Origin: Mucilaginibacter empetricola
GTDB lineage: Bacteria > Bacteroidota > Bacteroidia > Sphingobacteriales > Sphingobacteriaceae
Length of the DNA: 64,000 nucleotides
Assembly: GCF_024808665.1 (NCBI RefSeq)
Contig: NZ_JANUBZ010000002.1
Span: 688,017-752,016 of the forward strand
Direction: 5' to 3'
A program made the position numbers and the translations under genes. Below are positions 1 through 64,000 of this stretch, one piece after another. Each line of letters starts with the position of its first letter. Position 1 is the first letter of the stretch. The notes beneath the pieces were generated by a model. That model made no database searches, had not been told where the DNA came from, and worked only from the letters and a program-made list of their open reading frames with translations.

Positions 1-443
1 ATAATGATATGGACAGATACCGCGACGATATTATTGATGATATGAAATGGTGCAGCGAGAACCACGTTGCTTATGTGCCATGTGTTTATCCTGGTTTCAG
101 CTGGCATAATTTGAGCCGTTATGAATTTCCTGATGATGTGAAACCGATAGCATCCATACCACGTGAGGGTGGGCGTTTTTACTGGCAAATGTTATCAACT
201 GCCATGTCGGCAGGTGCATCTATGTTGTATGTAGCCATGTTTGATGAGATAAATGAAGGTACCGCCATATTTAAAGTGAATGGCAATCCGCCGGTAACTG
301 CGCCTGGTTCAGGAACTTCCTTTGTAAAACTGGACGGGGAGCCATCAGACCAATATTTGTGGTTAACAGGCCAGGCTGCTCAGATTTTAAGAAAAGAAAA
401 GCCCCTGGTATATAAAATGCCAGAAAGAGAAGCAGTAAAATAA
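1..443 (+). CDS. GH71/99-like glycosidase, C-terminal part (5' truncated by window edge)
   Basis: The reading frame is already open at base 3, so only the last ~146 residues are visible. The segment matches the C-terminal third of the complete gene at 16003-17667: both have a tyrosine-then-PCV turn (YVPCVYPG here, YQPCVLPG there), then MLYVAMFDEINEGTA (there [14 protein letters not shown]), then a [16 protein letters not shown] strand and a YLWLTG/YYLRLTG end. The FDExNEG motif is typical of GH71/GH99-like (beta/alpha)8 proteins annotated as xylosidase/arabinosidase or endo-mannanase-like. Unlike its paralogue it stops after the barrel and has no trefoil-like repeats. The substrate cannot be read from the sequence; alpha-mannan or a similar glycan is an inference from the GH92 downstream. 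Confidence 0.7.
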   Translation, partial: NDMDRYRDDIIDDMKWCSENHVAYVPCVYPGFSWHNLSRYEFPDDVKPIASIPREGGRFYWQMLSTAMSAGASMLYVAMFDEINEGTAIFKVNGNPPVTAPGSGTSFVKLDGEPSDQYLWLTGQAAQILRKEKPLVYKMPEREAVK

Positions 444-558
444 GAGGGCATTAACGAGAATTAACCTGGTTTTCTTGTAGTGATGTAGGGGAATAATCAT
501 GTATAAATTTACCAATCAGCTACAGCAATTGATTATCTGATTAAAAGACCAGGCTAAT

Positions 559-612
559 AACCTGCTGATCGTAACTGTCGAGGTAATTACGATCAGCAGG
601 TTCTGCTTTTGA
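559..612 (+). terminator. Hairpin terminator after the GH71/99-like gene
   Basis: A perfect 16-bp stem pairs 559-574 with 587-602 around a 12-base loop, followed by a short T-rich stretch. It lies about 115 bases after the stop codon at 443 and has no other gene near it. Confidence 0.75.
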
Positions 613-909
613 TTAAATTTGTTTATACTTATTTATCGAATCTGTTTTATAAAATATATCTTTTAAGCATTTCGCAATCGATTGTATACTAAAAAGGGGC
701 AAATTTGCAGGTTAATCGGACTACTTGAACGGAATTTTCAAACAGGGCCAATTAAGAAGTTAAAATAATATCATAAATTATAAATTTATTGAAATTACTA
801 TATTAAATTTGGAATAGTAATGGCAACTTCTGTTGTGCCTTATTTATAAGCCTGTAAAAAGTATTGTATATAATACCGATCATATATACAAAGGAGCATT
901 AGACTAAGT
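613..909. other. AT-rich spacer before the kelch/SARP-like gene
   Basis: There is no ORF or RNA gene that I can support here. The only clear site is AAAGGAG at about 891-897, 12 bases before the ATG at 910, a plausible ribosome binding site. The spacer should hold the promoter of the regulator gene, but no convincing -7/-33 pair stood out. Confidence 0.4.
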
Positions 910-3507
910 ATGAGAAAACTTTACCCGGGTTTTAAAATTATTGTTTTAACCGCTGTTATTTGTGTTCTAAATAGAAATTGTTTTGGACAGAATTATGGTC
1001 TGGGTTTTTCAAGCCATGAAGTTTTTCAGGATAAACGTACTTCACTTAATCTGTGTTCTGATAAAAGCCTTTGCCTTAACGGCAATTTTGACCTTTCTTT
1101 TGATCTTTCTTTTTTGCCTTCCCGCGCTACTTATTTTGGTTACATCGTACGCATAATTGATGATGATGACCGTAATATCGATTTGACTTATAGCGCAGAG
1201 GATTCAAAAAACCATTTTAATCTTATTGCAGGTGATAAGCTAACCAATATAAAATTCAACATCCCTTTAAATAGATTGTTTAACCAATGGAACAAACTGA
1301 CGATATTGTTTGACGTTGAAAAGGATCAGCTGGTGTTTTCAAACGGATCGGATACTTTCGTTGAAAAAGGGCTGCATTTAAAAAAGAACGATTGTTACCG
1401 TATATTTTTTGGTACCAATAATTATAAACAATTTGAAACAAATGATATCCCGCCTATAAAGCTTCGTAATATCAGTATCTCACAAAAAAATGTTTTAAAA
1501 TATAGCTGGCCGTTAAACGAGGGCATGGGAACTGTAGTACATGAAGTTGTTGCTCAGCAAAATGGTTCTATAACCAATCCATTGTGGATATCAGAAATGC
1601 ACCACAACTGGCAAAAAACAAAAGATATTACAGTAGAAGGCATTGCCAGTACTGCATTCGACCAAAAAAATGAAATATTGTACCTGGTTGGTAAAGATTC
1701 GGTTTACAGTTATTCTGTTAATAGTTCGGCAATGACCAGCAGCCCGAATACCATAAAGCCAAATCTTAACCAGGGTAATCAATCGGTGTATAATCCGTAT
1801 AATAATGGTTTGTACAATTTTTTTCCTGATCAGGAAACAGTATCCAGGTACAGTTTTGAAAACAAAAGCTGGGATAAGAAATTTACACCTAACGTGGTAA
1901 CGGATTTCTGGCACGTCAACAAAATGATTTCAGGTATTGATACATCTTTATACCTGTTTGGGGGATATGGTCATTTGCAATATAAAAATACAATACAGCA
2001 ATACACTTTTAAAACCCGGCAATGGCAGCAGGTTAAGTACAAAGGCGACTTTTTTATGCCCCGTTATTTATCAGCATTAGGTGCAAATGCCAAAGGTGAT
2101 ACTGTTTATATATTAGGTGGTTACGGTAATACAAGCGGATTGCAAATACTAAACCCGAAGAATATTTATAGCATGATGCGTTTTACCATAAAAAATAAAA
2201 CGTTTAAAAAACTATTTGATTTAAAAGCCAGCAACGAGCATTTTGTTTTTGCCAGTTCCTTAATAATAAACGACAAAGAAAAAACATACTATGGGCTGGC
2301 ATTTCCGCAAAATAAATACAACACCAGTTTACAGCTTATTAAGGGATCATTAAATGACCCATCGTATAAAATTCTGACAAGTGCTATACCATATAGTTTT
2401 AATGATATACATTCCTTCGCAGATCTTTACTACTGTCCGGCGAGTAATAAATTTGTAGTAGTTACCCTGCTTAGGTTGGAGAATGATGAAACCAAAGTTA
2501 ATATTTATACCTTACTGGGGCCACCGCTTAATATTTCTGAAAACTTATCACTGGCAAAAAATGATAACTTATGGTATATTATAATTTCGATGATTTTGGT
2601 AGTGGCTGCCGGTGGGTTTATCTATTACAAAACCAAAAAAGGGAATGCACCATACACAAAACCCACAGAGGAACCTTTACCGGTTCTTCCGTCCCGGGAT
2701 GCGGTTCAACATCAGCCTGTGTATACAACTGAAAGCTTAACTTCATTAAACGAAGTGCAGAACCATGAAAATTATATCCCACTTAAAAATGCGATTCTTC
2801 TATTTGGTGATTTGCAGGTTTTTGATGCAGACGGGATAGATATAACAAAGCATTTTACGCCATTGATTAAGGAGCTGTTTTTGCTTATTTTACTATACTC
2901 AATAAAAAGGGGCAGGGGTTTAAGTTCTGAAAAATTGAATGAAATACTTTGGTTTGATAAGTCGGCCAAAAGCGCCAGGAACAACCGTTCGGTAAATATT
3001 GCAAAACTTAAATCGCTTTTAGATAAAATACAGGATTGCCATCTTTCAAAGGATACAGGTTATTGGAAAATTGATGTGGATTATGATAAAATTCATGTTG
3101 ATTATTATAATTACCTGAATATTGTTAAGGATAAGAAGAAACTTGATGAACAAAAAATTAAATCTCTTTTTGAAATAACCCGCAGGGGTAATTTCCTGTC
3201 AAACAATGATTATGAGTGGCTGGATACTTTTAAAGCAGAAATTTCAAACGAGGTAATTGATACTTTCCTTCATTATGCACAATCGTCTCAACCCTATAAT
3301 GCTGAGTTTTTAATAGAGATAGCTAATTTTATTTTTTACTTTGATCCGGTGAACGAAGAATCAATGATACTAAAGTGCAAGGCCTTATCAACGCTGGGTA
3401 AACACTCACTTGCAAAAAATACTTTTGAGAGTTTCGTTAAAGAATATAAAATAATTTATGATGAAGATTTTAAACGGGATTTTCATGATATTTTGATACA
3501 ACATTAA
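910..3507 (+). CDS. Membrane-anchored kelch-like sensor with SARP-type cytoplasmic DNA-binding domain
   Basis: The 865-residue protein reads as a one-piece transmembrane regulator. Residues 1-27 are a signal peptide ending FGQ. Residues 30-215 look like a LamG/concanavalin-type beta-sandwich, and 230-510 contain kelch-like blades (LYLFGGYGH, VYILGGYGN). A single membrane helix lies at about 554-574, followed by basic KTKKG. The cytoplasmic part has a winged-helix resembling OmpR/SARP effector domains (about 622-715, with the core LFLLILLYSIKRGRGLSSEK) and a BTAD/TPR-like helical end (720-865). A periplasmic propeller would sense a ligand and the inner domain would control transcription. It is followed by a GH92 and SusC/SusD locus, so those are candidate targets. 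The architecture is seen; ligand and targets are inferred. A galactose-oxidase annotation would be misleading, since no catalytic metal ligands are evident. Confidence 0.65.
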   Translation: MRKLYPGFKIIVLTAVICVLNRNCFGQNYGLGFSSHEVFQDKRTSLNLCSDKSLCLNGNFDLSFDLSFLPSRATYFGYIVRIIDDDDRNIDLTYSAEDSKNHFNLIAGDKLTNIKFNIPLNRLFNQWNKLTILFDVEKDQLVFSNGSDTFVEKGLHLKKNDCYRIFFGTNNYKQFETNDIPPIKLRNISISQKNVLKYSWPLNEGMGTVVHEVVAQQNGSITNPLWISEMHHNWQKTKDITVEGIASTAFDQKNEILYLVGKDSVYSYSVNSSAMTSSPNTIKPNLNQGNQSVYNPYNNGLYNFFPDQETVSRYSFENKSWDKKFTPNVVTDFWHVNKMISGIDTSLYLFGGYGHLQYKNTIQQYTFKTRQWQQVKYKGDFFMPRYLSALGANAKGDTVYILGGYGNTSGLQILNPKNIYSMMRFTIKNKTFKKLFDLKASNEHFVFASSLIINDKEKTYYGLAFPQNKYNTSLQLIKGSLNDPSYKILTSAIPYSFNDIHSFADLYYCPASNKFVVVTLLRLENDETKVNIYTLLGPPLNISENLSLAKNDNLWYIIISMILVVAAGGFIYYKTKKGNAPYTKPTEEPLPVLPSRDAVQHQPVYTTESLTSLNEVQNHENYIPLKNAILLFGDLQVFDADGIDITKHFTPLIKELFLLILLYSIKRGRGLSSEKLNEILWFDKSAKSARNNRSVNIAKLKSLLDKIQDCHLSKDTGYWKIDVDYDKIHVDYYNYLNIVKDKKKLDEQKIKSLFEITRRGNFLSNNDYEWLDTFKAEISNEVIDTFLHYAQSSQPYNAEFLIEIANFIFYFDPVNEESMILKCKALSTLGKHSLAKNTFESFVKEYKIIYDEDFKRDFHDILIQH

Positions 3508-3583
3508 TAATCTTCCATATTTCTCTTCCTGTTTTTTAAAAAAGCCTTAATAAATGTTAATTATAGAGCATAATAATGCTTTA

Positions 3584-3612
3584 TTAATACTTTCATTAAT
3601 CTTTTATTAACT
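3584..3612 (+). promoter_or_regulatory. Periodic TTAA box A upstream of the first GH92
   Basis: Within the 313-base spacer 3508-3820, TTAA occurs at 3584, 3596 and 3607 inside ATTAAT/ATTAAC units, with spacings of 12 and 11 bp. The stretch CATTAATCTTTT followed by TTAA is shared exactly with box B at 6376. It lies about 210 bases before the ATG of the GH92 gene. It is the least regular member of the set and has no good -7 element at the expected distance. Nothing else was recognised in this spacer. Confidence 0.4.
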
Positions 3613-3820
3613 ATTAAAGGTTTAATTAGTTCCCTGAAAGGCCACCAGTAAATAATAAATTAACGTGGCACGGTCATACTGAAGACTGATTATAAACCAA
3701 AAAGGATTTACTTCCGGATGCATACGCAATTAATTGCTGAATATCATTCGGTACGAATTTCTATTAGTTGATAGCCTGTTTAATATATGATCATTTGAAG
3801 GATACTATAAAACCTAATAA

Positions 3821-6085
3821 ATGAACAAACACAACCTAAAGCCATTAATAGCTGTTTCATTACACCTGTTACTAATTTGCTGCTTCTGTTTAACCGCATC
3901 TGCTCAAAATGACGATGAAAATGCGGGCAGTGGTAACCTAAAATACATCGACCCGCGTATCGGTAACGTTGGGCAATTGCTGGAGCCTACACGGCCAACA
4001 GTTCAGCTGCCTCACCAGGTTATAAGAATGTATCCGCAAAGAAACGATTACATTGACGATCAGATCTCCAGTTTTCCATTAACAATAGTTTCTCATCGTT
4101 TGGGGCAGGTATTTGCGCTTAAGCCATCAGTAAAACCGCTTTCATTGGCGGCCTGGGATCAAAAACTCACCTTTGATCATGATTTGGAAGTGACACGACC
4201 GTGGTACTATTCCACCTATTTAGTGGATGATGATATGAATGTTGAGTTTACTCCCGGCAAAAAGGCGGCGATATTCCGTTTTGCGTTCCCGCATAATTCA
4301 GCAAATAAAAGCCTTCTTTTCAGCCTGTATAATGACGGAGCAGGTGGTTGGCATTTTAACGGAGGTAGTGAAATGCAGGGAATAGAAACTTATCATGATG
4401 ATATAAAAGTTTATATGTACGGTGCTTTTAGCATAGCAGGTAAGACCGGTACAGTTAAAACAGGGAAATTAAATACTGATGATTCAGCAAATGGTAATGA
4501 TGTGAAAGCATGGATCTCATTTCCTCAAAACTCACCTGATACGATTGAATTTAAATATGCGATATCCTACATTAGTGTTGAACAGGCTAAGGAAAATTTC
4601 GATAACGAAGTTAAAAACAAATCTTTTGAAGACATTAAACGGGTTGCTGAAGAAACCTGGGCAAAAGTTGTTGATCAGATAAAAGTTACGGGGGGCACTG
4701 AGGCGCAAAAGAGATCGTTTTATACAGCGCTGTACCGTTGTAATGAGCGAATGGTAGATATATCCGAAAATAATAAATATTACAGTGGCTACGATAAAAA
4801 GGTACATACCAGCACCCGTCCGTTTTATGTTGATGACTGGATTTGGGATACTTACCTCGCACTGCATCCGTTAAGGGCCATACTGGATCCCGCGCTCGAG
4901 CAGGATATGGTTAACTCCTACGTAACACAATACGAGCAAGGCGGATGGATGCCAACCTTTCCTGTGCTTTTTGGTGATAATCCCTGCATGAATGCTTTTC
5001 ACTCCTCGGTCATGATCCTTGATGATTATCGCAAAGGCATAAGGGGTTTTGATAGCTTAAAGGCTTATGAAGGGATGCTAAAAAACGCAACCCAGGCAAC
5101 TATGTTGCCGTGGAGGAATGGACCGAAAACCGCATTAGATGATTTTTACTATAAAAACGGTTATTATCCGGCTTTACATCCCGGCGAAAAGGAAACCATA
5201 GCATTGGTAAACCCATTTGAAAAAAGGCAGGCTGTAGCTGTAACCCTTGGTGGTAGCTACGATGATTGGGCGGTTGCACAGATGGCAAAAGATTTGGGCA
5301 AAGATGATGATTATAAAAAATTTAGCCTGCGTGCGCTCAATTACAAAAACCTGTGGAATAATAATGTTAAAATGTTTATTCCAAAGGACAGCAAGGGTAA
5401 CTGGATAAATATTGACCCCAAGTTTGACGGCGGTATGGGTGGCCGGGATTATTATGATGAAAATAATGGCTGGACGTATTTGTGGCAGGTGCAATATGAT
5501 GTGAAAGGTTTGATGACGCTTATGGGCGGTAAAACGTTGTTTGAAAATAAGCTCGATCAATTATACCGTGAAAGCCTGGACAGAAGTAAATATGAGTTTT
5601 GGAGTAAATTTCCGGATGCAACCGGCCTGGTAGGGCAGTTTTCCATGGGTAATGAACCAAGTTTTATGATCCCATATCTTTATAATTTTACCAATTCGCC
5701 ATGGAAAACGCAGAGCCGTGTAAGATTTTTACTGGATGTATGGTATAAGGATACCATTTTTGGTATTCCGGGTGATGAGGATGGTGGTGGGATGTCGGCG
5801 TTCGTAGTGTTTTCATCTATGGGCTTTTACCCTGTTACTCCCGGTGTTCCCGTGTATACAATCGGCAGTCCTGTGTTTAAAAAGGTAACTATTGATCTGC
5901 CGGGTGGCAAACAATTTACCTTGATTGCCAATAATTGCTCGGTTAAAAATAAATATATCCAAAGTGCAAAATTTAATGGCGAACCCTTAAATACACCATG
6001 GTTTACCCATGCACAACTGGTTGCAGGCGGAACCCTTGAACTTGAAATGGGACCGAAGCCTAATAAAAGCTGGGGCGTTCAATAA
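3821..6085 (+). CDS. GH92-family alpha-mannosidase-like enzyme, divergent motif variant
   Basis: GH92 enzymes are calcium-dependent exo-alpha-mannosidases, and some members act on mannosyl-phosphate linkages. The 754-residue product has a signal peptide (about residues 1-28, ending SAQN) and both GH92 domains. Recognisable blocks are YIDPRIGNVG at the N terminus, ENNGWTYLWQVQYDVKGL, GNEPSFMIPYLYN, and the C-terminal GDEDGGGMSAFVVFSSMGFY. The second GH92 of this window (48178) has GNEDVGQMSAWYVLSALGFY at that place, so Gln is replaced by Gly and Trp by Phe here. This marks a different subgroup and perhaps a different linkage. The gene follows a TTAA box and precedes SusC/SusD, so it probably works in the periplasm or at the surface on a mannose-containing, possibly phosphorylated, glycan. 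Family certain; specificity inferred. Confidence 0.85.
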   Translation: MNKHNLKPLIAVSLHLLLICCFCLTASAQNDDENAGSGNLKYIDPRIGNVGQLLEPTRPTVQLPHQVIRMYPQRNDYIDDQISSFPLTIVSHRLGQVFALKPSVKPLSLAAWDQKLTFDHDLEVTRPWYYSTYLVDDDMNVEFTPGKKAAIFRFAFPHNSANKSLLFSLYNDGAGGWHFNGGSEMQGIETYHDDIKVYMYGAFSIAGKTGTVKTGKLNTDDSANGNDVKAWISFPQNSPDTIEFKYAISYISVEQAKENFDNEVKNKSFEDIKRVAEETWAKVVDQIKVTGGTEAQKRSFYTALYRCNERMVDISENNKYYSGYDKKVHTSTRPFYVDDWIWDTYLALHPLRAILDPALEQDMVNSYVTQYEQGGWMPTFPVLFGDNPCMNAFHSSVMILDDYRKGIRGFDSLKAYEGMLKNATQATMLPWRNGPKTALDDFYYKNGYYPALHPGEKETIALVNPFEKRQAVAVTLGGSYDDWAVAQMAKDLGKDDDYKKFSLRALNYKNLWNNNVKMFIPKDSKGNWINIDPKFDGGMGGRDYYDENNGWTYLWQVQYDVKGLMTLMGGKTLFENKLDQLYRESLDRSKYEFWSKFPDATGLVGQFSMGNEPSFMIPYLYNFTNSPWKTQSRVRFLLDVWYKDTIFGIPGDEDGGGMSAFVVFSSMGFYPVTPGVPVYTIGSPVFKKVTIDLPGGKQFTLIANNCSVKNKYIQSAKFNGEPLNTPWFTHAQLVAGGTLELEMGPKPNKSWGVQ

Positions 6086-6120
6086 CCTGTTTGTCCTGTA
6101 ATTTTATATCTATGAGTGGT

Positions 6121-6151
6121 CCGGCCCGGTTTATCCTGGCCGGGCTTTTTA
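6121..6151 (+). terminator. Terminator after the first GH92
   Basis: GCCCGG (6124-6129) pairs with CCGGGC (6140-6145) and is followed by five T. It lies 40 bases after the stop codon. Confidence 0.7.
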
Positions 6152-6354
6152 TTTACTTATGATATATAGTATTTAATATATTTATTTATGAATGATACTT
6201 AGAATGATTGATCGAAATGATTATAAGAACCAGTTTATGCATAATTGAAACATAATTAATACTATTTCTCATATATGCTAATTGTTTTGTATTAAATGAC
6301 TTATGAATAGCTGATTTGATATAATTAAGTATCTGATATTCAGTTATTTGATCG

Positions 6355-6422
6355 TTAATTAATTCTTATCAATCCCATTAATCTTTTGTTAATACTTTAT
6401 TAATTGGGGTATTTTACTTTCG
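6355..6422 (+). promoter_or_regulatory. Periodic TTAA box B with -7-like element, promoter of SusC/SusD 1
   Basis: TTAA occurs at 6378, 6389 and 6400, exactly 11 bp apart. TTAT at 6366 and TTAA at 6355 extend the series upstream to five near-periodic units. TACTTTCG at 6415-6422 is one mismatch from the Bacteroidota -7 element TAnnTTTG and starts 15 bp after the last repeat, the same spacing as in box D. An array of half-sites one helical turn apart directly upstream of a -7 element suits an activator that replaces the -33 contact. The rest of the 6086-6467 spacer holds the terminator at 6121 and AT-rich sequence with no ORF. Confidence 0.5.
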
Positions 6423-6467
6423 ATCTATCAATTATTAACCCACTTTATTAACCAAAATTAAACCAGA

Positions 6468-9400
6468 ATGAAAAGACTTTTATTTATGTTACTGGTATGT
6501 TGTATTGTGCTCGGAAGCAATGCAGCGTTTGCACTCGTAAGGAGTGACCAGACAAATTCTCCGCACCCGCCTGCCGACATCAGCGGAACTGTGAAAGACA
6601 GTAAGGGAGAGGCCCTGCCGGGGGTAACTGTCAAAATTGAAGGAACATCCTTTGGAACCGTTACTGACGGTAAAGGCAACTTTCATTTACATGTAAATGA
6701 TGGTGCCGTACTTGTTTTTACCTTTATTGGGTATACTGAACAAAAAATACCCTTTACCGGGCAAACTTCATTAAATGTTGTATTGCAGGAAGCATCAAAT
6801 ATGCTAAATGAAGTTGTGGCTGTTGGTTACGGTACACAAAAGAGAAGTAATGTTACCGGAGCATCCAGCACCATATCGGCAAAAGAGGTTGCTAAACGCC
6901 CATTGGAAAACGTATCTCAGGCATTACAGGGTACCGTATCGGGTGTGGCCGTTACCAGCACAAGTGGGCAGCCGGGGCGCGATCCCAGCATTATCATCCG
7001 TGGTGTAAATACAATTACAGGTGGCACAACACCCTTATATGTAATTGATGGATATATTGGTGGTGGCCCTGATGTAAACGTAAATGATATCGCATCTATC
7101 GAAGTATTAAAAGATGCGGCCGCGACTGCAATTTATGGATCAAGAGGTTCAAATGGCGTTGTGCTCATCACTACAAAATCAGGCCAGGCAGGTAAAACGG
7201 TAATCAATTTTGATGCATGGTTTCAAAAAGGTGAAATACCTAAAGAACTTGATTTAATGGACGCTTATGATTTTGCCCGTTCGGTAAATGCGCAATATGT
7301 AGCTACGGGCAGTTTGGCTCCTTTTTCGCAACAACAGTTAGCTGGTTACCAAACAAATGGCGGTACCGATTGGCAACGCGCAATACAACAAAAGCCATTT
7401 GTACAAAATTATCAGCTTGATGTTTCAGGGGGCTCTGAAAATGTAAAATACCGCGTATCGTTAAACTACCTTGATCAACCTGGATTAATACTTAACCAAT
7501 GGTATAAGGATACAAAATTCAGAAGTACTATTGACGCAAAGCTTAATGACAGGATGGACCTAAGAATTATTGTTGCTGCAAGTTTACCGCAGAGCCATAA
7601 TAATAGCTACAACGGTGGCTTGCTTGATCCTTTTAACCTTGCAGCTGAATACGATCCTTTGTCGCCTATCAGAAACCCTGATGGTTCATTTGTACAGAGT
7701 GCTCCCTATGCTTCTATACAACCCAATCCCATTGCACAGGCTCTTAGCCAGTCAGTCGATAATAGCAGTACTAATGTTGACGGGCAGCTATCATTTAATT
7801 ATCACATTATTGATGGCTTAACTTTCACATCTAATGATGTATATAATCTTGGATGGAGCCTTAATCAAAGCGTTTTCGGCCCGGGAACGGGAAGTTATAT
7901 CAATCACTCTGATTATGCAGATGTTAACTCAAGTAAAAACACCAGTTACATAACAAGTAATTACCTTACTTATAGAAAGACATTTGGCGACCATTCAATA
8001 ACAGCAACTGCATTATATGAGCAATCGCAGGATAACGGGGTTAATGTTGATGCCCGGTCAAATAACCTGTCTACCTACAACCTGGGCTATTATAACCTGG
8101 CTTTAGGCGGAACACAGTTGACATCATCAGGCTATGGTGCAGATGGCTTAATATCCTACATGGCACGTGTTAATTATGCATATAAAGAGAAATACGAAAT
8201 ATCAGCCAGTATTCGCGATGATGGTTCTTCACACCTCACTCAAAAATACAGCACCTTCCCATCAGTTGGTTTAAGCTGGAATGTTGGTAAAGAGGACTTT
8301 TTAGCCAACTCGCCAGTGTTCTCTAATTTTAAAATCCGTGGTACTTATGGCCAAACAGGTAACCAGTCTGTAGGGGCTTATTCAAGTATTGCACAAATTA
8401 GTACAGGGGGTAATCCCTCTACCGCTTATTACTATAGTGGTGCCGGCGGGCCTGCAAGTAATGCTACTTTTTTAGGCACACCTGCGCCAAAATCACTGAA
8501 ATGGGAGGTTAAAACTGCCTATGATCTGGGTGTTGACATGTCATTTTTAAAAGGACGTATAACTTTTGTAGCAGATGCTTATACCAATAAAGTGAATGAC
8601 CTATTATACAATGTACCTATCCCGCAATACCTGGGTGGTGGGAATGTTCAAAGTAACATTGGTAGTATAGGTAATAAAGGTTTAGAGTTTGCCCTGGGAG
8701 GAACTCCAATTTCTGCAGGAAAATTTAAGTGGACTACTAATTTTAATGTATCCATGAACCGTAATAAAGTTCTTAGCTTACAAGGTATAAACAACATTAC
8801 AGATGGTTTTGGCATCATTAAAGTAGGGTTGCCATTAGGTGAATTTTATGGATATAAATTCCTGGGTACCTGGAAAACAAATCAAGCCGCTCAGGCAGCA
8901 TTATATGGCGAAAAACCGGGAGATGCAAGGTATGCCGACCTAAACGACGACAATGCGATAACATCAGCAGATTATGAGCCACTGGGTAATGCAACGCCAA
9001 GGTACTCTTATGGTTTTATTAATGACCTTACCTATGGCCATTTCACGCTAAGCTTTATGTTTCAGGGCGAGCAGGGCAATCAGATCTTCTCTCAAACCCT
9101 TGCCTACCTTTGGGGCGGTTTAGGTGATATGAAGAACGCTACACTTGCGCAAGCGGTACCCGAAAATCTGTGGACACCGCAAAACCAAACAAATAATCCT
9201 GCATGGAGCAACACCAGCCATAACGAAAACAATAGCAGCAGATATGTATATGATGCAAGTTATTGCAAATTAAAAAACTTATCGCTTGCCTATCATATAC
9301 CTACTGAGCTGTTGAGCAGAATTAAAGCGAGAAGCTTAGAAGTATATGTAAGCGGTCAGAATTTATTTACAATTACTAAATTCCCTGGATATGACCCGGA

Positions 9401-9497
9401 AGTATACAATGGCAATACCACTAATGACCAGGGACAGGAATTTGGAGTAATACCTAATCCGAGAACATTCACTGCCGGATTCAGGCTTGGTTTATAA
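6468..9497 (+). CDS. SusC/RagA-family TonB-dependent outer-membrane receptor (no STN domain)
   Basis: SusC proteins import glycans across the outer membrane under a SusD lid. The 1009-residue product has a signal peptide (about 1-22), a carboxypeptidase-D-like domain (ISGTVKDSKGEALPGVTVKI, about 39-110), the plug (NEVVAVGYGTQKR, then IRGVNTITGG, PLYVIDG, IEVLKDAAATAIYGSRGSNGV) and a long beta-barrel ending in an aromatic strand FTAGFRLGL. It has no N-terminal STN domain, so unlike the other two SusC proteins here it should not signal through FecR. It pairs with the SusD 40 bases downstream. Box B upstream points to control by a DNA-binding activator. Confidence 0.95.
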   Translation: MKRLLFMLLVCCIVLGSNAAFALVRSDQTNSPHPPADISGTVKDSKGEALPGVTVKIEGTSFGTVTDGKGNFHLHVNDGAVLVFTFIGYTEQKIPFTGQTSLNVVLQEASNMLNEVVAVGYGTQKRSNVTGASSTISAKEVAKRPLENVSQALQGTVSGVAVTSTSGQPGRDPSIIIRGVNTITGGTTPLYVIDGYIGGGPDVNVNDIASIEVLKDAAATAIYGSRGSNGVVLITTKSGQAGKTVINFDAWFQKGEIPKELDLMDAYDFARSVNAQYVATGSLAPFSQQQLAGYQTNGGTDWQRAIQQKPFVQNYQLDVSGGSENVKYRVSLNYLDQPGLILNQWYKDTKFRSTIDAKLNDRMDLRIIVAASLPQSHNNSYNGGLLDPFNLAAEYDPLSPIRNPDGSFVQSAPYASIQPNPIAQALSQSVDNSSTNVDGQLSFNYHIIDGLTFTSNDVYNLGWSLNQSVFGPGTGSYINHSDYADVNSSKNTSYITSNYLTYRKTFGDHSITATALYEQSQDNGVNVDARSNNLSTYNLGYYNLALGGTQLTSSGYGADGLISYMARVNYAYKEKYEISASIRDDGSSHLTQKYSTFPSVGLSWNVGKEDFLANSPVFSNFKIRGTYGQTGNQSVGAYSSIAQISTGGNPSTAYYYSGAGGPASNATFLGTPAPKSLKWEVKTAYDLGVDMSFLKGRITFVADAYTNKVNDLLYNVPIPQYLGGGNVQSNIGSIGNKGLEFALGGTPISAGKFKWTTNFNVSMNRNKVLSLQGINNITDGFGIIKVGLPLGEFYGYKFLGTWKTNQAAQAALYGEKPGDARYADLNDDNAITSADYEPLGNATPRYSYGFINDLTYGHFTLSFMFQGEQGNQIFSQTLAYLWGGLGDMKNATLAQAVPENLWTPQNQTNNPAWSNTSHNENNSSRYVYDASYCKLKNLSLAYHIPTELLSRIKARSLEVYVSGQNLFTITKFPGYDPEVYNGNTTNDQGQEFGVIPNPRTFTAGFRLGL

Positions 9498-9537
9498 GGC
9501 ATTATTGTAATAATTAATTATTCATAAAAACACAAAA

Positions 9538-11067
9538 ATGAAAACGATAAAAATATTATTATTTGCGCCCCTGGCATTGCTGCTATTTGGCGGATGTAAA
9601 AAAATACTTCAGGAGGACCCGAAGGCTACTTTAACGCCGGGTACCTATTATAAAACGCAAAGTGATCTGGATGGTGCCGTTAACGCTATGTACATTGTAT
9701 TGGCAAGAGATGGATCATGGGGCTTTACCAGTAAAATGTTCTCTTATTTTGGTTCTGATGACCTTACAACGGACCCGGGCTTAAATAAGGCCGATCAGCG
9801 GGATTTCGACAGATTATCCGGAGGCAGTACAAATCAAAGCCTGCCAGCCGAATGGAATGGTCCCTGGGCTTGTATTTACCAGGCTAATAACGTAATTTCT
9901 GTTTATAAAAATGTAAATTCAACTGATGCGCTTAAGAACGAGTCTGCAGGTCAGGCTTACTTTTTAAGAGGCTTGTGTTATTATTACCTGGTCAGAACAT
10001 TTGGAGAAGTGCCACTTGTTTTAGGAACTATTGATCCAAATTCAAGGCCGCCGAGGGCTTCCGTGTCAGATGTTTACGCATCAATAATAAGTGACCTTAA
10101 TACAGCAAAAAGTATGCTGGGCACCACGCTGGAACAAGGCAAGCCAAATGTGTACGCGGTAAGTTCTGTTTTGAGTGATGTATACCAAACAATGGCTGGC
10201 TGGCCGCTTAATCAAACAAGCAATTATGCTCTGGCCGCTGCCGCTGCGAATACTGTGATACAGGCGGGTGTTTATGATCTGAATACACCTTATGACAAAG
10301 TATTTTCTACAAATAACAGTTCCGAATCTATTTTTGCATTGCAATATAATGTTGCCGCCAGTTTGCCGCAGCGTAGTTTCGGCTCAACCAGTGTACCGCT
10401 TGATGAAGTTGCCCTTGATGGTTCAAGCGGCTGGGATGATTTTTATCCCGAATTAACTTTCTTTAAAGATGCACCAAAATGTACCCGTACCGACCTTACA
10501 TTTTATACCACTTTAAAAATAAGGAACACTGATAACGTGACATTTACTTTATACCCATGGTATGATAGCCACACGCATGCACAACACCCATATTATAAAA
10601 AGTTCAGGGCCGGGTTAAATGGCGATGGCGTAAATGAAACAGCCACTACCATTAATTCCATACAACCAAGTACTAATAAGGCCTATGATATTATGAGGTA
10701 TCCGCAGGTTCTTTTAAATTATGCTGAATCGTCGGATATGGCAGGTGGTGGGCCAACAGCACAAAGTTATGCGGCTATAAATCAGGTTAGAGCGCGTGCT
10801 GGTGAGCCACCACTTACGCCTGGCCTCTCACAGCAGGCGTTTAGGGATTCTGTAGTATACGAGCGGGCCTATGAGTGTGCCGGTGAGTTTGGTGTACGCT
10901 GGTTTGATATTTGCAGATTGCAGCTATTACCTACCATAATTGCGGTTCGTGACCCTTCAGAAAATCCAATCCCTGCCGGAACAAACGTGCAGGAAAAGTA
11001 TTTAGCTCCCATTCCTTATGCCGAAATGGTGTTGAATCCGGCATGGAAACAAAACCCGGGCTATTAA
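9538..11067 (+). CDS. SusD/RagB-family surface glycan-binding lipoprotein
   Basis: The 509-residue protein starts with a lipoprotein signal, FGGC at about residue 20, followed by KK, and continues with the SusD helices and TPR scaffold (YFLRGLCYYYLVRTFGEVPLV, VYASIISDLNTAK). The C-terminal half has the usual INQVRARAG and ECAGEFGVRWFDICR blocks and ends AWKQNPGY, the standard SusD ending. It sits 40 bases after its SusC partner and only 38 bases before the SGNH gene, so the carbamoylation cassette may be in the same transcript. The ligand is unknown. Confidence 0.95.
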   Translation: MKTIKILLFAPLALLLFGGCKKILQEDPKATLTPGTYYKTQSDLDGAVNAMYIVLARDGSWGFTSKMFSYFGSDDLTTDPGLNKADQRDFDRLSGGSTNQSLPAEWNGPWACIYQANNVISVYKNVNSTDALKNESAGQAYFLRGLCYYYLVRTFGEVPLVLGTIDPNSRPPRASVSDVYASIISDLNTAKSMLGTTLEQGKPNVYAVSSVLSDVYQTMAGWPLNQTSNYALAAAAANTVIQAGVYDLNTPYDKVFSTNNSSESIFALQYNVAASLPQRSFGSTSVPLDEVALDGSSGWDDFYPELTFFKDAPKCTRTDLTFYTTLKIRNTDNVTFTLYPWYDSHTHAQHPYYKKFRAGLNGDGVNETATTINSIQPSTNKAYDIMRYPQVLLNYAESSDMAGGGPTAQSYAAINQVRARAGEPPLTPGLSQQAFRDSVVYERAYECAGEFGVRWFDICRLQLLPTIIAVRDPSENPIPAGTNVQEKYLAPIPYAEMVLNPAWKQNPGY

Positions 11068-11105
11068 TTAACTTTACTGGATAACTAAATGAAGACTAAT
11101 AATTT

Positions 11106-13151
11106 ATGCCGGTAAAAAAGAATAAATACTCGTCATTAAAAAAACCGTCCAGAAAGAAAACTATATTATTTAAAGGGATCAGTATTATACTGGTCCCTTT
11201 AATAATTCTTTGTTTGATTGAATTTGGGTTAAGGTTGTTTCAATATGGTAATAACCTCCATCTGTTTGTTGAATACAAAGACAATGCTGATTACCTGGTA
11301 TTTAATCCCAATGCTTCAAAAAGGTATTTTACCGACCGGGATATCGCTACTACCGGGAATAGTGAAATTTTTAAAAAGAAAAAGGATAGTAATACCATAC
11401 GGCTGTTTGTTTTAGGTGAATCTACCACCGTTGGGTATCCTTATTTTCACAATGGCTCCTTTCATCGCTGGCTGCAGTATCGCCTTACGCACGATTATCC
11501 CGATAAAAATTTTGAAATTATTAATCTGTCATTAACAGCTGTAAATTCCTACACGGTATTAGGCTTTGCCAAAGAGGTGGTAAACTATGAACCGGATGCG
11601 GTATTGATTTATACCGGGCATAATGAATTTTATGGTGCGCTTGGAGCTGCATCTACCCAAAATATAAGCAGCAGCAGATTTATGGTAAATTTAATTCTCG
11701 GCCTGCGTGAATTCAAGATTGTACAATTAATGAGCAATGTTTTTGAAAAGGTTTCTTTAAACACCTCTGCTGCCAAATCAGGTGAAAGCCGGATGCAGTT
11801 AATGGCTGCAAAACAGCAAATCCCTTACCGGTCCGATCTGTATGAAAAAGGTGTGGAGCAATTTAAAACGAATATGGATGCCACGTTTAGCTTGTTCAAT
11901 CAGCATCACATTCCGGTTTTTGTGAGTAATCTGGTAAGCAATGATAAGGACCTGAAACCATTTATAAGTTTTGATGCGGATGATAAAAAGAAAGCCGGTT
12001 TTGATGAAAACTATCAGAGTGGGTTAAAAGCCTTCAATGCGAAAGATTTTAATACAGCAATAAACTTCTTTAATGCTGCCAATAAATGGTATAATGAAAG
12101 CGCGAATTGTAACTATTATTTAGCACAGTCATATTTTGATGCGGGGAATTTTCTGCAAGCCAAAATATTTTTTGCAACAGCCAGTGATCTGGACGGGTTG
12201 CGTTTCAGGGCGCCACAGGAGTTTAATTCTATATTATTTCAATTAAGCCACAATTACCCCAATGTTCACCTGGTGGATACAAAGACTGCGTTTGAATCCT
12301 TTTCCGATCATCAAATTATAGGCGATAAACTTATTACAGATCATGTCCATCCCAATTTAAAAGGGTATGCTATAATGTCCGATGCGTTTTATACTGCTAT
12401 AAATAAAGCTCATATTTTGCCTGCAGCCGGTTCGGATGCGATGTCATTTAACAAATTACTGAATGACATGCCTGTTACTAAACCTGATTCACTTGCAGGG
12501 TTATACCGTATACTTAATCTTAAAACACATTGGCCATATAATGAACCACACGCTGCCGATTCAATTAAAACTGAAACGGAAGAACAAACTCTGGCTTATA
12601 ACCTCGTTTTTAAAAAAGCAATCTGGAGCGATACTATGGGTGAATTATATACCAATTACACAAACAAAGGCGATTATGAACAGGCCAGGAATGTGTTGGA
12701 AGGTTTGGCATTAGAATATCCGGCTGATGCAGGTCTCGCCGAAAAAATTGCTATGTTAAGTGGTGTTTTAAAAAATGATACCACTACATTGTTTTATTTT
12801 AGAAGGGCATTTATTATTTCACCTTCATTTGAAAGGGCTAGATATACGTTTGTACTTTTCCTTAAGCTTGATGAACCGGAAAAAGCGCTGCCTTATCTGG
12901 ACTATGCTATTGCAAATAACTCAGCAGGTTTAAAGCTTGATGCCGTAAAAGTCGCCGTTGGCGATGTGATACAACTGAAGAAAGTTTATGCTACAGATTT
13001 GACAGACATTGAGCTGATAAATAAAATTGCCGCCACTTATTTGAAAATGGGTAATAAAGATGCAGCAATAAAATATATTAATAAGGCTCAAAAATTGAAC
13101 AATAAAAATCAAAATACCCAGCAGTTGCTCGCTGAGGTAAAAGCGAAATAA
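11106..13151 (+). CDS. Membrane-anchored SGNH/GDSL-type hydrolase with TPR repeats
   Basis: The 681-residue protein has a basic N terminus, one membrane helix (about residues 21-43), an SGNH fold and a TPR-rich C terminus. SGNH blocks are visible as LFVLGESTTVGYPY (block I with the nucleophile serine), IIYTGHNEFYG-like IYTGHNEFYGALG (block III Asn) and ITDHVHPNLKGY (block V, Asp/His). TPR-like segments are at about 300-365 and 500-680. Such proteins act as esterases or acyltransferase-like enzymes on the periplasmic side. The gene heads a tight block with SxtJ, DUF5989 and a carbamoyltransferase, so a role in trimming or presenting a carbamoylated glycan or metabolite is reasonable. Domains are clear; substrate is not. 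Confidence 0.75.
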   Translation: MPVKKNKYSSLKKPSRKKTILFKGISIILVPLIILCLIEFGLRLFQYGNNLHLFVEYKDNADYLVFNPNASKRYFTDRDIATTGNSEIFKKKKDSNTIRLFVLGESTTVGYPYFHNGSFHRWLQYRLTHDYPDKNFEIINLSLTAVNSYTVLGFAKEVVNYEPDAVLIYTGHNEFYGALGAASTQNISSSRFMVNLILGLREFKIVQLMSNVFEKVSLNTSAAKSGESRMQLMAAKQQIPYRSDLYEKGVEQFKTNMDATFSLFNQHHIPVFVSNLVSNDKDLKPFISFDADDKKKAGFDENYQSGLKAFNAKDFNTAINFFNAANKWYNESANCNYYLAQSYFDAGNFLQAKIFFATASDLDGLRFRAPQEFNSILFQLSHNYPNVHLVDTKTAFESFSDHQIIGDKLITDHVHPNLKGYAIMSDAFYTAINKAHILPAAGSDAMSFNKLLNDMPVTKPDSLAGLYRILNLKTHWPYNEPHAADSIKTETEEQTLAYNLVFKKAIWSDTMGELYTNYTNKGDYEQARNVLEGLALEYPADAGLAEKIAMLSGVLKNDTTTLFYFRRAFIISPSFERARYTFVLFLKLDEPEKALPYLDYAIANNSAGLKLDAVKVAVGDVIQLKKVYATDLTDIELINKIAATYLKMGNKDAAIKYINKAQKLNNKNQNTQQLLAEVKAK

Positions 13152-13159
13152 AAATAGCC

Positions 13160-13552
13160 ATGAAGAAATTTTTACCAGCTATAACAAAAAAAGAATGCGC
13201 TGAATTTGGTCAGGCGGCCATTTTAGTGTTATTATTTTTTGCACTAAAGCATAAAGGTAATGCTTATTATACCCAACTTGCCTTTATTTCCATGCTCGTT
13301 ACAATAGTAGCGCCAATTATATTGTACCCATTTGCAATCGTGTGGTTTGGTTTATCAAAAGTGCTGAGCATTGTTGGCCCGGCTATTATGCTTGGTATTA
13401 TTTTTTTTGTTTTTGTAATGCCGGTGGGTTTATTGAGGCGGTTAATTGGCCGTAACAGCCTGCGATTAAAGCAATTCAAAAAAAGCGGCGCTTCAGTTTT
13501 AACAGACAGGAATCACACTTTTACTGCGGAAGATTTATTGCACACATTTTAA
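13160..13552 (+). CDS. SxtJ-family small membrane protein
   Basis: The 130-residue protein has about three membrane helices (residues 15-32, 38-58, 65-90) and a conserved soluble tail LKQFKKSGASVLTDRNHTFT followed by AEDLLH. That tail, together with a position just before a DUF5989 gene and a carbamoyltransferase, matches the SxtJ family, named after a protein of unknown function in saxitoxin gene clusters. It starts 8 bases after the SGNH gene. It may anchor the carbamoyltransferase at the membrane, but no function has been shown that I know of. Confidence 0.7.
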   Translation: MKKFLPAITKKECAEFGQAAILVLLFFALKHKGNAYYTQLAFISMLVTIVAPIILYPFAIVWFGLSKVLSIVGPAIMLGIIFFVFVMPVGLLRRLIGRNSLRLKQFKKSGASVLTDRNHTFTAEDLLHTF

Positions 13553-13562
13553 ATTACAGACG

Positions 13563-13712
13563 ATGGAATTTTTAAATGAGCTTTTCCTGTTTATGAAAAC
13601 CCGGAAAAAGTTTTGGCTGGTACCGCTTATTGTAATTTTGGTGTTGCTTTCGGCAATCACCGTAATAAGTGCTATCCCCTCGCTGGCGCCTTTCGTCTAT
13701 AGCTTATTTTAG
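13563..13712 (+). CDS. DUF5989-like 49-residue membrane peptide of the carbamoylation cassette
   Basis: This short gene is easily missed. The ATG at 13563 lies 10 bases after the SxtJ stop, and the TAG at 13710-13712 is 6 bases before the carbamoyltransferase ATG. The product starts MEFLNELFLFMKTRKKFWLV, has one hydrophobic helix (about 18-38) and ends APFVYSLF. The pattern of amphipathic MEFL start, KKFWL entry and APFxYxLF end is that of DUF5989 proteins found beside SxtJ and carbamoyltransferases; saxitoxin clusters have a similar tiny protein, SxtK, in this place. Function unknown, probably a small membrane subunit. Confidence 0.75.
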   Translation: MEFLNELFLFMKTRKKFWLVPLIVILVLLSAITVISAIPSLAPFVYSLF

Positions 13713-13718
13713 TATTTT

Positions 13719-15530
13719 ATGCCAACAGCCATACTCGGAATTTCGGCATATTATCATGATAGCGCTGCTGCCCTGATTATTAATGGGGCAATAGTTGCTG
13801 CAGCGCAGGAAGAACGTTTTTCGAGAATAAAAAATGACGCCGGTTTTCCCGATCAGGCTATTGCCTATGTATTACAGGAAGGCGGTATTGATTTTGACGA
13901 GTTAACATCAATTGTTTTTTACGATAAACCTTTATTGAAATTTGAGCGCCTGCTGGAAACTTATCATGCTTTTGCTCCCTTCGGGTTGCTTAGTTTTGCC
14001 AAAGCCATCCCAATTTGGATCAAAGAAAAGCTGTTTATCAAAAGATCGATCAAGAAAAAGTGCAATGCTTTGGGTAAAAAAGATATTCCGATTTTATTTG
14101 CCGAACATCACCTATCACATGCCGCAAGCGCTTATTATCCATCGCCCTTTAATGAAGCAGCAATATTAACTATCGATGGGGTAGGCGAGTGGGCCACAAC
14201 TACTATTTGCCGCGGAACAGAAAATAAGATCGAAATACTTAAAGAATTGCGCTTTCCGCATTCTATTGGTTTACTATATGCATCCTTTACTTATTATTTA
14301 GGCTTTACCATTAACAGCGGCGAATATAAGGTGATGGGGCTGGCGCCGTATGGTAATCCAAATTCAATACAAGTATCAGGGTTTAAGCAAAAGATATTGG
14401 CCGAACTGGTTGATATAAGGGAAGATGGGTCGATATTGTTGAATATGGACTACTTTAGTTTTGCTACAGGCTTAAAAATGACCAATAACAAAAAATGGGA
14501 ATTGCTTTTTGGGTTTAAACGAAGAGCGCCAGAATCTGAAATTGAGCAGCAACATATCAATCTGGCTTTAGCTATACAGCAGGTAACCGAGTTAATAGTA
14601 ATTAAACTGGCTAAAACCGCCCGTGATATAACTGGTTGCAAGAACCTGGTTATGGCTGGTGGCGTCGCCCTTAATTGTGTCGCCAACAGTAAAATTGAGG
14701 CCGAAGGGATTTTTGACAATATGTGGATACAACCAGCCGGAGGCGATGCAGGCGGGGCATTGGGGGCAGCATATGCAGCTTTGTTTACTGGTAGTAAGGA
14801 TAAAAGGGAAACGCTTTTTAATGATAGGATGAAGGGGGCTTACCTGGGGCCTGAGTATACCGACAAGGATGTTTTAAGGCTGATTAATAACCAGAACATT
14901 CCTTACGTTTTTTTTGATGACTTTGCTGACCTGACATTGGTTGTAAGCCAGAAGATTGCGGACGGTAAGGTGGTAGGCTGGTTTCAGGGGCGGATGGAGT
15001 TTGGGCCGCGTGCCTTGGGAAACCGGAGTATTTTAGGCGATCCTCGGAATCCCGAAATGCAAAATATCATCAACACAAAAATAAAATCGAGGGAAAGCTT
15101 CAGGCCATTTGCTCCGGCAGTTTTGGAAGAAGACATTTCCAGGTATTTTACACCCGGTAAGTCTTCGCCCTATATGTTATTTACCGCTATGCTGAAAGAC
15201 AGCCTGCGTAAAGAAGAGCCCGGAAATTACGCCGACCTTAAACTCTATGACAGATTAAATTTTATTCGCGCCGATATACCAGCGGTTATACATGTTGATT
15301 ACTCAGCCAGGATTCAGACCGTTAACAAGAAATCAAACCCAAAGTTCTGGCAGCTGATTAATGATTTTAAAAACTTAACCGGATGCGTCATGCTCATCAA
15401 TACCTCATTTAATGTGAGAGATGAACCCATTGTTTGCACACCGGGAGATGCTTATAAAGACTTCATTACTACCGAAATGGACTATTTGGTATTGGGCAAT
15501 TTTTTGCTCACAAAAACTGAAGGGCTGTAA
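13719..15530 (+). CDS. NodU/CmcH-family O-carbamoyltransferase
   Basis: These enzymes make carbamoyl-adenylate from carbamoyl phosphate and ATP and transfer the carbamoyl group to a hydroxyl of a sugar or secondary metabolite. The 603-residue length is normal. The N-terminal Kae1-like domain shows ILGISAYYHDSAAALI, the metal-binding EHHLSHAASAYYPSPF and LTIDGVGEWATT. The central part has VMAGGVALNCVANSK and QPAGGDAGGALGAA, and the YrdC-like C-terminal domain has WFQGRMEFGPRALGNRSILG and INTSFNVRDEPIV. No truncation is seen. It follows SxtJ and DUF5989 with gaps of 10 bases or less. The acceptor is not identifiable. Capsule- or exopolysaccharide-related clusters are the usual setting, so the SusC/SusD neighbour is unusual. 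Confidence 0.9.
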   Translation: MPTAILGISAYYHDSAAALIINGAIVAAAQEERFSRIKNDAGFPDQAIAYVLQEGGIDFDELTSIVFYDKPLLKFERLLETYHAFAPFGLLSFAKAIPIWIKEKLFIKRSIKKKCNALGKKDIPILFAEHHLSHAASAYYPSPFNEAAILTIDGVGEWATTTICRGTENKIEILKELRFPHSIGLLYASFTYYLGFTINSGEYKVMGLAPYGNPNSIQVSGFKQKILAELVDIREDGSILLNMDYFSFATGLKMTNNKKWELLFGFKRRAPESEIEQQHINLALAIQQVTELIVIKLAKTARDITGCKNLVMAGGVALNCVANSKIEAEGIFDNMWIQPAGGDAGGALGAAYAALFTGSKDKRETLFNDRMKGAYLGPEYTDKDVLRLINNQNIPYVFFDDFADLTLVVSQKIADGKVVGWFQGRMEFGPRALGNRSILGDPRNPEMQNIINTKIKSRESFRPFAPAVLEEDISRYFTPGKSSPYMLFTAMLKDSLRKEEPGNYADLKLYDRLNFIRADIPAVIHVDYSARIQTVNKKSNPKFWQLINDFKNLTGCVMLINTSFNVRDEPIVCTPGDAYKDFITTEMDYLVLGNFLLTKTEGL

Positions 15531-15818
15531 CAAATTAACAATTATTGGCACTTGTTTTTAATGCCCCCGGAAACTATTTCACAGAATAGGAGATTTTAAT
15601 AAATTAGTACAGGAAGCAAACCGTTATAGAAAAAGAAACCCCCTTTTTAGCAAGAACGCGCAAGTCCTTTTGATTATATAATTGCTGAATTTGAATTAAT
15701 AGTAGCCCTTACTACTTACACATTATTTTTTTATTCTGTCATCCCAACTCTTCCTGAAGTATTAATAGTAATAAATATCTATTATGTTTTGATTAATAAT
15801 AGTATCTATTTGTGTTAA
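15531..15818. other. AT-rich spacer after the carbamoylation cassette
   Basis: No ORF or RNA gene is supported, and no strong terminator hairpin was found after 15530. The region is strongly AT-rich toward its right end, leading into box E. Confidence 0.35.
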
Positions 15819-15861
15819 TTAATTAATTATTAAGATATTTTTAATACTCGGCTATAACTTG
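15819..15861 (+). promoter_or_regulatory. Periodic TTAA box E with -7-like element upstream of the GH71/99-like lipoprotein
   Basis: TTAA occurs at 15819, 15830 and 15841, exactly 11 bp apart. Extra TTAA copies at 15815 and 15823 belong to a local TTAATTAATTAATTA tract, so chance contributes here. TATAACTTG at 15853-15861 contains a TAnnTTG, close to the -7 element, starting 14 bp after the last repeat. The ATG of the downstream gene is at 16003; the rest of the spacer to 16002 holds nothing recognised. Confidence 0.4.
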
Positions 15862-16002
15862 CATGCAACACCTATTATACCACCGTCTTTTTAAGATCAT
15901 TAGCTGTATTAATAATCATGCATACATTTATTTTAAAACCCCCTTAAAACGGAAAATAAATCCAATAAATAATTCCTAATACCTAATCAATACAAAATCA
16001 AT

Positions 16003-17667
16003 ATGAAAAAAATCAATATAATAATATTCGCGGCGCTTACGCTTATGGTAATTAGCTGCAGGAAAAACATTTCCGATCAATCAAATACGCCCGGAAAGGT
16101 GGCCCTTAAGTCAAGATCATTAGCATCTTCGCCGGGAGATGTTGTTGGGAAAGTAGTTGTTGGCTACCAGGGATGGTTCGCTGCAATTGGCGATGGTTCA
16201 CCAATAAATGCCTGGTGGCATTGGTCTCAAAACGAATCGCAAACTCCTTCAACAAACAACCTGGGGTTCAAATCATGGCCCGACGTACGCGACTATACCA
16301 GCACTTATCAAACAGGGTTTGCAAATTTGAACAATGGACAGCCAGCCAGCCTGTTTTCATCTTTTACCGATCAGACGGTTAACACGCATTTTCTATGGAT
16401 GCAGCAGAATGGTATTGACGCAGCCGCATTACAGAGGTTTGACCCTAATGGATCGGAAGGGCCCATTCGCGATGCAATAACCCTGAAAGTTAAAACTGCT
16501 GCGGAAACTTATGGCCGTAAGTTTTACATTATGTATGATGTAACCGACTGGACAAATATGCAGACTGAAATAAAAACCGATTGGACCAATAAAGTGTCTG
16601 CCTACACTTCCTCACCGGCTTATGCAAAGCAAAACGGCAAACCGGTAGTGTGTATCTGGGGATTTGGCTTTAACGATAACGATCATCCGTGGACGGCTGA
16701 TGTATGCCTGGATGTGATAAACTGGTTTAAAGCACAGGGTTGTTATGTTATAGGAGGTGTACCAACACAGTGGCGCACCGCACCAACAGGACAGGATTCA
16801 AAGCCGGGCTTTTTGGCTACCTATTCAGCTTTTAATATGCTCTCTCCCTGGATGATTGGCCGTGTTGGCAACATAAGCGACGCTGATAACTATTACAACA
16901 ATGTGAATATACCCGATCAGGCCTATTGTAATAGTAATGGTATCGACTATCAACCATGTGTATTGCCTGGCGATTTGCAGGAACATCAACGCGTACACGG
17001 AGATTTGATGTGGCACGAGTTTTATAATATGGTAAAACTAGGCTGTCAGGGTATTTACATATCAATGTTTGATGAATATAACGAAGGTAACCAGATTGCG
17101 AAAACGGCGGAAAGTTCAGGTTTTATTCCAGCTGGTTCATCGTTCGTAACGTTGGATGAAGATGGTACGGCATGCTCGGCTGATTATTATTTAAGATTGA
17201 CAGGTGACGGTGGTAAAATGCTAAAAGGGCAAATTGCACTTACAGCAACGCGCCCCACCCAGCCCGTGGTAAGTAGCGGCAGTGTTGCACCTATTGGGCA
17301 AACGGTAACTTTTAAAGGCTCAAACAATTTATATGTAAGCAGCGAAAATGGAACCCAGCCAATGACCTGCAACCGCACTGTCGCCCAGGGTTGGGAGTCA
17401 TTTACAGTTGTTGATGCCGGAGGTGGGAAAATTGCTTTGCAATCGCAGGGAAAATACGTGTCATCAGAAAATGGCACCCAGGCAATTACCTGCAACCGCA
17501 CATCAGTTGGCGCCTGGGAGCAATTTAATTGGATAAGCAATGCAGACGGAACAGTTTCTTTAAAGGGCAATAACGGACTGTTTGTTTCGAGTGAGAACGG
17601 TACCCAGGCCATGACCTGTAACAGAACTACAGCCGGACCATGGGAATCATTTAAAATAAATCAATAA
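16003..17667 (+). CDS. GH71/99-like glycosidase lipoprotein with C-terminal trefoil-like triple repeat
   Basis: The 554-residue protein begins with a lipoprotein signal (VISC, Cys at about residue 19). Residues 50-410 form a GH71/GH99-like barrel: [49 protein letters not shown] and [13 protein letters not shown]. From about 428 three copies of a roughly 42-residue unit follow, each with YVSSENGT or FVSSENGT, then TCNRT, then W-E-x-F. These resemble fascin-like or ricin-like beta-trefoil repeats and probably bind carbohydrate. GH99 members are endo-alpha-mannanases, so alpha-mannan is a candidate substrate, but these distant homologues are uncharacterised. It is a stand-alone gene between two terminators, preceded by TTAA box E. 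Confidence 0.75.
17332..17664 (+). repeat. Three in-frame tandem repeats encoding the trefoil-like lobe
   Basis: The coding repeats centre on SSENGTQ..TCNRT at about 17338-17376, 17461-17502 and 17587-17628, about 125 bases apart. The DNA copies differ at many third positions, so this is an old duplication under protein-level selection. Three lobes are the number needed to close one beta-trefoil. Confidence 0.7.
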
Positions 17668-17688
17668 CCAATACGCTAATGATCTTTA

Positions 17689-17726
17689 AAGGGGTCGTAT
17701 CATAATTAAATGATGCGGCCTTTTTA
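17689..17726 (+). terminator. Terminator after the GH71/99-like lipoprotein gene
   Basis: An imperfect stem with G-T pairs and one bulge joins AAAGGGGTCGTATCAT to ATGATGCGGCCTTT, followed by TTT. It begins 20 bases after the stop codon. Confidence 0.65.
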
Positions 17727-17914
17727 TTTGCTTTAGCCACCCTGAATTTCATAAACCATAAGCCATTTTAATGAGCAGCAGAAATGCCGCAGATCTGCCT
17801 TTGGCGAATTATTAAAATTGCAGGCAATAAATAAACTTTACAACACTTGCAAAATAGGACGTAATTGATCGTTGTGATTATCATCATTTGTATTACTTAT
17901 TAAATTCTTAAGCG

Positions 17915-17959
17915 TTAACAGGGATTTAAAACTACCTTAACAACAGTAGTGTTTCTTTG
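17915..17959 (+). promoter_or_regulatory. Periodic TTAA box D with -7-like element, promoter of the first ECF sigma gene
   Basis: TTAACA, TTAAAA and TTAACA begin at 17915, 17926 and 17937, exactly 11 bp apart. TTTCTTTG at 17952-17959 is one mismatch from TAnnTTTG and starts 15 bp after the last repeat, as in box B. If this is the promoter, transcription would begin near 17966. That makes the GTG at 17978, not the TTG at 17957, the likely start of the sigma gene. The preceding spacer from 17727 has no ORF. Confidence 0.5.
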
Positions 17960-17977
17960 GCCAAACAAATATGGCTT

Positions 17978-18586
17978 GTGAAACACGCTTCTGATACTCA
18001 GCTTATCCTGGAATTGCAAAATGATGACCGCCAGGCATTTCGTGAAATATATGAGCGTTATTTGGCTAAACTGATTGCTATTGCCATCAAAAAAACAGGG
18101 GATGAAGATGATGCGATGGATATGATACAGGACCTGTTTTTATCTGTTTGGAAAAACCGCTATACCCTACAAATCAGCGGATCATTAGAGGCTTACCTTG
18201 TGGTTTCAATTAATTATATGACCTACAGGTGGTATAAGAAACAAAAATTTCAACCAGCGTCTTTAGATAACATTACAGAAAAACATGAGCAGTATGAAAA
18301 TACCACTGTCTATCAATTAGCTTTTGCTGAATTAAATATTGTTATTAATAGGGAAATTGAAGCTATGCCCGAAAAAATGCGACAGGTTTATTTATGCAGC
18401 CGGGAACAGGATATGAGTGGCACACAAATAGCAGCAGAATTAGGCATTTCTCACCAAACTGTCCGTAATCAGATCAGCAATGCGTTAAGCCGGTTAAAAA
18501 AGTCGGTAGATCATTACTATAATGTCATACCCGGCGATAAAATCAGCGAATTATTATTGCTGATAATTTTTTTTCATTTCATATAG
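17978..18586 (+). CDS. ECF-family RNA polymerase sigma factor (FecI-like) 1
   Basis: Group IV sigma factors of this kind turn on a neighbouring SusC/SusD operon when released by a FecR anti-sigma. Region 2 is visible as FREIYERYLAKLIAIAIKKTG followed by DEDDAMDMIQDLFLSVWKNR, and region 4 as MPEKMRQVYLCSREQ with the helix-turn-helix MSGTQIAAELGISHQTVRNQ. I chose GTG at 17978 (product KHASDTQLILEL, about 202 residues), because starts such as SDTxLxxxL are typical for the family and the upstream TTG at 17957 lies in the predicted promoter. TTG at 17957 remains possible. FecR follows 47 bases after the stop, then STN-SusC and SusD. Confidence 0.88.
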   Translation: MKHASDTQLILELQNDDRQAFREIYERYLAKLIAIAIKKTGDEDDAMDMIQDLFLSVWKNRYTLQISGSLEAYLVVSINYMTYRWYKKQKFQPASLDNITEKHEQYENTTVYQLAFAELNIVINREIEAMPEKMRQVYLCSREQDMSGTQIAAELGISHQTVRNQISNALSRLKKSVDHYYNVIPGDKISELLLLIIFFHFI

Positions 18587-18633
18587 TACACATCCCGCCC
18601 ATCAGTCACTTGATAAGTATAAAGGCTTTTTAA

Positions 18634-19581
18634 GTGAAACAAAAAGGGATTAAGAAACTACTGAATAAATTTAATGCGGGTAAATGTTCGCCCGAAGAAC
18701 TGGAGATGCTTAAAACGCTGATGCAGGAACTCGAACAGGATAATGGCATTCCCATACAAACACAACGGCTAAAAGAACAAATCTGGGAGAGAATAGAAAT
18801 TGACCTTAATGGTTATAAAAAACCGCGTAGGTTAAATACCACGTGGCTAAAAGTTGCGGCGGTTCTTTTAATAACAACTGCCGCAGGTATTTTCTTTTCC
18901 CGGCTATTAAAAAAATCGAATAGCGATGCCTTGCAGGTAGCCTACCAAACCATTACTGCTCCGCGGGGAGAAATGCAAGAAATTGTTTTGCCAGACAGCA
19001 CCGTTGTGCATCTTAATGCAGCCAGTACAATAAAATTCCCTGTGGCTTTTGACGGAAAAAAGCGCGAACTGTTTTTATTGGAGGGTGAGGCCTATTTTGA
19101 AGTTCGGCATAATGCTAAACGCCCCTTTTTAGTGCACACCGGCAATGTTACTACCCAGGTATTGGGAACGAGCTTCAATATTAAATTTTATAAGGATTTA
19201 CCGGATTTACAGGTTTTTGTTAATAGTGGAAAAGTTGAGGTTCATGACCAGACACATACATTGGGTATGTATACACCACAGCAACTGTTAACTTATAACA
19301 AGTTGAAGGAAAGTTTTGTAAGGGGCAACACCTCAGACGATCATCTGCTGAGCTGGATGCATAGCGATCTGATTTTGGATAATGTTTCGTTTGCGGAAAT
19401 AGCAGTATATCTTGAAAACAGATACAATGTCAACTTTAAATATACCGGTAAAAAAGGTGTCCAGCAACGCTATTCGGTAAGATTTTCCAACAAATTAACC
19501 ATCCGCCAGGTGGTGGATATCTTGCAATTGATTGATGGAAGAAAATATCAGCTGAAAGGAAATAACCTAACTATTAAGTAG
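18634..19581 (+). CDS. FecR-family anti-sigma factor 1
   Basis: This inner-membrane regulator holds the sigma factor and transmits the signal from the STN domain of the outer-membrane SusC. The 315-residue protein starts at a GTG. It has an N-terminal cytoplasmic helical part (about 1-68), one membrane helix (about 71-90, VAAVLLITTAAGIFFSRLL), the FecR domain (ITAPRGEMQEIVLPDSTVVH, FLLEGEAYFEVRHNAKRPF, TQVLGTSFNIKFY) and a C-terminal DUF4974 domain (LILDNVSFAEIAVYLENRY). The gene order sigma, FecR, SusC is the standard one. Confidence 0.93.
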   Translation: MKQKGIKKLLNKFNAGKCSPEELEMLKTLMQELEQDNGIPIQTQRLKEQIWERIEIDLNGYKKPRRLNTTWLKVAAVLLITTAAGIFFSRLLKKSNSDALQVAYQTITAPRGEMQEIVLPDSTVVHLNAASTIKFPVAFDGKKRELFLLEGEAYFEVRHNAKRPFLVHTGNVTTQVLGTSFNIKFYKDLPDLQVFVNSGKVEVHDQTHTLGMYTPQQLLTYNKLKESFVRGNTSDDHLLSWMHSDLILDNVSFAEIAVYLENRYNVNFKYTGKKGVQQRYSVRFSNKLTIRQVVDILQLIDGRKYQLKGNNLTIK

Positions 19582-19687
19582 GATAAAGATAAACCAATGC
19601 CTGCGACAACAAGCATTGGCTAAATGGGTGTACCAGCCAAAATTAAAAACAAGCGGGCTGTTACAAATAATAACTAAAAACAAATAT

Positions 19688-22600
19688 ATGGAAAAACTTT
19701 TAACACAGATTTCTGAAAAGTTAATGATGGCAATTTTATTGCTCTTTATCTTTTTATCGTTAACGCCGGGCAGGGCCCGTGCAATGCAATCCACCTCTTT
19801 GGAACAGATAGTAACAGTCAGGTTCGGAGATGAAACACTTGATGTTTCTCTGGAAAAACTAAAAAAGGCAACCAGTACCATTGCTTTTAATTACAAGCTA
19901 AACGATGTTCAGGAGGTAAAAGTTAAAGCAGGAACATTTGTAAATAAACCACTTAGAGAGGTGCTGTCTGCATTGATGAAAAACACGCAGCTGGATTATA
20001 AAGAAAAATATAATACCATCATTATCTCCAAAAAAATCATCGCCCCGGTAGTAAATAAAATGACCGTCACCGGGACGGTTTCTGATAAGGAAGGCCCTTT
20101 AATGGGAGTTGTGGTTCGCAGCAAAACTTCTAATGCCGTTACTTCTACAGATGTAAATGGACATTTTGCGATAGCTGTTGAGGATGGTGATATATTGGTG
20201 TTCACTTATATTGGTTATAAAACCCTGGAAGTAGCTGCCGATCAATCACCGCTTAACATTGCCTTAAATACAGACGTTACCGGTTTGTCTGCCGTATTGG
20301 TAGTGGGTTATGGCACCCAAAAAAAGGCGGATGTTACAGGTGCTGTGGGCTCCCTAAAAGTTTCGGATGTTAAAGACCGTTCTGTCGGATCTGTTACCGA
20401 AATGTTGCAGGGACAGATTCCCGGTGTAACCGTTTTGAATGAAGGAGGCGATCCAACTTCGCTTCCAAGCATTCGCATACGTGGTCAAAGTTCATTCAAT
20501 AGTGAAGGGCCCTTAATGGTGGTTGACGGTACTATTTATACCGGCGGTCCGTTGGATCCTAATGATATTGCATCGATTGATGTGCTGAAAGATTCATACG
20601 CCGCAATTTATGGTGCAAAAGCAGCCGGAGGTGTGGTGCTGATCACAACAAAAAAAGGAAAGGCTGGCAAAACCAATTTAGATTTTACGGTTAAGACCGG
20701 CGTTCAAAATGCGAATCGTATTTTACAATCATTAAATGCCGCTGATTTTGCCGATGCTATTAACACTGCTTACGATAATGCAGGTTTGCCAAGGCTTGAT
20801 GCTTTTAATGCTACCATAAATCCTGATTCACGTATCACCCGTACCAACTGGAATGATGCTATTTTCAGAACCGGGATAATGCAGGAGTATAATCTTAACT
20901 TAACCGGTGGAAATGATAAATCTACTTTTTATGTTTCAGGCGGATATCGTAAAAATGAAGCTATCCTTTTAAATACCTATTCGGAACGTTATAATTTCAG
21001 GGTAAATTCTGACCATAAAATTAAGGATTGGTTAAGAATTGGTGAGAATATGTCTTACTCTTATAACAATGGCCAGGGTGCCAATACAAATGATGATTAC
21101 CAGGGAACCATCCTATCGGCTATCTTCTATCCACCCAATGCCACTATTTATAATCCAGACGGAAGCTTTGGCGGTGTACCCGCAAAGTATGCAGGTTCTT
21201 ATGGCGACGTAATTAACCCGGTAGCTTTTTTAAAGCGGCTAGATAATAGTGATGCTGTAAACAGTTTCACAATAAACCCTTACCTGGAAGTAACATTTCT
21301 AAAGGATTTTAAATTCCGCTCTAATCTTGGCATAACCAAAAATCTGGAAAGCATTAAACAATTTGATACCCGGATATTGGAGCCCGGTAAGCTGTTTTTT
21401 GATAACGAGCTTTTTCAGCAGCAAACAAATACCACCAATTTATTAGCTGAACAAACCCTTTCATATGATAAAATATTCGGCACTAAACATCATGTTAGTG
21501 CATTGGCCGGTTATACTTATGAAGATGACGTAAACGAGTTCTTCAGTGTAAATACAGATAATTATGTAAGCGAGGATCCTTCAGCGCGGTATATTGTCAA
21601 TGGATCACTTTATCCAAGCGGAACGCCTTTACAAGGTCAGAAAAATGAAATTGCGCTGATCTCTTATTTCGGGAGGGTTGGTTATGATTACGAAGGTAAA
21701 TATTTGATCAATGGGATTATCCGCCGCGATGCAACTTCACAGTTAAGCCAGCAATACCGCAGCCAAACTTATCCGGGCGTTTCTGCAGGATGGATAATCA
21801 GTAAAGAATCTTTCTTCCCTGATAAGGCATTTTTATCATTTGCCAAACTGAGGGCCAGTTATGGCCAATCAGGCAACCTTGCCGGCTTGCCTAATTTTCC
21901 AACATCTGTTTCCCTGAGCAAAACAACTGCATACCTGGGCAATCCGGCTGCATCAGTTACTGGCTATGCCATCAACGGCCTTTCGAATCCAGATTTAAAA
22001 TGGGAAAGAGCTGCTCAAACAGATATCGGTTTGGACCTTGGCTTTATGGATGGAAAATTAAATGTTAATGCCGATGTGTTTAAGAAAAAAAATACACAGT
22101 TTTTGTTTAGCCCGCCTGTAGCTGCAGTTTATGGCATTTCAAACCCGCCGTTTGTAAATGGTGGTGAGATACAGAATAAAGGGATTGAAATAGCTATTAA
22201 ATACCAGGATCATGCCGGAGACCTGCATTATAACTTTGCCTTGAATGGTTCTTATATTAAAAATAAGATTATTGATATACTGCTGGGAGAGGAAACTATT
22301 TTGGGTAATCCAACGGTAAGAGATAATCTTGTTCCGGTTGAATTGGTTCAGGGCAATCCGCTTTATTCGTTCTATGGATATCAAGATCTTGGTTTATTTC
22401 AGTCGCAAGCGGAAGTAAATGCTTATAAAAAACCGGATGGAACACTCATTCAGCCAAATGCCAAACCAGGCGATATAAAATTTGCAGCAAACAGTGCCGG
22501 GCAATTAGTAAAGTCATACCTGGGTACACCGTTCCCTAAATTTGATTATGGCTTTACATCTAACTTTACCTATAAATCATTTTACTTGAGCATCTTTTTG

Positions 22601-23026
22601 CAGGGCGTTGCCGGTAACAAATTGTTTAACGGGGTAAAATACACAGGTGATAATGCCTCTATACAAAACTATGACTTGCTGACCAGTGCTAAAAATGCCT
22701 GGACACCAAGCAACACCAATACCAATATACCAAGACTTAATGCCTCTGACCCGAACGGAAACTTCAGTAATGTATCCAGCTTTTATGTAGAGGATGGTTC
22801 ATACTTGCGTATTAAAAACGTAACATTTGGTTATAGCTTTTCAAAAGCACTTTGCGACAAATTGGGTATCAGAAATATCCGGGTGTATGCTGATGTGCAG
22901 AACCTGGTAACCTTTACCAAATATACCGGCCTTGACCCTGAAATAGGGATCAACCAGAATGGTGTTGATCTTGGGCTGTATCCGCAGGCAAGAATTATGA
23001 TGCTTGGTTTAAATGTTGGATTGTAA
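19688..23026 (+). CDS. SusC-family TonB-dependent transducer with STN signalling domain 1
   Basis: The frame is open from a TTG at 19616, but the ATG at 19688 (MEKLLTQISEKLMMAILLLF) gives a normal signal peptide and a 1112-residue protein, so I use that start. After the signal come an STN domain (TVRFGDETLDVSLEKLKKAT to LDYKEKYNTIIISKK, about 40-115), a carboxypeptidase-D-like domain (VTGTVSDKEGPLMGVVV), the plug (VVGYGTQKKADVTGAVG, IRGQSSFNSEGPLMVVDG, IDVLKDSYAAIYGAKAAGGV) and a beta-barrel ending MMLGLNVGL. The STN domain links it to the FecR and sigma factor just upstream. The imported ligand is unknown; the phosphodiesterase-phosphatase fusion downstream hints at a phosphorylated compound. 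Confidence 0.93.
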   Translation: MEKLLTQISEKLMMAILLLFIFLSLTPGRARAMQSTSLEQIVTVRFGDETLDVSLEKLKKATSTIAFNYKLNDVQEVKVKAGTFVNKPLREVLSALMKNTQLDYKEKYNTIIISKKIIAPVVNKMTVTGTVSDKEGPLMGVVVRSKTSNAVTSTDVNGHFAIAVEDGDILVFTYIGYKTLEVAADQSPLNIALNTDVTGLSAVLVVGYGTQKKADVTGAVGSLKVSDVKDRSVGSVTEMLQGQIPGVTVLNEGGDPTSLPSIRIRGQSSFNSEGPLMVVDGTIYTGGPLDPNDIASIDVLKDSYAAIYGAKAAGGVVLITTKKGKAGKTNLDFTVKTGVQNANRILQSLNAADFADAINTAYDNAGLPRLDAFNATINPDSRITRTNWNDAIFRTGIMQEYNLNLTGGNDKSTFYVSGGYRKNEAILLNTYSERYNFRVNSDHKIKDWLRIGENMSYSYNNGQGANTNDDYQGTILSAIFYPPNATIYNPDGSFGGVPAKYAGSYGDVINPVAFLKRLDNSDAVNSFTINPYLEVTFLKDFKFRSNLGITKNLESIKQFDTRILEPGKLFFDNELFQQQTNTTNLLAEQTLSYDKIFGTKHHVSALAGYTYEDDVNEFFSVNTDNYVSEDPSARYIVNGSLYPSGTPLQGQKNEIALISYFGRVGYDYEGKYLINGIIRRDATSQLSQQYRSQTYPGVSAGWIISKESFFPDKAFLSFAKLRASYGQSGNLAGLPNFPTSVSLSKTTAYLGNPAASVTGYAINGLSNPDLKWERAAQTDIGLDLGFMDGKLNVNADVFKKKNTQFLFSPPVAAVYGISNPPFVNGGEIQNKGIEIAIKYQDHAGDLHYNFALNGSYIKNKIIDILLGEETILGNPTVRDNLVPVELVQGNPLYSFYGYQDLGLFQSQAEVNAYKKPDGTLIQPNAKPGDIKFAANSAGQLVKSYLGTPFPKFDYGFTSNFTYKSFYLSIFLQGVAGNKLFNGVKYTGDNASIQNYDLLTSAKNAWTPSNTNTNIPRLNASDPNGNFSNVSSFYVEDGSYLRIKNVTFGYSFSKALCDKLGIRNIRVYADVQNLVTFTKYTGLDPEIGINQNGVDLGLYPQARIMMLGLNVGL

Positions 23027-23049
23027 AAACAATTGAAAAAAAAATTATC

Positions 23050-24570
23050 ATGAAAATTAAGAATATATATAAAGGGATTACTTTAGCAACCACGCTTATC
23101 ATCGGGATGTGGATGTCAGGCTGTAAAAAGGGAACTTTAGATGCTATAAAGCCTACTGGTACCCCAACTACTACCAATTTTTGGAAAACTGCCGATGATG
23201 CACAACAGGCGGCCAATGGTTTATATGATTTGCAGAGCAATGATGAAGACCTGTACGGCCGCGGCTTCTTCTGGTTTATAAATGCAAGCGATGATATGGT
23301 TGTGGGCCGTACTTCTGCCGATCGTCAAAACATCAAAAACTTTGTTTGTACCGGAAACGAGTCAAGTATTTACGCGCCTTGGTCAGCGCATTTTGAGGTA
23401 ATGAAAAGGGCCAATGATGTCATTGCCAATGTTCCGGGTATCGATATGGATCAGGCAACCAAAAACTTCATTCTTGGTCAGGCCTATTTTATTCATGCTA
23501 CTATGCACCTTGAAATTGCCGATCTTTATGGCAGCAACGCGCAAGGTGCTCCTGTTCAAAACCGGGCTAATCCTCTTGCATTTCCCTTGCAACTACCATC
23601 TGTGAAGGATAATTATGCTTATATAATTGCCGATTTGAAAAAGGCCGCTTCTCTTTTGCCTTATTTAAACCAGCTTGCAGCTACCGATTATGGAAGAGCA
23701 CATAAAACAGCTGCATGGGCTTATTTGGCTAAGGCCTACCTGCATGCTAAAGATTATCCTAATGCTGAAAAATATGCAGATTCGGTTATTTTAAGCGGTA
23801 AACACGCATTATTGCCAAACTATGCTGATGTATTTAAAATCGCCAACAATTATAGCACAGAATATATTTGGTCTGTTGGCAGCAGTCAATATGGCGAAAG
23901 CATCTTACCGGGAGCTATGCTGGAAAACAAAGGATGGGGTTTATATAATGGATTTGGATACTTTCAGCCAACTAAAGAACTGGTTGATGAATTTGAACCT
24001 GGTGATAAAAGATTGGCTACTACTATCCTGAAAAAAGGCGATACTTTTCAATACTTCGGACAAACTTATACTTATCCAATTGGAGGTGTTTCAAACAGTT
24101 TAACAGGCTATCAATTTAATAAATACATGGAGCCTTTTAGTTATGCCGGTGGAATTCACGTGAGCACAAACGGAAATGAGCCTTCAACAGATTTGAATGT
24201 ACCACTGCTTCGTTATGCTGAAGTGATTTTAATTAAAGCGGAAGCTGAAATTATGCAGGGAAAAAGTGGCGATGCGGAGATCAATATGGTCCGTCAACGC
24301 GCTGGTTTAGCTCCGGTATCGGGTGCAACTATGGTAAATTTAAAGCATGAACGCCGCGTTGAACTTGCCGGTGAATGGAGCGACCGAAATTTTGACCTGG
24401 TACGCTGGGGAGATGCGCAGGCTGTTTATGCCCAGCCATTACATGGGTCTGATGGATCAATAGTTTGGCCTGCCCGTAATTTTGTTCCGGCCAGAGACAA
24501 TGTATGGCCAATTCCACCAAATGATATACAAATAAGCCAGGGGCAACTCAAGCAAAATGCAGGCTGGTAG
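23050..24570 (+). CDS. SusD-family surface lipoprotein 2
   Basis: The 506-residue protein starts with a lipoprotein signal (MWMSGCKKG, Cys at about residue 25). It has the SusD helical scaffold (FILGQAYFIHATMHLEIADLYG, AYIIADLKKAASLLPYL, RAHKTAAWAYLAKAYLHAKD) and the C-terminal VRQRAGLAPV, RRVELAGEWSDRNFDLVRWG and LKQNAGW ending. It begins 24 bases after the SusC stop and forms its partner. A hairpin follows the stop, so most transcripts probably end there. Confidence 0.94.
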   Translation: MKIKNIYKGITLATTLIIGMWMSGCKKGTLDAIKPTGTPTTTNFWKTADDAQQAANGLYDLQSNDEDLYGRGFFWFINASDDMVVGRTSADRQNIKNFVCTGNESSIYAPWSAHFEVMKRANDVIANVPGIDMDQATKNFILGQAYFIHATMHLEIADLYGSNAQGAPVQNRANPLAFPLQLPSVKDNYAYIIADLKKAASLLPYLNQLAATDYGRAHKTAAWAYLAKAYLHAKDYPNAEKYADSVILSGKHALLPNYADVFKIANNYSTEYIWSVGSSQYGESILPGAMLENKGWGLYNGFGYFQPTKELVDEFEPGDKRLATTILKKGDTFQYFGQTYTYPIGGVSNSLTGYQFNKYMEPFSYAGGIHVSTNGNEPSTDLNVPLLRYAEVILIKAEAEIMQGKSGDAEINMVRQRAGLAPVSGATMVNLKHERRVELAGEWSDRNFDLVRWGDAQAVYAQPLHGSDGSIVWPARNFVPARDNVWPIPPNDIQISQGQLKQNAGW

Positions 24571-24583
24571 TATAATGTAAAAT

Positions 24584-24609
24584 AAAAACCGGGGATAACC
24601 CCGGTTTTT
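24584..24609 (+). terminator. Terminator between SusD 2 and the phosphodiesterase-phosphatase gene
   Basis: A perfect 11-bp stem, AAAAACCGGGG to CCCCGGTTTTT, closes on a 4-base loop ATAA. It lies 17 bases before the next ATG (24626), so that gene depends on read-through or a promoter inside this stretch. Confidence 0.75.
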
Positions 24610-24625
24610 CCATTAAAAAAATCAA

Positions 24626-26458
24626 ATGAAAAGCACTAAAATTATCGCACTGTTAGCGTTGATGGTAACAATTAACCAGTCAGTAAACGCGCAGATCAAA
24701 GCATATACCGTTGCAGATGCACATTCGCATAACGATTATAACAACAATATCCCTTTTTACAGGGCTTATGAAAAGGGTTTTGGTTCAATAGAAGCAGATG
24801 TGTATGCTGTTAACGGCAAATTAATGGTTGCTCATGATAAAAAAGATATAGTTGAAAGCCGGTCGTTGAAGATTTTATACACCGACCCATTAATTGAAAA
24901 GCTGGCGCACGATAAGCAAAGGAAATTAAGATTGCTAATTGAGATAAAAGAAGATTATAAAGCAGTTTTACCATTGGTGATCAGCGAATTGAAACCGCTT
25001 GAGCCTTATTTCTCTTACGCAGGGCATCCGGGCAGGCTTTCAATCGTATTAACAGGCGCGGTGCCGCCAGCTGCGGAGATGGTCAACTATCCCGATTGGA
25101 TTTCATTTGATGTTGATCACCTGGACGGATTTACTCCGGAGCAATGGAAAAAAATAGGTCTGGTAAGTTTTCCGTTTAGCAAGTATGTTCATTGGAATGG
25201 TAAAGGAGTACTAAATAGTGACGAGATTAGCAGGGTGAGCGCTGGTATTGACAGTGTACATGCCGCGGGTAAAATGATCCGCTTTTATGAAACTCCGGAT
25301 ACTAAAAGCAGCTGGCTTGCCCTTATCAGGTTAAAAGTGGATGTTATTGGTACGGATAAAGTAGAAGAACTTGGCGATTTTTTAAATAAAAAAGAAAAAG
25401 ATGAATACGTAGCTCCGCAACCATATGTAATATATCATCCAACTTATAAATCTGATGGGACCGTGAAGAAAGTTAAAAACATCATTTTATGTATAGGGGA
25501 TGGTATGGGCCTTTCGCAAATTTACGCTACCTATACCGCTAACAGGGGGCAACTGAATATCTTCCAGATACAAAATATTGGTTTTTCCATAACCAATTCG
25601 GCCGATGCCTACATTACTGATTCTGCTGCTGGGGGAACAGCCTTTGCATCCGGACAAAAAACAAATGACAGGGCAATAGGGGTTGATCCATCTGGTAAAC
25701 CATTAAAATCATTAGCAGATTATAGCGCCCAGGCAGGGAAGAAGACGGCTGATATTGTTGTATGTGAACTAACAGATGCCACACCTGCGGCTTTTTATGC
25801 GCATCAGTCAGAAAGGAGCAATGCAACAGCTATTGCAAGAGATATAACCTCATCGCCAGTTGATATCTTTTTAGGTTCGGCCTATAAGGATTTTACGGAA
25901 GAGGTAAACGGCGAAACACCAATTGATATCATGAAGAAAAGGGGATACACCGTTATTCGCAACTTTGATGATTTTTTAAAGTCGCCTGCAACAAAAATTC
26001 TTGGCTTAATGGATGACAGTGTTACCAGGCCTAAAATGAATGGCAGGGGAGACTATCTGCCATTGGCATTTAATAAAGTTACCAATACTTTTAAAAACAA
26101 TCCCAAAGGGTTTTTTATGATGATAGAAGGATCGCAAATTGACCATGGCGGCCATAGTAATAACCTGAAGCAGGTTATTACAGAAAACAGCGACTTTGAT
26201 AAGGTAGTAGGTGAAGCTCTAAAATTTGCTGATGAAGATGGAGAAACCCTGGTTATTGTAACAGCAGACCATGAAACAGGTGGCTTAAGCTTGCTGGATG
26301 GTAATATTGCTAAAGGATATGTTTGGGGCGATTTTAGTACCAATGATCACACAGGTACACCGGTGCCGGTATTTGCTTATGGGCCACATTCACTTGATTT
26401 TAGGGGCGTTTATAACAATACCGAGATATTTGTTAAGCTGTTACAACTAATTAAATAG
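24626..26458 (+). CDS. Secreted phosphodiesterase (PLC/GDPD-like) fused to alkaline phosphatase
   Basis: Two phosphate-releasing domains lie in one 610-residue secreted chain (signal peptide about 1-22). Residues 26-250 belong to the PI-PLC/GDPD superfamily (ADAHSHNDYNNNIPFYRA, SIEADVY, LMVAHD). Residues 280-610 are a PhoA-type alkaline phosphatase: metal site IGDGMG (Asp292), nucleophile TDSAAGG (Ser333), EGSQIDHGGHSN (Asp506, His507), TADHETGG (Asp548, His549) and a final DHTGTPVPVFAYGP histidine. The first domain would cut a phosphodiester and the second would free phosphate from the resulting monoester. All phosphatase ligands are present. It lies 55 bases after SusD 2 and shares a region with TTAA boxes; a phosphate-starvation role is an inference. 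Confidence 0.88.
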   Translation: MKSTKIIALLALMVTINQSVNAQIKAYTVADAHSHNDYNNNIPFYRAYEKGFGSIEADVYAVNGKLMVAHDKKDIVESRSLKILYTDPLIEKLAHDKQRKLRLLIEIKEDYKAVLPLVISELKPLEPYFSYAGHPGRLSIVLTGAVPPAAEMVNYPDWISFDVDHLDGFTPEQWKKIGLVSFPFSKYVHWNGKGVLNSDEISRVSAGIDSVHAAGKMIRFYETPDTKSSWLALIRLKVDVIGTDKVEELGDFLNKKEKDEYVAPQPYVIYHPTYKSDGTVKKVKNIILCIGDGMGLSQIYATYTANRGQLNIFQIQNIGFSITNSADAYITDSAAGGTAFASGQKTNDRAIGVDPSGKPLKSLADYSAQAGKKTADIVVCELTDATPAAFYAHQSERSNATAIARDITSSPVDIFLGSAYKDFTEEVNGETPIDIMKKRGYTVIRNFDDFLKSPATKILGLMDDSVTRPKMNGRGDYLPLAFNKVTNTFKNNPKGFFMMIEGSQIDHGGHSNNLKQVITENSDFDKVVGEALKFADEDGETLVIVTADHETGGLSLLDGNIAKGYVWGDFSTNDHTGTPVPVFAYGPHSLDFRGVYNNTEIFVKLLQLIK

Positions 26459-26547
26459 CATAACTATCGTAATAGCTTATCAATTTACGATCGGATTAGA
26501 CCGTATTACAATAGGCTAGTTAACTCATCAAACTAAGCAATGTTTGA

Positions 26548-26586
26548 AAAATGGAGGGATTAAATATTATTTAATCCCTCCATTTT
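26548..26586. terminator. Terminator between convergent genes
   Basis: A perfect 17-bp stem (26548-26564 with 26570-26586) closes on a 5-base loop. With A-runs on the left arm and T-runs on the right it could serve both the phosphatase gene and the LLM gene from the opposite strand. The rest of 26459-26742 has short open stretches on both strands that I do not recognise. Confidence 0.75.
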
Positions 26587-26742
26587 ATTTAACTCCAAAT
26601 CTATGTTAAAGTTTGGAGGTGAACTCTTTTGGGGTACACTTCAAATCAAAATGGCCTCTTTTCGCATATTTGAGCTGTTTTTCCAAACCACGACACAACG
26701 TTGCAATTCTGCATGAAAGTCGATACTTGCATAGTTTTTTGT

Positions 26743-27765
26743 TTAACGCCAACCTAACCCTGGTGCAACATGCTCTAAGATAGAAGACAGGACGTGCATA
26801 TTATAATCAGTACCTAATGTATTAGGTATTGTTAAAAGCACTGTATCTGCTTCTTGAATGGCTTCGTCTTTAGCCAGTTCTTTTATCAGCTGATCCGGTT
26901 CTGCAGCGTAGCTTTTTCCGAAAATTGCCCGCTTGTCGGCTTCGATATAGCCAATTTTGTCTGACCCATTAGCTTGTTGTCCAAACAAATGTCTGTCCTC
27001 ATCATTAACTAATGCAAAAATCGAACGGCTTACCGAAACCCTGGGCTCACGTTTGTGTCCGGCTTTTTTCCAGGCTTCCTTGTATAGCCTGATTTGCTCA
27101 GCCTGTTGTATATGGAAAGGTTTACCGTTTTCATCAAATTTTAAAGTAGAGCTTTGAAGATGCATACCATTTTCGGCCGCCCATATGGCCGTTGCATTGG
27201 AAGCGGCACCCCACCAGATCCGTTCACGTAGTCCCTTGGAGTAAGGTTCCAAATGTAATAAACCCGGAGGATTCGGAAACATAGGGTATGGGTTGGGTTT
27301 GGCAAACCCTGCTCCATTTAGCTTTCCCAAAAACTCCAATGCCTTCCGCCGGCCCATATCAGCGTCCGTTTCCCCGGCAGCCGGTTCATAACCGAAATAG
27401 CGCCAACCTTCTATCACCTGTTCAGGTGAACCTCTGCTGATACCTAATTGTAAACGTCCGCCTGAAATCAGATCAGCCGCTCCGGCGTCTTCCACCATAT
27501 ATAGCGGGTTCTCGTAACGCATGTCAATTACACCAGTACCGATCTCTATTTTTTTTGTTTTAGCACCTATAGCCGATAGCAAAGGAAAAGGTGATGCAAG
27601 TTGTGCCGCGAAATGGTGTACCCGAAAATATGCACCGTCAATGCCAATCTCTTCAGCAGCAATAGCCAGATCGATTGACTGAAGCAGCGTGTCACTTGCT
27701 GTACGGGTTTTATATGCGGGATGATTAGACCAATGGCCGAAAGATAAAAATCCTATTTTTTTCAT
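26743..27765 (-). CDS. LLM-class flavin-dependent oxidoreductase (luciferase-like)
   Basis: The protein belongs to the bacterial luciferase-like family, which uses reduced flavin for oxidations such as monooxygenation. An upstream frame begins at 27828, but the ATG at 27765 is preceded by AGGAAACTT and gives the family start MKKIGFLSFGHW, so I use it (340 residues). Visible blocks are LAIAAEEIGIDGAYFRVHHFA, EIGTGVIDMRYENPLYMVEDAGAAD, GGRLQLGISRGSPEQV and WWGAASNATAIWAAENGMH. The gene is notably GC-richer than the PUL genes around it and forms an island with the three next genes. The substrate is unknown. Confidence 0.88.
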   Translation of the reverse strand: MKKIGFLSFGHWSNHPAYKTRTASDTLLQSIDLAIAAEEIGIDGAYFRVHHFAAQLASPFPLLSAIGAKTKKIEIGTGVIDMRYENPLYMVEDAGAADLISGGRLQLGISRGSPEQVIEGWRYFGYEPAAGETDADMGRRKALEFLGKLNGAGFAKPNPYPMFPNPPGLLHLEPYSKGLRERIWWGAASNATAIWAAENGMHLQSSTLKFDENGKPFHIQQAEQIRLYKEAWKKAGHKREPRVSVSRSIFALVNDEDRHLFGQQANGSDKIGYIEADKRAIFGKSYAAEPDQLIKELAKDEAIQEADTVLLTIPNTLGTDYNMHVLSSILEHVAPGLGWR

Positions 27766-27901
27766 AAGTTTCCTGGGTAAAAAAACATTGCAAAGATAAC
27801 AATCAACCGTTAAGCAATTTGCGGGCAAGCAAACCGGCGATATAGATATGTCTTTAGCGAGACAAATCCTGTTTTATTAACAATTGTTATTTGCCCAGGT
27901 T

Positions 27902-27947
27902 AACGCACAAACGGCCTTTACGATATCGTAAAGGCCGTTTGTGCGTT
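27902..27947. repeat. 46-bp perfect palindrome
   Basis: Bases 27902-27924 are the exact reverse complement of 27925-27947, centred on CGATATCG. It lies between the LLM and ABM genes, both on the minus strand. It could be a terminator for the ABM gene (21-bp stem, GATATC turn), but no T-run follows on either side. Confidence 0.75.
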
Positions 27948-28022
27948 CGAATCCAATTTGCGAGTTAAAGACTGATAAACTGGATATTTCGGCAGACTAA
28001 ACCTTGCGCCAATAGCCAGGAT

Positions 28023-28316
28023 TTATTTAATTGCCAGTAAGTCTACTTTTTCGATTACCGGACTGGTGGCTAACAACTCCGGCGCTTTAGCCATTAGTGC
28101 TTTGGCGATCTCGCCGCCCAGGTGGGCATTGCGGCCGGCCTCATCCGTAAAAGTGTCGAAAATACCGAAAGTGGATGGCCCGATTTGAAGAGCGTACCAA
28201 CGCACTGTTTCCGTTTCGGCTTGAGCCAAAGGCAAAGCGCTTTTTATGAAATCAGCTACTTCCTGTTCTTTGCCAGGTTTTGCTTCCAGGCGCGCGAGTA
28301 ATGCAAATTTTTCCAT
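28023..28316 (-). CDS. ABM-domain quinol monooxygenase-like protein
   Basis: The 97-residue protein has the ferredoxin-like ABM fold of YgiN-type quinol monooxygenases: FALLARLEAKPGKEQEVADF at the start, then ETVRWYALQIGPSTFGIFDTF, then DEAGRNAHLGGEIAKAL. Length and order match single-domain family members, which usually act as dimers on quinones or similar aromatics. Its start lies 92 bases from the GTGAACTAGTTCAC palindrome shared with the divergent Crp/Fnr gene, so that regulator probably controls it. A 6-bp hairpin at 28352-28369 lies in its presumed leader. Confidence 0.85.
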   Translation of the reverse strand: MEKFALLARLEAKPGKEQEVADFIKSALPLAQAETETVRWYALQIGPSTFGIFDTFTDEAGRNAHLGGEIAKALMAKAPELLATSPVIEKVDLLAIK

Positions 28317-28408
28317 GATGTTTATTTGTTGAATGCGTTAGAAAACCGTCCATCGGGATCAAGCCCGATAGCGGATGGCAAAAATACCCAACCTTCCCCT
28401 CAAAAAAG

Positions 28409-28422
28409 GTGAACTAGTTCAC
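28409..28422. promoter_or_regulatory. Candidate Crp/Fnr operator 1, GTGAACTAGTTCAC
   Basis: A perfect 14-bp palindrome lies in the 151-base divergent spacer between the ABM gene and the Crp/Fnr gene, 46 bases before the latter's ATG. A near-identical copy occurs at 29052. The size and two-fold symmetry fit a Crp/Fnr-family dimer. Confidence 0.6.
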
Positions 28423-28467
28423 AAAAGACGATTTATAGAAAATTGCGTTAATTTGTAATTTAACGCA

Positions 28468-29055
28468 ATGGAAGACCTTTCTCCTTTTATCGAAAATATA
28501 AATCGTAAAACCCGCCTTTCGCCCGAAAATATGGAGCGGTTGACCGCTGCATTCCAGGTGGTGAAGATCAAAAGAAAACAATTGCTCATCCAGCCCGGCT
28601 TTGTCGCCAAATATCGGATTTATGTGTTGAAAGGCGCTTTTCATTCATATGTGATAGATGATAAAGGAAACGAACATACGATACAGTTTGCAGTGGAGGA
28701 CTGGTGGCTTTCGGACTATAACAGCTATATTCACCAAACGCCGGCCACACAGTTTGTAGAAGCCCTGGAAAATAGTATCATTCTCCAGATTGATCACCAG
28801 GCCGAGCAGCAACTCAAAAATACCAATTTGGAATTGGCAACGCTGTTCCGGGTGATGGCAGAACATTCGGCGGCTTACCTTGCGCGGCGCATCGTATCTA
28901 ATTTGACGCAAAGCGCCGAAGAGCGGTATAATGAATTTGTTGCCAAATACCCGCAGGTAGTGCAGCGCCTGCCACAATACGCGCTTGCTTCTTACCTTAA
29001 TATGACCCGCGAGTTCCTATCGAAGATCCGTAACGACAAGGTGCGGAAAAAGTGA
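28468..29055 (+). CDS. Crp/Fnr-family transcriptional regulator
   Basis: The 195-residue protein has a cyclic-nucleotide-binding-like beta-roll (about 20-115: KRKQLLIQPGFVAKYRIYVLKG, FAVEDWWLSDYNSYI), a dimer helix (about 118-145) and a C-terminal helix-turn-helix (RLPQYALASYLNMTREFLSKIRND). No Cys cluster for an iron-sulfur centre is present, so it is not an Fnr-type oxygen sensor; the ligand is unknown. Matching palindromes flank the gene, one upstream and one overlapping its stop codon, which suggests it regulates itself, the divergent ABM gene and the SDR gene 83 bases downstream. Confidence 0.88.
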   Translation: MEDLSPFIENINRKTRLSPENMERLTAAFQVVKIKRKQLLIQPGFVAKYRIYVLKGAFHSYVIDDKGNEHTIQFAVEDWWLSDYNSYIHQTPATQFVEALENSIILQIDHQAEQQLKNTNLELATLFRVMAEHSAAYLARRIVSNLTQSAEERYNEFVAKYPQVVQRLPQYALASYLNMTREFLSKIRNDKVRKK

Positions 29056-29065
29056 ACCAGTTCAC
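29052..29065. promoter_or_regulatory. Candidate Crp/Fnr operator 2, GTGAACCAGTTCAC
   Basis: This copy differs from the one at 28409 only at the centre. It overlaps the TGA stop codon of the regulator gene (29053-29055) and lies 73 bases before the ATG of the SDR gene. Confidence 0.6.
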
Positions 29066-29138
29066 ACGTTTTTCTTAAGTTAGTTCATCGTTCTGCAAGT
29101 ACGATTGCCCCCAACTTTGTGGTCTAAAATTTAATATT

Positions 29139-29891
29139 ATGTCACAAAAATTGAATAATAAAGTAGCCGTTGTTACCGGGGGTAGCAGCGGTATTGGTTT
29201 AGCTATTGCCAAACGTTTTGCACAGGAAGGTGCCAAAGTCGCCATTACTGGCCGCAACCAAAAAACTATCGATCAGGCTATCGCTGAGATTGGGCCTAAC
29301 GGCCTGGGTATCCAGGGCGATGTTTCCAAACTTGATGACCTGACCCGAATTTATCAAACGGTAGCAGACCATTTTGGTAAAGTAGACACACTGATTGTTA
29401 ATGCCGGTGTTTATGTTTTAGCGCCACTGGCAAGTTTTACCGAAGAACAATTTGACCAGGTAAGCGATATCAATTTTAAAGGCGCTTTCTTTTCGGTACA
29501 AAAAGCCCTGCCGGTATTAAAAGACGGCGCGTCAGTAGTGCTGATTTCTTCGACAGTTAACGGCAAGGGTATCCCTAATCATGCGGCTTATTCAGCAACC
29601 AAGGCTGCCGTTCGTTCACTGGCTCGCAGTTTTTCTGCCGACCTTTTGGACCGGAAAATACGGGTCAACACTTTAACCCCCGGACCTGTTGACACCCCGG
29701 TATTTGCTTCGGTAACTGGCAACGCAGAAGAAGCTAAAGCAATGAAAGAGGCCATGGGGAATTTTACGCCGGTTAAACGCGTAGCTATGCCAGAGGAATT
29801 GGCTGCTGCTGCTCTTTACCTGGCCTCGGACGACTCTGCCTTTATGCTGGGTGCCGAGTTATTGCTTGATGGCGGTCTTAGGGATCTCTAA
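29139..29891 (+). CDS. SDR-family NAD(P)-dependent oxidoreductase
   Basis: This classical short-chain dehydrogenase has 250 residues. Visible motifs are the dinucleotide-binding VVTGGSSGIGLAIAKRF (about 12-28), NAGVY (about 89-93), the catalytic serine region VVLISSTVNG, the YSATKAAVRSLA Tyr-x-x-x-Lys pair (about 152-156) and NTLTPGPVDTP. It ends LLLDGGLRDL as usual. The substrate is unknown. A Crp/Fnr-type palindrome precedes it, tying it to the neighbouring redox genes. Confidence 0.92.
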   Translation: MSQKLNNKVAVVTGGSSGIGLAIAKRFAQEGAKVAITGRNQKTIDQAIAEIGPNGLGIQGDVSKLDDLTRIYQTVADHFGKVDTLIVNAGVYVLAPLASFTEEQFDQVSDINFKGAFFSVQKALPVLKDGASVVLISSTVNGKGIPNHAAYSATKAAVRSLARSFSADLLDRKIRVNTLTPGPVDTPVFASVTGNAEEAKAMKEAMGNFTPVKRVAMPEELAAAALYLASDDSAFMLGAELLLDGGLRDL

Positions 29892-30070
29892 TGCTTCCTG
29901 TTTCGGTAGATTGATAGAGTTAAACCCGATGGCTAGTTATCTGCTGCCAGCCATCGGGAATTAACGGTTCACTATTCCGGAATGTCTAATATTTATATTG
30001 AATTGATGGTGAGGCTAAATTCTTCAAATCATCCATAAGTGGTTCCGGAGGCACCCAGCCACGTACACCC
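29892..30070. other. Spacer after the SDR gene
   Basis: It contains a 10-bp inverted repeat (29925-29934 with 29949-29958) without a T-run, possibly a weak terminator, and no ORF I can support. Confidence 0.35.
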
Positions 30071-30114
30071 AAGCGGGCAAGGACGAATTTTCGTCCTTGC
30101 CCGCTTCTTTTTTT
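30071..30114 (+). terminator. Strong hairpin terminator
   Basis: A perfect 16-bp stem AAGCGGGCAAGGACGA pairs with its complement at 30091-30106 around a 4-base turn and is followed by CTTTTTTT. It most likely ends the SDR transcript or that of a lost gene; a trpC-like remnant follows directly. Confidence 0.75.
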
Positions 30115-30118
30115 CTGT

Positions 30119-30223
30119 AATTCATTAAAGGCCAAAGGTTTTAACGAATTACTCATCGGCGAGGACTTTATGAAGCAATCAGACCTGGGATTGACAATGA
30201 AGGAATTTGTAAACGGGCTTTAA
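30119..30223 (+). pseudogene. trpC: Remnant of the 3' end of indole-3-glycerol-phosphate synthase
   Basis: An open frame without a start codon encodes 34 residues and then TAA. It contains SLKAKGFNELLIGEDFMKQ and then MKEFVNGL, which reads as the last helix-strand-helix of TrpC, where GFxGFLIGExFM is the conserved phosphate-binding end. The other ~225 residues are missing; the frame starts just after the terminator at 30071. This looks like a decayed or recombined gene end. Recognition rests on one motif, so confidence is moderate. Confidence 0.55.
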
Positions 30224-30236
30224 TCCCTGGTTTTTA

Positions 30237-30264
30237 TTAACCTTTAATTAACTATTTGTTTACC
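30237..30264 (+). promoter_or_regulatory. Periodic TTAA box C upstream of the phosphoesterase
   Basis: TTAACC at 30237, TTAACT at 30248 and TTTACC at 30259 are exactly 11 bp apart. A weaker second series lies at 30391 (TTAAAC), 30402 (GTAAAC) and 30413 (CTTAAT), about 85 bases before the ATG at 30500. The TTAACC-type units resemble the PHO boxes described for cyanobacterial SphR, and the downstream gene is a phosphoesterase. No good -7 element is at the expected place. Confidence 0.4.
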
Positions 30265-30499
30265 CGGTACGGTATTCCTATCTGTTGCAATAATCAGTCA
30301 CTATAAAATAATATTGCCACTTAAGAAGCTGGTATTCAGAATATAAATAGAACTGTATTCAAAAACTGGAACGTTCCCTTTCTGTTTTTATTAAACTATA
30401 AGTAAACGCTTTCTTAATATAACAGTCATGTAGCAATAATGTTCTGTTCATGCGGGATTGTGATTTTTACATTTAATTAAACATACCCACACCAACCGC

Positions 30500-31924
30500 A
30501 TGAAAAAGAAACATCTACTATTAAAAAATCGCGTTCCGGCAATTATTGCGGGAGCGGTGATTTTAAGCACAGCCTTTTTTGCAAGCTGTAAAAAAAGCAA
30601 TAATAATGACGGTACCGCTTCAAAAGGTACTATCAATAGTGTGAACCACGTTGTAGTTATCTACATGGAAAACCACAGCTTTGATAACCTTTATGGCCAG
30701 TTTGCCGGCGCTAATGGTTTGTCAAATGCAACCGCTGCCAATACAACGCAAGTTAATGGAACAGGTACCGTTTATACTACATTGCCTGCAATTGTTGGTA
30801 CACCGAATGGCAGCCTATTTCCTACAAGTTTAGCAAATACCTATTTCAATATTGACCAATACGTACCTAACGATATCATAACTCCTGATGTTACGCATCG
30901 TTTTTACCAGGAGCCATTGCAAATTGATGGTGGTAAAATGGATAAATATGCTTTTTATAATATCCCGGGTAGTTCTGCCGGTTTAACACAAGGATATTAC
31001 CAAACTGCCCAAATACCTTTATACCATATGGCGGAGCAATATGTACTTTGTGATAACTTCTTCCACAGTGCTTTTGGCGGTTCATTTTTAAATCACCAGT
31101 GGTTAATTGCTGCTGCAAGCCCTACATTCCCTAATGCGCCGGCTTCAGTTATTGCAAACCCTACTTTAGACGCAAACGGCAATATTATTGCGGATAATTT
31201 TGTGACTCCGGCTAACTCTCCTGCGGGTACGCCAGGCGGTTTTGCTGTTAATACCAGTTACTCGGTAAATACACCACATCCAGCAAGCGCAAATCCTGCA
31301 AACTTAGTTCCTAACCAAACAAATCCTACAATTGGTGATCTTTTGACTGCTAAAAATGTATCATGGGCCTGGTTTTCGGGTGGTTGGGACAATGCACTTG
31401 CTGGCCACCCTGATGTAAACTTCCAGTTTCACCATCAGCCATTTGTTTATTATAAAAACTATGCCGATGGTACACAAGCAAAAACAGATCACTTAAAAGA
31501 TGAAACTGTGTTTATCGCTGCTGCTCAAGCCGGTACTTTACCTGCTGTTTCTTTTGTAAAACCTTTAGGTACCTTTAACGAACACGCAGGTTACTCTGAT
31601 GTGGCGCTAGGAGAAAACCATGCACTTGATTTGGTAAATGATGTGTTAAACGGTCCCAATGGGAAAGATTGTGTAATTATTATTACTTATGATGAAAACG
31701 GTGGTTTCTGGGATCACGTTGCGCCGCCTACTATTGATGTGTGGGGACCAGGCACACGTGTACCATGTCTCATTATTTCTCCGTTTGCTAAAAAAGGCTT
31801 TGTCGATCATAATCAATATGAAACTGTAAGTATCCTTTCTTTTATAGAAAAAAGATGGGGATTATCAGCACTTTCAACCCGCGATGCGAAAGCTGATCCA
31901 TTTAGCAATGCTTTTAATTTCTAG
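30500..31924 (+). CDS. PF04185-type phosphoesterase (acid phosphatase / phospholipase C-like) lipoprotein
   Basis: The 474-residue protein starts with a lipoprotein signal (FFASCKKS, Cys at about residue 30) and contains the PF04185 core: VVVIYMENHSFDNLYGQFAG near the N terminus, FNEHAGYSDV and IITYDENGGFWDHVAPP toward the end. These are the metal-binding blocks shared by AcpA-type acid phosphatases and bacterial phospholipases C. It would cut phosphate esters at the cell surface or in the periplasm. TTAA boxes lie upstream and a GAAA-loop terminator downstream. Whether it takes mono- or diesters cannot be decided from the sequence. Confidence 0.88.
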   Translation: MKKKHLLLKNRVPAIIAGAVILSTAFFASCKKSNNNDGTASKGTINSVNHVVVIYMENHSFDNLYGQFAGANGLSNATAANTTQVNGTGTVYTTLPAIVGTPNGSLFPTSLANTYFNIDQYVPNDIITPDVTHRFYQEPLQIDGGKMDKYAFYNIPGSSAGLTQGYYQTAQIPLYHMAEQYVLCDNFFHSAFGGSFLNHQWLIAAASPTFPNAPASVIANPTLDANGNIIADNFVTPANSPAGTPGGFAVNTSYSVNTPHPASANPANLVPNQTNPTIGDLLTAKNVSWAWFSGGWDNALAGHPDVNFQFHHQPFVYYKNYADGTQAKTDHLKDETVFIAAAQAGTLPAVSFVKPLGTFNEHAGYSDVALGENHALDLVNDVLNGPNGKDCVIIITYDENGGFWDHVAPPTIDVWGPGTRVPCLIISPFAKKGFVDHNQYETVSILSFIEKRWGLSALSTRDAKADPFSNAFNF

Positions 31925-31970
31925 GCATTTTTATACCCTGTAACCCACAGGCAAAAATATGACACACATA

Positions 31971-32007
31971 AACAAAGGAGTGGCTGAAAAGCTTCTCCTT
32001 TGTTTGT
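31971..32007 (+). terminator. Terminator after the phosphoesterase gene
   Basis: An outer stem AACAAAGGAG / CTCCTTTGTT and an inner GCT-GAAA-AGC stem-loop are followed by TTGTTT. It ends about 28 bases before the next ATG. Confidence 0.65.
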
Positions 32008-32034
32008 TTACCAAGACTGACTTACCGTTTTTTA

Positions 32035-33852
32035 ATGAAAAAGATTGTTTTTATATCCTTATTGCTTTTATTAATTGTTGGATACACATTCTACTCTTGT
32101 AAATCAACAGTCCACAAGGCGCGTGAAAAAGTAGTTGGGGAGACATTAGTTGCACAGGTTGATAGCATGGCTGCCTGCAAAAACAAATTGCTGGCAGCAG
32201 TTGAAAGTGGTAAGGCTGATGAAAAACAATTGCAGCAGCTTTTTTTACAACTAAGGCTTAGTTATAAAAAAGTTGAATGGGCTGCAGAGTATTTTGACCC
32301 TGCAACCTCCCGGTTTTTTAACGGGCCGCCTGTACAGGAGATTGAAATGTCAAGTGGCCAGGTGTTTGAACCTGCCGGCTTACAGGTAATGGAAGGTTAC
32401 CTTTTCCCGAAGTATAATATCAGTCAAAAAACACAATTAATAAATCAGATTAAGCTATTACAACAGGGCTGCGACAAATATAAAAGCCACTTTGCCAATA
32501 TTGCTATTTTTGACTGGCAGGTATTTGACGCTACCAAACTTGAAGTTTTCAGGATATTATCATTGGGTATTAGCGGATTTGATAATCCGCTCACTTTAAA
32601 AAGTTCGCAGGAGTCGGCTGCCAGTCTTGAAAGTTTGAATACAGTTTTGACTTTGTATGAGGATAGTGTAGGTACAGAAAAACTACCGGAAGAATTTGCC
32701 GGGGCGGTAAGCTATCTTAAACTGCATACCGCTTTTAATTCGTTCGACAGAGCCGAGTTTATAACCCAGTATGGCAATGTTATAACTACCAATATAACCA
32801 GCCTGGAGAAAAAATTAAATGTCCGCGAAATGACCTATAACAGGCTGCTGAATATGGATGCAAAAACCATGTTTGATAAAGATGCGTTCCATCCGGCTGC
32901 TTATGATCCTACTGCTTTTGATCCGGGGCAAACTCCTGATATAGTAGCTAAAAGAATAGTCTTGGGGAAAGCTCTTTTCGCCGATCCTATTCTTTCCGGG
33001 CCACAAATGCGCAGTTGCCAGTCATGCCATCAGCCTGAAAAAGCATTTACCGACGGGCTTGTAAAAAATACGGTGATCGGCAACGATAATAAACTGATAC
33101 GAAGAAATACGCCTACGCTGATAAATGCTGCCCTGCAGGCTGCACAATTTGATGACCTGCGGGCTTCAACCCTGGAAGACCAGTCGCTTGCTGTTGTACA
33201 AAATAAGGAGGAAATGCATGGCTCCATGAAAGTAGCGGCACAACGCCTTTGGGAAAATAAAAATTACCGGGAGCTATTCACCGCCGCCTTCCCTCAAAAA
33301 AACAGAACAAGCATTGATACACTTGAAGTAATGAATGCAATCGGCGCTTATGTACGCAGTCTGGTTGCCCTCAACAGCCGCTTTGACGAATATATGCGCG
33401 GCAATACCCACGCCATGACCGCGCAGGAAATACACGGGTTTAACCTGTTTATGGGTAAGGCCAAATGCGGCACCTGTCACTATATGCCGTTATTTAACGG
33501 CTCGTTTCCGCCGCGATTTGTGTTAATTGAAAGCGAGGTAATTGGCGTACCCAAAACCATAGATGAAACCGCCATTGATACCGATATGGGTAGGTATAAT
33601 GTATTAAAGACGCCCGCCTTTAAGCATGCGTTTAAAATTTCAACTGTACGCAATGCTGCGCTAACGGCACCTTATATGCACAACGGCGTATTTACTACGC
33701 TTGACCAGGTAATGGATTTTTATAACAAAGGCGGTGGTGCGGGCATAGGTTATAAAGTAGAAAACCAAACGCTTGACGCCGGTAAACTAAACCTTACCAA
33801 GCAGGAAAGTGCTGATGTGATCGCTTTTATAAAGAGTTTGAATAGTAAGTAA
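32035..33852 (+). CDS. Di-haem cytochrome c peroxidase (MauG/CcpA-like) lipoprotein
   Basis: The 605-residue protein has a lipoprotein-type signal (FYSCKS, Cys at about residue 22), a helical N-terminal domain of about 240 residues and a C-terminal di-haem peroxidase domain. The haem motifs are CQSCH (328-332) and CGTCH (478-482). Further peroxidase blocks are LGKALFADPILSG, RRNTPTLINAALQ, ENKEEMHGSM-like NKEEMHGSMK, and TVRNAALTAPYMHNGVF near the end. It would reduce peroxide with electrons from the periplasm, or oxidise another substrate as MauG does. The long N-terminal helical domain is an addition to the usual ~330-residue enzyme. Confidence 0.88.
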   Translation: MKKIVFISLLLLLIVGYTFYSCKSTVHKAREKVVGETLVAQVDSMAACKNKLLAAVESGKADEKQLQQLFLQLRLSYKKVEWAAEYFDPATSRFFNGPPVQEIEMSSGQVFEPAGLQVMEGYLFPKYNISQKTQLINQIKLLQQGCDKYKSHFANIAIFDWQVFDATKLEVFRILSLGISGFDNPLTLKSSQESAASLESLNTVLTLYEDSVGTEKLPEEFAGAVSYLKLHTAFNSFDRAEFITQYGNVITTNITSLEKKLNVREMTYNRLLNMDAKTMFDKDAFHPAAYDPTAFDPGQTPDIVAKRIVLGKALFADPILSGPQMRSCQSCHQPEKAFTDGLVKNTVIGNDNKLIRRNTPTLINAALQAAQFDDLRASTLEDQSLAVVQNKEEMHGSMKVAAQRLWENKNYRELFTAAFPQKNRTSIDTLEVMNAIGAYVRSLVALNSRFDEYMRGNTHAMTAQEIHGFNLFMGKAKCGTCHYMPLFNGSFPPRFVLIESEVIGVPKTIDETAIDTDMGRYNVLKTPAFKHAFKISTVRNAALTAPYMHNGVFTTLDQVMDFYNKGGGAGIGYKVENQTLDAGKLNLTKQESADVIAFIKSLNSK

Positions 33853-33884
33853 GTTAGCACCCATTTGGGCGCGCATTATAATTA

Positions 33885-33922
33885 TAAAAAAGCCGTTTCT
33901 ATACATAGAAACGGCTTTTTTA
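33885..33922 (+). terminator. Terminator after the di-haem peroxidase gene
   Basis: A 17-bp stem AAAAAAGCCGTTTCTA / TAGAAACGGCTTTTTT closes on a TACA loop and ends in a T-run, 33 bases after the stop codon. Confidence 0.85.
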
Positions 33923-34340
33923 TTTCTAAACGCAGATTTTGGACTATCTGCAACGCTGACAACCCTTTGAGGTTTACATAATTTATTGTTGAACTCTACT
34001 CAAAATTGTAACAGGTGGTTTTGCGTGTTAAAAAAATCACAGGCAACTGGAATTTTACACTAACTGTTGGTAATAATAAGCAAAGTGATAATTCATGAAA
34101 TTTTAATAAGAAGATAATAATTGATTTTAGTTTAAAGAAAATTATTGTTGCAAATGTTTATGCAGTTTTTTGAGAAAACGCAGTGAATATGATGGTTAAA
34201 TGTTTTTAAAATTGAGATAAATTCAATTTAAACCTTGTTTTATTGGAGTTTTCGCAAGAATTAAAACTGTTTTAAATGTTGCTTAATTGTAATCAAAATG
34301 TATTTAAATTGAATTTTTTGTAAAAAAAATGATACAACCC
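33923..34340. other. Very AT-rich spacer before the second ECF locus
   Basis: No ORF or RNA gene is supported in these ~420 bases. It separates the peroxidase from the second polysaccharide utilisation locus. It has no 11-bp TTAA series like those in the first half of the window. Confidence 0.4.
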
Positions 34341-34373
34341 TTTGTGATACAATAAAAAAAATCCTTAATATTG
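34341..34373 (+). promoter_or_regulatory. Candidate promoter of the second ECF sigma gene
   Basis: TTTG at 34341-34344 and TAATATTG at 34366-34373 are 21 bases apart, close to the Bacteroidota primary-sigma pattern TTTG then TAnnTTTG (one mismatch). The ATG at 34412 follows 38 bases later. Confidence 0.45.
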
Positions 34374-34411
34374 AATTTAATATTTCTTAACTAGATACAC
34401 TAAGGTAAATT

Positions 34412-34981
34412 ATGTTTGGTTACGAGTCGTGTGACGATGTTGAATTAATTGTTTTGTTAAGAAAGGGGGATCTGGACGCTTTTACCGCTATTCATAAACG
34501 GTATTATGGTGTTTTGTATAGTCACGCTTATAAACGATTGCCAGACAGGGAGGAAGTTAAGGATATTTTACAAGAGCTATTCACTTATGTTTGGAACAAT
34601 AAAGAAACCATAAAATTTAATGTTAATCTGCAAGCTTATTTATATACAGCCGTCAGAAATAAAATATTAAATGTGTTTAAGCACCAAAAAATCAAATCAG
34701 ATTATATCACATCATTTGAAGCTTTTTTGGTTAACGATGAACCAACTCCCGACGAAACTTTAAGAATAAAAGAACTGATAAGCATAATTAATGCTGAAGT
34801 ATGTGCATTGCCTCCACAAATGCGGCTCATTTTTGAAATGAGCAGAAATGCCAACCTTTCTCACCAGGAAATTGCCGAAAAATTGCAAATCAGCCCGCTA
34901 ACGGTAAAAAAACAGGTTAATAATTCACTCCGCATATTACGTGTAAAATTAGGAACTCATTTTTTTATGATGTTTTTTTAA
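34412..34981 (+). CDS. ECF-family RNA polymerase sigma factor (FecI-like) 2
   Basis: The 189-residue protein starts at ATG and shows region 2 (FTAIHKRYYGVLYSHAYKRLPDR, EEVKDILQELFTYVWNN) and region 4 (LPPQMRLIFEMSRNANLSHQEIA, EKLQISPLTVKKQVNNSLRIL). It heads the second PUL and should drive the SusC/SusD and glycosidase genes when freed by the FecR 81 bases downstream. Confidence 0.93.
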   Translation: MFGYESCDDVELIVLLRKGDLDAFTAIHKRYYGVLYSHAYKRLPDREEVKDILQELFTYVWNNKETIKFNVNLQAYLYTAVRNKILNVFKHQKIKSDYITSFEAFLVNDEPTPDETLRIKELISIINAEVCALPPQMRLIFEMSRNANLSHQEIAEKLQISPLTVKKQVNNSLRILRVKLGTHFFMMFF

Positions 34982-35062
34982 TTTTTTTTCTTTTTCATCT
35001 ACTCCCTCGCCCGTTATCAATTGTATATGGTATAAATAAGGATAAATACATCCTTTACATAT

Positions 35063-36190
35063 ATGCAACCATCAGATATTGAACAATTATTAGAAAGGTA
35101 TAATCAGGGTATTGCAACGGCAGAAGAGATTGCTTTAGTAGAAACCTGGTATACTAAATACAAAAGTACAGTACCCGATGTACCTCACCAACAACTGGAA
35201 GAAGATCAGCAACAGAGCTTAAATGAACTGATAACTGAAATTACCGGTAAAAACAAAAGAGGGCATTGGCCCACGTTTGCCATAGCGGCTTCTATTCTGT
35301 TTATTCTTTCTTCGGGCGTCTTTTTTTTAATGTTTCACAGGCAGCAACAACCTTTGGCTCTTAACAAACCAGTAAAAGTAAAAAGTGATGTTGCACCCGG
35401 GGGGAATAAGGCAATATTAACTTTATCAAATGGCAGTACTATTGTTTTAACGGGAGCTAAAAATGGTACGCTGGCCAGCCAGGGTAACATGGTTATCAAT
35501 AAAACGGCCGATGGTTTGATTAGTTATGCTGATTCAAAAGAAAATGCCGCGTTAAAAAGCCTGGTTTATAATACTGCAAGCACTCCACGCGGCGGCCAGT
35601 ATCAGTTTGTTTTGGCAGATGGAACTAAGGTTTGGTTAAATTCTGCATCATCAATTAAATACCCGGTACAATTTATTGGTAACGAACGGAAGGTTGAACT
35701 TACAGGTGAAGCCTATTTTGAAGTGGCGCATGACGCTAAGAAACCATTCCGGGTGGTATCTAACGGGCAAACGGTTGAAGTTTTGGGTACCCATTTTAAT
35801 GTAAACGCTTATGGTGATGAGGGCGAAGTTAAAACCACGCTGCTGGAAGGAAGCGTTAAGGTATCATCACAAAATATCAACACTGTTATAAAGCCTGGTG
35901 AGCAGGCGCAATTTGATAACGGAAAAATTAAAGTAAAAAATGTTGATGTAGATGAAGTAGTGGCCTGGAAAAATGGATTTTTCTATTTCGAAGATAATAA
36001 TATTCAGGAAGTTATGCGTCAGCTGGCCCGCTGGTATGATGTAGATATTAAGTACGAGGGTAAATTACCATCAAGAGAGTTTTCGGGCGAAATTTCGAGG
36101 AATGTTAACGCATCGCAGATACTGGATATTTTGAGCTTTAAAAAAATACATTACAAAATTGAAGGAAAAACAATTGTTGTAATGCCTTAA
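35063..36190 (+). CDS. FecR-family anti-sigma factor 2
   Basis: The 375-residue protein has an N-terminal sigma-binding helical part (about 1-70), one membrane helix (about 73-92, FAIAASILFILSSGVFFLMF), the FecR domain (STPRGGQYQFVLADGTKVWLN, VELTGEAYFEVAHDAKKPF, VEVLGTHFNVNAYGDEGEV) and a DUF4974 end (GFFYFEDNNIQEVMRQLARW). It lies between its sigma factor and an STN-containing SusC, the standard trans-envelope signalling order. Confidence 0.94.
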   Translation: MQPSDIEQLLERYNQGIATAEEIALVETWYTKYKSTVPDVPHQQLEEDQQQSLNELITEITGKNKRGHWPTFAIAASILFILSSGVFFLMFHRQQQPLALNKPVKVKSDVAPGGNKAILTLSNGSTIVLTGAKNGTLASQGNMVINKTADGLISYADSKENAALKSLVYNTASTPRGGQYQFVLADGTKVWLNSASSIKYPVQFIGNERKVELTGEAYFEVAHDAKKPFRVVSNGQTVEVLGTHFNVNAYGDEGEVKTTLLEGSVKVSSQNINTVIKPGEQAQFDNGKIKVKNVDVDEVVAWKNGFFYFEDNNIQEVMRQLARWYDVDIKYEGKLPSREFSGEISRNVNASQILDILSFKKIHYKIEGKTIVVMP

Positions 36191-36298
36191 GATAATAACT
36201 AACTAATTACTCATTAAAATTAAAACTGAATGGAAAAAAAATTACAAAAACGACCTTAAAATCTGGTCATCCCCATCTCAGGTTAATTCAAAAAAAAG

Positions 36299-36362
36299 AC
36301 GCACCCCGACGGCAATCGGAATGCGTGTAAATATTTGAGCTAACCCTCCCGAAATTACGGGA
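36299..36362 (+). promoter_or_regulatory. Structured 5' leader of the second STN-SusC gene
   Basis: In the 220-base gap between FecR and SusC, ACGCA (36299-36303) pairs with TGCGT (36322-36326) and CCGA with TCGG inside. A second hairpin pairs TCCCG (36347-36351) with CGGGA (36358-36362). A tiny frame of nine codons starts at 36229 and ends before the first hairpin. Such a leader could tune SusC translation or hold a small RNA target. This is inference from pairing only. Confidence 0.35.
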
Positions 36363-36410
36363 ATATGTTTAGTGTCTCTAACTATCTGTTAACCCAAACT
36401 CAACAAAAGT

Positions 36411-39400
36411 ATGAAATTAAATGCTTTTTCTTTAGTCACGCATCAGCCGTGGCTACGTAAAATATCTTTAGTTATGAAATTGACTACCCTGATCTTGTTT
36501 ATCGCCCTGTTGCAATGCAGCGCAAGAGGCTTTAGTCAGAAAATCAATTTAAATGAAACCAACTTTCCTTTAAAAAAGGTTCTGCAACAAATTAACAAGC
36601 AAACTGGTTATGTATTTTTTTACGATTCGCAAGATGTAAAAGATAAATTGGTAAGTGTTCAGTTAAAAGAAGCTTCGGTAGATGAAGCTTTGGCCGAATG
36701 TCTTAAAAATCAATCGTTAACATACAAAATAGTTGATAAAACAATTGTTTTGCAACAAAAAGATGCTGTAGTAATTGATAAAGTTACCAATATGGCAGTG
36801 GCTCCTGTTACTATAAAAGGAGAGGTGTTTGACGATCAAAAAGTAGCCCTTCCGGGGGTAACCATCAGGGTAAAAGGTGGCAAAGCTGTAACTGTTTCTG
36901 ATGTAAACGGTAAATTCAGCATTGATGTACCTGATGATAAAGCTGTACTTGTATTTTCATTTATAGGTTTTGAAAGTCAGGAATTACCGGTAACCGCCGG
37001 AACGTTAATGTCTGTAACGATGAAAGCTGCGGTAGGTGGTTTACATGAAATTGTTGTTACCTCTTTTGGTATCAAAAAACAACAGGAATCTTTAGGATAT
37101 GCTACCAGTACAATAACATCAAAAGAAATTACTGAAGCTGGCAATACAAATTTTGCATCGGCTTTATATGGTAAAGCAGCTGGTGTAGCGGTGAAAACGG
37201 CGCCGGGTGGTGCAAGTAGTGCGGTTACCATACAAATACGTGGTATTAACTCTATCGGCTATAACCAACCGCCTTTATATGTTGTGGATGGTGTAATTAT
37301 CAGAAATCAGCAACAATATGGGGCAAGCGGATTTAACAATGGTGGTTTTTACAACGATCAGCGTATTGAAGGAAACGGCGTGCTTGATATCAATCCATCT
37401 GATATTGAAAGTATTAATATATTAAAAGGCGGTAGTGCTACTGCTTTATACGGTTCTGATGCTGAAGGTGGTGTAATTGTTATTACAACCAAAAAAGGTG
37501 TAAAAGGTAAAGGCCCGCAAGTTGAATTTAATTACTACGGAACTGTAGAGCAAGCTGCTTTTTTACCAAATTATCAGAATGTTTACGGTCAGGGTTATGA
37601 CAGGGCGACTAACATTGCGCTTGGTTTTAATGCGGATGGCTCCGTTGCTGATGCTAATTCACCATCGGGCTGGAGACCTAACTTTAGGGCTTATGCTGAT
37701 TTTGGTCCAAAAATGCTTGGACAAAAAGTTCAATGGTGGGATGGCTCAATACAATCATATTCTCCGCAACCTGATAATTACAAGGATATATTCAGAACAG
37801 GTACCAGTTCAAGTGCCAATTTATCGATATCAAACCAAACAGAAAACTCTGATTACAGACTATCCTATACAAGGCTTGATTATAATGGTATACAAAGAGA
37901 GTCGGGTGTACATAAAAATACCTTTAACTTAAACAGCACGCTGAAACTGAGTGACAAAACGAGTGTGGATGTGGTTGCCAATTATGTTAATACTATAACA
38001 GATAATCGCCCTTACCAAACCAACAGGTTAGCGCAATCATTCGACGGTTTTTTTGGCCGCGAAGAAAAAATGGGACTGGTGGAGCAAAAATTCCTTACAT
38101 CTGAAGGATTTGAATATGCACCGGCAGAAAACCCTCAATATAACCCGGCAGAAGCTTTTATTTTTAGGGTTAGACCTAATTTGTACGATTATTTTTTCAG
38201 TACTTTAAAAAACACCCTTACAGAAACTGAAAACCGCCTGTATTCTAGTGCCACATTTAACTGGAATATTATCAGTCACCTTAAGTTCCGCGTAAGGTTA
38301 GGAAATGACTATACTGCACGTAATACCGAAGCAGACAACTATAATACTTATCCGGTTGCGTTTAACACTACTTCAAGTACCGGAGCTTATAACGTAGCCA
38401 CAGGTATATATTCCATTTTATATGGCGATGCCTTGTTAACGTACAGCAATAATTTTACAAAAGATTTTAATTTATCCTTAACCGGAGGTTTCACCGCCAG
38501 ACATGAAAGTTATCTGGATGAGGCATCAGGTACCACCAATGGATTAGTAACGGAAAACTTTTTCTCCCTTAGCAACTCTTATGGTATTTTAAGTACCTCA
38601 TACGCCAGACAATACCTGGTAAAAGAAGGCGCATTTGGCTTGCTGGATTTATCTTACAAAAACTATTTGTTTTTAGAAAGCTCTTTACGTGAGGAATCAG
38701 CATCAACACTGCCTCCGCAAAACAATACTTATTATTACCCTTCTGTTAATGGAAGCTATGTGTTTAGTGATGCATTAAAAAGTTCGATGCCATCATTCCT
38801 GAGCTATGGTAAGTTAAGACTTTCGTACACGCAAAATGGTAACCCTGCGGCAATTTATGCATCAAACGTTGCGTATGCACAAACCTCTATACAAACGCCT
38901 AACAACGGTTCTGTACCACAGTTAACCTTATCAAGCGCTTATGGAAATAATACCCTGAAGCCCGAAAGAAAACATGAGTATGAAGCCGGTGTTGAACTTC
39001 GCTTTTTAAACGATAGGCTTGGTGCTGACATTAGCTACTACACCAATAAAATCAACAACCAGATTTTACCTTTAACAGCATCACCAAGTAACGGTGCGGC
39101 CAGCCAGATAGTTAACGTTGGTACTATTGGCAACCAGGGTTTGGAGGTGGCTTTAAATGCTACGCCAATTATTTCAAGTGGTTTTAAATGGGATGTGCGT
39201 TTAAACTATTCATTTAACAATGCAAAAGTTTATTCGTTAGCACCTAATGAGCCCGAAATTGATGTGTATACTGCCGAAAGTAACTCTATAAAAGTAGTTG
39301 CAAAACCGGGTGAAGCTTTAGGTGATATTTATACTTATGGCTTGCAAAAAACCAAGAGCGGTCAGAATATAGTGGATGCCAGCGGTTATTATGAAGAGGA

Positions 39401-40088
39401 TCAGTCGCACTATATAAAAGCAGGAAATATACTTCCTAAAGCTGTTGGTGGTATTTCCAACACATTCTCCTACAAAAATTATTCAGTTACTGCTTTGGTT
39501 GATTATCATTTGGGTGGTCAGTTAATTTCAACTCCTTTAAAATATGGCATCAGCTCAGGTATGTACACCAGTACTTTAAAGTACAGGGATGCAGCACACG
39601 GCGGATTAACTTATTATATCAATTCGGCAGGTACTTATGTGCAATTGCCAGCTAATGCAACAAAAGGACCTGGTGGCGAAACTGTTTATCACGATGGTTT
39701 GATACAGCCGGGTGTTTTGGCTAACGGACAGCCTAATAATATCATGATTGATGCAGCCAGCTATTACGAAAATCAATTTTCTGCAGGTGGTGGCAGCGGG
39801 CCAAATGTAATTGATGAAAATCAAGGATCAGCCATATACAACAACAGCTATATTAAGCTGCGTGAGGTTGCGCTTAGCTACGGATTGCCACAAAGTTTGG
39901 TGCACCATTTAGGCATGTCGAAAATTAGATTCTCGTTAATAGGACGTAATTTATTGTACATATACCGTACGTTAAAGAATCTTGATCCGGAAACAGCATT
40001 GGGTAGTCAATGGTGGAACCAGGGTATTGATAATGGTTCAATACCTGCAACCAGAAGCTATGGTTTCTCACTAAACGCCACTTTTTAA
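36411..40088 (+). CDS. SusC-family TonB-dependent transducer with STN signalling domain 2
   Basis: The 1225-residue protein has a long signal segment (membrane part about 22-43, ending FSQ), an STN domain (INLNETNFPLKKVLQQINKQ to KIVDKTIVLQQ, about 46-115), a carboxypeptidase-D-like domain (IKGEVFDDQKVALPGVTIRV), the plug (EIVVTSFGIKKQQESLGYA, IQIRGINSIGYNQPPLYVVDG, INILKGGSATALYGSDAEGGV) and a barrel ending GFSLNATF. The TSFGIKKQQESLGYA variant marks a different SusC clade from the other two. It should import the glycan handled by the hydrolases downstream and report its presence to FecR 2. Confidence 0.94.
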   Translation: MKLNAFSLVTHQPWLRKISLVMKLTTLILFIALLQCSARGFSQKINLNETNFPLKKVLQQINKQTGYVFFYDSQDVKDKLVSVQLKEASVDEALAECLKNQSLTYKIVDKTIVLQQKDAVVIDKVTNMAVAPVTIKGEVFDDQKVALPGVTIRVKGGKAVTVSDVNGKFSIDVPDDKAVLVFSFIGFESQELPVTAGTLMSVTMKAAVGGLHEIVVTSFGIKKQQESLGYATSTITSKEITEAGNTNFASALYGKAAGVAVKTAPGGASSAVTIQIRGINSIGYNQPPLYVVDGVIIRNQQQYGASGFNNGGFYNDQRIEGNGVLDINPSDIESINILKGGSATALYGSDAEGGVIVITTKKGVKGKGPQVEFNYYGTVEQAAFLPNYQNVYGQGYDRATNIALGFNADGSVADANSPSGWRPNFRAYADFGPKMLGQKVQWWDGSIQSYSPQPDNYKDIFRTGTSSSANLSISNQTENSDYRLSYTRLDYNGIQRESGVHKNTFNLNSTLKLSDKTSVDVVANYVNTITDNRPYQTNRLAQSFDGFFGREEKMGLVEQKFLTSEGFEYAPAENPQYNPAEAFIFRVRPNLYDYFFSTLKNTLTETENRLYSSATFNWNIISHLKFRVRLGNDYTARNTEADNYNTYPVAFNTTSSTGAYNVATGIYSILYGDALLTYSNNFTKDFNLSLTGGFTARHESYLDEASGTTNGLVTENFFSLSNSYGILSTSYARQYLVKEGAFGLLDLSYKNYLFLESSLREESASTLPPQNNTYYYPSVNGSYVFSDALKSSMPSFLSYGKLRLSYTQNGNPAAIYASNVAYAQTSIQTPNNGSVPQLTLSSAYGNNTLKPERKHEYEAGVELRFLNDRLGADISYYTNKINNQILPLTASPSNGAASQIVNVGTIGNQGLEVALNATPIISSGFKWDVRLNYSFNNAKVYSLAPNEPEIDVYTAESNSIKVVAKPGEALGDIYTYGLQKTKSGQNIVDASGYYEEDQSHYIKAGNILPKAVGGISNTFSYKNYSVTALVDYHLGGQLISTPLKYGISSGMYTSTLKYRDAAHGGLTYYINSAGTYVQLPANATKGPGGETVYHDGLIQPGVLANGQPNNIMIDAASYYENQFSAGGGSGPNVIDENQGSAIYNNSYIKLREVALSYGLPQSLVHHLGMSKIRFSLIGRNLLYIYRTLKNLDPETALGSQWWNQGIDNGSIPATRSYGFSLNATF

Positions 40089-40109
40089 TTCCTTAAAATT
40101 AATCAGACG

Positions 40110-41678
40110 ATGAAAAAAATATTTGTATATACCTATATTTTACTTTTGCTTGCTGTATCGTTCAGTGCATGTAAAAAAACAATTGATTCGGATTACATCA
40201 ATCCCGAATTGTCAACAAAACCCGTTATCAGCAGCTTTTTTACCGAAATGCTGAATAGCGACCGCGTAAGGCCTGCTTACTGGAACCTGCGTACCTTTTT
40301 CTTTCCTCAAATATCTGTTTATGCCCAAACCACCACATTTGATAACGGTGGACAGGCTTATCAGCCCAATGACAGTTACATAGGTCAGTATTGGTCAGAT
40401 TTTTATTATCCTGCAGGCAATGGCAGCGGGCCAATGGCTACTTACCGTACCATGCAAGCAGCATTTACAGCCCTGTCGGCAAGTGATCAGGCAGCTCAAA
40501 AGGTTTACATGGAAGCTGCTAAAATTGTTTTAGATGAGCGCGCTGCCAAAATGGTGGATATGTGGGGCGATATTCCTTTTTCGCAGGCAGGTAGTTTGGA
40601 AACCACAAGTACCATAAAAAATCCTGTATTTGACGATCAGAAAGCTCTTTATTACCAATTTATCAGCGATTTGGATGAGGCGGCTACTTATTTTGGTTCG
40701 GCAAAACTGGCTACTAATGTTCAATCTGCTTTTAATAAAGCTGATATTTTAAATAGCGGAAGTTTACTTAAATGGCAGGAGTACGCAAATTCAACCCGCT
40801 TACGTTTGCTGATGCGTATTTCGAGCTATGACGAAGCAACTGCTAAAGCTGCTGTTACAACCATGTTGAGCAACCCAGCTTCATACCCGCTTATTGACGG
40901 TGGAAATGTTGCCAGCTATAGCCCTGCCAGCACTGACATTCTTTTGCAGGCATTAACCACAACTACCAGCAGTACTTTATTTAGCGCTTTAACAGAAATT
41001 GATAGCTATTGGGCTCCCGATTATAAGCTGAACACCGTAATGCTGCCTGCAAATGATCCGAGAATTCCGGTTATGTTTAATAAAAATGGTAATGCAAATT
41101 ATGGAGCAATGCCGGTTACATATGGTTTGGGTCAGCAGGATACTGCTTATTCCAAATATTCTGTTGTGGATTCAACCACTTTTTTAAACAATATTAAAAT
41201 GCCGGGCATCGTAATAACCGCATCAGAAGTGAATTTTCTGAAAGCAGAGGCTTACGAACGTTGGAATTTAGGCGATGCGCAAGGGGCTTATAATACTGCA
41301 TTAGCGCAATCAGTTTATTTTTACTTCTATCTGAACAACATTGGTGGAGGCACAACATCGCCTTCGGCAACAGATATTGCAACATTTTTAGTAAATCCTA
41401 ATGTGGCTTATGCGGGTACTACCCAGCAAAAGCTTGCCTTAATATACACGCAAAAATGGCTGCATTTTGGTTTCCTTCAATCAGATGAAGCATGGGCCGA
41501 GTTAAGAAGGACAAAATATCCGGCTTTAACGTTCCCGAAACAAACATTGTCTACTCAATATCAATTGCCCCCTACACGTTTGCCGTATCCAAGTGTCGAA
41601 ACATCTTATAATACCAATTATAGCGCTGTGAAAGCAAAAGATACGCCTACTACCAAAGTATTTTGGGATGTAAATTAA
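40110..41678 (+). CDS. SusD-like surface lipoprotein 3 (SusD/RagB, type 2 subfamily)
   Basis: The 522-residue protein has a lipoprotein signal (SFSACKK, Cys at about residue 21). The sequence is the divergent SusD-like group: FFTEMLNSDRVRPAYWNLRT, MVDMWGDIPFSQAG, YYQFISDLDEAATYFG, LRLLMRISSYDEA, VINFLKAEAYER-like VNFLKAEAYERWNLG, QKLALIYTQKWLHFG and AWAELRRTKYPALTFP. It starts 22 bases after SusC 2 and is its partner. It would bind the target glycan at the surface. Confidence 0.92.
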   Translation: MKKIFVYTYILLLLAVSFSACKKTIDSDYINPELSTKPVISSFFTEMLNSDRVRPAYWNLRTFFFPQISVYAQTTTFDNGGQAYQPNDSYIGQYWSDFYYPAGNGSGPMATYRTMQAAFTALSASDQAAQKVYMEAAKIVLDERAAKMVDMWGDIPFSQAGSLETTSTIKNPVFDDQKALYYQFISDLDEAATYFGSAKLATNVQSAFNKADILNSGSLLKWQEYANSTRLRLLMRISSYDEATAKAAVTTMLSNPASYPLIDGGNVASYSPASTDILLQALTTTTSSTLFSALTEIDSYWAPDYKLNTVMLPANDPRIPVMFNKNGNANYGAMPVTYGLGQQDTAYSKYSVVDSTTFLNNIKMPGIVITASEVNFLKAEAYERWNLGDAQGAYNTALAQSVYFYFYLNNIGGGTTSPSATDIATFLVNPNVAYAGTTQQKLALIYTQKWLHFGFLQSDEAWAELRRTKYPALTFPKQTLSTQYQLPPTRLPYPSVETSYNTNYSAVKAKDTPTTKVFWDVN

Positions 41679-41741
41679 GTTGATATTCATAACCAACCCT
41701 TTAAACAGGAGTTTGATTTTTAATATGTTGGTTGTTAAGCT

Positions 41742-41775
41742 GCCATAGCCGGGCTGGTCCCGGTTATGGCTTTTT
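41742..41775 (+). terminator. Terminator between SusD 3 and the GH35 gene
   Basis: A 12-bp stem GCCATAGCCGGG / CCCGGTTATGGC with one G-T pair closes on CTGGT and is followed by five T. It may lower expression of the glycosidase genes relative to SusC/SusD. Confidence 0.75.
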
Positions 41776-41861
41776 AAATAAGTTTTAAAAGATATATTTG
41801 AGAAAAAATCTTCATATAAATCAGCGTTAGGCTCACGTTATTATTTAATGTTTATCTACCC

Positions 41862-43700
41862 ATGAAATCAATTCGTACTAAATATTTACTGCTCCTTCTT
41901 ATTATCGGTTTTTCGGGCATTAATCTCGCCATGGCGCAAAAGCATACCTTCGCTTTGGGCGATAGTACTTTTTTGCTCGATGGCAAACCGCTGCAAATGA
42001 TAAGCGGCGAAATGCACTGCGCCCGTGTACCGCGAGAGTACTGGCGCGATAGGATGAAGATGGCTAAGGCGATGGGCTTAAATACCATTGGCACCTATGT
42101 GTTTTGGAATGCCCATGAAGCAGTAAAAGGTAAATATGACTTTACCGGAAATAATGATATTGCTGAATTTGTAAAAATAGCACAGGAAGAAGGCTTGTGG
42201 GTAGTATTACGCCCAAGTCCGTATGCTTGTGCTGAATGGGAATTTGGTGGTTACCCGTGGTGGCTGCTGAAAGATAGTACACTTAAGGTAAGGAGTAAAA
42301 ATCCCCGTTTTATAGATGCTTATCGTAAATATATCGATCAGCTGTCAAAACAATTGGTGCCCTTATTAGTAACGCACGGCGGTAATATTTTAATGGTACA
42401 AATTGAAAATGAATATGGCTCATACAGTGACGATAAAAGCTACCTTGACTTAAACCGCCAGATTTTTAGAGATGCTGGCTTTGACGGTGTATTATTTACC
42501 TGTGATGGCCCCGAACAGTTGCCGCGTGGTTATTTGCCCGGCTATTTACCAGCTGTAAACGGGCTGGAAGACCCTGCAGCGGTAAAGAAGTTAGTTAACA
42601 CTTACCATAATGGTAAAGGACCGTACTATATAGCCGAGTGGTATCCCGGCTGGTTTGATAATTGGGGCGAAGCGCATGCCAATGTTAGTGCAAAAGAAGC
42701 TGCTGCAACGCTCGATAAAATATTGAGTGCGGGTATATCCATCAATATGTATATGTTTCATGGCGGTACAACACGGGGTTTTATGAATGGAGCCAACATG
42801 AGTAAGAATAGCCCATACTCTCCGCAGGTTTCCAGCTATGACTATGACGCTCCGCTTGATGAGTCCGGCAATGCTACCGAAAAGTATTTTGAGTTTAGAA
42901 AAGTAATTGAAAAACATTTACCGGTCGGCCAAACATTGCCTCCGGTACCTGGAAAAAAGAAATCCATCGCCATAAATCATATTAAGCTAAATGCTTACGC
43001 AAGCTTGTTTAATAATTTACCAAAATCGATTATATCCAAAACGCCGCTTTGCTTTGAGGATATTAACCAGGCGTATGGCTTTGTATTATATCGGACTAAA
43101 CTTAATGGTGAAAATAGCGGCTGGTTAAAAATAAAGGAACTAAGAGATTACGCCATTGTATACCTTAACGGAAAACAAATAACGGTATTGGACAGAAGAT
43201 TAAAACAGGATTCTGTTTTGTTAGATAAGGTACCAGCCAGCTCTGTATTAGATATTTTGGTTGAAAATAATGGTCGTATAAATTATGGTCCTTTTTTAAC
43301 AGATAACCGCCATGGAATTACTAAAAGGGTAACACTTGGTGGCCAGGAGGTTTATAATTGGAACATGTATAGCCTGCCGTTTAATGATTTAAACAGTATT
43401 AAATACACTTCTGAGATCTTAGCTGCCCAACCGGGATTTTACAGCGGCACTTTTACCTTAAATGAATTGGGCGATACCTATTTGGATATGAGCAAATTTG
43501 GCAAAGGCTTTGTTTTTTTAAACGGACATAATTTAGGTAAATACTGGCAAATTGGCCCTCAGCAAACTTTATATGTCCCATCGGGCTGGTTAAAAAAAGG
43601 TGTTAATAAAGTTGTTGTATTTGATGAATTAAAAGCTGGGCATACAGAATTGAATGCATTGCCTAATTCAATTCTTAACCAGGTAGTAAAAGGAAATTAG
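41862..43700 (+). CDS. GH35 beta-galactosidase, secreted
   Basis: GH35 enzymes remove terminal beta-linked galactose. The 612-residue protein has a signal peptide (about 1-25, ending MAQ) and a TIM barrel: MISGEMHCARVPREYWRDRM, GTYVFWNAHE, LRPSPYACAEWEFGGYPWWL. The acid/base is Glu184 in QIENEYGS and the nucleophile Glu259 in IAEWYPGWFDNWG. Beta-sandwich domains follow, with the GH35 end GFVFLNGHNLGKYWQIGPQQ and then TLYVPSGWLK. It is the first of four collinear glycosidases; GH20 starts 2 bases after its stop. Confidence 0.94.
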   Translation: MKSIRTKYLLLLLIIGFSGINLAMAQKHTFALGDSTFLLDGKPLQMISGEMHCARVPREYWRDRMKMAKAMGLNTIGTYVFWNAHEAVKGKYDFTGNNDIAEFVKIAQEEGLWVVLRPSPYACAEWEFGGYPWWLLKDSTLKVRSKNPRFIDAYRKYIDQLSKQLVPLLVTHGGNILMVQIENEYGSYSDDKSYLDLNRQIFRDAGFDGVLFTCDGPEQLPRGYLPGYLPAVNGLEDPAAVKKLVNTYHNGKGPYYIAEWYPGWFDNWGEAHANVSAKEAAATLDKILSAGISINMYMFHGGTTRGFMNGANMSKNSPYSPQVSSYDYDAPLDESGNATEKYFEFRKVIEKHLPVGQTLPPVPGKKKSIAINHIKLNAYASLFNNLPKSIISKTPLCFEDINQAYGFVLYRTKLNGENSGWLKIKELRDYAIVYLNGKQITVLDRRLKQDSVLLDKVPASSVLDILVENNGRINYGPFLTDNRHGITKRVTLGGQEVYNWNMYSLPFNDLNSIKYTSEILAAQPGFYSGTFTLNELGDTYLDMSKFGKGFVFLNGHNLGKYWQIGPQQTLYVPSGWLKKGVNKVVVFDELKAGHTELNALPNSILNQVVKGN

Positions 43701-43701
43701 A

Positions 43702-45999
43702 ATGAAAAATAAAATTGCGGCCTTGCTTATAGCCATTATAGTTTTTACAGGCTTTAAGGCAACTGCACAACAGATTGACAATAAATATAATATTATCCCT
43801 TACCCAACTTCATTAACCAGCGGGCAAGGGAATTTTGTAATAACCCCGGCAACAACTATTACTTACGCCGGACTATTTATAAATGAAGCTAACAGATTGA
43901 ATGAGCTTTTTATAAACAGCTTTGGAAAAGCGCTTCCATTAAACACCGCTTCAAAAGAGCATGGTATCCAATTAAAATATGATGCCGGGATTAGCGCTGA
44001 TGAAGGTTACCGCCTGGTAATCACTACCCATCAAATAACTATTTCTGCCAGAACACCGGCGGGTATGTTTATGGCTGTGCAAACCATAAGGCAATTGCTA
44101 CCTGTAAACGTTGAATATCCGAACGTTAAAATAGTTAAAAGTTTAGCACTTCCGGCGCTTACTATTAATGATGAACCCGCGTATGAATGGCGTGGAATGC
44201 ACCTGGATGTTTCAAGGCATTTTTTCTCGATAGCCTATCTTAAGAAATTTATTAATGTAATGGCGCTTTATAAAATGAACAAGCTCCATTTGCATTTAAC
44301 CGATGACCAGGGCTGGCGCATAGAAATTAAAAAATATCCGAAGCTTACAGAAGAAGGGGCATGGCGAACCTTCAATAACCAGGATTCGGCGTGTATAAAA
44401 AAAGCAGTTGATAATCCTGATTTTAAGATTGATGAGGAGCACATCGTCCATAAAAATGATAAAACATTGTATGGAGGTTTTTATACCCAGGCAGAAATGA
44501 AAGCATTGGTTGCTTATGCTGCCGAAAGACATATTGACATCATACCTGAAATTGATATGCCTGGCCACATGATGGCGGCAATTAATGCCTATCCGTTTTT
44601 AACCTGCAATGGCGAAAATAAGTGGGGAACGCTTTTTACTAAGCCAATTTGCCCATGTAATGAAAGTACTTTTGAATTTGCCGAAAACGTCTTTACCGAG
44701 ATTATGGATATTTTTCCATCAAAATATATCCACATCGGTGGCGATGAGGTGGATAGAAGCGATTGGGCCAAATCTGATGCCTGCAAACAACTAATGCAAC
44801 GCGAAGGGATTAAAGATCTGCCGGCTTTACAAAGCTATTTCATTAATCGCATGGAAAAGTTCTTCAATTCAAAGGGCCGTAAATTGATAGGCTGGGATGA
44901 GATTATTGAGGGTGGCATCAGCCCAACGGCTATTGTGATGTACTGGCGGGGCTGGGTTCCTGATGCTCCTGTAAAAGCCGTTAAAAATGGTAATAAAGTA
45001 ATTATGACACCGGGGGCACCGCTGTACTTTGATTATCAGCCCGATCAGAACTCTATTTATAATATCTATCATTTTAATCCTGTTCCGGCAGGTTTAACCT
45101 CAACGGAGGCCAAACTGATTATCGGCGCCCAGGCTAATATCTGGACAGAAAACATTCCATCCGAAAACAGGGCAGATTACATGTTTATGCCCAGGATGAC
45201 AGGATTGGCAGAGCTGTTATGGACAAATAATGTGAATGATTATAATAGTTATACAACTCGTTTAACAGACCAGTTTAAACGCTTGGATGTATTAAAAGTA
45301 CACTACCGATTACCTGATCTGCCGGGAATGATCACCCAAAATGTATTTACCGATCAGGATACATTGAGCATAGTGAAACCTATGCCGGGTATGCAAATAC
45401 GGTACACTAGTGACGGAACACTGCCCAACAAAAATTCACAGGAACTTAACGGAAAGTTGGTCATCAACAAATCAGAGCACATCCGTTTAGCGGCTTTTAC
45501 CTCAATAGGAGGGAAAGGTGATGTTTACGATCTGAATTATCAGCAGCAAAGCTTATCGCCGCCTGTTGAAGTAAGTAATACACAGCCCGGCTTAATATGC
45601 GGTTATTACAAAGCGTTTTTTAAAGAGACCAAATTTATAAGCCAGGCCAATGCCGATAGCACATTTATCAGCGATGTTATAGCTGTTCCGCAATCGGTAA
45701 AAGCGCCGTCATTTGCCGTTACTTATAGCGGTTATATCGATGTCCCTTCCGATGGTGTTTATAGCTTTTACCTGACTTGTGACGATGGCGGCGTTTTAAA
45801 AATTGCAGATCGTGAAACAGTAAATAATGATGGTTTGCACTCGGCCATTGAAAAAAACGGACAGGTTGCGCTTAAAAAAGGCTTGCAAAAATTTAAGCTT
45901 GATTTTATTGAAGGTGGCGGAGGGTATACCCTTAAACTAAAATATAGTAAAGATGGCTCGGCCCCGGCTGATTTGCCTACATCATGGTTTAGAAATTAA
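43702..45999 (+). CDS. GH20 beta-N-acetylhexosaminidase with C-terminal PA14 domain
   Basis: The enzyme removes terminal beta-GlcNAc or beta-GalNAc by substrate-assisted catalysis. The 765-residue protein has a signal peptide (about 1-23, ending TAQ), a GH20b beta domain (about 28-145), the GH20 barrel (WRGMHLDVSRHFF, NKLHLHLTDDQGWRIEI, DIIPEIDMPGHM) with the catalytic pair Asp348-Glu349 in HIGGDEVD, a chitobiase-like C-terminal domain (about 540-615) and a PA14 domain (about 625-760: GYIDVPSDGVYSFYLTCDDG). It overlaps almost directly with GH35 (1-base gap). It probably works after galactose removal, exposing the mannose core. Confidence 0.94.
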   Translation: MKNKIAALLIAIIVFTGFKATAQQIDNKYNIIPYPTSLTSGQGNFVITPATTITYAGLFINEANRLNELFINSFGKALPLNTASKEHGIQLKYDAGISADEGYRLVITTHQITISARTPAGMFMAVQTIRQLLPVNVEYPNVKIVKSLALPALTINDEPAYEWRGMHLDVSRHFFSIAYLKKFINVMALYKMNKLHLHLTDDQGWRIEIKKYPKLTEEGAWRTFNNQDSACIKKAVDNPDFKIDEEHIVHKNDKTLYGGFYTQAEMKALVAYAAERHIDIIPEIDMPGHMMAAINAYPFLTCNGENKWGTLFTKPICPCNESTFEFAENVFTEIMDIFPSKYIHIGGDEVDRSDWAKSDACKQLMQREGIKDLPALQSYFINRMEKFFNSKGRKLIGWDEIIEGGISPTAIVMYWRGWVPDAPVKAVKNGNKVIMTPGAPLYFDYQPDQNSIYNIYHFNPVPAGLTSTEAKLIIGAQANIWTENIPSENRADYMFMPRMTGLAELLWTNNVNDYNSYTTRLTDQFKRLDVLKVHYRLPDLPGMITQNVFTDQDTLSIVKPMPGMQIRYTSDGTLPNKNSQELNGKLVINKSEHIRLAAFTSIGGKGDVYDLNYQQQSLSPPVEVSNTQPGLICGYYKAFFKETKFISQANADSTFISDVIAVPQSVKAPSFAVTYSGYIDVPSDGVYSFYLTCDDGGVLKIADRETVNNDGLHSAIEKNGQVALKKGLQKFKLDFIEGGGGYTLKLKYSKDGSAPADLPTSWFRN

Positions 46000-46032
46000 C
46001 AAACCGGGCTCAAAAACGATAGAACAAATAAA

Positions 46033-48156
46033 ATGAAACGATTACTATTAACCGCATTGTCACTTATTGGTAGCATAGTTGTTTTTGCACAAAGTGCTCC
46101 AAAACCATATGGCGTACTTCCTTCGCAAAGGCAGCTTAATTGGCAGCAAACAGATATGTATTGCATTATACATTTTAGTGTAGCCACTTATACCGATAAA
46201 GAATGGGGTTATGGTGACGAAAATCCCAAAATCTTCAATCCGTCGAATTTTGATGCCTTGCAAATTGTGGGCGCAGCAAAGGCAGGTGGTTTTAAAGGTA
46301 TTGTTGTTGTTGCTAAGCATCACGATGGATTTTGCCTTTGGCCTACCAAAACAACTGAACATAACATTACTCAAAGTGCTTATAAAAATGGTAAAGGCGA
46401 TATCCTGAAAGAGTACCAATTGGCTTGTGAGAAATTGGGTATGAAAATGGGCGTATATTGCTCCCCCTGGGATAGAAATAACCCACTTTATGGGAAGCCT
46501 GAATATGTAACAGAGGTGTACCGCAACCAATTGCGGGAGCTTTATGCTAATTATGGAAACCTCTTTATGTCGTGGCACGATGGTGCCAACGGTGGCGATG
46601 GTTATTACGGTGGTGCCCGCGAGGTACGTAAAATTGATCGATCAACTTATTATAATTGGCCCGTAAACTGGGCCATCACCCGCAAAATGCAACCCGGAGC
46701 CAGTATTTTTGGCGATGTAGGCCCCGATGTGAGATGGGTGGGTAACGAAGAGGGCCATGCCGGCGAAACCTATTGGGCAACATACACACCACATGCTCCC
46801 GATGCCGGTAAAATACCTTCAAATGGTTATGCGAAAGATGAGGAAGGCACCGAAGGTACGCGCAATGGTCAGTACTGGATGCCTGCCGAATGCGATGTTC
46901 CGCTTCGCGCCGGATGGTTTTATCACCAATCGCAGGACGGGCAGTCTAAATCCGCCTATACTTTGCTCAATCTGTATTACAAAAGTGTTGGCAGGGGAGC
47001 ATGCCTTGATCTGGGCCTGTCGCCTGATAAAAGCGGACAGCTAAGTGATGAGGATGTAAATATCTTAAAACAATTTGGTGAGATATTAAAGGAAACTTTT
47101 GCTACCAACTTGGCTAAAGGAGCAACGTTTAAAGCCAGTAATGTACGGGGTAGTAATCAATTGAAATTTGGCCCGGCAAATTTGCTGGATAACAGCCGGT
47201 ATACTTATTGGGCAACCAATGATGATGTTAAAACCCCCAGCCTGATTATTGATTTACATACTGCTAAAACTTTTAATGTAATACAGATTCGTGAAAATAT
47301 AAAGCTGGGCCAGCGTATTGAAGGTGCAGCTATTGATATTTGGGCGCAAAACGACTGGAAACAAATAGCCACGGTAACCAGCATTGGTGCCAACAAGTTG
47401 ATTCGCCTGCCGCAAAATATTACGGCAAGTAAACTGAGGCTCAGAATAACAGCCTCCCCGGTTTGTATTGCTTTGAGTGATTTTGGTTTGTTTAAAGAGC
47501 CTGTTCATCTTTCAGCGCCCATTATTGAGCGGGATAAGGCCGGAAATGTAAGCATCCGCACTGATGCACCAGTAGGCAGTATACATTATACTGTTGACGG
47601 TAGCGTCCCAACTATTAATTCGCCACTGTATGAAAGCCCGGTTGCATTTGTTGATGGTGGCACAGTAAAGGCCATCAGCTTTGAAAATAAAGATCAGCAT
47701 AGTGAAATAGGGAATGCAAAATTTGGTTTAAGTAAAACAGGCTGGAAAATATTGGCCGATCAAACCACAAGCAATGCTAAATCTGCAGAATATGCCATTG
47801 ATGAAAATATTTATACCAATTGGAACACCCTGGATACATCCCATATAATAACTTTGCCGCAAAGCATTGTAGTTGATATGGGCAAACAACAGCCAATAAA
47901 AGCATTTACTTATCTGCCTCGTCATGATAAAGTTGGCGATGGTATTGTTGACAGTTACGCTTATGCTATAAGTAATGATGGCATTACCTGGCAAACGGTA
48001 GCTGAGGGTGAGTTTGCCAATATAAAATCAAACCCTATTGAGCAGATTATACCGCTCAATCATGTTTACAATGCCCGGTATTTTAAATTTACTGCCAAAC
48101 GTGTAGTTAGTGGCAATGGTGTAGCTGTGGCCGAATTAGGGGTTGAGATAAATTAA
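46033..48156 (+). CDS. GH29 alpha-L-fucosidase with two F5/8C modules
   Basis: The 707-residue enzyme has a signal peptide (about 1-20, ending FAQ) and a GH29 barrel (MYCIIHFSVATYTDKEWGYG, VVAKHHDGFCLWPT, MKMGVYCSPWDRN). The nucleophile is Asp183 in FMSWHDGANGG. After it come an F5/8-type (discoidin-like) domain at about 350-485, a chitobiase-like domain (VGSIHYTVDGSVPTINSPLY, about 495-555) and a second F5/8-type domain at about 565-707. The GNEEGHAGETYW segment and short core resemble GH29 subfamily B, which favours alpha-1,3/1,4 fucose; that is an inference. The modules would hold it on the glycan. It follows GH20 by 33 bases. Confidence 0.92.
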   Translation: MKRLLLTALSLIGSIVVFAQSAPKPYGVLPSQRQLNWQQTDMYCIIHFSVATYTDKEWGYGDENPKIFNPSNFDALQIVGAAKAGGFKGIVVVAKHHDGFCLWPTKTTEHNITQSAYKNGKGDILKEYQLACEKLGMKMGVYCSPWDRNNPLYGKPEYVTEVYRNQLRELYANYGNLFMSWHDGANGGDGYYGGAREVRKIDRSTYYNWPVNWAITRKMQPGASIFGDVGPDVRWVGNEEGHAGETYWATYTPHAPDAGKIPSNGYAKDEEGTEGTRNGQYWMPAECDVPLRAGWFYHQSQDGQSKSAYTLLNLYYKSVGRGACLDLGLSPDKSGQLSDEDVNILKQFGEILKETFATNLAKGATFKASNVRGSNQLKFGPANLLDNSRYTYWATNDDVKTPSLIIDLHTAKTFNVIQIRENIKLGQRIEGAAIDIWAQNDWKQIATVTSIGANKLIRLPQNITASKLRLRITASPVCIALSDFGLFKEPVHLSAPIIERDKAGNVSIRTDAPVGSIHYTVDGSVPTINSPLYESPVAFVDGGTVKAISFENKDQHSEIGNAKFGLSKTGWKILADQTTSNAKSAEYAIDENIYTNWNTLDTSHIITLPQSIVVDMGKQQPIKAFTYLPRHDKVGDGIVDSYAYAISNDGITWQTVAEGEFANIKSNPIEQIIPLNHVYNARYFKFTAKRVVSGNGVAVAELGVEIN

Positions 48157-48177
48157 ACAAAGCATATTTTATAAAGA

Positions 48178-50445
48178 ATGAAAAAGTATATCCCGTTAGT
48201 ATTGTTGATGTGTTATCTGTTTACTAATATTAATGTAGAAGGGCAATCTGTTAAGAAAAATGCACAAGATCTGACGTCTTATGTCGATGCTTATATTGGT
48301 ACTGGTTTACATGGACATGTGTTTTTAGGGGCCAATGTACCTTTTGGAGCAGTTCAGCTTGGGGCGGTTAACATGTCAAAAGGGTGGGATTGGTGTTCGG
48401 GATATAATTATGCTGATTCAACAATTGTTGGTTTCGCGCACACGCATTTAAGCGGTACCGGTATAGGTGATTTAGGCGATATTCAGTTTATGCCTACAAC
48501 AGGGCCATTAAAGGTTGTTGCCGGTACTTTAAACGATTACGAAAGTGGTTATTATTCGCTTTTTAGCCATAAAGATGAGGTAGTACACCCGGGATATTAT
48601 GCGGTGAAATTAAAAAGATACAACATTAATGTGGAGCTAACTACTACAACACGTGTTGGCTATCACCGTTATACATTCCCTCAGTCAAGCCAATCGCATA
48701 TTGTTATCGACCTGCAAAATGGCACGGCAGATTTGCCTGTAGAATGCTATATCAAATTGGTTAATGATAGTACTATTAACGGTTATCGCTATTCAAAAGG
48801 CTGGGCGGTTGACCAGCGGATTTATTTTGCTGCTGTTTTTTCAAAAAAGATTAAAGATTTTGCTGTTTATGATAGTTTGAAATTAGTGCAGGGAACAACT
48901 TTAAAAGGAAAATATGTAAAGGGCGTACTGAGCTTTAGTACAGCGAAAGGCGAAGTAGTAAAAATTAAGGTAGGCATATCTCCGGTAAGTATGGATAATG
49001 CATTAATAAACATCCGCACCGAAGCAACCACCTGGGATTTTGATAAGGTTAAAAAGCAAGCAAACAACTTATGGAACCACGAGTTTCAAAAAATGGTGAT
49101 AAAGGCTGATACTCAAAGGATGCGGACTTTTTATACCGCACTTTATCATACCATGATAGCCCCTTCAACTTTTGATGATTGCAACGGCGACTATTTTGGT
49201 ACGGATAAACAGGTACACCACAATGCCGGGTTTAAAAACGTTACTACCATGTCATTATGGGATACTTACCGGGCCGAAAATCCATTAATGACCCTGTGGC
49301 AACCTGAGCGTGTTAATGGGCTTATCAATTCCATGCTGGCTATATACCAGCAGCAGGGCCGCTTACCTGTGTGGCATTTAATGGCTAATGAAACTAATTG
49401 TATGGTGGGCAATAGCGCCGTGCCCGTTATTGCCGATGCTTTTTTAAAAGGATATAAAGGCTTTGATACCCAATTGGCTTACGAGGCGGTTAAGAAAACA
49501 CAAATGGGCGATATCCGCGGGTTAAAGTTTGTGAAAAGTTTAGGTTATATCCCTGCCGATACAGTAGTAGAATCAGTAGCAAGCGGGTTGGAATTTGCTA
49601 TTGATGATTGGTGTATTGCGCAAATGGCTTTAAAAATGGGTAATAAAGAGGATTACATCTATTTCAGCAAGCGGGCCAAAAACTATGTAAATTACTTTGA
49701 CAAGCAAACACATTTTATGCGTGGCAGAATATCAGCCGATAAATGGCGCACACCGTTCAGTCCGTTTGTATCCCGCCACATGAAGGATGATTTTACTGAA
49801 GGCAATGCCTGGCAATATAGCTGGTTAGTACCCCAGGATGTAGAAGGATTAATTGCATTACAAGGTGGCGAAAAACCATTTACTGAAAAATTAGATTCCC
49901 TTTTTGTAGCCAAAGGCGATATGGGTAACGAAGCTTCTAATGATATTACCGGCTTAATTGGCCAGTATGCACATGGTAATGAACCGAGCCATCACATAGC
50001 TTATTTATATAATTATGTGGGCCAGCCTTATAAAACCGCCGAAAAAGTACGTTTTGTACTGGATAACTTCTACACCAACCAAACCGATGGTATAATTGGT
50101 AATGAAGATGTTGGGCAAATGTCGGCCTGGTACGTGTTATCAGCGCTTGGTTTTTACCAGTTAAATCCGGCTAATGGTGCTTATGTTTTTGGCAGCCCGA
50201 TTATTAATGAAGCAACATTAAAATTGGCTAATGGTAAAACTTTCCATATCAAGGTAAAAAACAATAATGCCGCTAATAAGTACATACAGGGTATGGTTTT
50301 GAATGGCAAAAACTATCCTAAATCATATTTAATGTATAACGATATTTTAAAAGGCGGCGAATTGATTATTACAATGAGTAGCAAGCCTTCCAATTATTGG
50401 GGCGTAAACAAAACTTTCAGGCCAAAATCTGTCTACACTAATTAG
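48178..50445 (+). CDS. GH92 exo-alpha-mannosidase, typical motif set
   Basis: The 755-residue secreted enzyme (signal about 1-22) carries typical GH92 blocks: VDAYIGTGLHGHVFLGANVPFGAVQLG, split here as YIGTGLHGHVFLGA and NVPFGAVQLG, then GFAHTHLSGTGIGDLGD, MSLWDTYRAENPL, TEGNAWQYSWLVPQD, HGNEPSHHIAYLYNY and GNEDVGQMSAWYVLSALGFY. These are the standard residues for the calcium-dependent alpha-mannosidases, unlike the variant GH92 at 3821. In this locus it would trim alpha-mannose from the glycan core after the outer sugars are gone. It begins 22 bases after GH29 and ends 4 bases from the convergent sialidase-like gene. Confidence 0.94.
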   Translation: MKKYIPLVLLMCYLFTNINVEGQSVKKNAQDLTSYVDAYIGTGLHGHVFLGANVPFGAVQLGAVNMSKGWDWCSGYNYADSTIVGFAHTHLSGTGIGDLGDIQFMPTTGPLKVVAGTLNDYESGYYSLFSHKDEVVHPGYYAVKLKRYNINVELTTTTRVGYHRYTFPQSSQSHIVIDLQNGTADLPVECYIKLVNDSTINGYRYSKGWAVDQRIYFAAVFSKKIKDFAVYDSLKLVQGTTLKGKYVKGVLSFSTAKGEVVKIKVGISPVSMDNALINIRTEATTWDFDKVKKQANNLWNHEFQKMVIKADTQRMRTFYTALYHTMIAPSTFDDCNGDYFGTDKQVHHNAGFKNVTTMSLWDTYRAENPLMTLWQPERVNGLINSMLAIYQQQGRLPVWHLMANETNCMVGNSAVPVIADAFLKGYKGFDTQLAYEAVKKTQMGDIRGLKFVKSLGYIPADTVVESVASGLEFAIDDWCIAQMALKMGNKEDYIYFSKRAKNYVNYFDKQTHFMRGRISADKWRTPFSPFVSRHMKDDFTEGNAWQYSWLVPQDVEGLIALQGGEKPFTEKLDSLFVAKGDMGNEASNDITGLIGQYAHGNEPSHHIAYLYNYVGQPYKTAEKVRFVLDNFYTNQTDGIIGNEDVGQMSAWYVLSALGFYQLNPANGAYVFGSPIINEATLKLANGKTFHIKVKNNNAANKYIQGMVLNGKNYPKSYLMYNDILKGGELIITMSSKPSNYWGVNKTFRPKSVYTN

Positions 50446-50449
50446 ATCT

Positions 50450-51604
50450 TTATAATTGATTCAATTTAAAACGAATTATTTCTATTGATTCTTTTTGTCG
50501 TGAAATAATAACGTACAACTCATTTTTATAAATTATGGAGTGCGGATAGCCATACTGTCCGCCTTTCCATAGCCCTTTTTCTTTTAACTGATAAAGCTCA
50601 TCAGCAATAACATATTGTTTGTTAAAAGATTTCCCATCATCTGATAGTGCTAAAATCAGTGGGTTGCGATCATAATGATGCAAAGTATCAGGAATACCAA
50701 CATAATAATACCTTTTATCGGGTAACCTGCCGAAGTGGAACTTACTATCATTATCTGTAAATTTAGTTTGAACCGGGCACGACCATGTACGGCCATTATC
50801 CCTGCTTTCGGTCAGCCAGAGCCAGCCTCGCCAGCCTTTTCCGGTAACTCTTAAAGCCATATGTATAATATTATCATCTGTCTGAAAAAATGAACCCTCA
50901 CATAATGGGGGATATCCCATTTTTTCAGCAGGCCGGTAAAAAGTAGATGAATTATCCTGTTTGTATAATGAATCAGGATAAAAGCTGCTCATTTTCCAGC
51001 CCGATAAGCCCCGGTGATCATCGGTATAAGGAAAGCTGAAATTTCCACTGATGATAAGTCTTCCGCTTTTGGTAATTTCAGGCCCGTGATTAGGAATAAT
51101 GGGCAGATGCATATCTATTGGTTCGCTCCAGTGTTCACCATCCGTACTGGTTTTGGCCCACAGATGGGTATCTGTGCGGTCTTTTTTATAGTCGCCATAA
51201 TAAGCCACTAAAGTATCATTGAATTTGTAAAGCCCTGCCGCGGTAAGTACCCGTAGTGTGGTATCATTGGCAGCTTTTGAAGGATTGGCCAATACATCTA
51301 TTTTTGACCAGTGTGCAAAATCATCCGAAATTGAAAAAACGACACGCTGACCGGGCGAATCTTCATCTTTTAACCCGTTTGACCATATGGCTATTAATTT
51401 ACCTTTAAATTCTATTATAGATGGGTGATGATTGTACAGCCACTGTTTTTCGGGTGTATAGATCATTTGTCTGTCTATATGCAGATGGGATAGACCATTT
51501 TCATCTTTATATTGATTACTGATGTTTGTTTGTTGCGCTTTTAAACCACTGGAAATCATTACAAATAATAAAACGGCAGCAATGAAATTTAACGAAGCTT
51601 TCAT
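50450..51604 (-). CDS. Sialidase-like BNR/Asp-box protein, secreted
   Basis: The 384-residue protein has a signal peptide (about 1-24, ending KAQ) and a six-bladed propeller look: HHPSIIEFKGKLIAIWSNG, SISDDFAHWSK, STDGEHWSE, a full Asp-box SRDNGRTWS, and GYPHSIIYKNELYVIISRQKE. This fits exo-alpha-sialidase-type proteins, but the arginine triad and Tyr/Glu pair of true GH33 enzymes cannot be assigned from reading alone. It is on the opposite strand to the PUL, convergent with GH92. A role in removing a terminal acid sugar is plausible. Confidence 0.7.
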   Translation of the reverse strand: MKASLNFIAAVLLFVMISSGLKAQQTNISNQYKDENGLSHLHIDRQMIYTPEKQWLYNHHPSIIEFKGKLIAIWSNGLKDEDSPGQRVVFSISDDFAHWSKIDVLANPSKAANDTTLRVLTAAGLYKFNDTLVAYYGDYKKDRTDTHLWAKTSTDGEHWSEPIDMHLPIIPNHGPEITKSGRLIISGNFSFPYTDDHRGLSGWKMSSFYPDSLYKQDNSSTFYRPAEKMGYPPLCEGSFFQTDDNIIHMALRVTGKGWRGWLWLTESRDNGRTWSCPVQTKFTDNDSKFHFGRLPDKRYYYVGIPDTLHHYDRNPLILALSDDGKSFNKQYVIADELYQLKEKGLWKGGQYGYPHSIIYKNELYVIISRQKESIEIIRFKLNQL

Positions 51605-51861
51605 TTGATTAAGATAATAACATTCCCGGGGAACTTTAACAAAATGAGAATTACATTACCTGCATTTTTTTGAATGTCGGGCACTTAAATGAAAGCAACA
51701 TGAACTCATTTCTTTTAGTCAGTGTTTAGGATAATGATCTGATAAAATTAAACAACGGGTGCAGATATTATAATAACTGTATTGTATAAAGTTTGCATGC
51801 TAAATTATTACCCAAAATGGAAAATGATATAATAGGGTAAACAGGTTACAAATCTTTTAAT
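51605..51861. other. Spacer between sialidase-like and XRE genes
   Basis: Both flanking genes are on the minus strand. I see no ORF and no strong terminator. It should contain the promoter of the sialidase-like gene near 51605-51660. Confidence 0.35.
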
Positions 51862-52311
51862 TCAGTAGTTAACAGCCTGATCACTATTGGTTTTATTTAA
51901 TTTTTCAAGTTTCGACATTAAAGAAACTATCTTATTATTTTTCCTTAAACACTTCTCCTCTAATTCAGAAATTCTTTTTTCATAAACGCAGATTAACTTT
52001 TCGCGGTCATTATTGTTTTTTTCGTTTAAAGTTGCAATTAGCTTGGTTTCTTGTTCCAAACTTACACCAGTAGTTTTTATCCTGGGCACCAGCAATGGCT
52101 CTTCTAAAAGTTCGGCAACGCTCAAATGGTATAAATCGGCCAAAATTTTTATGCTTACAACGTCAGGGGCATATTTTCCGCTCTCAAAATAGTTATACTT
52201 TGCCTGGGATATATTCAAAATTTCGGCGATCTGTTTTTGTGAAAATCTGTTTTTCTCTCTTAGTTTTTTTAAAGTTTTAGGCAATTCAGAACCTCTGTTT
52301 GGAAATTTCAT
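51862..52311 (-). CDS. XRE-family HTH regulator with C-terminal coiled coil
   Basis: The 149-residue protein has an N-terminal XRE/Cro-type helix-turn-helix (about 10-70: LPKTLKKLREKNRFSQKQIA, EILNISQAKYNYFESGKYAP, ILADLYHLSVAELLEE) and a charged C-terminal helix (about 95-140: ENNNDREKLICVYEKRISELE) that should form a coiled coil for dimerisation. It is divergent from the peptide/exporter operon across a 276-base spacer with two palindromes, so it is the obvious candidate regulator of that system. Confidence 0.85.
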   Translation of the reverse strand: MKFPNRGSELPKTLKKLREKNRFSQKQIAEILNISQAKYNYFESGKYAPDVVSIKILADLYHLSVAELLEEPLLVPRIKTTGVSLEQETKLIATLNEKNNNDREKLICVYEKRISELEEKCLRKNNKIVSLMSKLEKLNKTNSDQAVNY

Positions 52312-52399
52312 GCTTAACTACGTCTTTAATTTATAGGTTTTCAGTTAATACTTATTATTATATTGATAAATTTTAAATATAATTTTTTTTTCTTGAAAC

Positions 52400-52446
52400 A
52401 AACAATTGATTATCAATTAATAAAATTATCATTATAATGATTGTTT
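52400..52446. promoter_or_regulatory. Nested palindromic operator region between XRE and peptide genes
   Basis: AATTGATTATCAATT (52404-52418) is a palindrome around a central T, and ATCATTATAATGAT (52428-52441) is a perfect 14-bp palindrome. Both lie inside an outer inverted repeat AAACAAT (52400-52406) / ATTGTTT (52440-52446). XRE dimers usually bind such sites. The region lies about 90 bases from the XRE start and 140 bases from the first peptide gene. Confidence 0.5.
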
Positions 52447-52490
52447 TTATTAATAATAAAGCAAATGGTTGCAAGGAAAAAATACAACTT

Positions 52491-52545
52491 AGGGTATAGC
52501 GATTGGGGTGCGCACCGGTTAATTGCTTGAGGTTATCTGTACCCT
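52491..52545 (+). promoter_or_regulatory. Structured leader of the peptide operon
   Basis: AGGGTA (52491-52496) can pair with TACCCT (52540-52545), enclosing the palindrome GGTGCGCACC (52507-52516). It stands out as a GC-rich block in an AT-rich spacer, 43 bases before the first peptide ATG. It could be a regulatory leader. Confidence 0.35.
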
Positions 52546-52587
52546 CCTGGTAAAGTTACAGGCCATTAAAATCTTAAACAAAAAATT

Positions 52588-52764
52588 ATGAAAAAGTTAG
52601 AATTAGCTAATTATGGATTAGTAGAAATGAACGAGGAAGAAATGCTTCACACAGATGGCGGCGTAATAGGTATTGATGACTTAATACTTGCAGGTGCTGT
52701 TTTTTTAGTAGGCGTAGCTTATGACCTGGGAAAAGGCGATGGTGCCAAAAACAGAAACAAATAA
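52588..52764 (+). CDS. Double-glycine leader peptide A (bacteriocin-like precursor)
   Basis: This 58-residue ORF begins MKKLELANYGLVEMNEEEML and then HTDGG. The leader has the hydrophobic/acidic spacing typical of double-glycine leaders (L-E-L, Y-G-L, M-x-x-x-E-M-L, then GG), which C39-peptidase exporters cut after the second Gly. The predicted mature peptide is 33 residues, VIGIDDLILAGAVFLVGVAY followed by DLGKGDGAKNRNK: a glycine-rich hydrophobic helix with a basic tail, like class II membrane-active peptides. It has no cysteine. Two C39 exporters in the same cluster support the call. Target and activity are unknown; a signalling peptide is an alternative. Confidence 0.8.
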   Translation: MKKLELANYGLVEMNEEEMLHTDGGVIGIDDLILAGAVFLVGVAYDLGKGDGAKNRNK

Positions 52765-52787
52765 TTAACCATTAAAAACTAAACCAC

Positions 52788-52964
52788 ATGGAAAACTCAA
52801 CAAACACACAATTTTGTATGGAGCTTGATATGAATCAAATGTTTGACATATCAGGCGGAGGCTTTTGGTCTTGCGTTGGAGCAACCCTTAGCGAGCATTA
52901 TATTAAAACTGCCATTTTTGGCGCGCCATACGTTATCGGCGTTATGGTTGGCTGCGACTCGTAA
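52788..52964 (+). CDS. Double-glycine leader peptide B with two cysteines (bacteriocin-like precursor)
   Basis: This second 58-residue ORF starts 23 bases after peptide A. The leader reads MENSTNTQFCMELDMNQMFD then ISGG. The predicted mature part is 34 residues, GFWSCVGATLSEHYIKTAIF then GAPYVIGVMVGCDS, with cysteines at mature positions 5 and 32 placed to close one large disulfide loop. A thioredoxin-like protein with a CxxC motif is encoded downstream. The pediocin YGNGV motif is absent. With peptide A it may form a two-peptide system; the equal leader-plus-core lengths support that but do not prove it. Confidence 0.78.
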   Translation: MENSTNTQFCMELDMNQMFDISGGGFWSCVGATLSEHYIKTAIFGAPYVIGVMVGCDS

Positions 52965-52973
52965 CAAAAAAAT

Positions 52974-53016
52974 TAAGGCTAGCTATTTTAGCTAGCCTTA
53001 TTTAAATCTATTTTTT
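52974..53016 (+). terminator. Perfect 11-bp hairpin after the peptide genes (terminator or attenuator)
   Basis: TAAGGCTAGCT (52974-52984) and AGCTAGCCTTA (52990-53000) pair perfectly around a 5-base loop, preceded by an A-run and followed by T-rich sequence ending in six T just before the next ATG at 53017. Partial read-through would make much more peptide mRNA than exporter mRNA. Confidence 0.75.
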
Positions 53017-53142
53017 ATGAAAAAGAAACACTTTGTCATCCTCACTATAGTTGCTATAGTAGCACTAACAGTTTTCTCAATTTACAATAAAGGTTTTGAC
53101 ATTGGCTTTAACGATGCCCAAAAACATAAAACTTCCAAGTGA
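53017..53142 (+). CDS. 41-residue single-span membrane peptide
   Basis: A small ORF encodes MKKKHFVILTIVAIVALTVF and then SIYNKGFDIGFNDAQKHKTSK: a lysine-rich start, one membrane helix (about 6-23) and a polar tail. It has no GG leader, so it is not another exported precursor. In bacteriocin loci, short membrane peptides next to the structural genes are often immunity proteins; that is the likeliest role, but it is inference. It lies directly after the hairpin and 59 bases before the next gene. Confidence 0.6.
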   Translation: MKKKHFVILTIVAIVALTVFSIYNKGFDIGFNDAQKHKTSK

Positions 53143-53201
53143 TTTCTTATAGCAACAACTACACTATTAACAATTCTAACTAAAGTTTAATCCCGCCCGA
53201 A

Positions 53202-53861
53202 ATGAAGCTTTATTACTATTTAGAAAGACAGAACATATTTAAGTTGTTTGCCGCGCTGACATTGTTAACCATTGCGGTAGACTTTTTAACCCAGCGATAT
53301 ATATTTACAAGTACGGTTTATTACAATAGTTTCAGCGAGCAGTTATCAATGGATCAGATTGATAATATCATAGCCAATAAAGACAAGTCATTTTACTTTG
53401 TTTACCCTATAGAAGCCGTGTTGTTATTGTTAAAATGCCTATGTATAACCATAGTTATACAAGCGGGGTTATTTTTTAGGAATATTAATATTAGCTATAG
53501 TAAAGTTTTCAAAATCTCCATTCTGGGTGAATTTGTTTTTCTGGCACCACAGCTAATTAAATTTTTATGGTTTTATTTTTCAAAACAAGCCTATACAATT
53601 GACGATCTGAAGACGTTTTTCCCTTTATCTGCATTAAATATCTTTGATGAGAAAACACTTCCCCTACTTTGGTATTATCCGCTAAAAACCATAAACATTT
53701 TTGAGGTAATATATTGGTTTGTACTCGGGTTTTTAATAAGCAATTTAATAAAAAGGGACTTTAATGCTTCACTAAATATAGTATTGTCCAGCTATATACC
53801 TGCTTTAGTTATTTGGGTGTCTTTTATAATGTTTCTTGTGGTAACATTAAATCCTGTTTAG
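53202..53861 (+). CDS. Polytopic membrane protein of the peptide cluster, unknown
   Basis: The 219-residue protein has about five membrane helices (roughly 13-30, 65-88, 104-126, 162-184, 196-216) and a KCLC pair inside the second. I do not recognise the family with certainty; the general look is Yip1-like. It lies between the small membrane peptide and the thioredoxin-like gene, whose GTG start follows 2 bases after its stop, so the two are probably translationally coupled. It may provide immunity or help the redox step. Confidence 0.6.
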   Translation: MKLYYYLERQNIFKLFAALTLLTIAVDFLTQRYIFTSTVYYNSFSEQLSMDQIDNIIANKDKSFYFVYPIEAVLLLLKCLCITIVIQAGLFFRNINISYSKVFKISILGEFVFLAPQLIKFLWFYFSKQAYTIDDLKTFFPLSALNIFDEKTLPLLWYYPLKTINIFEVIYWFVLGFLISNLIKRDFNASLNIVLSSYIPALVIWVSFIMFLVVTLNPV

Positions 53862-53863
53862 CT

Positions 53864-54382
53864 GTGAAAAGAAATATTTTTTTGATAGGTATTATGTTAT
53901 TAGTCATGTTATCGTTTGTATTAATTCTGAAGAGTTGTTTATCGAATGATAAATCAGAACAAGTAACTATAAACCAACGAAAAAGGCTGCCTGCCTTTAC
54001 CTTTTATAATCTCGACAGCACCCGGTTTTCGAACATAAACCTGGGCATTGGGGTAAATACTTGCATCATTTATTTTGATCCCGACTGTGATTTTTGCGAA
54101 AGCGAAATATCCTCAATTATAGCCAATATTACTGCTTTTAAAAATACGCAGCTATTACTGATTTCGTTCAATAGCCCTGAAAAAATAAGAGCGGCCGAGC
54201 AAAAATTCAAGCTAAATCAGTTTAAAAACATCCGGCTGCTATGGGATAAAGATGTTCAGTTTGATAGCCTGTTTGGGAAATCAATTATCCCTTCCACATT
54301 CATATATAATAAAGACCAGCTACTGCTGAAAGAATATCATGGGTTGGTGAGTATAAAGGCGATCACCCAATGGTTAAATTAA
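53864..54382 (+). CDS. Membrane-anchored thioredoxin-like (TlpA/redoxin) protein
   Basis: I start it at the GTG 53864, 2 bases after the previous stop, giving 172 residues; the frame is open upstream to 53813, inside the previous gene. It has an N-terminal membrane helix (about 4-22, then KSCL), a strand LPAFTFYNLDSTRF, and the active site FDPDCDFCESEI with Cys75 and Cys78. The later IIPSTFIYNKDQ is the cis-proline loop. It would face the periplasm and exchange thiols and disulfides. Peptide B, with two cysteines, is an obvious candidate substrate. Confidence 0.8.
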   Translation: MKRNIFLIGIMLLVMLSFVLILKSCLSNDKSEQVTINQRKRLPAFTFYNLDSTRFSNINLGIGVNTCIIYFDPDCDFCESEISSIIANITAFKNTQLLLISFNSPEKIRAAEQKFKLNQFKNIRLLWDKDVQFDSLFGKSIIPSTFIYNKDQLLLKEYHGLVSIKAITQWLN

Positions 54383-54453
54383 CTATTTGGGCTTTAACAA
54401 TCCCCAACATTGGGAACAAAAATTCTTCTACTTCAATTTAAAAATTGTTGCAT

Positions 54454-56652
54454 ATGAGCCGGAAAATTAGCGCTGAAAAATATATAAATAAAACATTTGT
54501 TCTGCAGCAAGATCAGACTGATTGCGGAATAGCCAGTTTATTAAGTATTATCCGGTTTTATGGAAGCGATCAAACACTCGAAAAGCTAAGAGAGCTAAGC
54601 GGAACCCATATTACCGGCACAACCTTGCTGGGTTTGTATCAATGTGCACAATCTATTGGGTTTGATGCCAAAGGCACAAAAATCAATTTTGAGTTTTTAA
54701 AGGCGCAAATATCGCCTTGTATTTTGCATGTTTTGATAGAGAACAGGTTAGAACATTATGTGGTATACTATGGCAAGAAACAGCGTAAAACAACCTCAGA
54801 AAAAGAAGTTTATTTAATTGGCGATCCCCGCAAAGGTTTAGTTGAAATGCACGAAGATGAGCTTGACGAAATATGGAAAAGTAAAATAGCCTTGCTTGTT
54901 CAGCCAAATTTAAATTTCAAGCCAGGTAAAAGTACATTGAATGGTAAATGGCTATGGTTTAAAAATGTGATAGATGACGATATCAACATATTAGTGATCA
55001 CAATTTTATTGGGATTTTTTATTACCGTGCTCGGTGTATCTACAGCTGTCTTTTACCAAAAAATGATTGATGATATTTTGCCACATGCCAAAATAAGTAA
55101 GCTGGTAGCAGGTATATCATTGTTGTTTTTCATTTTGGTAGGTAAAAGTTTCCTGACTTATTTAAGGCAGCATTTTATTTTGATGCAAAGTAAAAGCTTT
55201 AATGAACGTATTACCGGGAACTTTTTAAATGCGTTGTTTTATTTACCCAAATCTTTCTTTGACAAAAGAAAAACCGGCGATATGACAGCCCGTTTAAATG
55301 ATACTCAACGCATACAAAAAAATATAGCTTACATAGCCGGAACTGTTTGTATAGATATTTTAATAACTATTGTTACCCTTATTATTTTATTTATATACTC
55401 CACGCCAATTGCGGTGGTCACCTTGTGTTTTATTCCTGTAATTGTTTTTACGGTTTTGAATTTTGTAAAACCAATTCATAAACAGCAAAAAAATGTAATG
55501 ATTGCCTATGGAAGTACCGAAAGTAGTTATGTAGATCATATTAACGGTATATCAACAATAAAAGAGAATAATAGTGAAGCTGTTTTTATTTCAACCAATA
55601 AAGGAATTTTCAGGCATTTTCAGGAAGCTTCAATTGCTTTGGGCAATATTGGCAATAAATTTAACCTGGCATCTGAACTTTTAGGCGTTTTTATGCTCAT
55701 TAGCATGGTGATGGTTTCATCATACCTGGTTATTAATAAGCAAATAAAGATTGGTGAAATGGTTGCTGTATTATCTATGATTGGCAGTCTGTTGCCATCC
55801 GTTCATCGTCTGGCTCAATCCAATCTTCAAATTCAGGAGGCTAAGGTGGCGTTTGACAGGATGCATGAATTTGCATCAGTTAAACCGGAATTTGAATTGC
55901 AAGAAAATGAATTAATGGATTTGAACCTGGAACAATTGGTTGTTCAGGATATGGCATTTGGCTTTCCCGGCAGAAAATTAATTATTCAAAATGTTTCGTT
56001 TGAAGTACGAAAAGGTGAGCTGATAGTTTTAGTTGGGGAAAGCGGTTGCGGAAAGAGTACCATTTTGCAACTATTGCAAAGATTTTACTACCCGGCAAAG
56101 GGTAATATCTTCGTCAACGACAGACAGATAGCAGAATTATATATTCCCTCGTGGAGAGATATTATTGCTACTGTTCCGCAGGATGTTAAATTATTTAATA
56201 CCACCCTGGCTGAAAATATTACTATGGGCAGAAAAATTGACTCGATAACCGAAGTTCATAATTTCTGCGAAAAGTATGGCTTTGATAAGTATTTTTCGGC
56301 GTTTCCGCAGGGCTATTTAACCATTGTAGGCGAGGAGGGTATAAACCTATCCGGCGGGCAAAAGCAACTGGTTGCCATGGCGCGGGCATTGTTTAAAAAG
56401 CCGCAGCTTTTATTATTAGATGAAGCGACTGCGGCAATGGATAAAAATACGGAGCAATTTATATTTTCTCTCCTTAAAAAATTAAGCGACGAAATTGCGG
56501 TAATAATGGTAACGCACCGGATAAATACCGTAAAAAATGCCGACAGGATTTATATTATTGAAGATGGGATAGTTATTGACAAAGGGACGCATACCTCTTT
56601 AATGTTAACTAACAATCTTTATAGCAATACATTAGCGGAGTATAGTATGTAA
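54454..56652 (+). CDS. C39-peptidase-containing ABC exporter 1 (PCAT)
   Basis: PCATs cut double-glycine leaders and export the core peptide. I use the ATG at 54454 over the TTG at 54445 (732 residues). The peptidase domain has Cys24 (QQDQTDCGIASLLS), His101 (LEHYVVYYG) and Asp124 (LIGDPRKG), so it should be active. An ABC membrane domain follows (about 165-460), then the ATPase with Walker A GESGCGKST (528-536), signature LSGGQKQ, Walker B LLLLDEAT and the switch VTHR. It has about 12 residues before the peptidase core. It lies between the redoxin gene and an ABC ATPase/permease pair. No HlyD gene is directly next to it; it may share the one at 58835. Confidence 0.92.
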   Translation: MSRKISAEKYINKTFVLQQDQTDCGIASLLSIIRFYGSDQTLEKLRELSGTHITGTTLLGLYQCAQSIGFDAKGTKINFEFLKAQISPCILHVLIENRLEHYVVYYGKKQRKTTSEKEVYLIGDPRKGLVEMHEDELDEIWKSKIALLVQPNLNFKPGKSTLNGKWLWFKNVIDDDINILVITILLGFFITVLGVSTAVFYQKMIDDILPHAKISKLVAGISLLFFILVGKSFLTYLRQHFILMQSKSFNERITGNFLNALFYLPKSFFDKRKTGDMTARLNDTQRIQKNIAYIAGTVCIDILITIVTLIILFIYSTPIAVVTLCFIPVIVFTVLNFVKPIHKQQKNVMIAYGSTESSYVDHINGISTIKENNSEAVFISTNKGIFRHFQEASIALGNIGNKFNLASELLGVFMLISMVMVSSYLVINKQIKIGEMVAVLSMIGSLLPSVHRLAQSNLQIQEAKVAFDRMHEFASVKPEFELQENELMDLNLEQLVVQDMAFGFPGRKLIIQNVSFEVRKGELIVLVGESGCGKSTILQLLQRFYYPAKGNIFVNDRQIAELYIPSWRDIIATVPQDVKLFNTTLAENITMGRKIDSITEVHNFCEKYGFDKYFSAFPQGYLTIVGEEGINLSGGQKQLVAMARALFKKPQLLLLDEATAAMDKNTEQFIFSLLKKLSDEIAVIMVTHRINTVKNADRIYIIEDGIVIDKGTHTSLMLTNNLYSNTLAEYSM

Positions 56653-56673
56653 TTTGACCAGTATGTTAATGAT

Positions 56674-57588
56674 ATGCGCAAGATGAAAACAGCAGACGGA
56701 ATTTTAAAACTACATAATATATCAAAAACATATGGTGATAAAAAAGTATTGGATGGTATCACCCTGGATATACCGGAAGGGGCGGTTTTTGGGGTACTAG
56801 GGCCAAACGGAAGCGGTAAGACAACCCTGCTCGGCATTGTGCTTGATGTTATAAAATGTGACGGAGGATATTGTGAATGGGTTGGAAACGGTGCCGGTAA
56901 ATTTAATAAAATGAAAGTTGGGTCATTATTAGAAACGCCCAATTTTTATCCCTATCTCAATGCTGAACAAAATTTAAAAATCACCGCTTTAATTAAGCAA
57001 AGTGATTACGCTGATATTGCTGTGGTGCTTAATCAACTTGATTTAACTGCAAGTAAAAAAAAGATGTTTAGCACTTATTCCCTTGGAATGAAACAAAGAC
57101 TGGCTATTGCCGCCTGCCTTATCGGGAATCCGGAAATAATTATACTTGATGAGCCCACCAATGGTTTAGATCCCGAAGGCCTGGCAGATGTACGGGCTTT
57201 AATAAAACATTTGCATGCTCATGGAAAAACGATTATTGTGGCCAGCCACTTGTTAGATGAAATAGAAAAAATTTGCACGCACGTAGCCGTTTTAAATAAG
57301 GGTAAACTTGTTGCTTCAGGTACCGTTAAGGAGGTGTTCAATTATCCCGATATTATAGAGGTATCAAGTAAACATATCGATCATTTATGTGACGCCTTGC
57401 AACAGTTTCATTACGCTTCGAAAATAACTCGCGAAGGAAATATGATCAGGGTGTTTTTTAGGGAAGATGAACTTCACCCTGAAAGGCTTTTCAGGTTTTG
57501 CGCCGAAAAAGGAATAGACCTTAATCACTTACAGGTTGTGAAAAACAACATGGAACAATCGTTTTTTGATTTAATAAAAGCAAGTTGA
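56674..57588 (+). CDS. ABC transporter ATP-binding protein (CcmA/LanF/BcrA-like)
   Basis: The 304-residue ATPase shows Walker A GPNGSGKTT, signature YSLGMKQRLAIAACLIG, Walker B IIILDEPTNGLDPEG and the switch VASHLLDE, with a C-terminal ~90-residue extension typical of LanF/BcrA-type subunits. The ATG at 56674 could also be the internal one at 56683. With the permease starting 4 bases downstream it forms an ABC-2-type transporter of the kind that gives producers self-protection from their own peptide. Its place between two exporters supports an immunity role. Confidence 0.9.
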   Translation: MRKMKTADGILKLHNISKTYGDKKVLDGITLDIPEGAVFGVLGPNGSGKTTLLGIVLDVIKCDGGYCEWVGNGAGKFNKMKVGSLLETPNFYPYLNAEQNLKITALIKQSDYADIAVVLNQLDLTASKKKMFSTYSLGMKQRLAIAACLIGNPEIIILDEPTNGLDPEGLADVRALIKHLHAHGKTIIVASHLLDEIEKICTHVAVLNKGKLVASGTVKEVFNYPDIIEVSSKHIDHLCDALQQFHYASKITREGNMIRVFFREDELHPERLFRFCAEKGIDLNHLQVVKNNMEQSFFDLIKAS

Positions 57589-57592
57589 AAAT

Positions 57593-58372
57593 ATGGTAAA
57601 ACTGCTGCAAATAGAATGGATAAAATTGAGATACTACAGGAGTTTTTGGGTACTTCTGTCATTTTTTTTCGTGGCGTTACTTTCCATCAACTACTTTATA
57701 TACAACTTGTATAGAAAAAAAAGTGCTGAAAATGTAACTACACATAGTCTGTTTACTTTTCCTCAGGTATGGCATACGGTTACCTATATATCAGGTTTTG
57801 CTTTTTTTATCCCCGCATTATTAATAATCATTTTGGGGACTAATGAAATAGTTTTTCGTACTTACCGGCAAAATATAATAGATGGATTAAGCCGGGCGCA
57901 GTATATCAATACAAAGTTTGTTTTAATATTGATTTTGTCGGCCGTGTGTACCGTTTTGGCAGTAATTACTGTACTCGTTTTTGGCTTTTCGTCAAAGGGA
58001 GTAATCAATTTTGAAGGCGGTACCTTTGTTTTCTATTTTTATATTCAATGTGTGTGTTACAGCAGCATGGCGCTGCTTTTTGCAATTGTGATAAAAAAAA
58101 CGGGCATGGCTATCGGGTCATTTGTGTTATATGCGTGGGTTTTAGAAAAATCGGTTTCAGGTATCCTTAATTCAGCCTTTAAATATAACGTTGGCAATTA
58201 TCTTCCTTTAAGCTCGTCAGACAAACTAATCCCTGTACCTTTTGGGGATACCTTAAACAAACTTAACGAACAGCCATCAACAATGATTTTATTTTGTGTG
58301 GCATTAATTTACTTAGCTGCAATTTATTTGTTAGCTTATTACAAAATTCAGAATGAAGATATTGGGAATTAA
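57593..58372 (+). CDS. ABC-2-type permease (LanE/BcrB-like)
   Basis: The 259-residue protein has six membrane helices (about 18-40, 60-83, 104-130, 142-165, 172-195, 232-250) and a hydrophilic N terminus (MVKLLQIEWIKLRYYRSFWV) typical of ABC-2 permeases. FRTYRQNIIDGLSR is the usual cytoplasmic coupling helix. It begins 4 bases after the ATPase gene. The pair probably expels peptide from the membrane. Confidence 0.88.
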   Translation: MVKLLQIEWIKLRYYRSFWVLLSFFFVALLSINYFIYNLYRKKSAENVTTHSLFTFPQVWHTVTYISGFAFFIPALLIIILGTNEIVFRTYRQNIIDGLSRAQYINTKFVLILILSAVCTVLAVITVLVFGFSSKGVINFEGGTFVFYFYIQCVCYSSMALLFAIVIKKTGMAIGSFVLYAWVLEKSVSGILNSAFKYNVGNYLPLSSSDKLIPVPFGDTLNKLNEQPSTMILFCVALIYLAAIYLLAYYKIQNEDIGN

Positions 58373-58411
58373 TAATTAAAAATATTGAAGTAAACAACCA
58401 CCGCATAACTT

Positions 58412-58768
58412 ATGAATAAGAGATTTTTATACGCCATTATATTAGCCCTAATAGTTTTATTTACAGCCTACGAAGAGTTGCATTTTAGAAAATACCTTTT
58501 CAGTATGCCTAAAACCGTAATTATAGCTGGTAGCTTACCCAATTTTTTGGCCGCTATGTTATTTGCTTTTGCCTATATGGTGATTAAAAACCCCGTTAAT
58601 AACGCTGAAATAATAAGGTCGATTACGTTTATTGTAATTGGTTTAATATTATACGAGTTCGCTCAAATATGGATACCCAATATGGTTTTTGATGTAAAAG
58701 ATATTATAGCATCTATACTGGGCGGGGCGTTATCATATCTTATTATATACTGGGTTAACTATAAATAA
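58412..58768 (+). CDS. Small four-helix membrane protein, VanZ-like
   Basis: The 118-residue protein has about four membrane helices. The stretch ILYEFAQIWIPNMVFDVKDIIASILGG resembles the end of VanZ-like proteins (FE-x-x-Q, then FDxxDIxANxxGG). Its role is unknown; VanZ gives teicoplanin resistance in enterococci, so a protective envelope role is possible. It sits between the ABC permease and the HlyD gene, probably in the same operon. Confidence 0.65.
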   Translation: MNKRFLYAIILALIVLFTAYEELHFRKYLFSMPKTVIIAGSLPNFLAAMLFAFAYMVIKNPVNNAEIIRSITFIVIGLILYEFAQIWIPNMVFDVKDIIASILGGALSYLIIYWVNYK

Positions 58769-58834
58769 GGGGACCTGATTTTTCGCCCGCTTAAATTTAA
58801 ATCAACGGTTTGACAGATATTAAATATAAATCCG

Positions 58835-60001
58835 ATGCGGCTACCTATTTATTCAAACGACGACATTTCTCAAAACGTTATATCCTACAGATATCGCATA
58901 AAAAACAAAAGTAAGCTCATTTACACCATAACCCTTTTAACAATAATAGCCTGTTTAACCTGCTTACCATTTATAAAAGTACAAATCAGCATAAATGCCG
59001 GAGGAGTATTTGAACCCTCTACCGAAAAAACAGAGCTCCTGGCCCCTGTAAGCGGAAGGATAATAAAAGAGAATTTGAAAGACAACCAGGAGGTATACAC
59101 CGGAGATACACTTTTAATTTTCGATTCATCTTTACCCAAAAAACAAAACAACCTTTTAGATAGCCAAAAACGAAGCTTAAGCGCACTGTTACATGATGCA
59201 ACGGTATTATTATCTCAAAAAAGCTACCTCGATATTAACCTCAATTTAAATACCGGTCAGTACCAGACTTCTTTACAGCAGTTAAAACAAGAGCTGGACT
59301 ATAGTAAACTAACAAAAGACCAGGCCGAAAAAACCTTTAAAAGATTTGAAAGTTTGTACAGCAACAAAGTACTTACGGATGCTGAATTTGAAAAATATTC
59401 GCTCGACTATAAGCAGGCTGTTTCTTCTTACAACTTAATCCCAACCCGTTATCGTTCCCAATGGGAATTGGATGCTAAAGAGTATACCAAAGAGTTAAAG
59501 CAGCTAAATGGGCAGCAGGCCGATTTAAAAGATCAAAGTCAGAAATATGTATTAAAAGCACCCTTACACGGTTCAATACAAAATTTAAATGGCATACAAA
59601 CGGGCGAATTTGTAATTGCCAATCAAAAAATAGCAGATATTTCTCCGGATACCAAAATATTGGCGTTCTGCTATATTAAACCATCAGATATTGGATTAAT
59701 ATACAAAGGACAGCCGGTAAAATTTCAGGTAGATGCCTTTAATTATAACCAATGGGGTTTGCTGGATGGTAAGGTGCTTGATATATCTGATGATATATTA
59801 TTATCGGCAGATAATCAGCCTGTATTTAAAGTGAAATGCATAATCGATAAAAGTTACCTCGCTTTAAAAAATGGCTACCGGGGGTATATAAAAAAGGGGA
59901 TGAGTTTTACCGGAAGATTAAAAGTAACAGAAAGGACGCTGTATCAGTTGCTTTATGATCAGGTAGATAATTGGGTAAACCCTAATTCAAAAAATAATTA
60001 A
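58835..60001 (+). CDS. HlyD-family periplasmic adaptor (membrane fusion protein)
   Basis: The 388-residue protein has a cytoplasmic start, one membrane helix (about 33-52, LIYTITLLTIIACLTCLPF), a lipoyl half (AGGVFEPSTEKTELLAPVSG, GRIIKENLKDNQEVYTGDTLL), a long alpha-hairpin (about 105-235) and the second lipoyl half (YVLKAPLHGSIQNLNGIQTG), then a beta-barrel domain. This is the standard adaptor of type I peptide secretion. It ends 15 bases before exporter 2, so the two form a unit; an outer-membrane TolC partner is not in the window. Confidence 0.92.
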   Translation: MRLPIYSNDDISQNVISYRYRIKNKSKLIYTITLLTIIACLTCLPFIKVQISINAGGVFEPSTEKTELLAPVSGRIIKENLKDNQEVYTGDTLLIFDSSLPKKQNNLLDSQKRSLSALLHDATVLLSQKSYLDINLNLNTGQYQTSLQQLKQELDYSKLTKDQAEKTFKRFESLYSNKVLTDAEFEKYSLDYKQAVSSYNLIPTRYRSQWELDAKEYTKELKQLNGQQADLKDQSQKYVLKAPLHGSIQNLNGIQTGEFVIANQKIADISPDTKILAFCYIKPSDIGLIYKGQPVKFQVDAFNYNQWGLLDGKVLDISDDILLSADNQPVFKVKCIIDKSYLALKNGYRGYIKKGMSFTGRLKVTERTLYQLLYDQVDNWVNPNSKNN

Positions 60002-60016
60002 TAGTGGGAAGTTCAC

Positions 60017-62143
60017 ATGAAAGTAAAACAACGCGATATAACTGATTGTGGGGCCGCCTGCCTGGCTTCTATAGCTGATTATTATAAATTGAAGGTGCCC
60101 GTAGCCCGCATAAGGCAACTTGCAGGTACCGATAAAAAGGGCACCAATGTGACCGGAATGATAGAAGCAGCCGAAAAACTTGGCTTTGAAGCCAAAGGGC
60201 TTAAAGGCCCGTTTGAAAGCTTGTTTAAAATTCCGCTTCCTGCTATTGCTCATGTAATGGTGAAGGATGTATTGCACCATTATGTGGTGATTTATAAGGT
60301 TACCGGGAAATTTATTTTAGTGATGGACCCCGGAGATGGGCAGTTACATAAAAAAACCTACGAGGAATTTAAAAATGAATGGACCGGGGTATTGATACTG
60401 CTTTTGCCTGCCGAAAAATTTGAAGAAGGCAATCAAAAAGTTTCAACTAACCGCCGCTTCTGGAATCTTATTAAACCACATAAGGATGTATTTATACAAT
60501 CACTGGTTGGCGCGGTGATCTATACCATTTTAGGTTTAGCAATATCAGTATATGTGCAAAAACTGGTAGATTTTGTATGGGTTGACGGGAATAAAAACCT
60601 TTTAAATATGATGAGTATAATCATGGTTATACTATTGATTATACAATTAATTATAGGCACGGTAAAAACGGTATTTACCATAAAAACCGGACAGCTGATT
60701 GATGCGAAGTTAATTTTAGGCTATTATAAACACCTGCTAAAATTACCTCAGCAGTTTTTTGATACCATGCGCGTTGGCGAAATTATATCAAGAATTAACG
60801 ACGCAGTTAAAATAAGAACGTTTTTAAATGATATAAGTATCAATTTTTTGGTAAACATTTTTATTGTTTTCTTCTCTTTCGTAATGATGTTTACCTATTA
60901 CTGGAAACTGGCCTTAATATTACTGATAGCTATCCCCATGTACCTGGCAATTTATTGGATAGCTAACATGCTCAATAAAAAAGTTCAGCGAAAACTCATG
61001 GAAGATTCCGCAGAGCTTGAGTCTCAATTAGTGGAAAGTTTGAATGCCGTAGGCACCATAAAAAGGTTCGGTTTAGAAGATTTTACCAATGAGAAAACCG
61101 AGAGGAGCTTTGTGAAATTATTATCGACTATTTATTCTTCGGGGAAAAATTCAATAATTTCGGGCACCTCGGCAGAATTTACTTCCCGGTTCTTAACCAT
61201 TGCTTTGCTTTGGATAGGTTCAAACTATGTTTTAGACAAACAAATTACCCCGGGCGAATTGCTTTCATTTTACACACTGATAAGCTATTTTACCGATCCT
61301 ATTTCTTCATTAATAGGGATGAATAAAACCGTGCAGGACGCAATTATTGCTTCGGACAGGTTATTTGAAATTATGGATCTGGAAACTGAACCCGAAGATA
61401 ACCAGATAACATTAACTGCCGATAAAATAGGCGACCTCAGTTTTAAGAATGTTTCTTTCCGTTATGGAACGCGCAAGAGTATTTTTAAAGATTTGAATTT
61501 AAATATCCCTCACGGGCAATTTACGGCCATTGTTGGGGAAAGCGGCTCCGGTAAATCAACCTTAATGTCGTTACTACAAAATATATTCCCCATTAACGGC
61601 GGAAGTATATTTATTGGCGATTATAATTTAAAATATATTAAAAATTCATCCCTGCGTAGTCTCATTGCTGTTGTACCTCAACAAATTGATCTTTTTGCAG
61701 GTAATGTAATTGAAAATATTGCCATAGGCGATTATGAGCCCAATCTGGAAAAAATTGTAACCCTTTCCACACAGCTGGGGATAATGGATTTTATAGAAAG
61801 TCTGCCCAAAGGTTTCAAAACCTATCTGGGCGAAAACGGCACAACTTTATCGGGCGGCCAGCGACAGCGAATTGCTATAGCGAGGGCACTATACCGCGAT
61901 CCTGAAATTTTAATTTTAGATGAAGCCACTTCTTCATTGGATACTACAGCCGAAAAATATGTTCAAAATATGATTGAGCTGTTAAAAAGAAAAAACAAAA
62001 CCATAATTGTAATTGCCCACCGGTTAAGCACGGTAGTTGGTGCCGATAAAATAGTTGTTTTAAATAATGGCGAAGTTGAAGAAGAGGGAATACATTCGTC
62101 CTTATTAGAGTTAGATGGACACTATGCGCGTTTATACAGATAA
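60017..62143 (+). CDS. C39-peptidase-containing ABC exporter 2 (PCAT)
   Basis: The 708-residue exporter has a complete peptidase domain with Cys11 (KQRDITDCGAACLASIAD), His88 (LHHYVVIYKV) and Asp104 (LVMDPGDGQ), then the ABC membrane domain (about 150-440) and the ATPase with Walker A GESGSGKST (507-515), signature LSGGQRQR, Walker B ILILDEAT and VIAHR. It differs clearly from exporter 1 and looks like the common Bacteroidota PCAT that works with HlyD. Both exporters retain all catalytic residues, so neither looks decayed. Confidence 0.94.
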   Translation: MKVKQRDITDCGAACLASIADYYKLKVPVARIRQLAGTDKKGTNVTGMIEAAEKLGFEAKGLKGPFESLFKIPLPAIAHVMVKDVLHHYVVIYKVTGKFILVMDPGDGQLHKKTYEEFKNEWTGVLILLLPAEKFEEGNQKVSTNRRFWNLIKPHKDVFIQSLVGAVIYTILGLAISVYVQKLVDFVWVDGNKNLLNMMSIIMVILLIIQLIIGTVKTVFTIKTGQLIDAKLILGYYKHLLKLPQQFFDTMRVGEIISRINDAVKIRTFLNDISINFLVNIFIVFFSFVMMFTYYWKLALILLIAIPMYLAIYWIANMLNKKVQRKLMEDSAELESQLVESLNAVGTIKRFGLEDFTNEKTERSFVKLLSTIYSSGKNSIISGTSAEFTSRFLTIALLWIGSNYVLDKQITPGELLSFYTLISYFTDPISSLIGMNKTVQDAIIASDRLFEIMDLETEPEDNQITLTADKIGDLSFKNVSFRYGTRKSIFKDLNLNIPHGQFTAIVGESGSGKSTLMSLLQNIFPINGGSIFIGDYNLKYIKNSSLRSLIAVVPQQIDLFAGNVIENIAIGDYEPNLEKIVTLSTQLGIMDFIESLPKGFKTYLGENGTTLSGGQRQRIAIARALYRDPEILILDEATSSLDTTAEKYVQNMIELLKRKNKTIIVIAHRLSTVVGADKIVVLNNGEVEEEGIHSSLLELDGHYARLYR

Positions 62144-62234
62144 TGGGTAAACATTAAGTGTATAGTAAATTTATTTGCGGCTGGCAACCAAACAAGTAAA
62201 CGGCATATGGAGTTATTTATTAAATTAGCTTGCT

Positions 62235-63140
62235 ATGTTACCTATTAAACCACACTTATGGTTCAGCGCGCCCGCAAAAGAGGCGGCAGAATTCTATTCC
62301 GGCTTACTGCCAAATTCGGCGCTTAATTATGCCGGTCACTTTTCAATGCCGGGCGGCGGCAGGTGCGAAGTAGCGGAATTTACTGTCGCCGGCCAGCCTT
62401 TCTTAGGTATCAGCACCGGGCCAGGGCTACCTATCAACCCGTCCATTTCCTTTATGATCAATTTTGATCCCTCGCGTGACGCAGATGCCGCCCAACGTAT
62501 TGATGAGGTTTGGAACAAATTGCTGCCAGGCGGCAAGGTGATGATGCCGCTGGACAAATACCCTTTTAGCGAGCGTTATGGTTGGGTGGCCGATAAATAT
62601 GGTGTTTCCTGGCAGCTGATCCTCACCAATCCCGCAGGCGAACCACGGCCGGTAATTACGCCGTCGCTCATGTTTACTCAGCCAGTAGCGGGTAAGGCAA
62701 ATGAGGCCATTGATTTTTATTGCTCGATATTTAAAGATGGCAAACGGGGTACCACTGCCCCCCGACCGCAGGATATGGGCCCTGACAAAGCAGGCTCCTT
62801 AATGTTTGCCGATTTTTTTATTGACCAAACCTGGCTGGCGGCTATGGATAGCGCGCATGAACATGGCTTTAATTTTACTGATGCTGTTTCCCTGCTGATT
62901 ACCTGCGAAACGCAGGAAGAGATTGATTACTACTGGTCGGCACTAGCGGCCGACGGCCAACCCGGCCAATGCGGCTGGCTGAAGGACAAGTACGGCGTAG
63001 CCTGGCAAGTTACATCAACCGTAATGTTTGATGCCCTGAAAAATGGCAGTCCCGAACAAGTTGACCGGGTAACCGGCACTTTTATGCAAATGCAAAAGGT
63101 GGATGTTGCAGTGTTGGAAAAGGCTTATAGGGGTGGGTGA
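62235..63140 (+). CDS. Two-domain VOC-superfamily (PhnB-like) protein
   Basis: The 301-residue protein has two tandem PhnB-type beta-alpha-beta-beta-beta units: PHLWFSAPAKEAAEFYSGLL to DKYGVSWQLIL (about 4-133) and PSLMFTQPVAGKANEAIDFY to DKYGVAWQVTS (about 141-262). This is the 3-dmu-9_3-mt-type group often annotated as VOC family or demethylubiquinone methyltransferase-like. No methyltransferase motif is present. Function unknown. Its coding DNA is GC-richer than the peptide cluster, and it is separated from exporter 2 by 91 bases. A 6-bp hairpin with a TGAA loop (63147-63162) follows the stop. Confidence 0.85.
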   Translation: MLPIKPHLWFSAPAKEAAEFYSGLLPNSALNYAGHFSMPGGGRCEVAEFTVAGQPFLGISTGPGLPINPSISFMINFDPSRDADAAQRIDEVWNKLLPGGKVMMPLDKYPFSERYGWVADKYGVSWQLILTNPAGEPRPVITPSLMFTQPVAGKANEAIDFYCSIFKDGKRGTTAPRPQDMGPDKAGSLMFADFFIDQTWLAAMDSAHEHGFNFTDAVSLLITCETQEEIDYYWSALAADGQPGQCGWLKDKYGVAWQVTSTVMFDALKNGSPEQVDRVTGTFMQMQKVDVAVLEKAYRGG

Positions 63141-63259
63141 TATTAGTTAAGCTGAAGCTTAATGCATTGTAGGTGGAAGTTTATAAGCTTCGCTCGGTGA
63201 GGACTTATCCACAACCATTGTAGTACCCCTTAACGTTCACTACTTTCGCCTCGACCAAT

Positions 63260-64000
63260 ATGAAAGTTATTATAGCCGAGAAACCATCAGTCGGGCGTGA
63301 GATCGCCAAAGTCTTTGGCGCAACATCCAAGCACGATGGCTACCTGGAAGGCAAAGGCTATACTTTTACATGGGCTTTTGGGCACTTGCTACAATTAGCG
63401 GCACCACAGGAATACGGTTACCATGGCTGGAGTGTGCAGAATCTCCCCATGCTGCCACCCAAATTTAAGTTGTCGCTCCGCAAAAAAGATGGTAAGGATG
63501 ACCCAGGTGCAAAAAAGCAGCTGGATATTATTAAAAAGCTATTTGATGAAGCTACAGAGATCATCGTAGCTACGGATGCGGGGCGGGAGGGCGAACTGAT
63601 TTTTCGCTATATCTACTATTATCTCAAATGCAAAAAACCTTTCAAGCGGCTCTGGATATCCTCGCAAACCGATGAAGCGATTAAAGAAGGGTTCCGGAAT
63701 TTAAAGCCGGGTTCGGATTATGATACGCTTTTCAATTCGGCGCATTGTCGTTCACAGTCAGACTGGTTGGTGGGCATGAACGCTACGCAGGCATTGAGTT
63801 TGGCATCGGGCAATAAAGGCGTATTGTCTTTAGGCAGGGTGCAAACACCAACATTGGCGATGATCTGCGCACGTTACCTGGAAAATAAAAACTTCGTGCC
63901 ACAGCTTTATTATCAGGTGGCTATTCAACCGGACAAAGACGGAACACCCTTCCGGGCGATCTCTGAAAAAAGTTATAAGACAAAGGAAGAGGCACAGGCT
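63260..64000 (+). CDS. topB: DNA topoisomerase III, N-terminal 247 residues (cut by window end)
   Basis: The frame begins MKVIIAEKPSVGREIAKVFG, with the Toprim glutamate Glu7, and has the second Toprim motif EIIVATDAGREGELIFRYI in the ATDAGREGE form common in TopB, then RLWISSQTDEAIKEGF and VLSLGRVQTPTLAMICARYLE. This is a type IA topoisomerase that passes single strands and resolves replication or conjugation intermediates. The active-site tyrosine region lies beyond base 64000. TopB genes occur on Bacteroidota chromosomes and on their conjugative elements; the window does not show which applies here. Confidence 0.93.
   Translation, partial: MKVIIAEKPSVGREIAKVFGATSKHDGYLEGKGYTFTWAFGHLLQLAAPQEYGYHGWSVQNLPMLPPKFKLSLRKKDGKDDPGAKKQLDIIKKLFDEATEIIVATDAGREGELIFRYIYYYLKCKKPFKRLWISSQTDEAIKEGFRNLKPGSDYDTLFNSAHCRSQSDWLVGMNATQALSLASGNKGVLSLGRVQTPTLAMICARYLENKNFVPQLYYQVAIQPDKDGTPFRAISEKSYKTKEEAQA

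Follow-up and report, generated by a model that had tools for sequence, protein, structure and literature searches.

The question raised by this locus is whether two small double-glycine (GG) precursors encoded together with two C39-peptidase exporters represent an undescribed peptide production and export system, as an earlier note made from the sequence alone had proposed, or a new assembly of known parts. The cluster lies in a 64,000-nucleotide stretch of the Mucilaginibacter empetricola genome (contig NZ_JANUBZ010000002.1), hereafter referred to as the window. Family matches agree with the assignment to peptide production and export, and the cluster joins two known small-peptide, bacteriocin-like export modules, the parts of which are mostly known. 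What is new is the combination of the modules and a possible self-protection peptide, not the system throughout.

Organisation of the gene cluster

All genes listed in the earlier note were found in place (Table 1), and a 118-aa VanZ-like protein missing from that list was added. The cluster forms one co-directional run with gaps of 2–71 bases, with an XRE-family regulator located divergently. Exporters a and b both retain intact C39 catalytic and ABC ATPase motifs, in line with their earlier description as complete, and the CxxC motif of the thioredoxin-like protein is invariant in all 12 aligned sequences. Lanthipeptide clusters are defined by the presence of a lanthionine-forming enzyme; none was found when 12 cluster genes were compared with NCBIfam and 10 with Pfam.

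Table 1. Features of the cluster, in positions of the window
Feature	Position	Strand	Details
XRE-family regulator (HTH_3)	51862..52311	-	PF01381, E 4.2e-10; divergent, 276 bases from precursor 1
Precursor 1	52588..52764	+	58-aa ATG ORF; predicted 25-aa GG leader and 33-aa cysteine-free core, class IIb-like
Precursor 2	52788..52964	+	58-aa ATG ORF; predicted 24-aa GG leader and 34-aa core with two Cys
41-aa leaderless single-TM protein	53017..53142	+	resembles class IIb cores; candidate immunity peptide
MEM219, polytopic membrane protein	53202..53861	+	five long helices in the model, pLDDT 88
Thioredoxin-like protein	53864..54382	+	N-terminal hydrophobic stretch, CxxC; PF00578, 33.6 bits; start most likely GTG at 53864
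C39 peptidase/ABC exporter a (module A)	54454..56652	+	PF03412, PF00664, PF00005; ORF opens at TTG 54445, start more likely ATG 54454
ABC ATPase, nearest to lantibiotic-protection type	56674..57588	+	TIGR03740, 200.7 bits, below cut-off 309.75
ABC-2 type permease	57593..58372	+	PF12679, 29.1 bits, cut-off 27.2
VanZ-like small membrane protein, 118 aa	58412..58768	+	PF04892, 29.1 bits, below cut-off 30.1
HlyD-type adaptor (module B)	58835..60001	+	TIGR01843, 115.5 bits, below cut-off 208.65
C39 peptidase/ABC exporter b (module B)	60017..62143	+	TIGR01193, 543.3 bits, above cut-off 523.85

Precursor peptides and their relatives

A leader profile of 15 columns was derived from 181 different leader ends that a pattern had picked out in related loci, with the window's own genome excluded. 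Among the 208 ATG ORFs of 30–130 aa in the window, the profile ranked precursor 1 first (E 0.0027) and precursor 2 second (E 0.094), followed by an ORF with an E value of 2.7. The value for precursor 2 is weak alone and gains weight from its location 23 bases behind precursor 1 and from a relative, P0018, that shares 83% of its residues overall and 29 of 34 in the core. For precursor 1, the only relative apart from itself is P0016 (69% identity, 23 of 33 core residues). Both relatives retain the precursor length and both core ends. P0016 is listed with the same longest contig figure (58129) as P0003, a 69% relative of MEM219, suggesting synteny of the two.

The core lengths given in the earlier note were reproduced on recount, with calculated monoisotopic masses of 3370.86 Da for the precursor 1 core and, for the precursor 2 core, 3575.69 Da when oxidised or 3577.71 Da when reduced. 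The precursor 2 core has its cysteines at positions 5 and 32. Neither precursor attains the cut-off of any curated Pfam or NCBIfam family; precursor 1 scores 18.4 bits against TIGR03949 (class IIb lactobin A/cerein 7B), below the cut-off of 21.5.

Two recurrent export modules

The module A cassette recurs in Bacteroidota. MEM219 relatives were found in 43 of 399 genomes of the family, and among 80 named loci with such a relative, 72 have a thioredoxin-like match, 78 a C39 match and 71 both. A GG-precursor-like ORF is located within 6 kb upstream in 63 of these loci, the other 17 having none upstream. The cores vary widely from one module A locus to another, and proteins resembling MEM219 are also encoded in unrelated surroundings (L252–L259).

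Precursor 2, MEM219, the thioredoxin-like protein and exporter a correspond to the four parts of the bacteroidetocin (proposed class IIf) regions, which hold a five-TM protein, a thiol oxidoreductase, a C39-ABC exporter and a small GG peptide according to Coyne et al. 2019 (PMC6671954). In that study, the toxin is attenuated on loss of the peptide, TM or oxidoreductase gene, the four genes suffice in E. coli, and the bacteroidetocins characterised in Bacteroidales come from producers without self-immunity in the reported tests, no immunity proteins being reported in their regions. Compared with that account, MEM219 is a putative counterpart of the five-TM protein by architecture (five modelled helices) rather than by sequence comparison, the predicted AhpC/TSA-like protein with its CxxC corresponds to the thiol oxidoreductase of most regions, and exporter a to the C39-peptidase ABC exporter, whereas the two or more cysteines of the published mature peptides have their like in the core of precursor 2 only. 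The bacteroidetocin leaders, ending in GG, are 15–16 aa long, in contrast to 24 aa in precursor 2 and 25 aa in precursor 1; the mature length is 42–48 aa for bacteroidetocins A, B and their closest relatives, compared with 34 for the precursor 2 core; and the published order is TM, peptide, oxidoreductase, exporter, whereas here the peptide precedes the TM gene. Immunity genes, a second exporter, an HlyD adaptor and a cysteine-free peptide are all absent from the bacteroidetocin regions as described there.

Another recurrent arrangement combines HlyD and a C39 exporter with long-leader, mostly cysteine-free precursors, as in module B. An HlyD match is present in 25 other genomes of the genus; in all 15 loci fetched from these, the HlyD gene adjoins a relative of exporter b, and flagged GG precursors lie in front of the pair in 14. 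One such locus (G213; HlyD 56%, C39b 73%) has precursor cores that end like the precursor 1 core; two of its precursors, next to HlyD and C39, reach 24.7 and 30.8 bits against TIGR03949, whereas other module B precursors score lower (14.9 bits for the L207 type) or give no match (Pedobacter sp. AJM). Matches to TIGR03949 were found in 19 of 291 family genomes (limit 1e-3) and in three of 287 genomes of a class-wide draw (stricter limit 3e-4). On plasmid pBACSA02 of Phocaeicola salanitronis (L303), GG precursors likewise lie next to genes for HlyD and a C39 exporter; this cluster differs in its TolC and CAAX-endopeptidase-family genes, and no thioredoxin/MEM219 module is annotated there.

Besides the window, modules A and B are fused in a single one of the 80 named loci, that of Pedobacter sp. 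AJM, and no description of such a fusion was found in the open-access literature searched. The earlier claim that the combination looks undescribed is only partly right: module A has the bacteroidetocin arrangement, and the HlyD/C39 module is itself recurrent.

Probable assignment of the precursors to the modules

Leader length and core cysteines separate the related loci into two groups. Exactly two cysteines were found in 91 of 109 unique short-leader cores from the thioredoxin setting, and none in 52 of 62 unique long-leader cores from HlyD/C39 or TIGR03949 loci, all in fetched loci. It should be noted that leader classes and locus types were set by patterns devised for this analysis, which surely include some chance ORFs, that type-2 loci were left out, and that the locus sets behind the counts overlap partly in genomes. 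This split assigns precursor 2, with two cysteines, to module A and precursor 1, with none, to module B, which argues against the earlier treatment of the precursors as a like pair; each export module thus probably has its own precursor. If only the leader is considered, precursor 2, with 24 aa instead of 15–16, could serve exporter b just like precursor 1. Precursor 2 would be an unusual member of module A, as only two of 18 unique long-leader cores in module A loci have exactly two cysteines.

A candidate immunity peptide

The 41-aa protein resembles the core of precursor 1 with a pair score of 30, which is reached by two of 86 ORFs of other loci and about nine of 535 small TM ORFs. Tentatively, and with considerable doubt, it may be a class IIb core copied without its leader and retained in the inner membrane of the producing cell, where it would neutralise the peptide by pairing either with the peptide itself or with its target (immunity by core mimicry). 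Short leaderless single-TM proteins also match a precursor core of their own locus in G213 (63 aa, score 57), in G274 (score 82; 47 aa, 6 bases downstream of the precursor) and, as a weak match, in Pedobacter sp. AJM (40 aa, score 31).

Several results of a core-mimic test count against this reading, the window's score among them. At the 0.005 mark, four of 20 cores in the class IIb group passed (about 0.13 expected), as did two of 64 in the module A group (0.49 expected) and neither of the two window cores. Of the six passing cores, two (L295, L143) are matched by another precursor-like ORF and two more, both from L206, have one partner in common; the pair in L062 reaches a score of just 31, its members lying 1136 bases apart. 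With these exceptions, three loci outside the window support core mimicry, one of them weakly. In G052, a 60-aa protein matches precursor 1 but not its own neighbour, and three further leaderless proteins, those of G187, L289 and L281 have no good match to any core. The class-wide yield of TIGR03949 is too small for extending the test.

Alternative explanations

Class IIb bacteriocins consist of two peptides that act in synergy. Precursors 1 and 2, which are adjacent and both have long leaders, could form one such bacteriocin, cut and exported by the same exporter, the second exporter serving other substrates or as backup. We regard this as possible but unlikely, given that two cysteines and none are tied to different exporter settings in related loci. 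Furthermore, the precursor 2 relative is listed on 82 contigs and that of precursor 1 on one, so that close relatives are not always found together, a weak argument with sequence clusters at 90% identity.

The peptides might instead be signals (pheromones) setting the expression of the cluster or some other behaviour, not killers. A divergent XRE regulator adjoins the precursors, and GG-leader peptides with C39 exporters include Gram-positive signals (PMC6363468). This explanation appears rather improbable in view of the wide core differences between module A loci and the lantibiotic-protection-like ABC ATPase, itself below cut-off, between the modules; moreover, Pfam and NCBIfam scans of the cluster genes revealed neither a histidine kinase nor any other evident receptor. 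Finally, the very few precursor relatives, and the lack of any hit for precursor 2 with E below 0.001 in the other genomes searched, would fit decayed or unused precursors and exporters that serve substrates encoded elsewhere in the genome. Both precursor frames are open, however, and the conservation of length and core ends in the relatives makes this scenario very improbable.

Proposed mechanism and significance

The most plausible scenario, to which we give a probability of roughly 0.6, is that of a class II bacteriocin cluster of hybrid make-up. In module A, which would work like a bacteroidetocin cassette, exporter a would cut precursor 2 behind the double glycine and export its core, and the thioredoxin-like protein would link Cys5 and Cys32 by a disulfide on the outer side of the inner membrane. 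In module B, comprising precursor 1, the HlyD adaptor and exporter b, the peptide cut and exported would be class IIb-like and free of cysteines. Protection of the producer is the probable role of the ATPase/permease pair, the VanZ-like protein and the 41-aa protein. The run is probably under the control of the divergent XRE protein, and the exported peptides may kill related bacteria.

Relative to the bacteroidetocins, the cluster adds a second exporter, a cysteine-free peptide and several candidate protection genes. The leader and cysteine rule allows sorting of other clusters by sequence, and the locus offers a small gene set for studying precursor–exporter matching and self-protection in Bacteroidota.

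Gene layout and precursor peptides

The genes listed in the earlier note lie where it placed them, and from 52588 to 62143 every gene is on the plus strand, with intergenic gaps of 2 to 71 bases. The cluster has a G+C content of 35.2% versus 40.0% in the remainder of the window, across which 10.3-kb stretches range from 34.9 to 42.2%; the source genome comprises 5.8 Mb. Both C39 exporters proved complete, as that note had claimed, with intact C39 Cys/His/Asp motifs and with Walker A, signature, Walker B and H-loop motifs in each. The proposal of two GG-leader precursors also held: a leader profile derived from related loci (181 distinct leader ends), the window excluded, ranked them first and second among 208 window ORFs (E-values 0.0027 for peptide 1, 0.094 for peptide 2 and 2.7 for the next ORF). 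The leader ends in DGG in peptide 1 and in ISGG(G) in peptide 2.

Small genes and regulator at the head of the cluster
Feature	Position	Remark
XRE-type regulator	51862-52311	divergent from the cluster run
Precursor 1	52588-52764	cysteine-free core
Precursor 2	52788-52964	two-cysteine core
41-aa protein	53017-53142	leaderless, candidate immunity peptide

Among unique cores from the fetched loci, exactly two cysteines were found in 91 of 109 short-leader (15-17 aa) cores of module A loci; in the window, module A comprises a 219-aa membrane protein (MEM219), a CxxC thioredoxin-like protein and a C39 exporter. Loci with the HlyD adaptor/C39b exporter pair (module B) or with TIGR03949 (class IIb lactobin A/cerein 7B family) have no cysteine in 52 of 62 long-leader cores. 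Exceptions to this split are, in module A loci, 18 cores with long leaders (two cysteines in 2, three to five in 13) and, in HlyD/C39b or TIGR03949 loci, three with short ones. Peptide 1 falls in the long-leader cysteine-free group, and peptide 2 has a two-cysteine core of the module A type behind a longer leader; on this pattern we infer the exporter for each.

Module A

MEM219 has no match above cut-off in Pfam and NCBIfam scans, and its predicted model shows five long helices (mean pLDDT 88). Of 399 genomes sampled within the family, 43 carry a relative, as do 24 of 345 sampled across the phylum, where some relatives (L252-L259) sit in unrelated gene contexts; the named genome collection contains 212 relatives. 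A thioredoxin-like match is present in 72 of the 80 named loci retained, a C39 match in 78 and both in 71, and in 63 a GG-precursor-like ORF lies no more than 6 kb upstream; the CxxC motif is kept in 12/12 aligned thioredoxin-like proteins. Since the five-helix protein, CxxC protein, C39 exporter and GG ORF are shared, module A is, judged by its parts, the same kind of cassette as that of bacteroidetocin. In the published account of that system, loss of the peptide, TM or oxidoreductase gene attenuates the toxin and the four genes are enough in E. coli (PMC6671954); resistance to bacteroidetocin A is reported to map to BamA (PMC8546649). Peptide 2 departs from bacteroidetocins in leader length and is therefore not classed as one, so that module A is likened to their system in its presumed working only.

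In Flammeovirga pectinis the cassette sits on a plasmid (NZ_CP034564.1); it is followed by a GG peptide of 51 aa with two cysteines and, at a greater distance, by a LanC-family protein, and its membrane protein is annotated as hypothetical only. In the Aquimarina loci L133 and L145, module A is preceded by nine and eight flagged GG precursors, several of which have a different type of leader, 23 aa long (LNLKKMNIAQLDSIKGG). L093, L102 and L124 are module A loci in which the gene for the membrane protein or the exporter is fragmented.

Module B and its fusion with module A

Counting the window's own, 26 of 149 genomes of the genus contain an HlyD relative (E at most 1e-40). In all 15 loci fetched from the 25 others, a C39b relative (60-75% identity) adjoins HlyD, and 14 have flagged GG precursors ahead of the pair, at most six true-looking ones per locus; among the closer loci, the typical leader is some 25 aa long (MKNLELKELGVQEM...NGG). 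Genome G213 (HlyD 56%, C39b 73%) has two precursors with TIGR03949 scores of 24.7 and 30.8 bits (cut-off 21.5), and two G213 cores end in GYTIGKDLANRDNAAK, similar to YDLGKGDGAKNRNK of precursor 1. An L207 precursor scores 14.9 bits against the same cut-off, and the Pedobacter AJM precursor has no TIGR03949 match.

In L207-L212, three to six flagged GG precursors in tandem, leaving out one or two longer ORFs, directly precede HlyD/C39b; their leaders are near-identical and their cores diverse. In L214-L220, HlyD/C39b relatives accompany another precursor family, serine-/glycine-rich (e.g., MKMQELNNAELQEVNGGSIFGGNDSSSS...) and often in more than one copy. The window's genome encodes a third C39 exporter (locus G000:C4:38346-58000), preceded by an adaptor-like and a 528-aa protein, with no GG precursor flagged in the inspected part of the locus.

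The A/B fusion is rare but not unique, because an HlyD/C39b pair resembling that of the window (47% and 68%) adjoins module A in one of the 80 loci, Pedobacter sp. AJM, where two long-leader precursors follow, and three more loci have distant matches (HlyD/C39b at 24% and 33% in L139; C39b only in L110 and L112). No description of the fusion, nor of the core mimicry discussed below, was found among the matches listed from the open-access literature.

Possible self-protection

The ABC ATPase resembles lantibiotic-protection ATPases with a score under cut-off, and a VanZ-like protein scores just under its own. The 41-aa protein can be aligned to class IIb cores: of 535 small TM ORFs, 3 (the protein itself and relatives possibly among them) reach its score of 44 against a G213 core, and about 9 reach its score of 30 against precursor 1. 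In the same-locus test, the pairs of G213 (57), G274 (82) and Pedobacter AJM (31) beat every other-locus ORF; the window's own pair does not exceed them all, 2 of 86 reaching it. Such alignments are suggestive, not proof, of a pattern in which leaderless small TM proteins may mimic the cores.

A second setting of MEM219

MEM219 relatives occur in a second setting in 23 loci (L067 and L071-L092; e.g., L073:4600-8951), 21 of them from the same genus. Here the C39-transmembrane protein has 452-502 aa and lacks Walker A in all 19 loci with sequence there, and PF03412 is present and ABC_tran absent in 3/3 scanned. Pattern matching picked out a conserved GG precursor, its core GLFGGAGA...CLGWW-like, in 22 loci, and inspection by eye added the remaining one (L082). 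A rhomboid-family protein encoded on the opposite strand and an XRE gene are each present in 22/23. An RteC-family gene lies just downstream in 17/19, with ParA and transfer-like genes beyond. The nearest published likeness among the matches listed is a Riemerella conjugative element reported to carry C39-type exporter genes (PMC6491836). This setting looks like an ATPase-less peptide module linked to a conjugative element, with its peptide perhaps serving as a signal.
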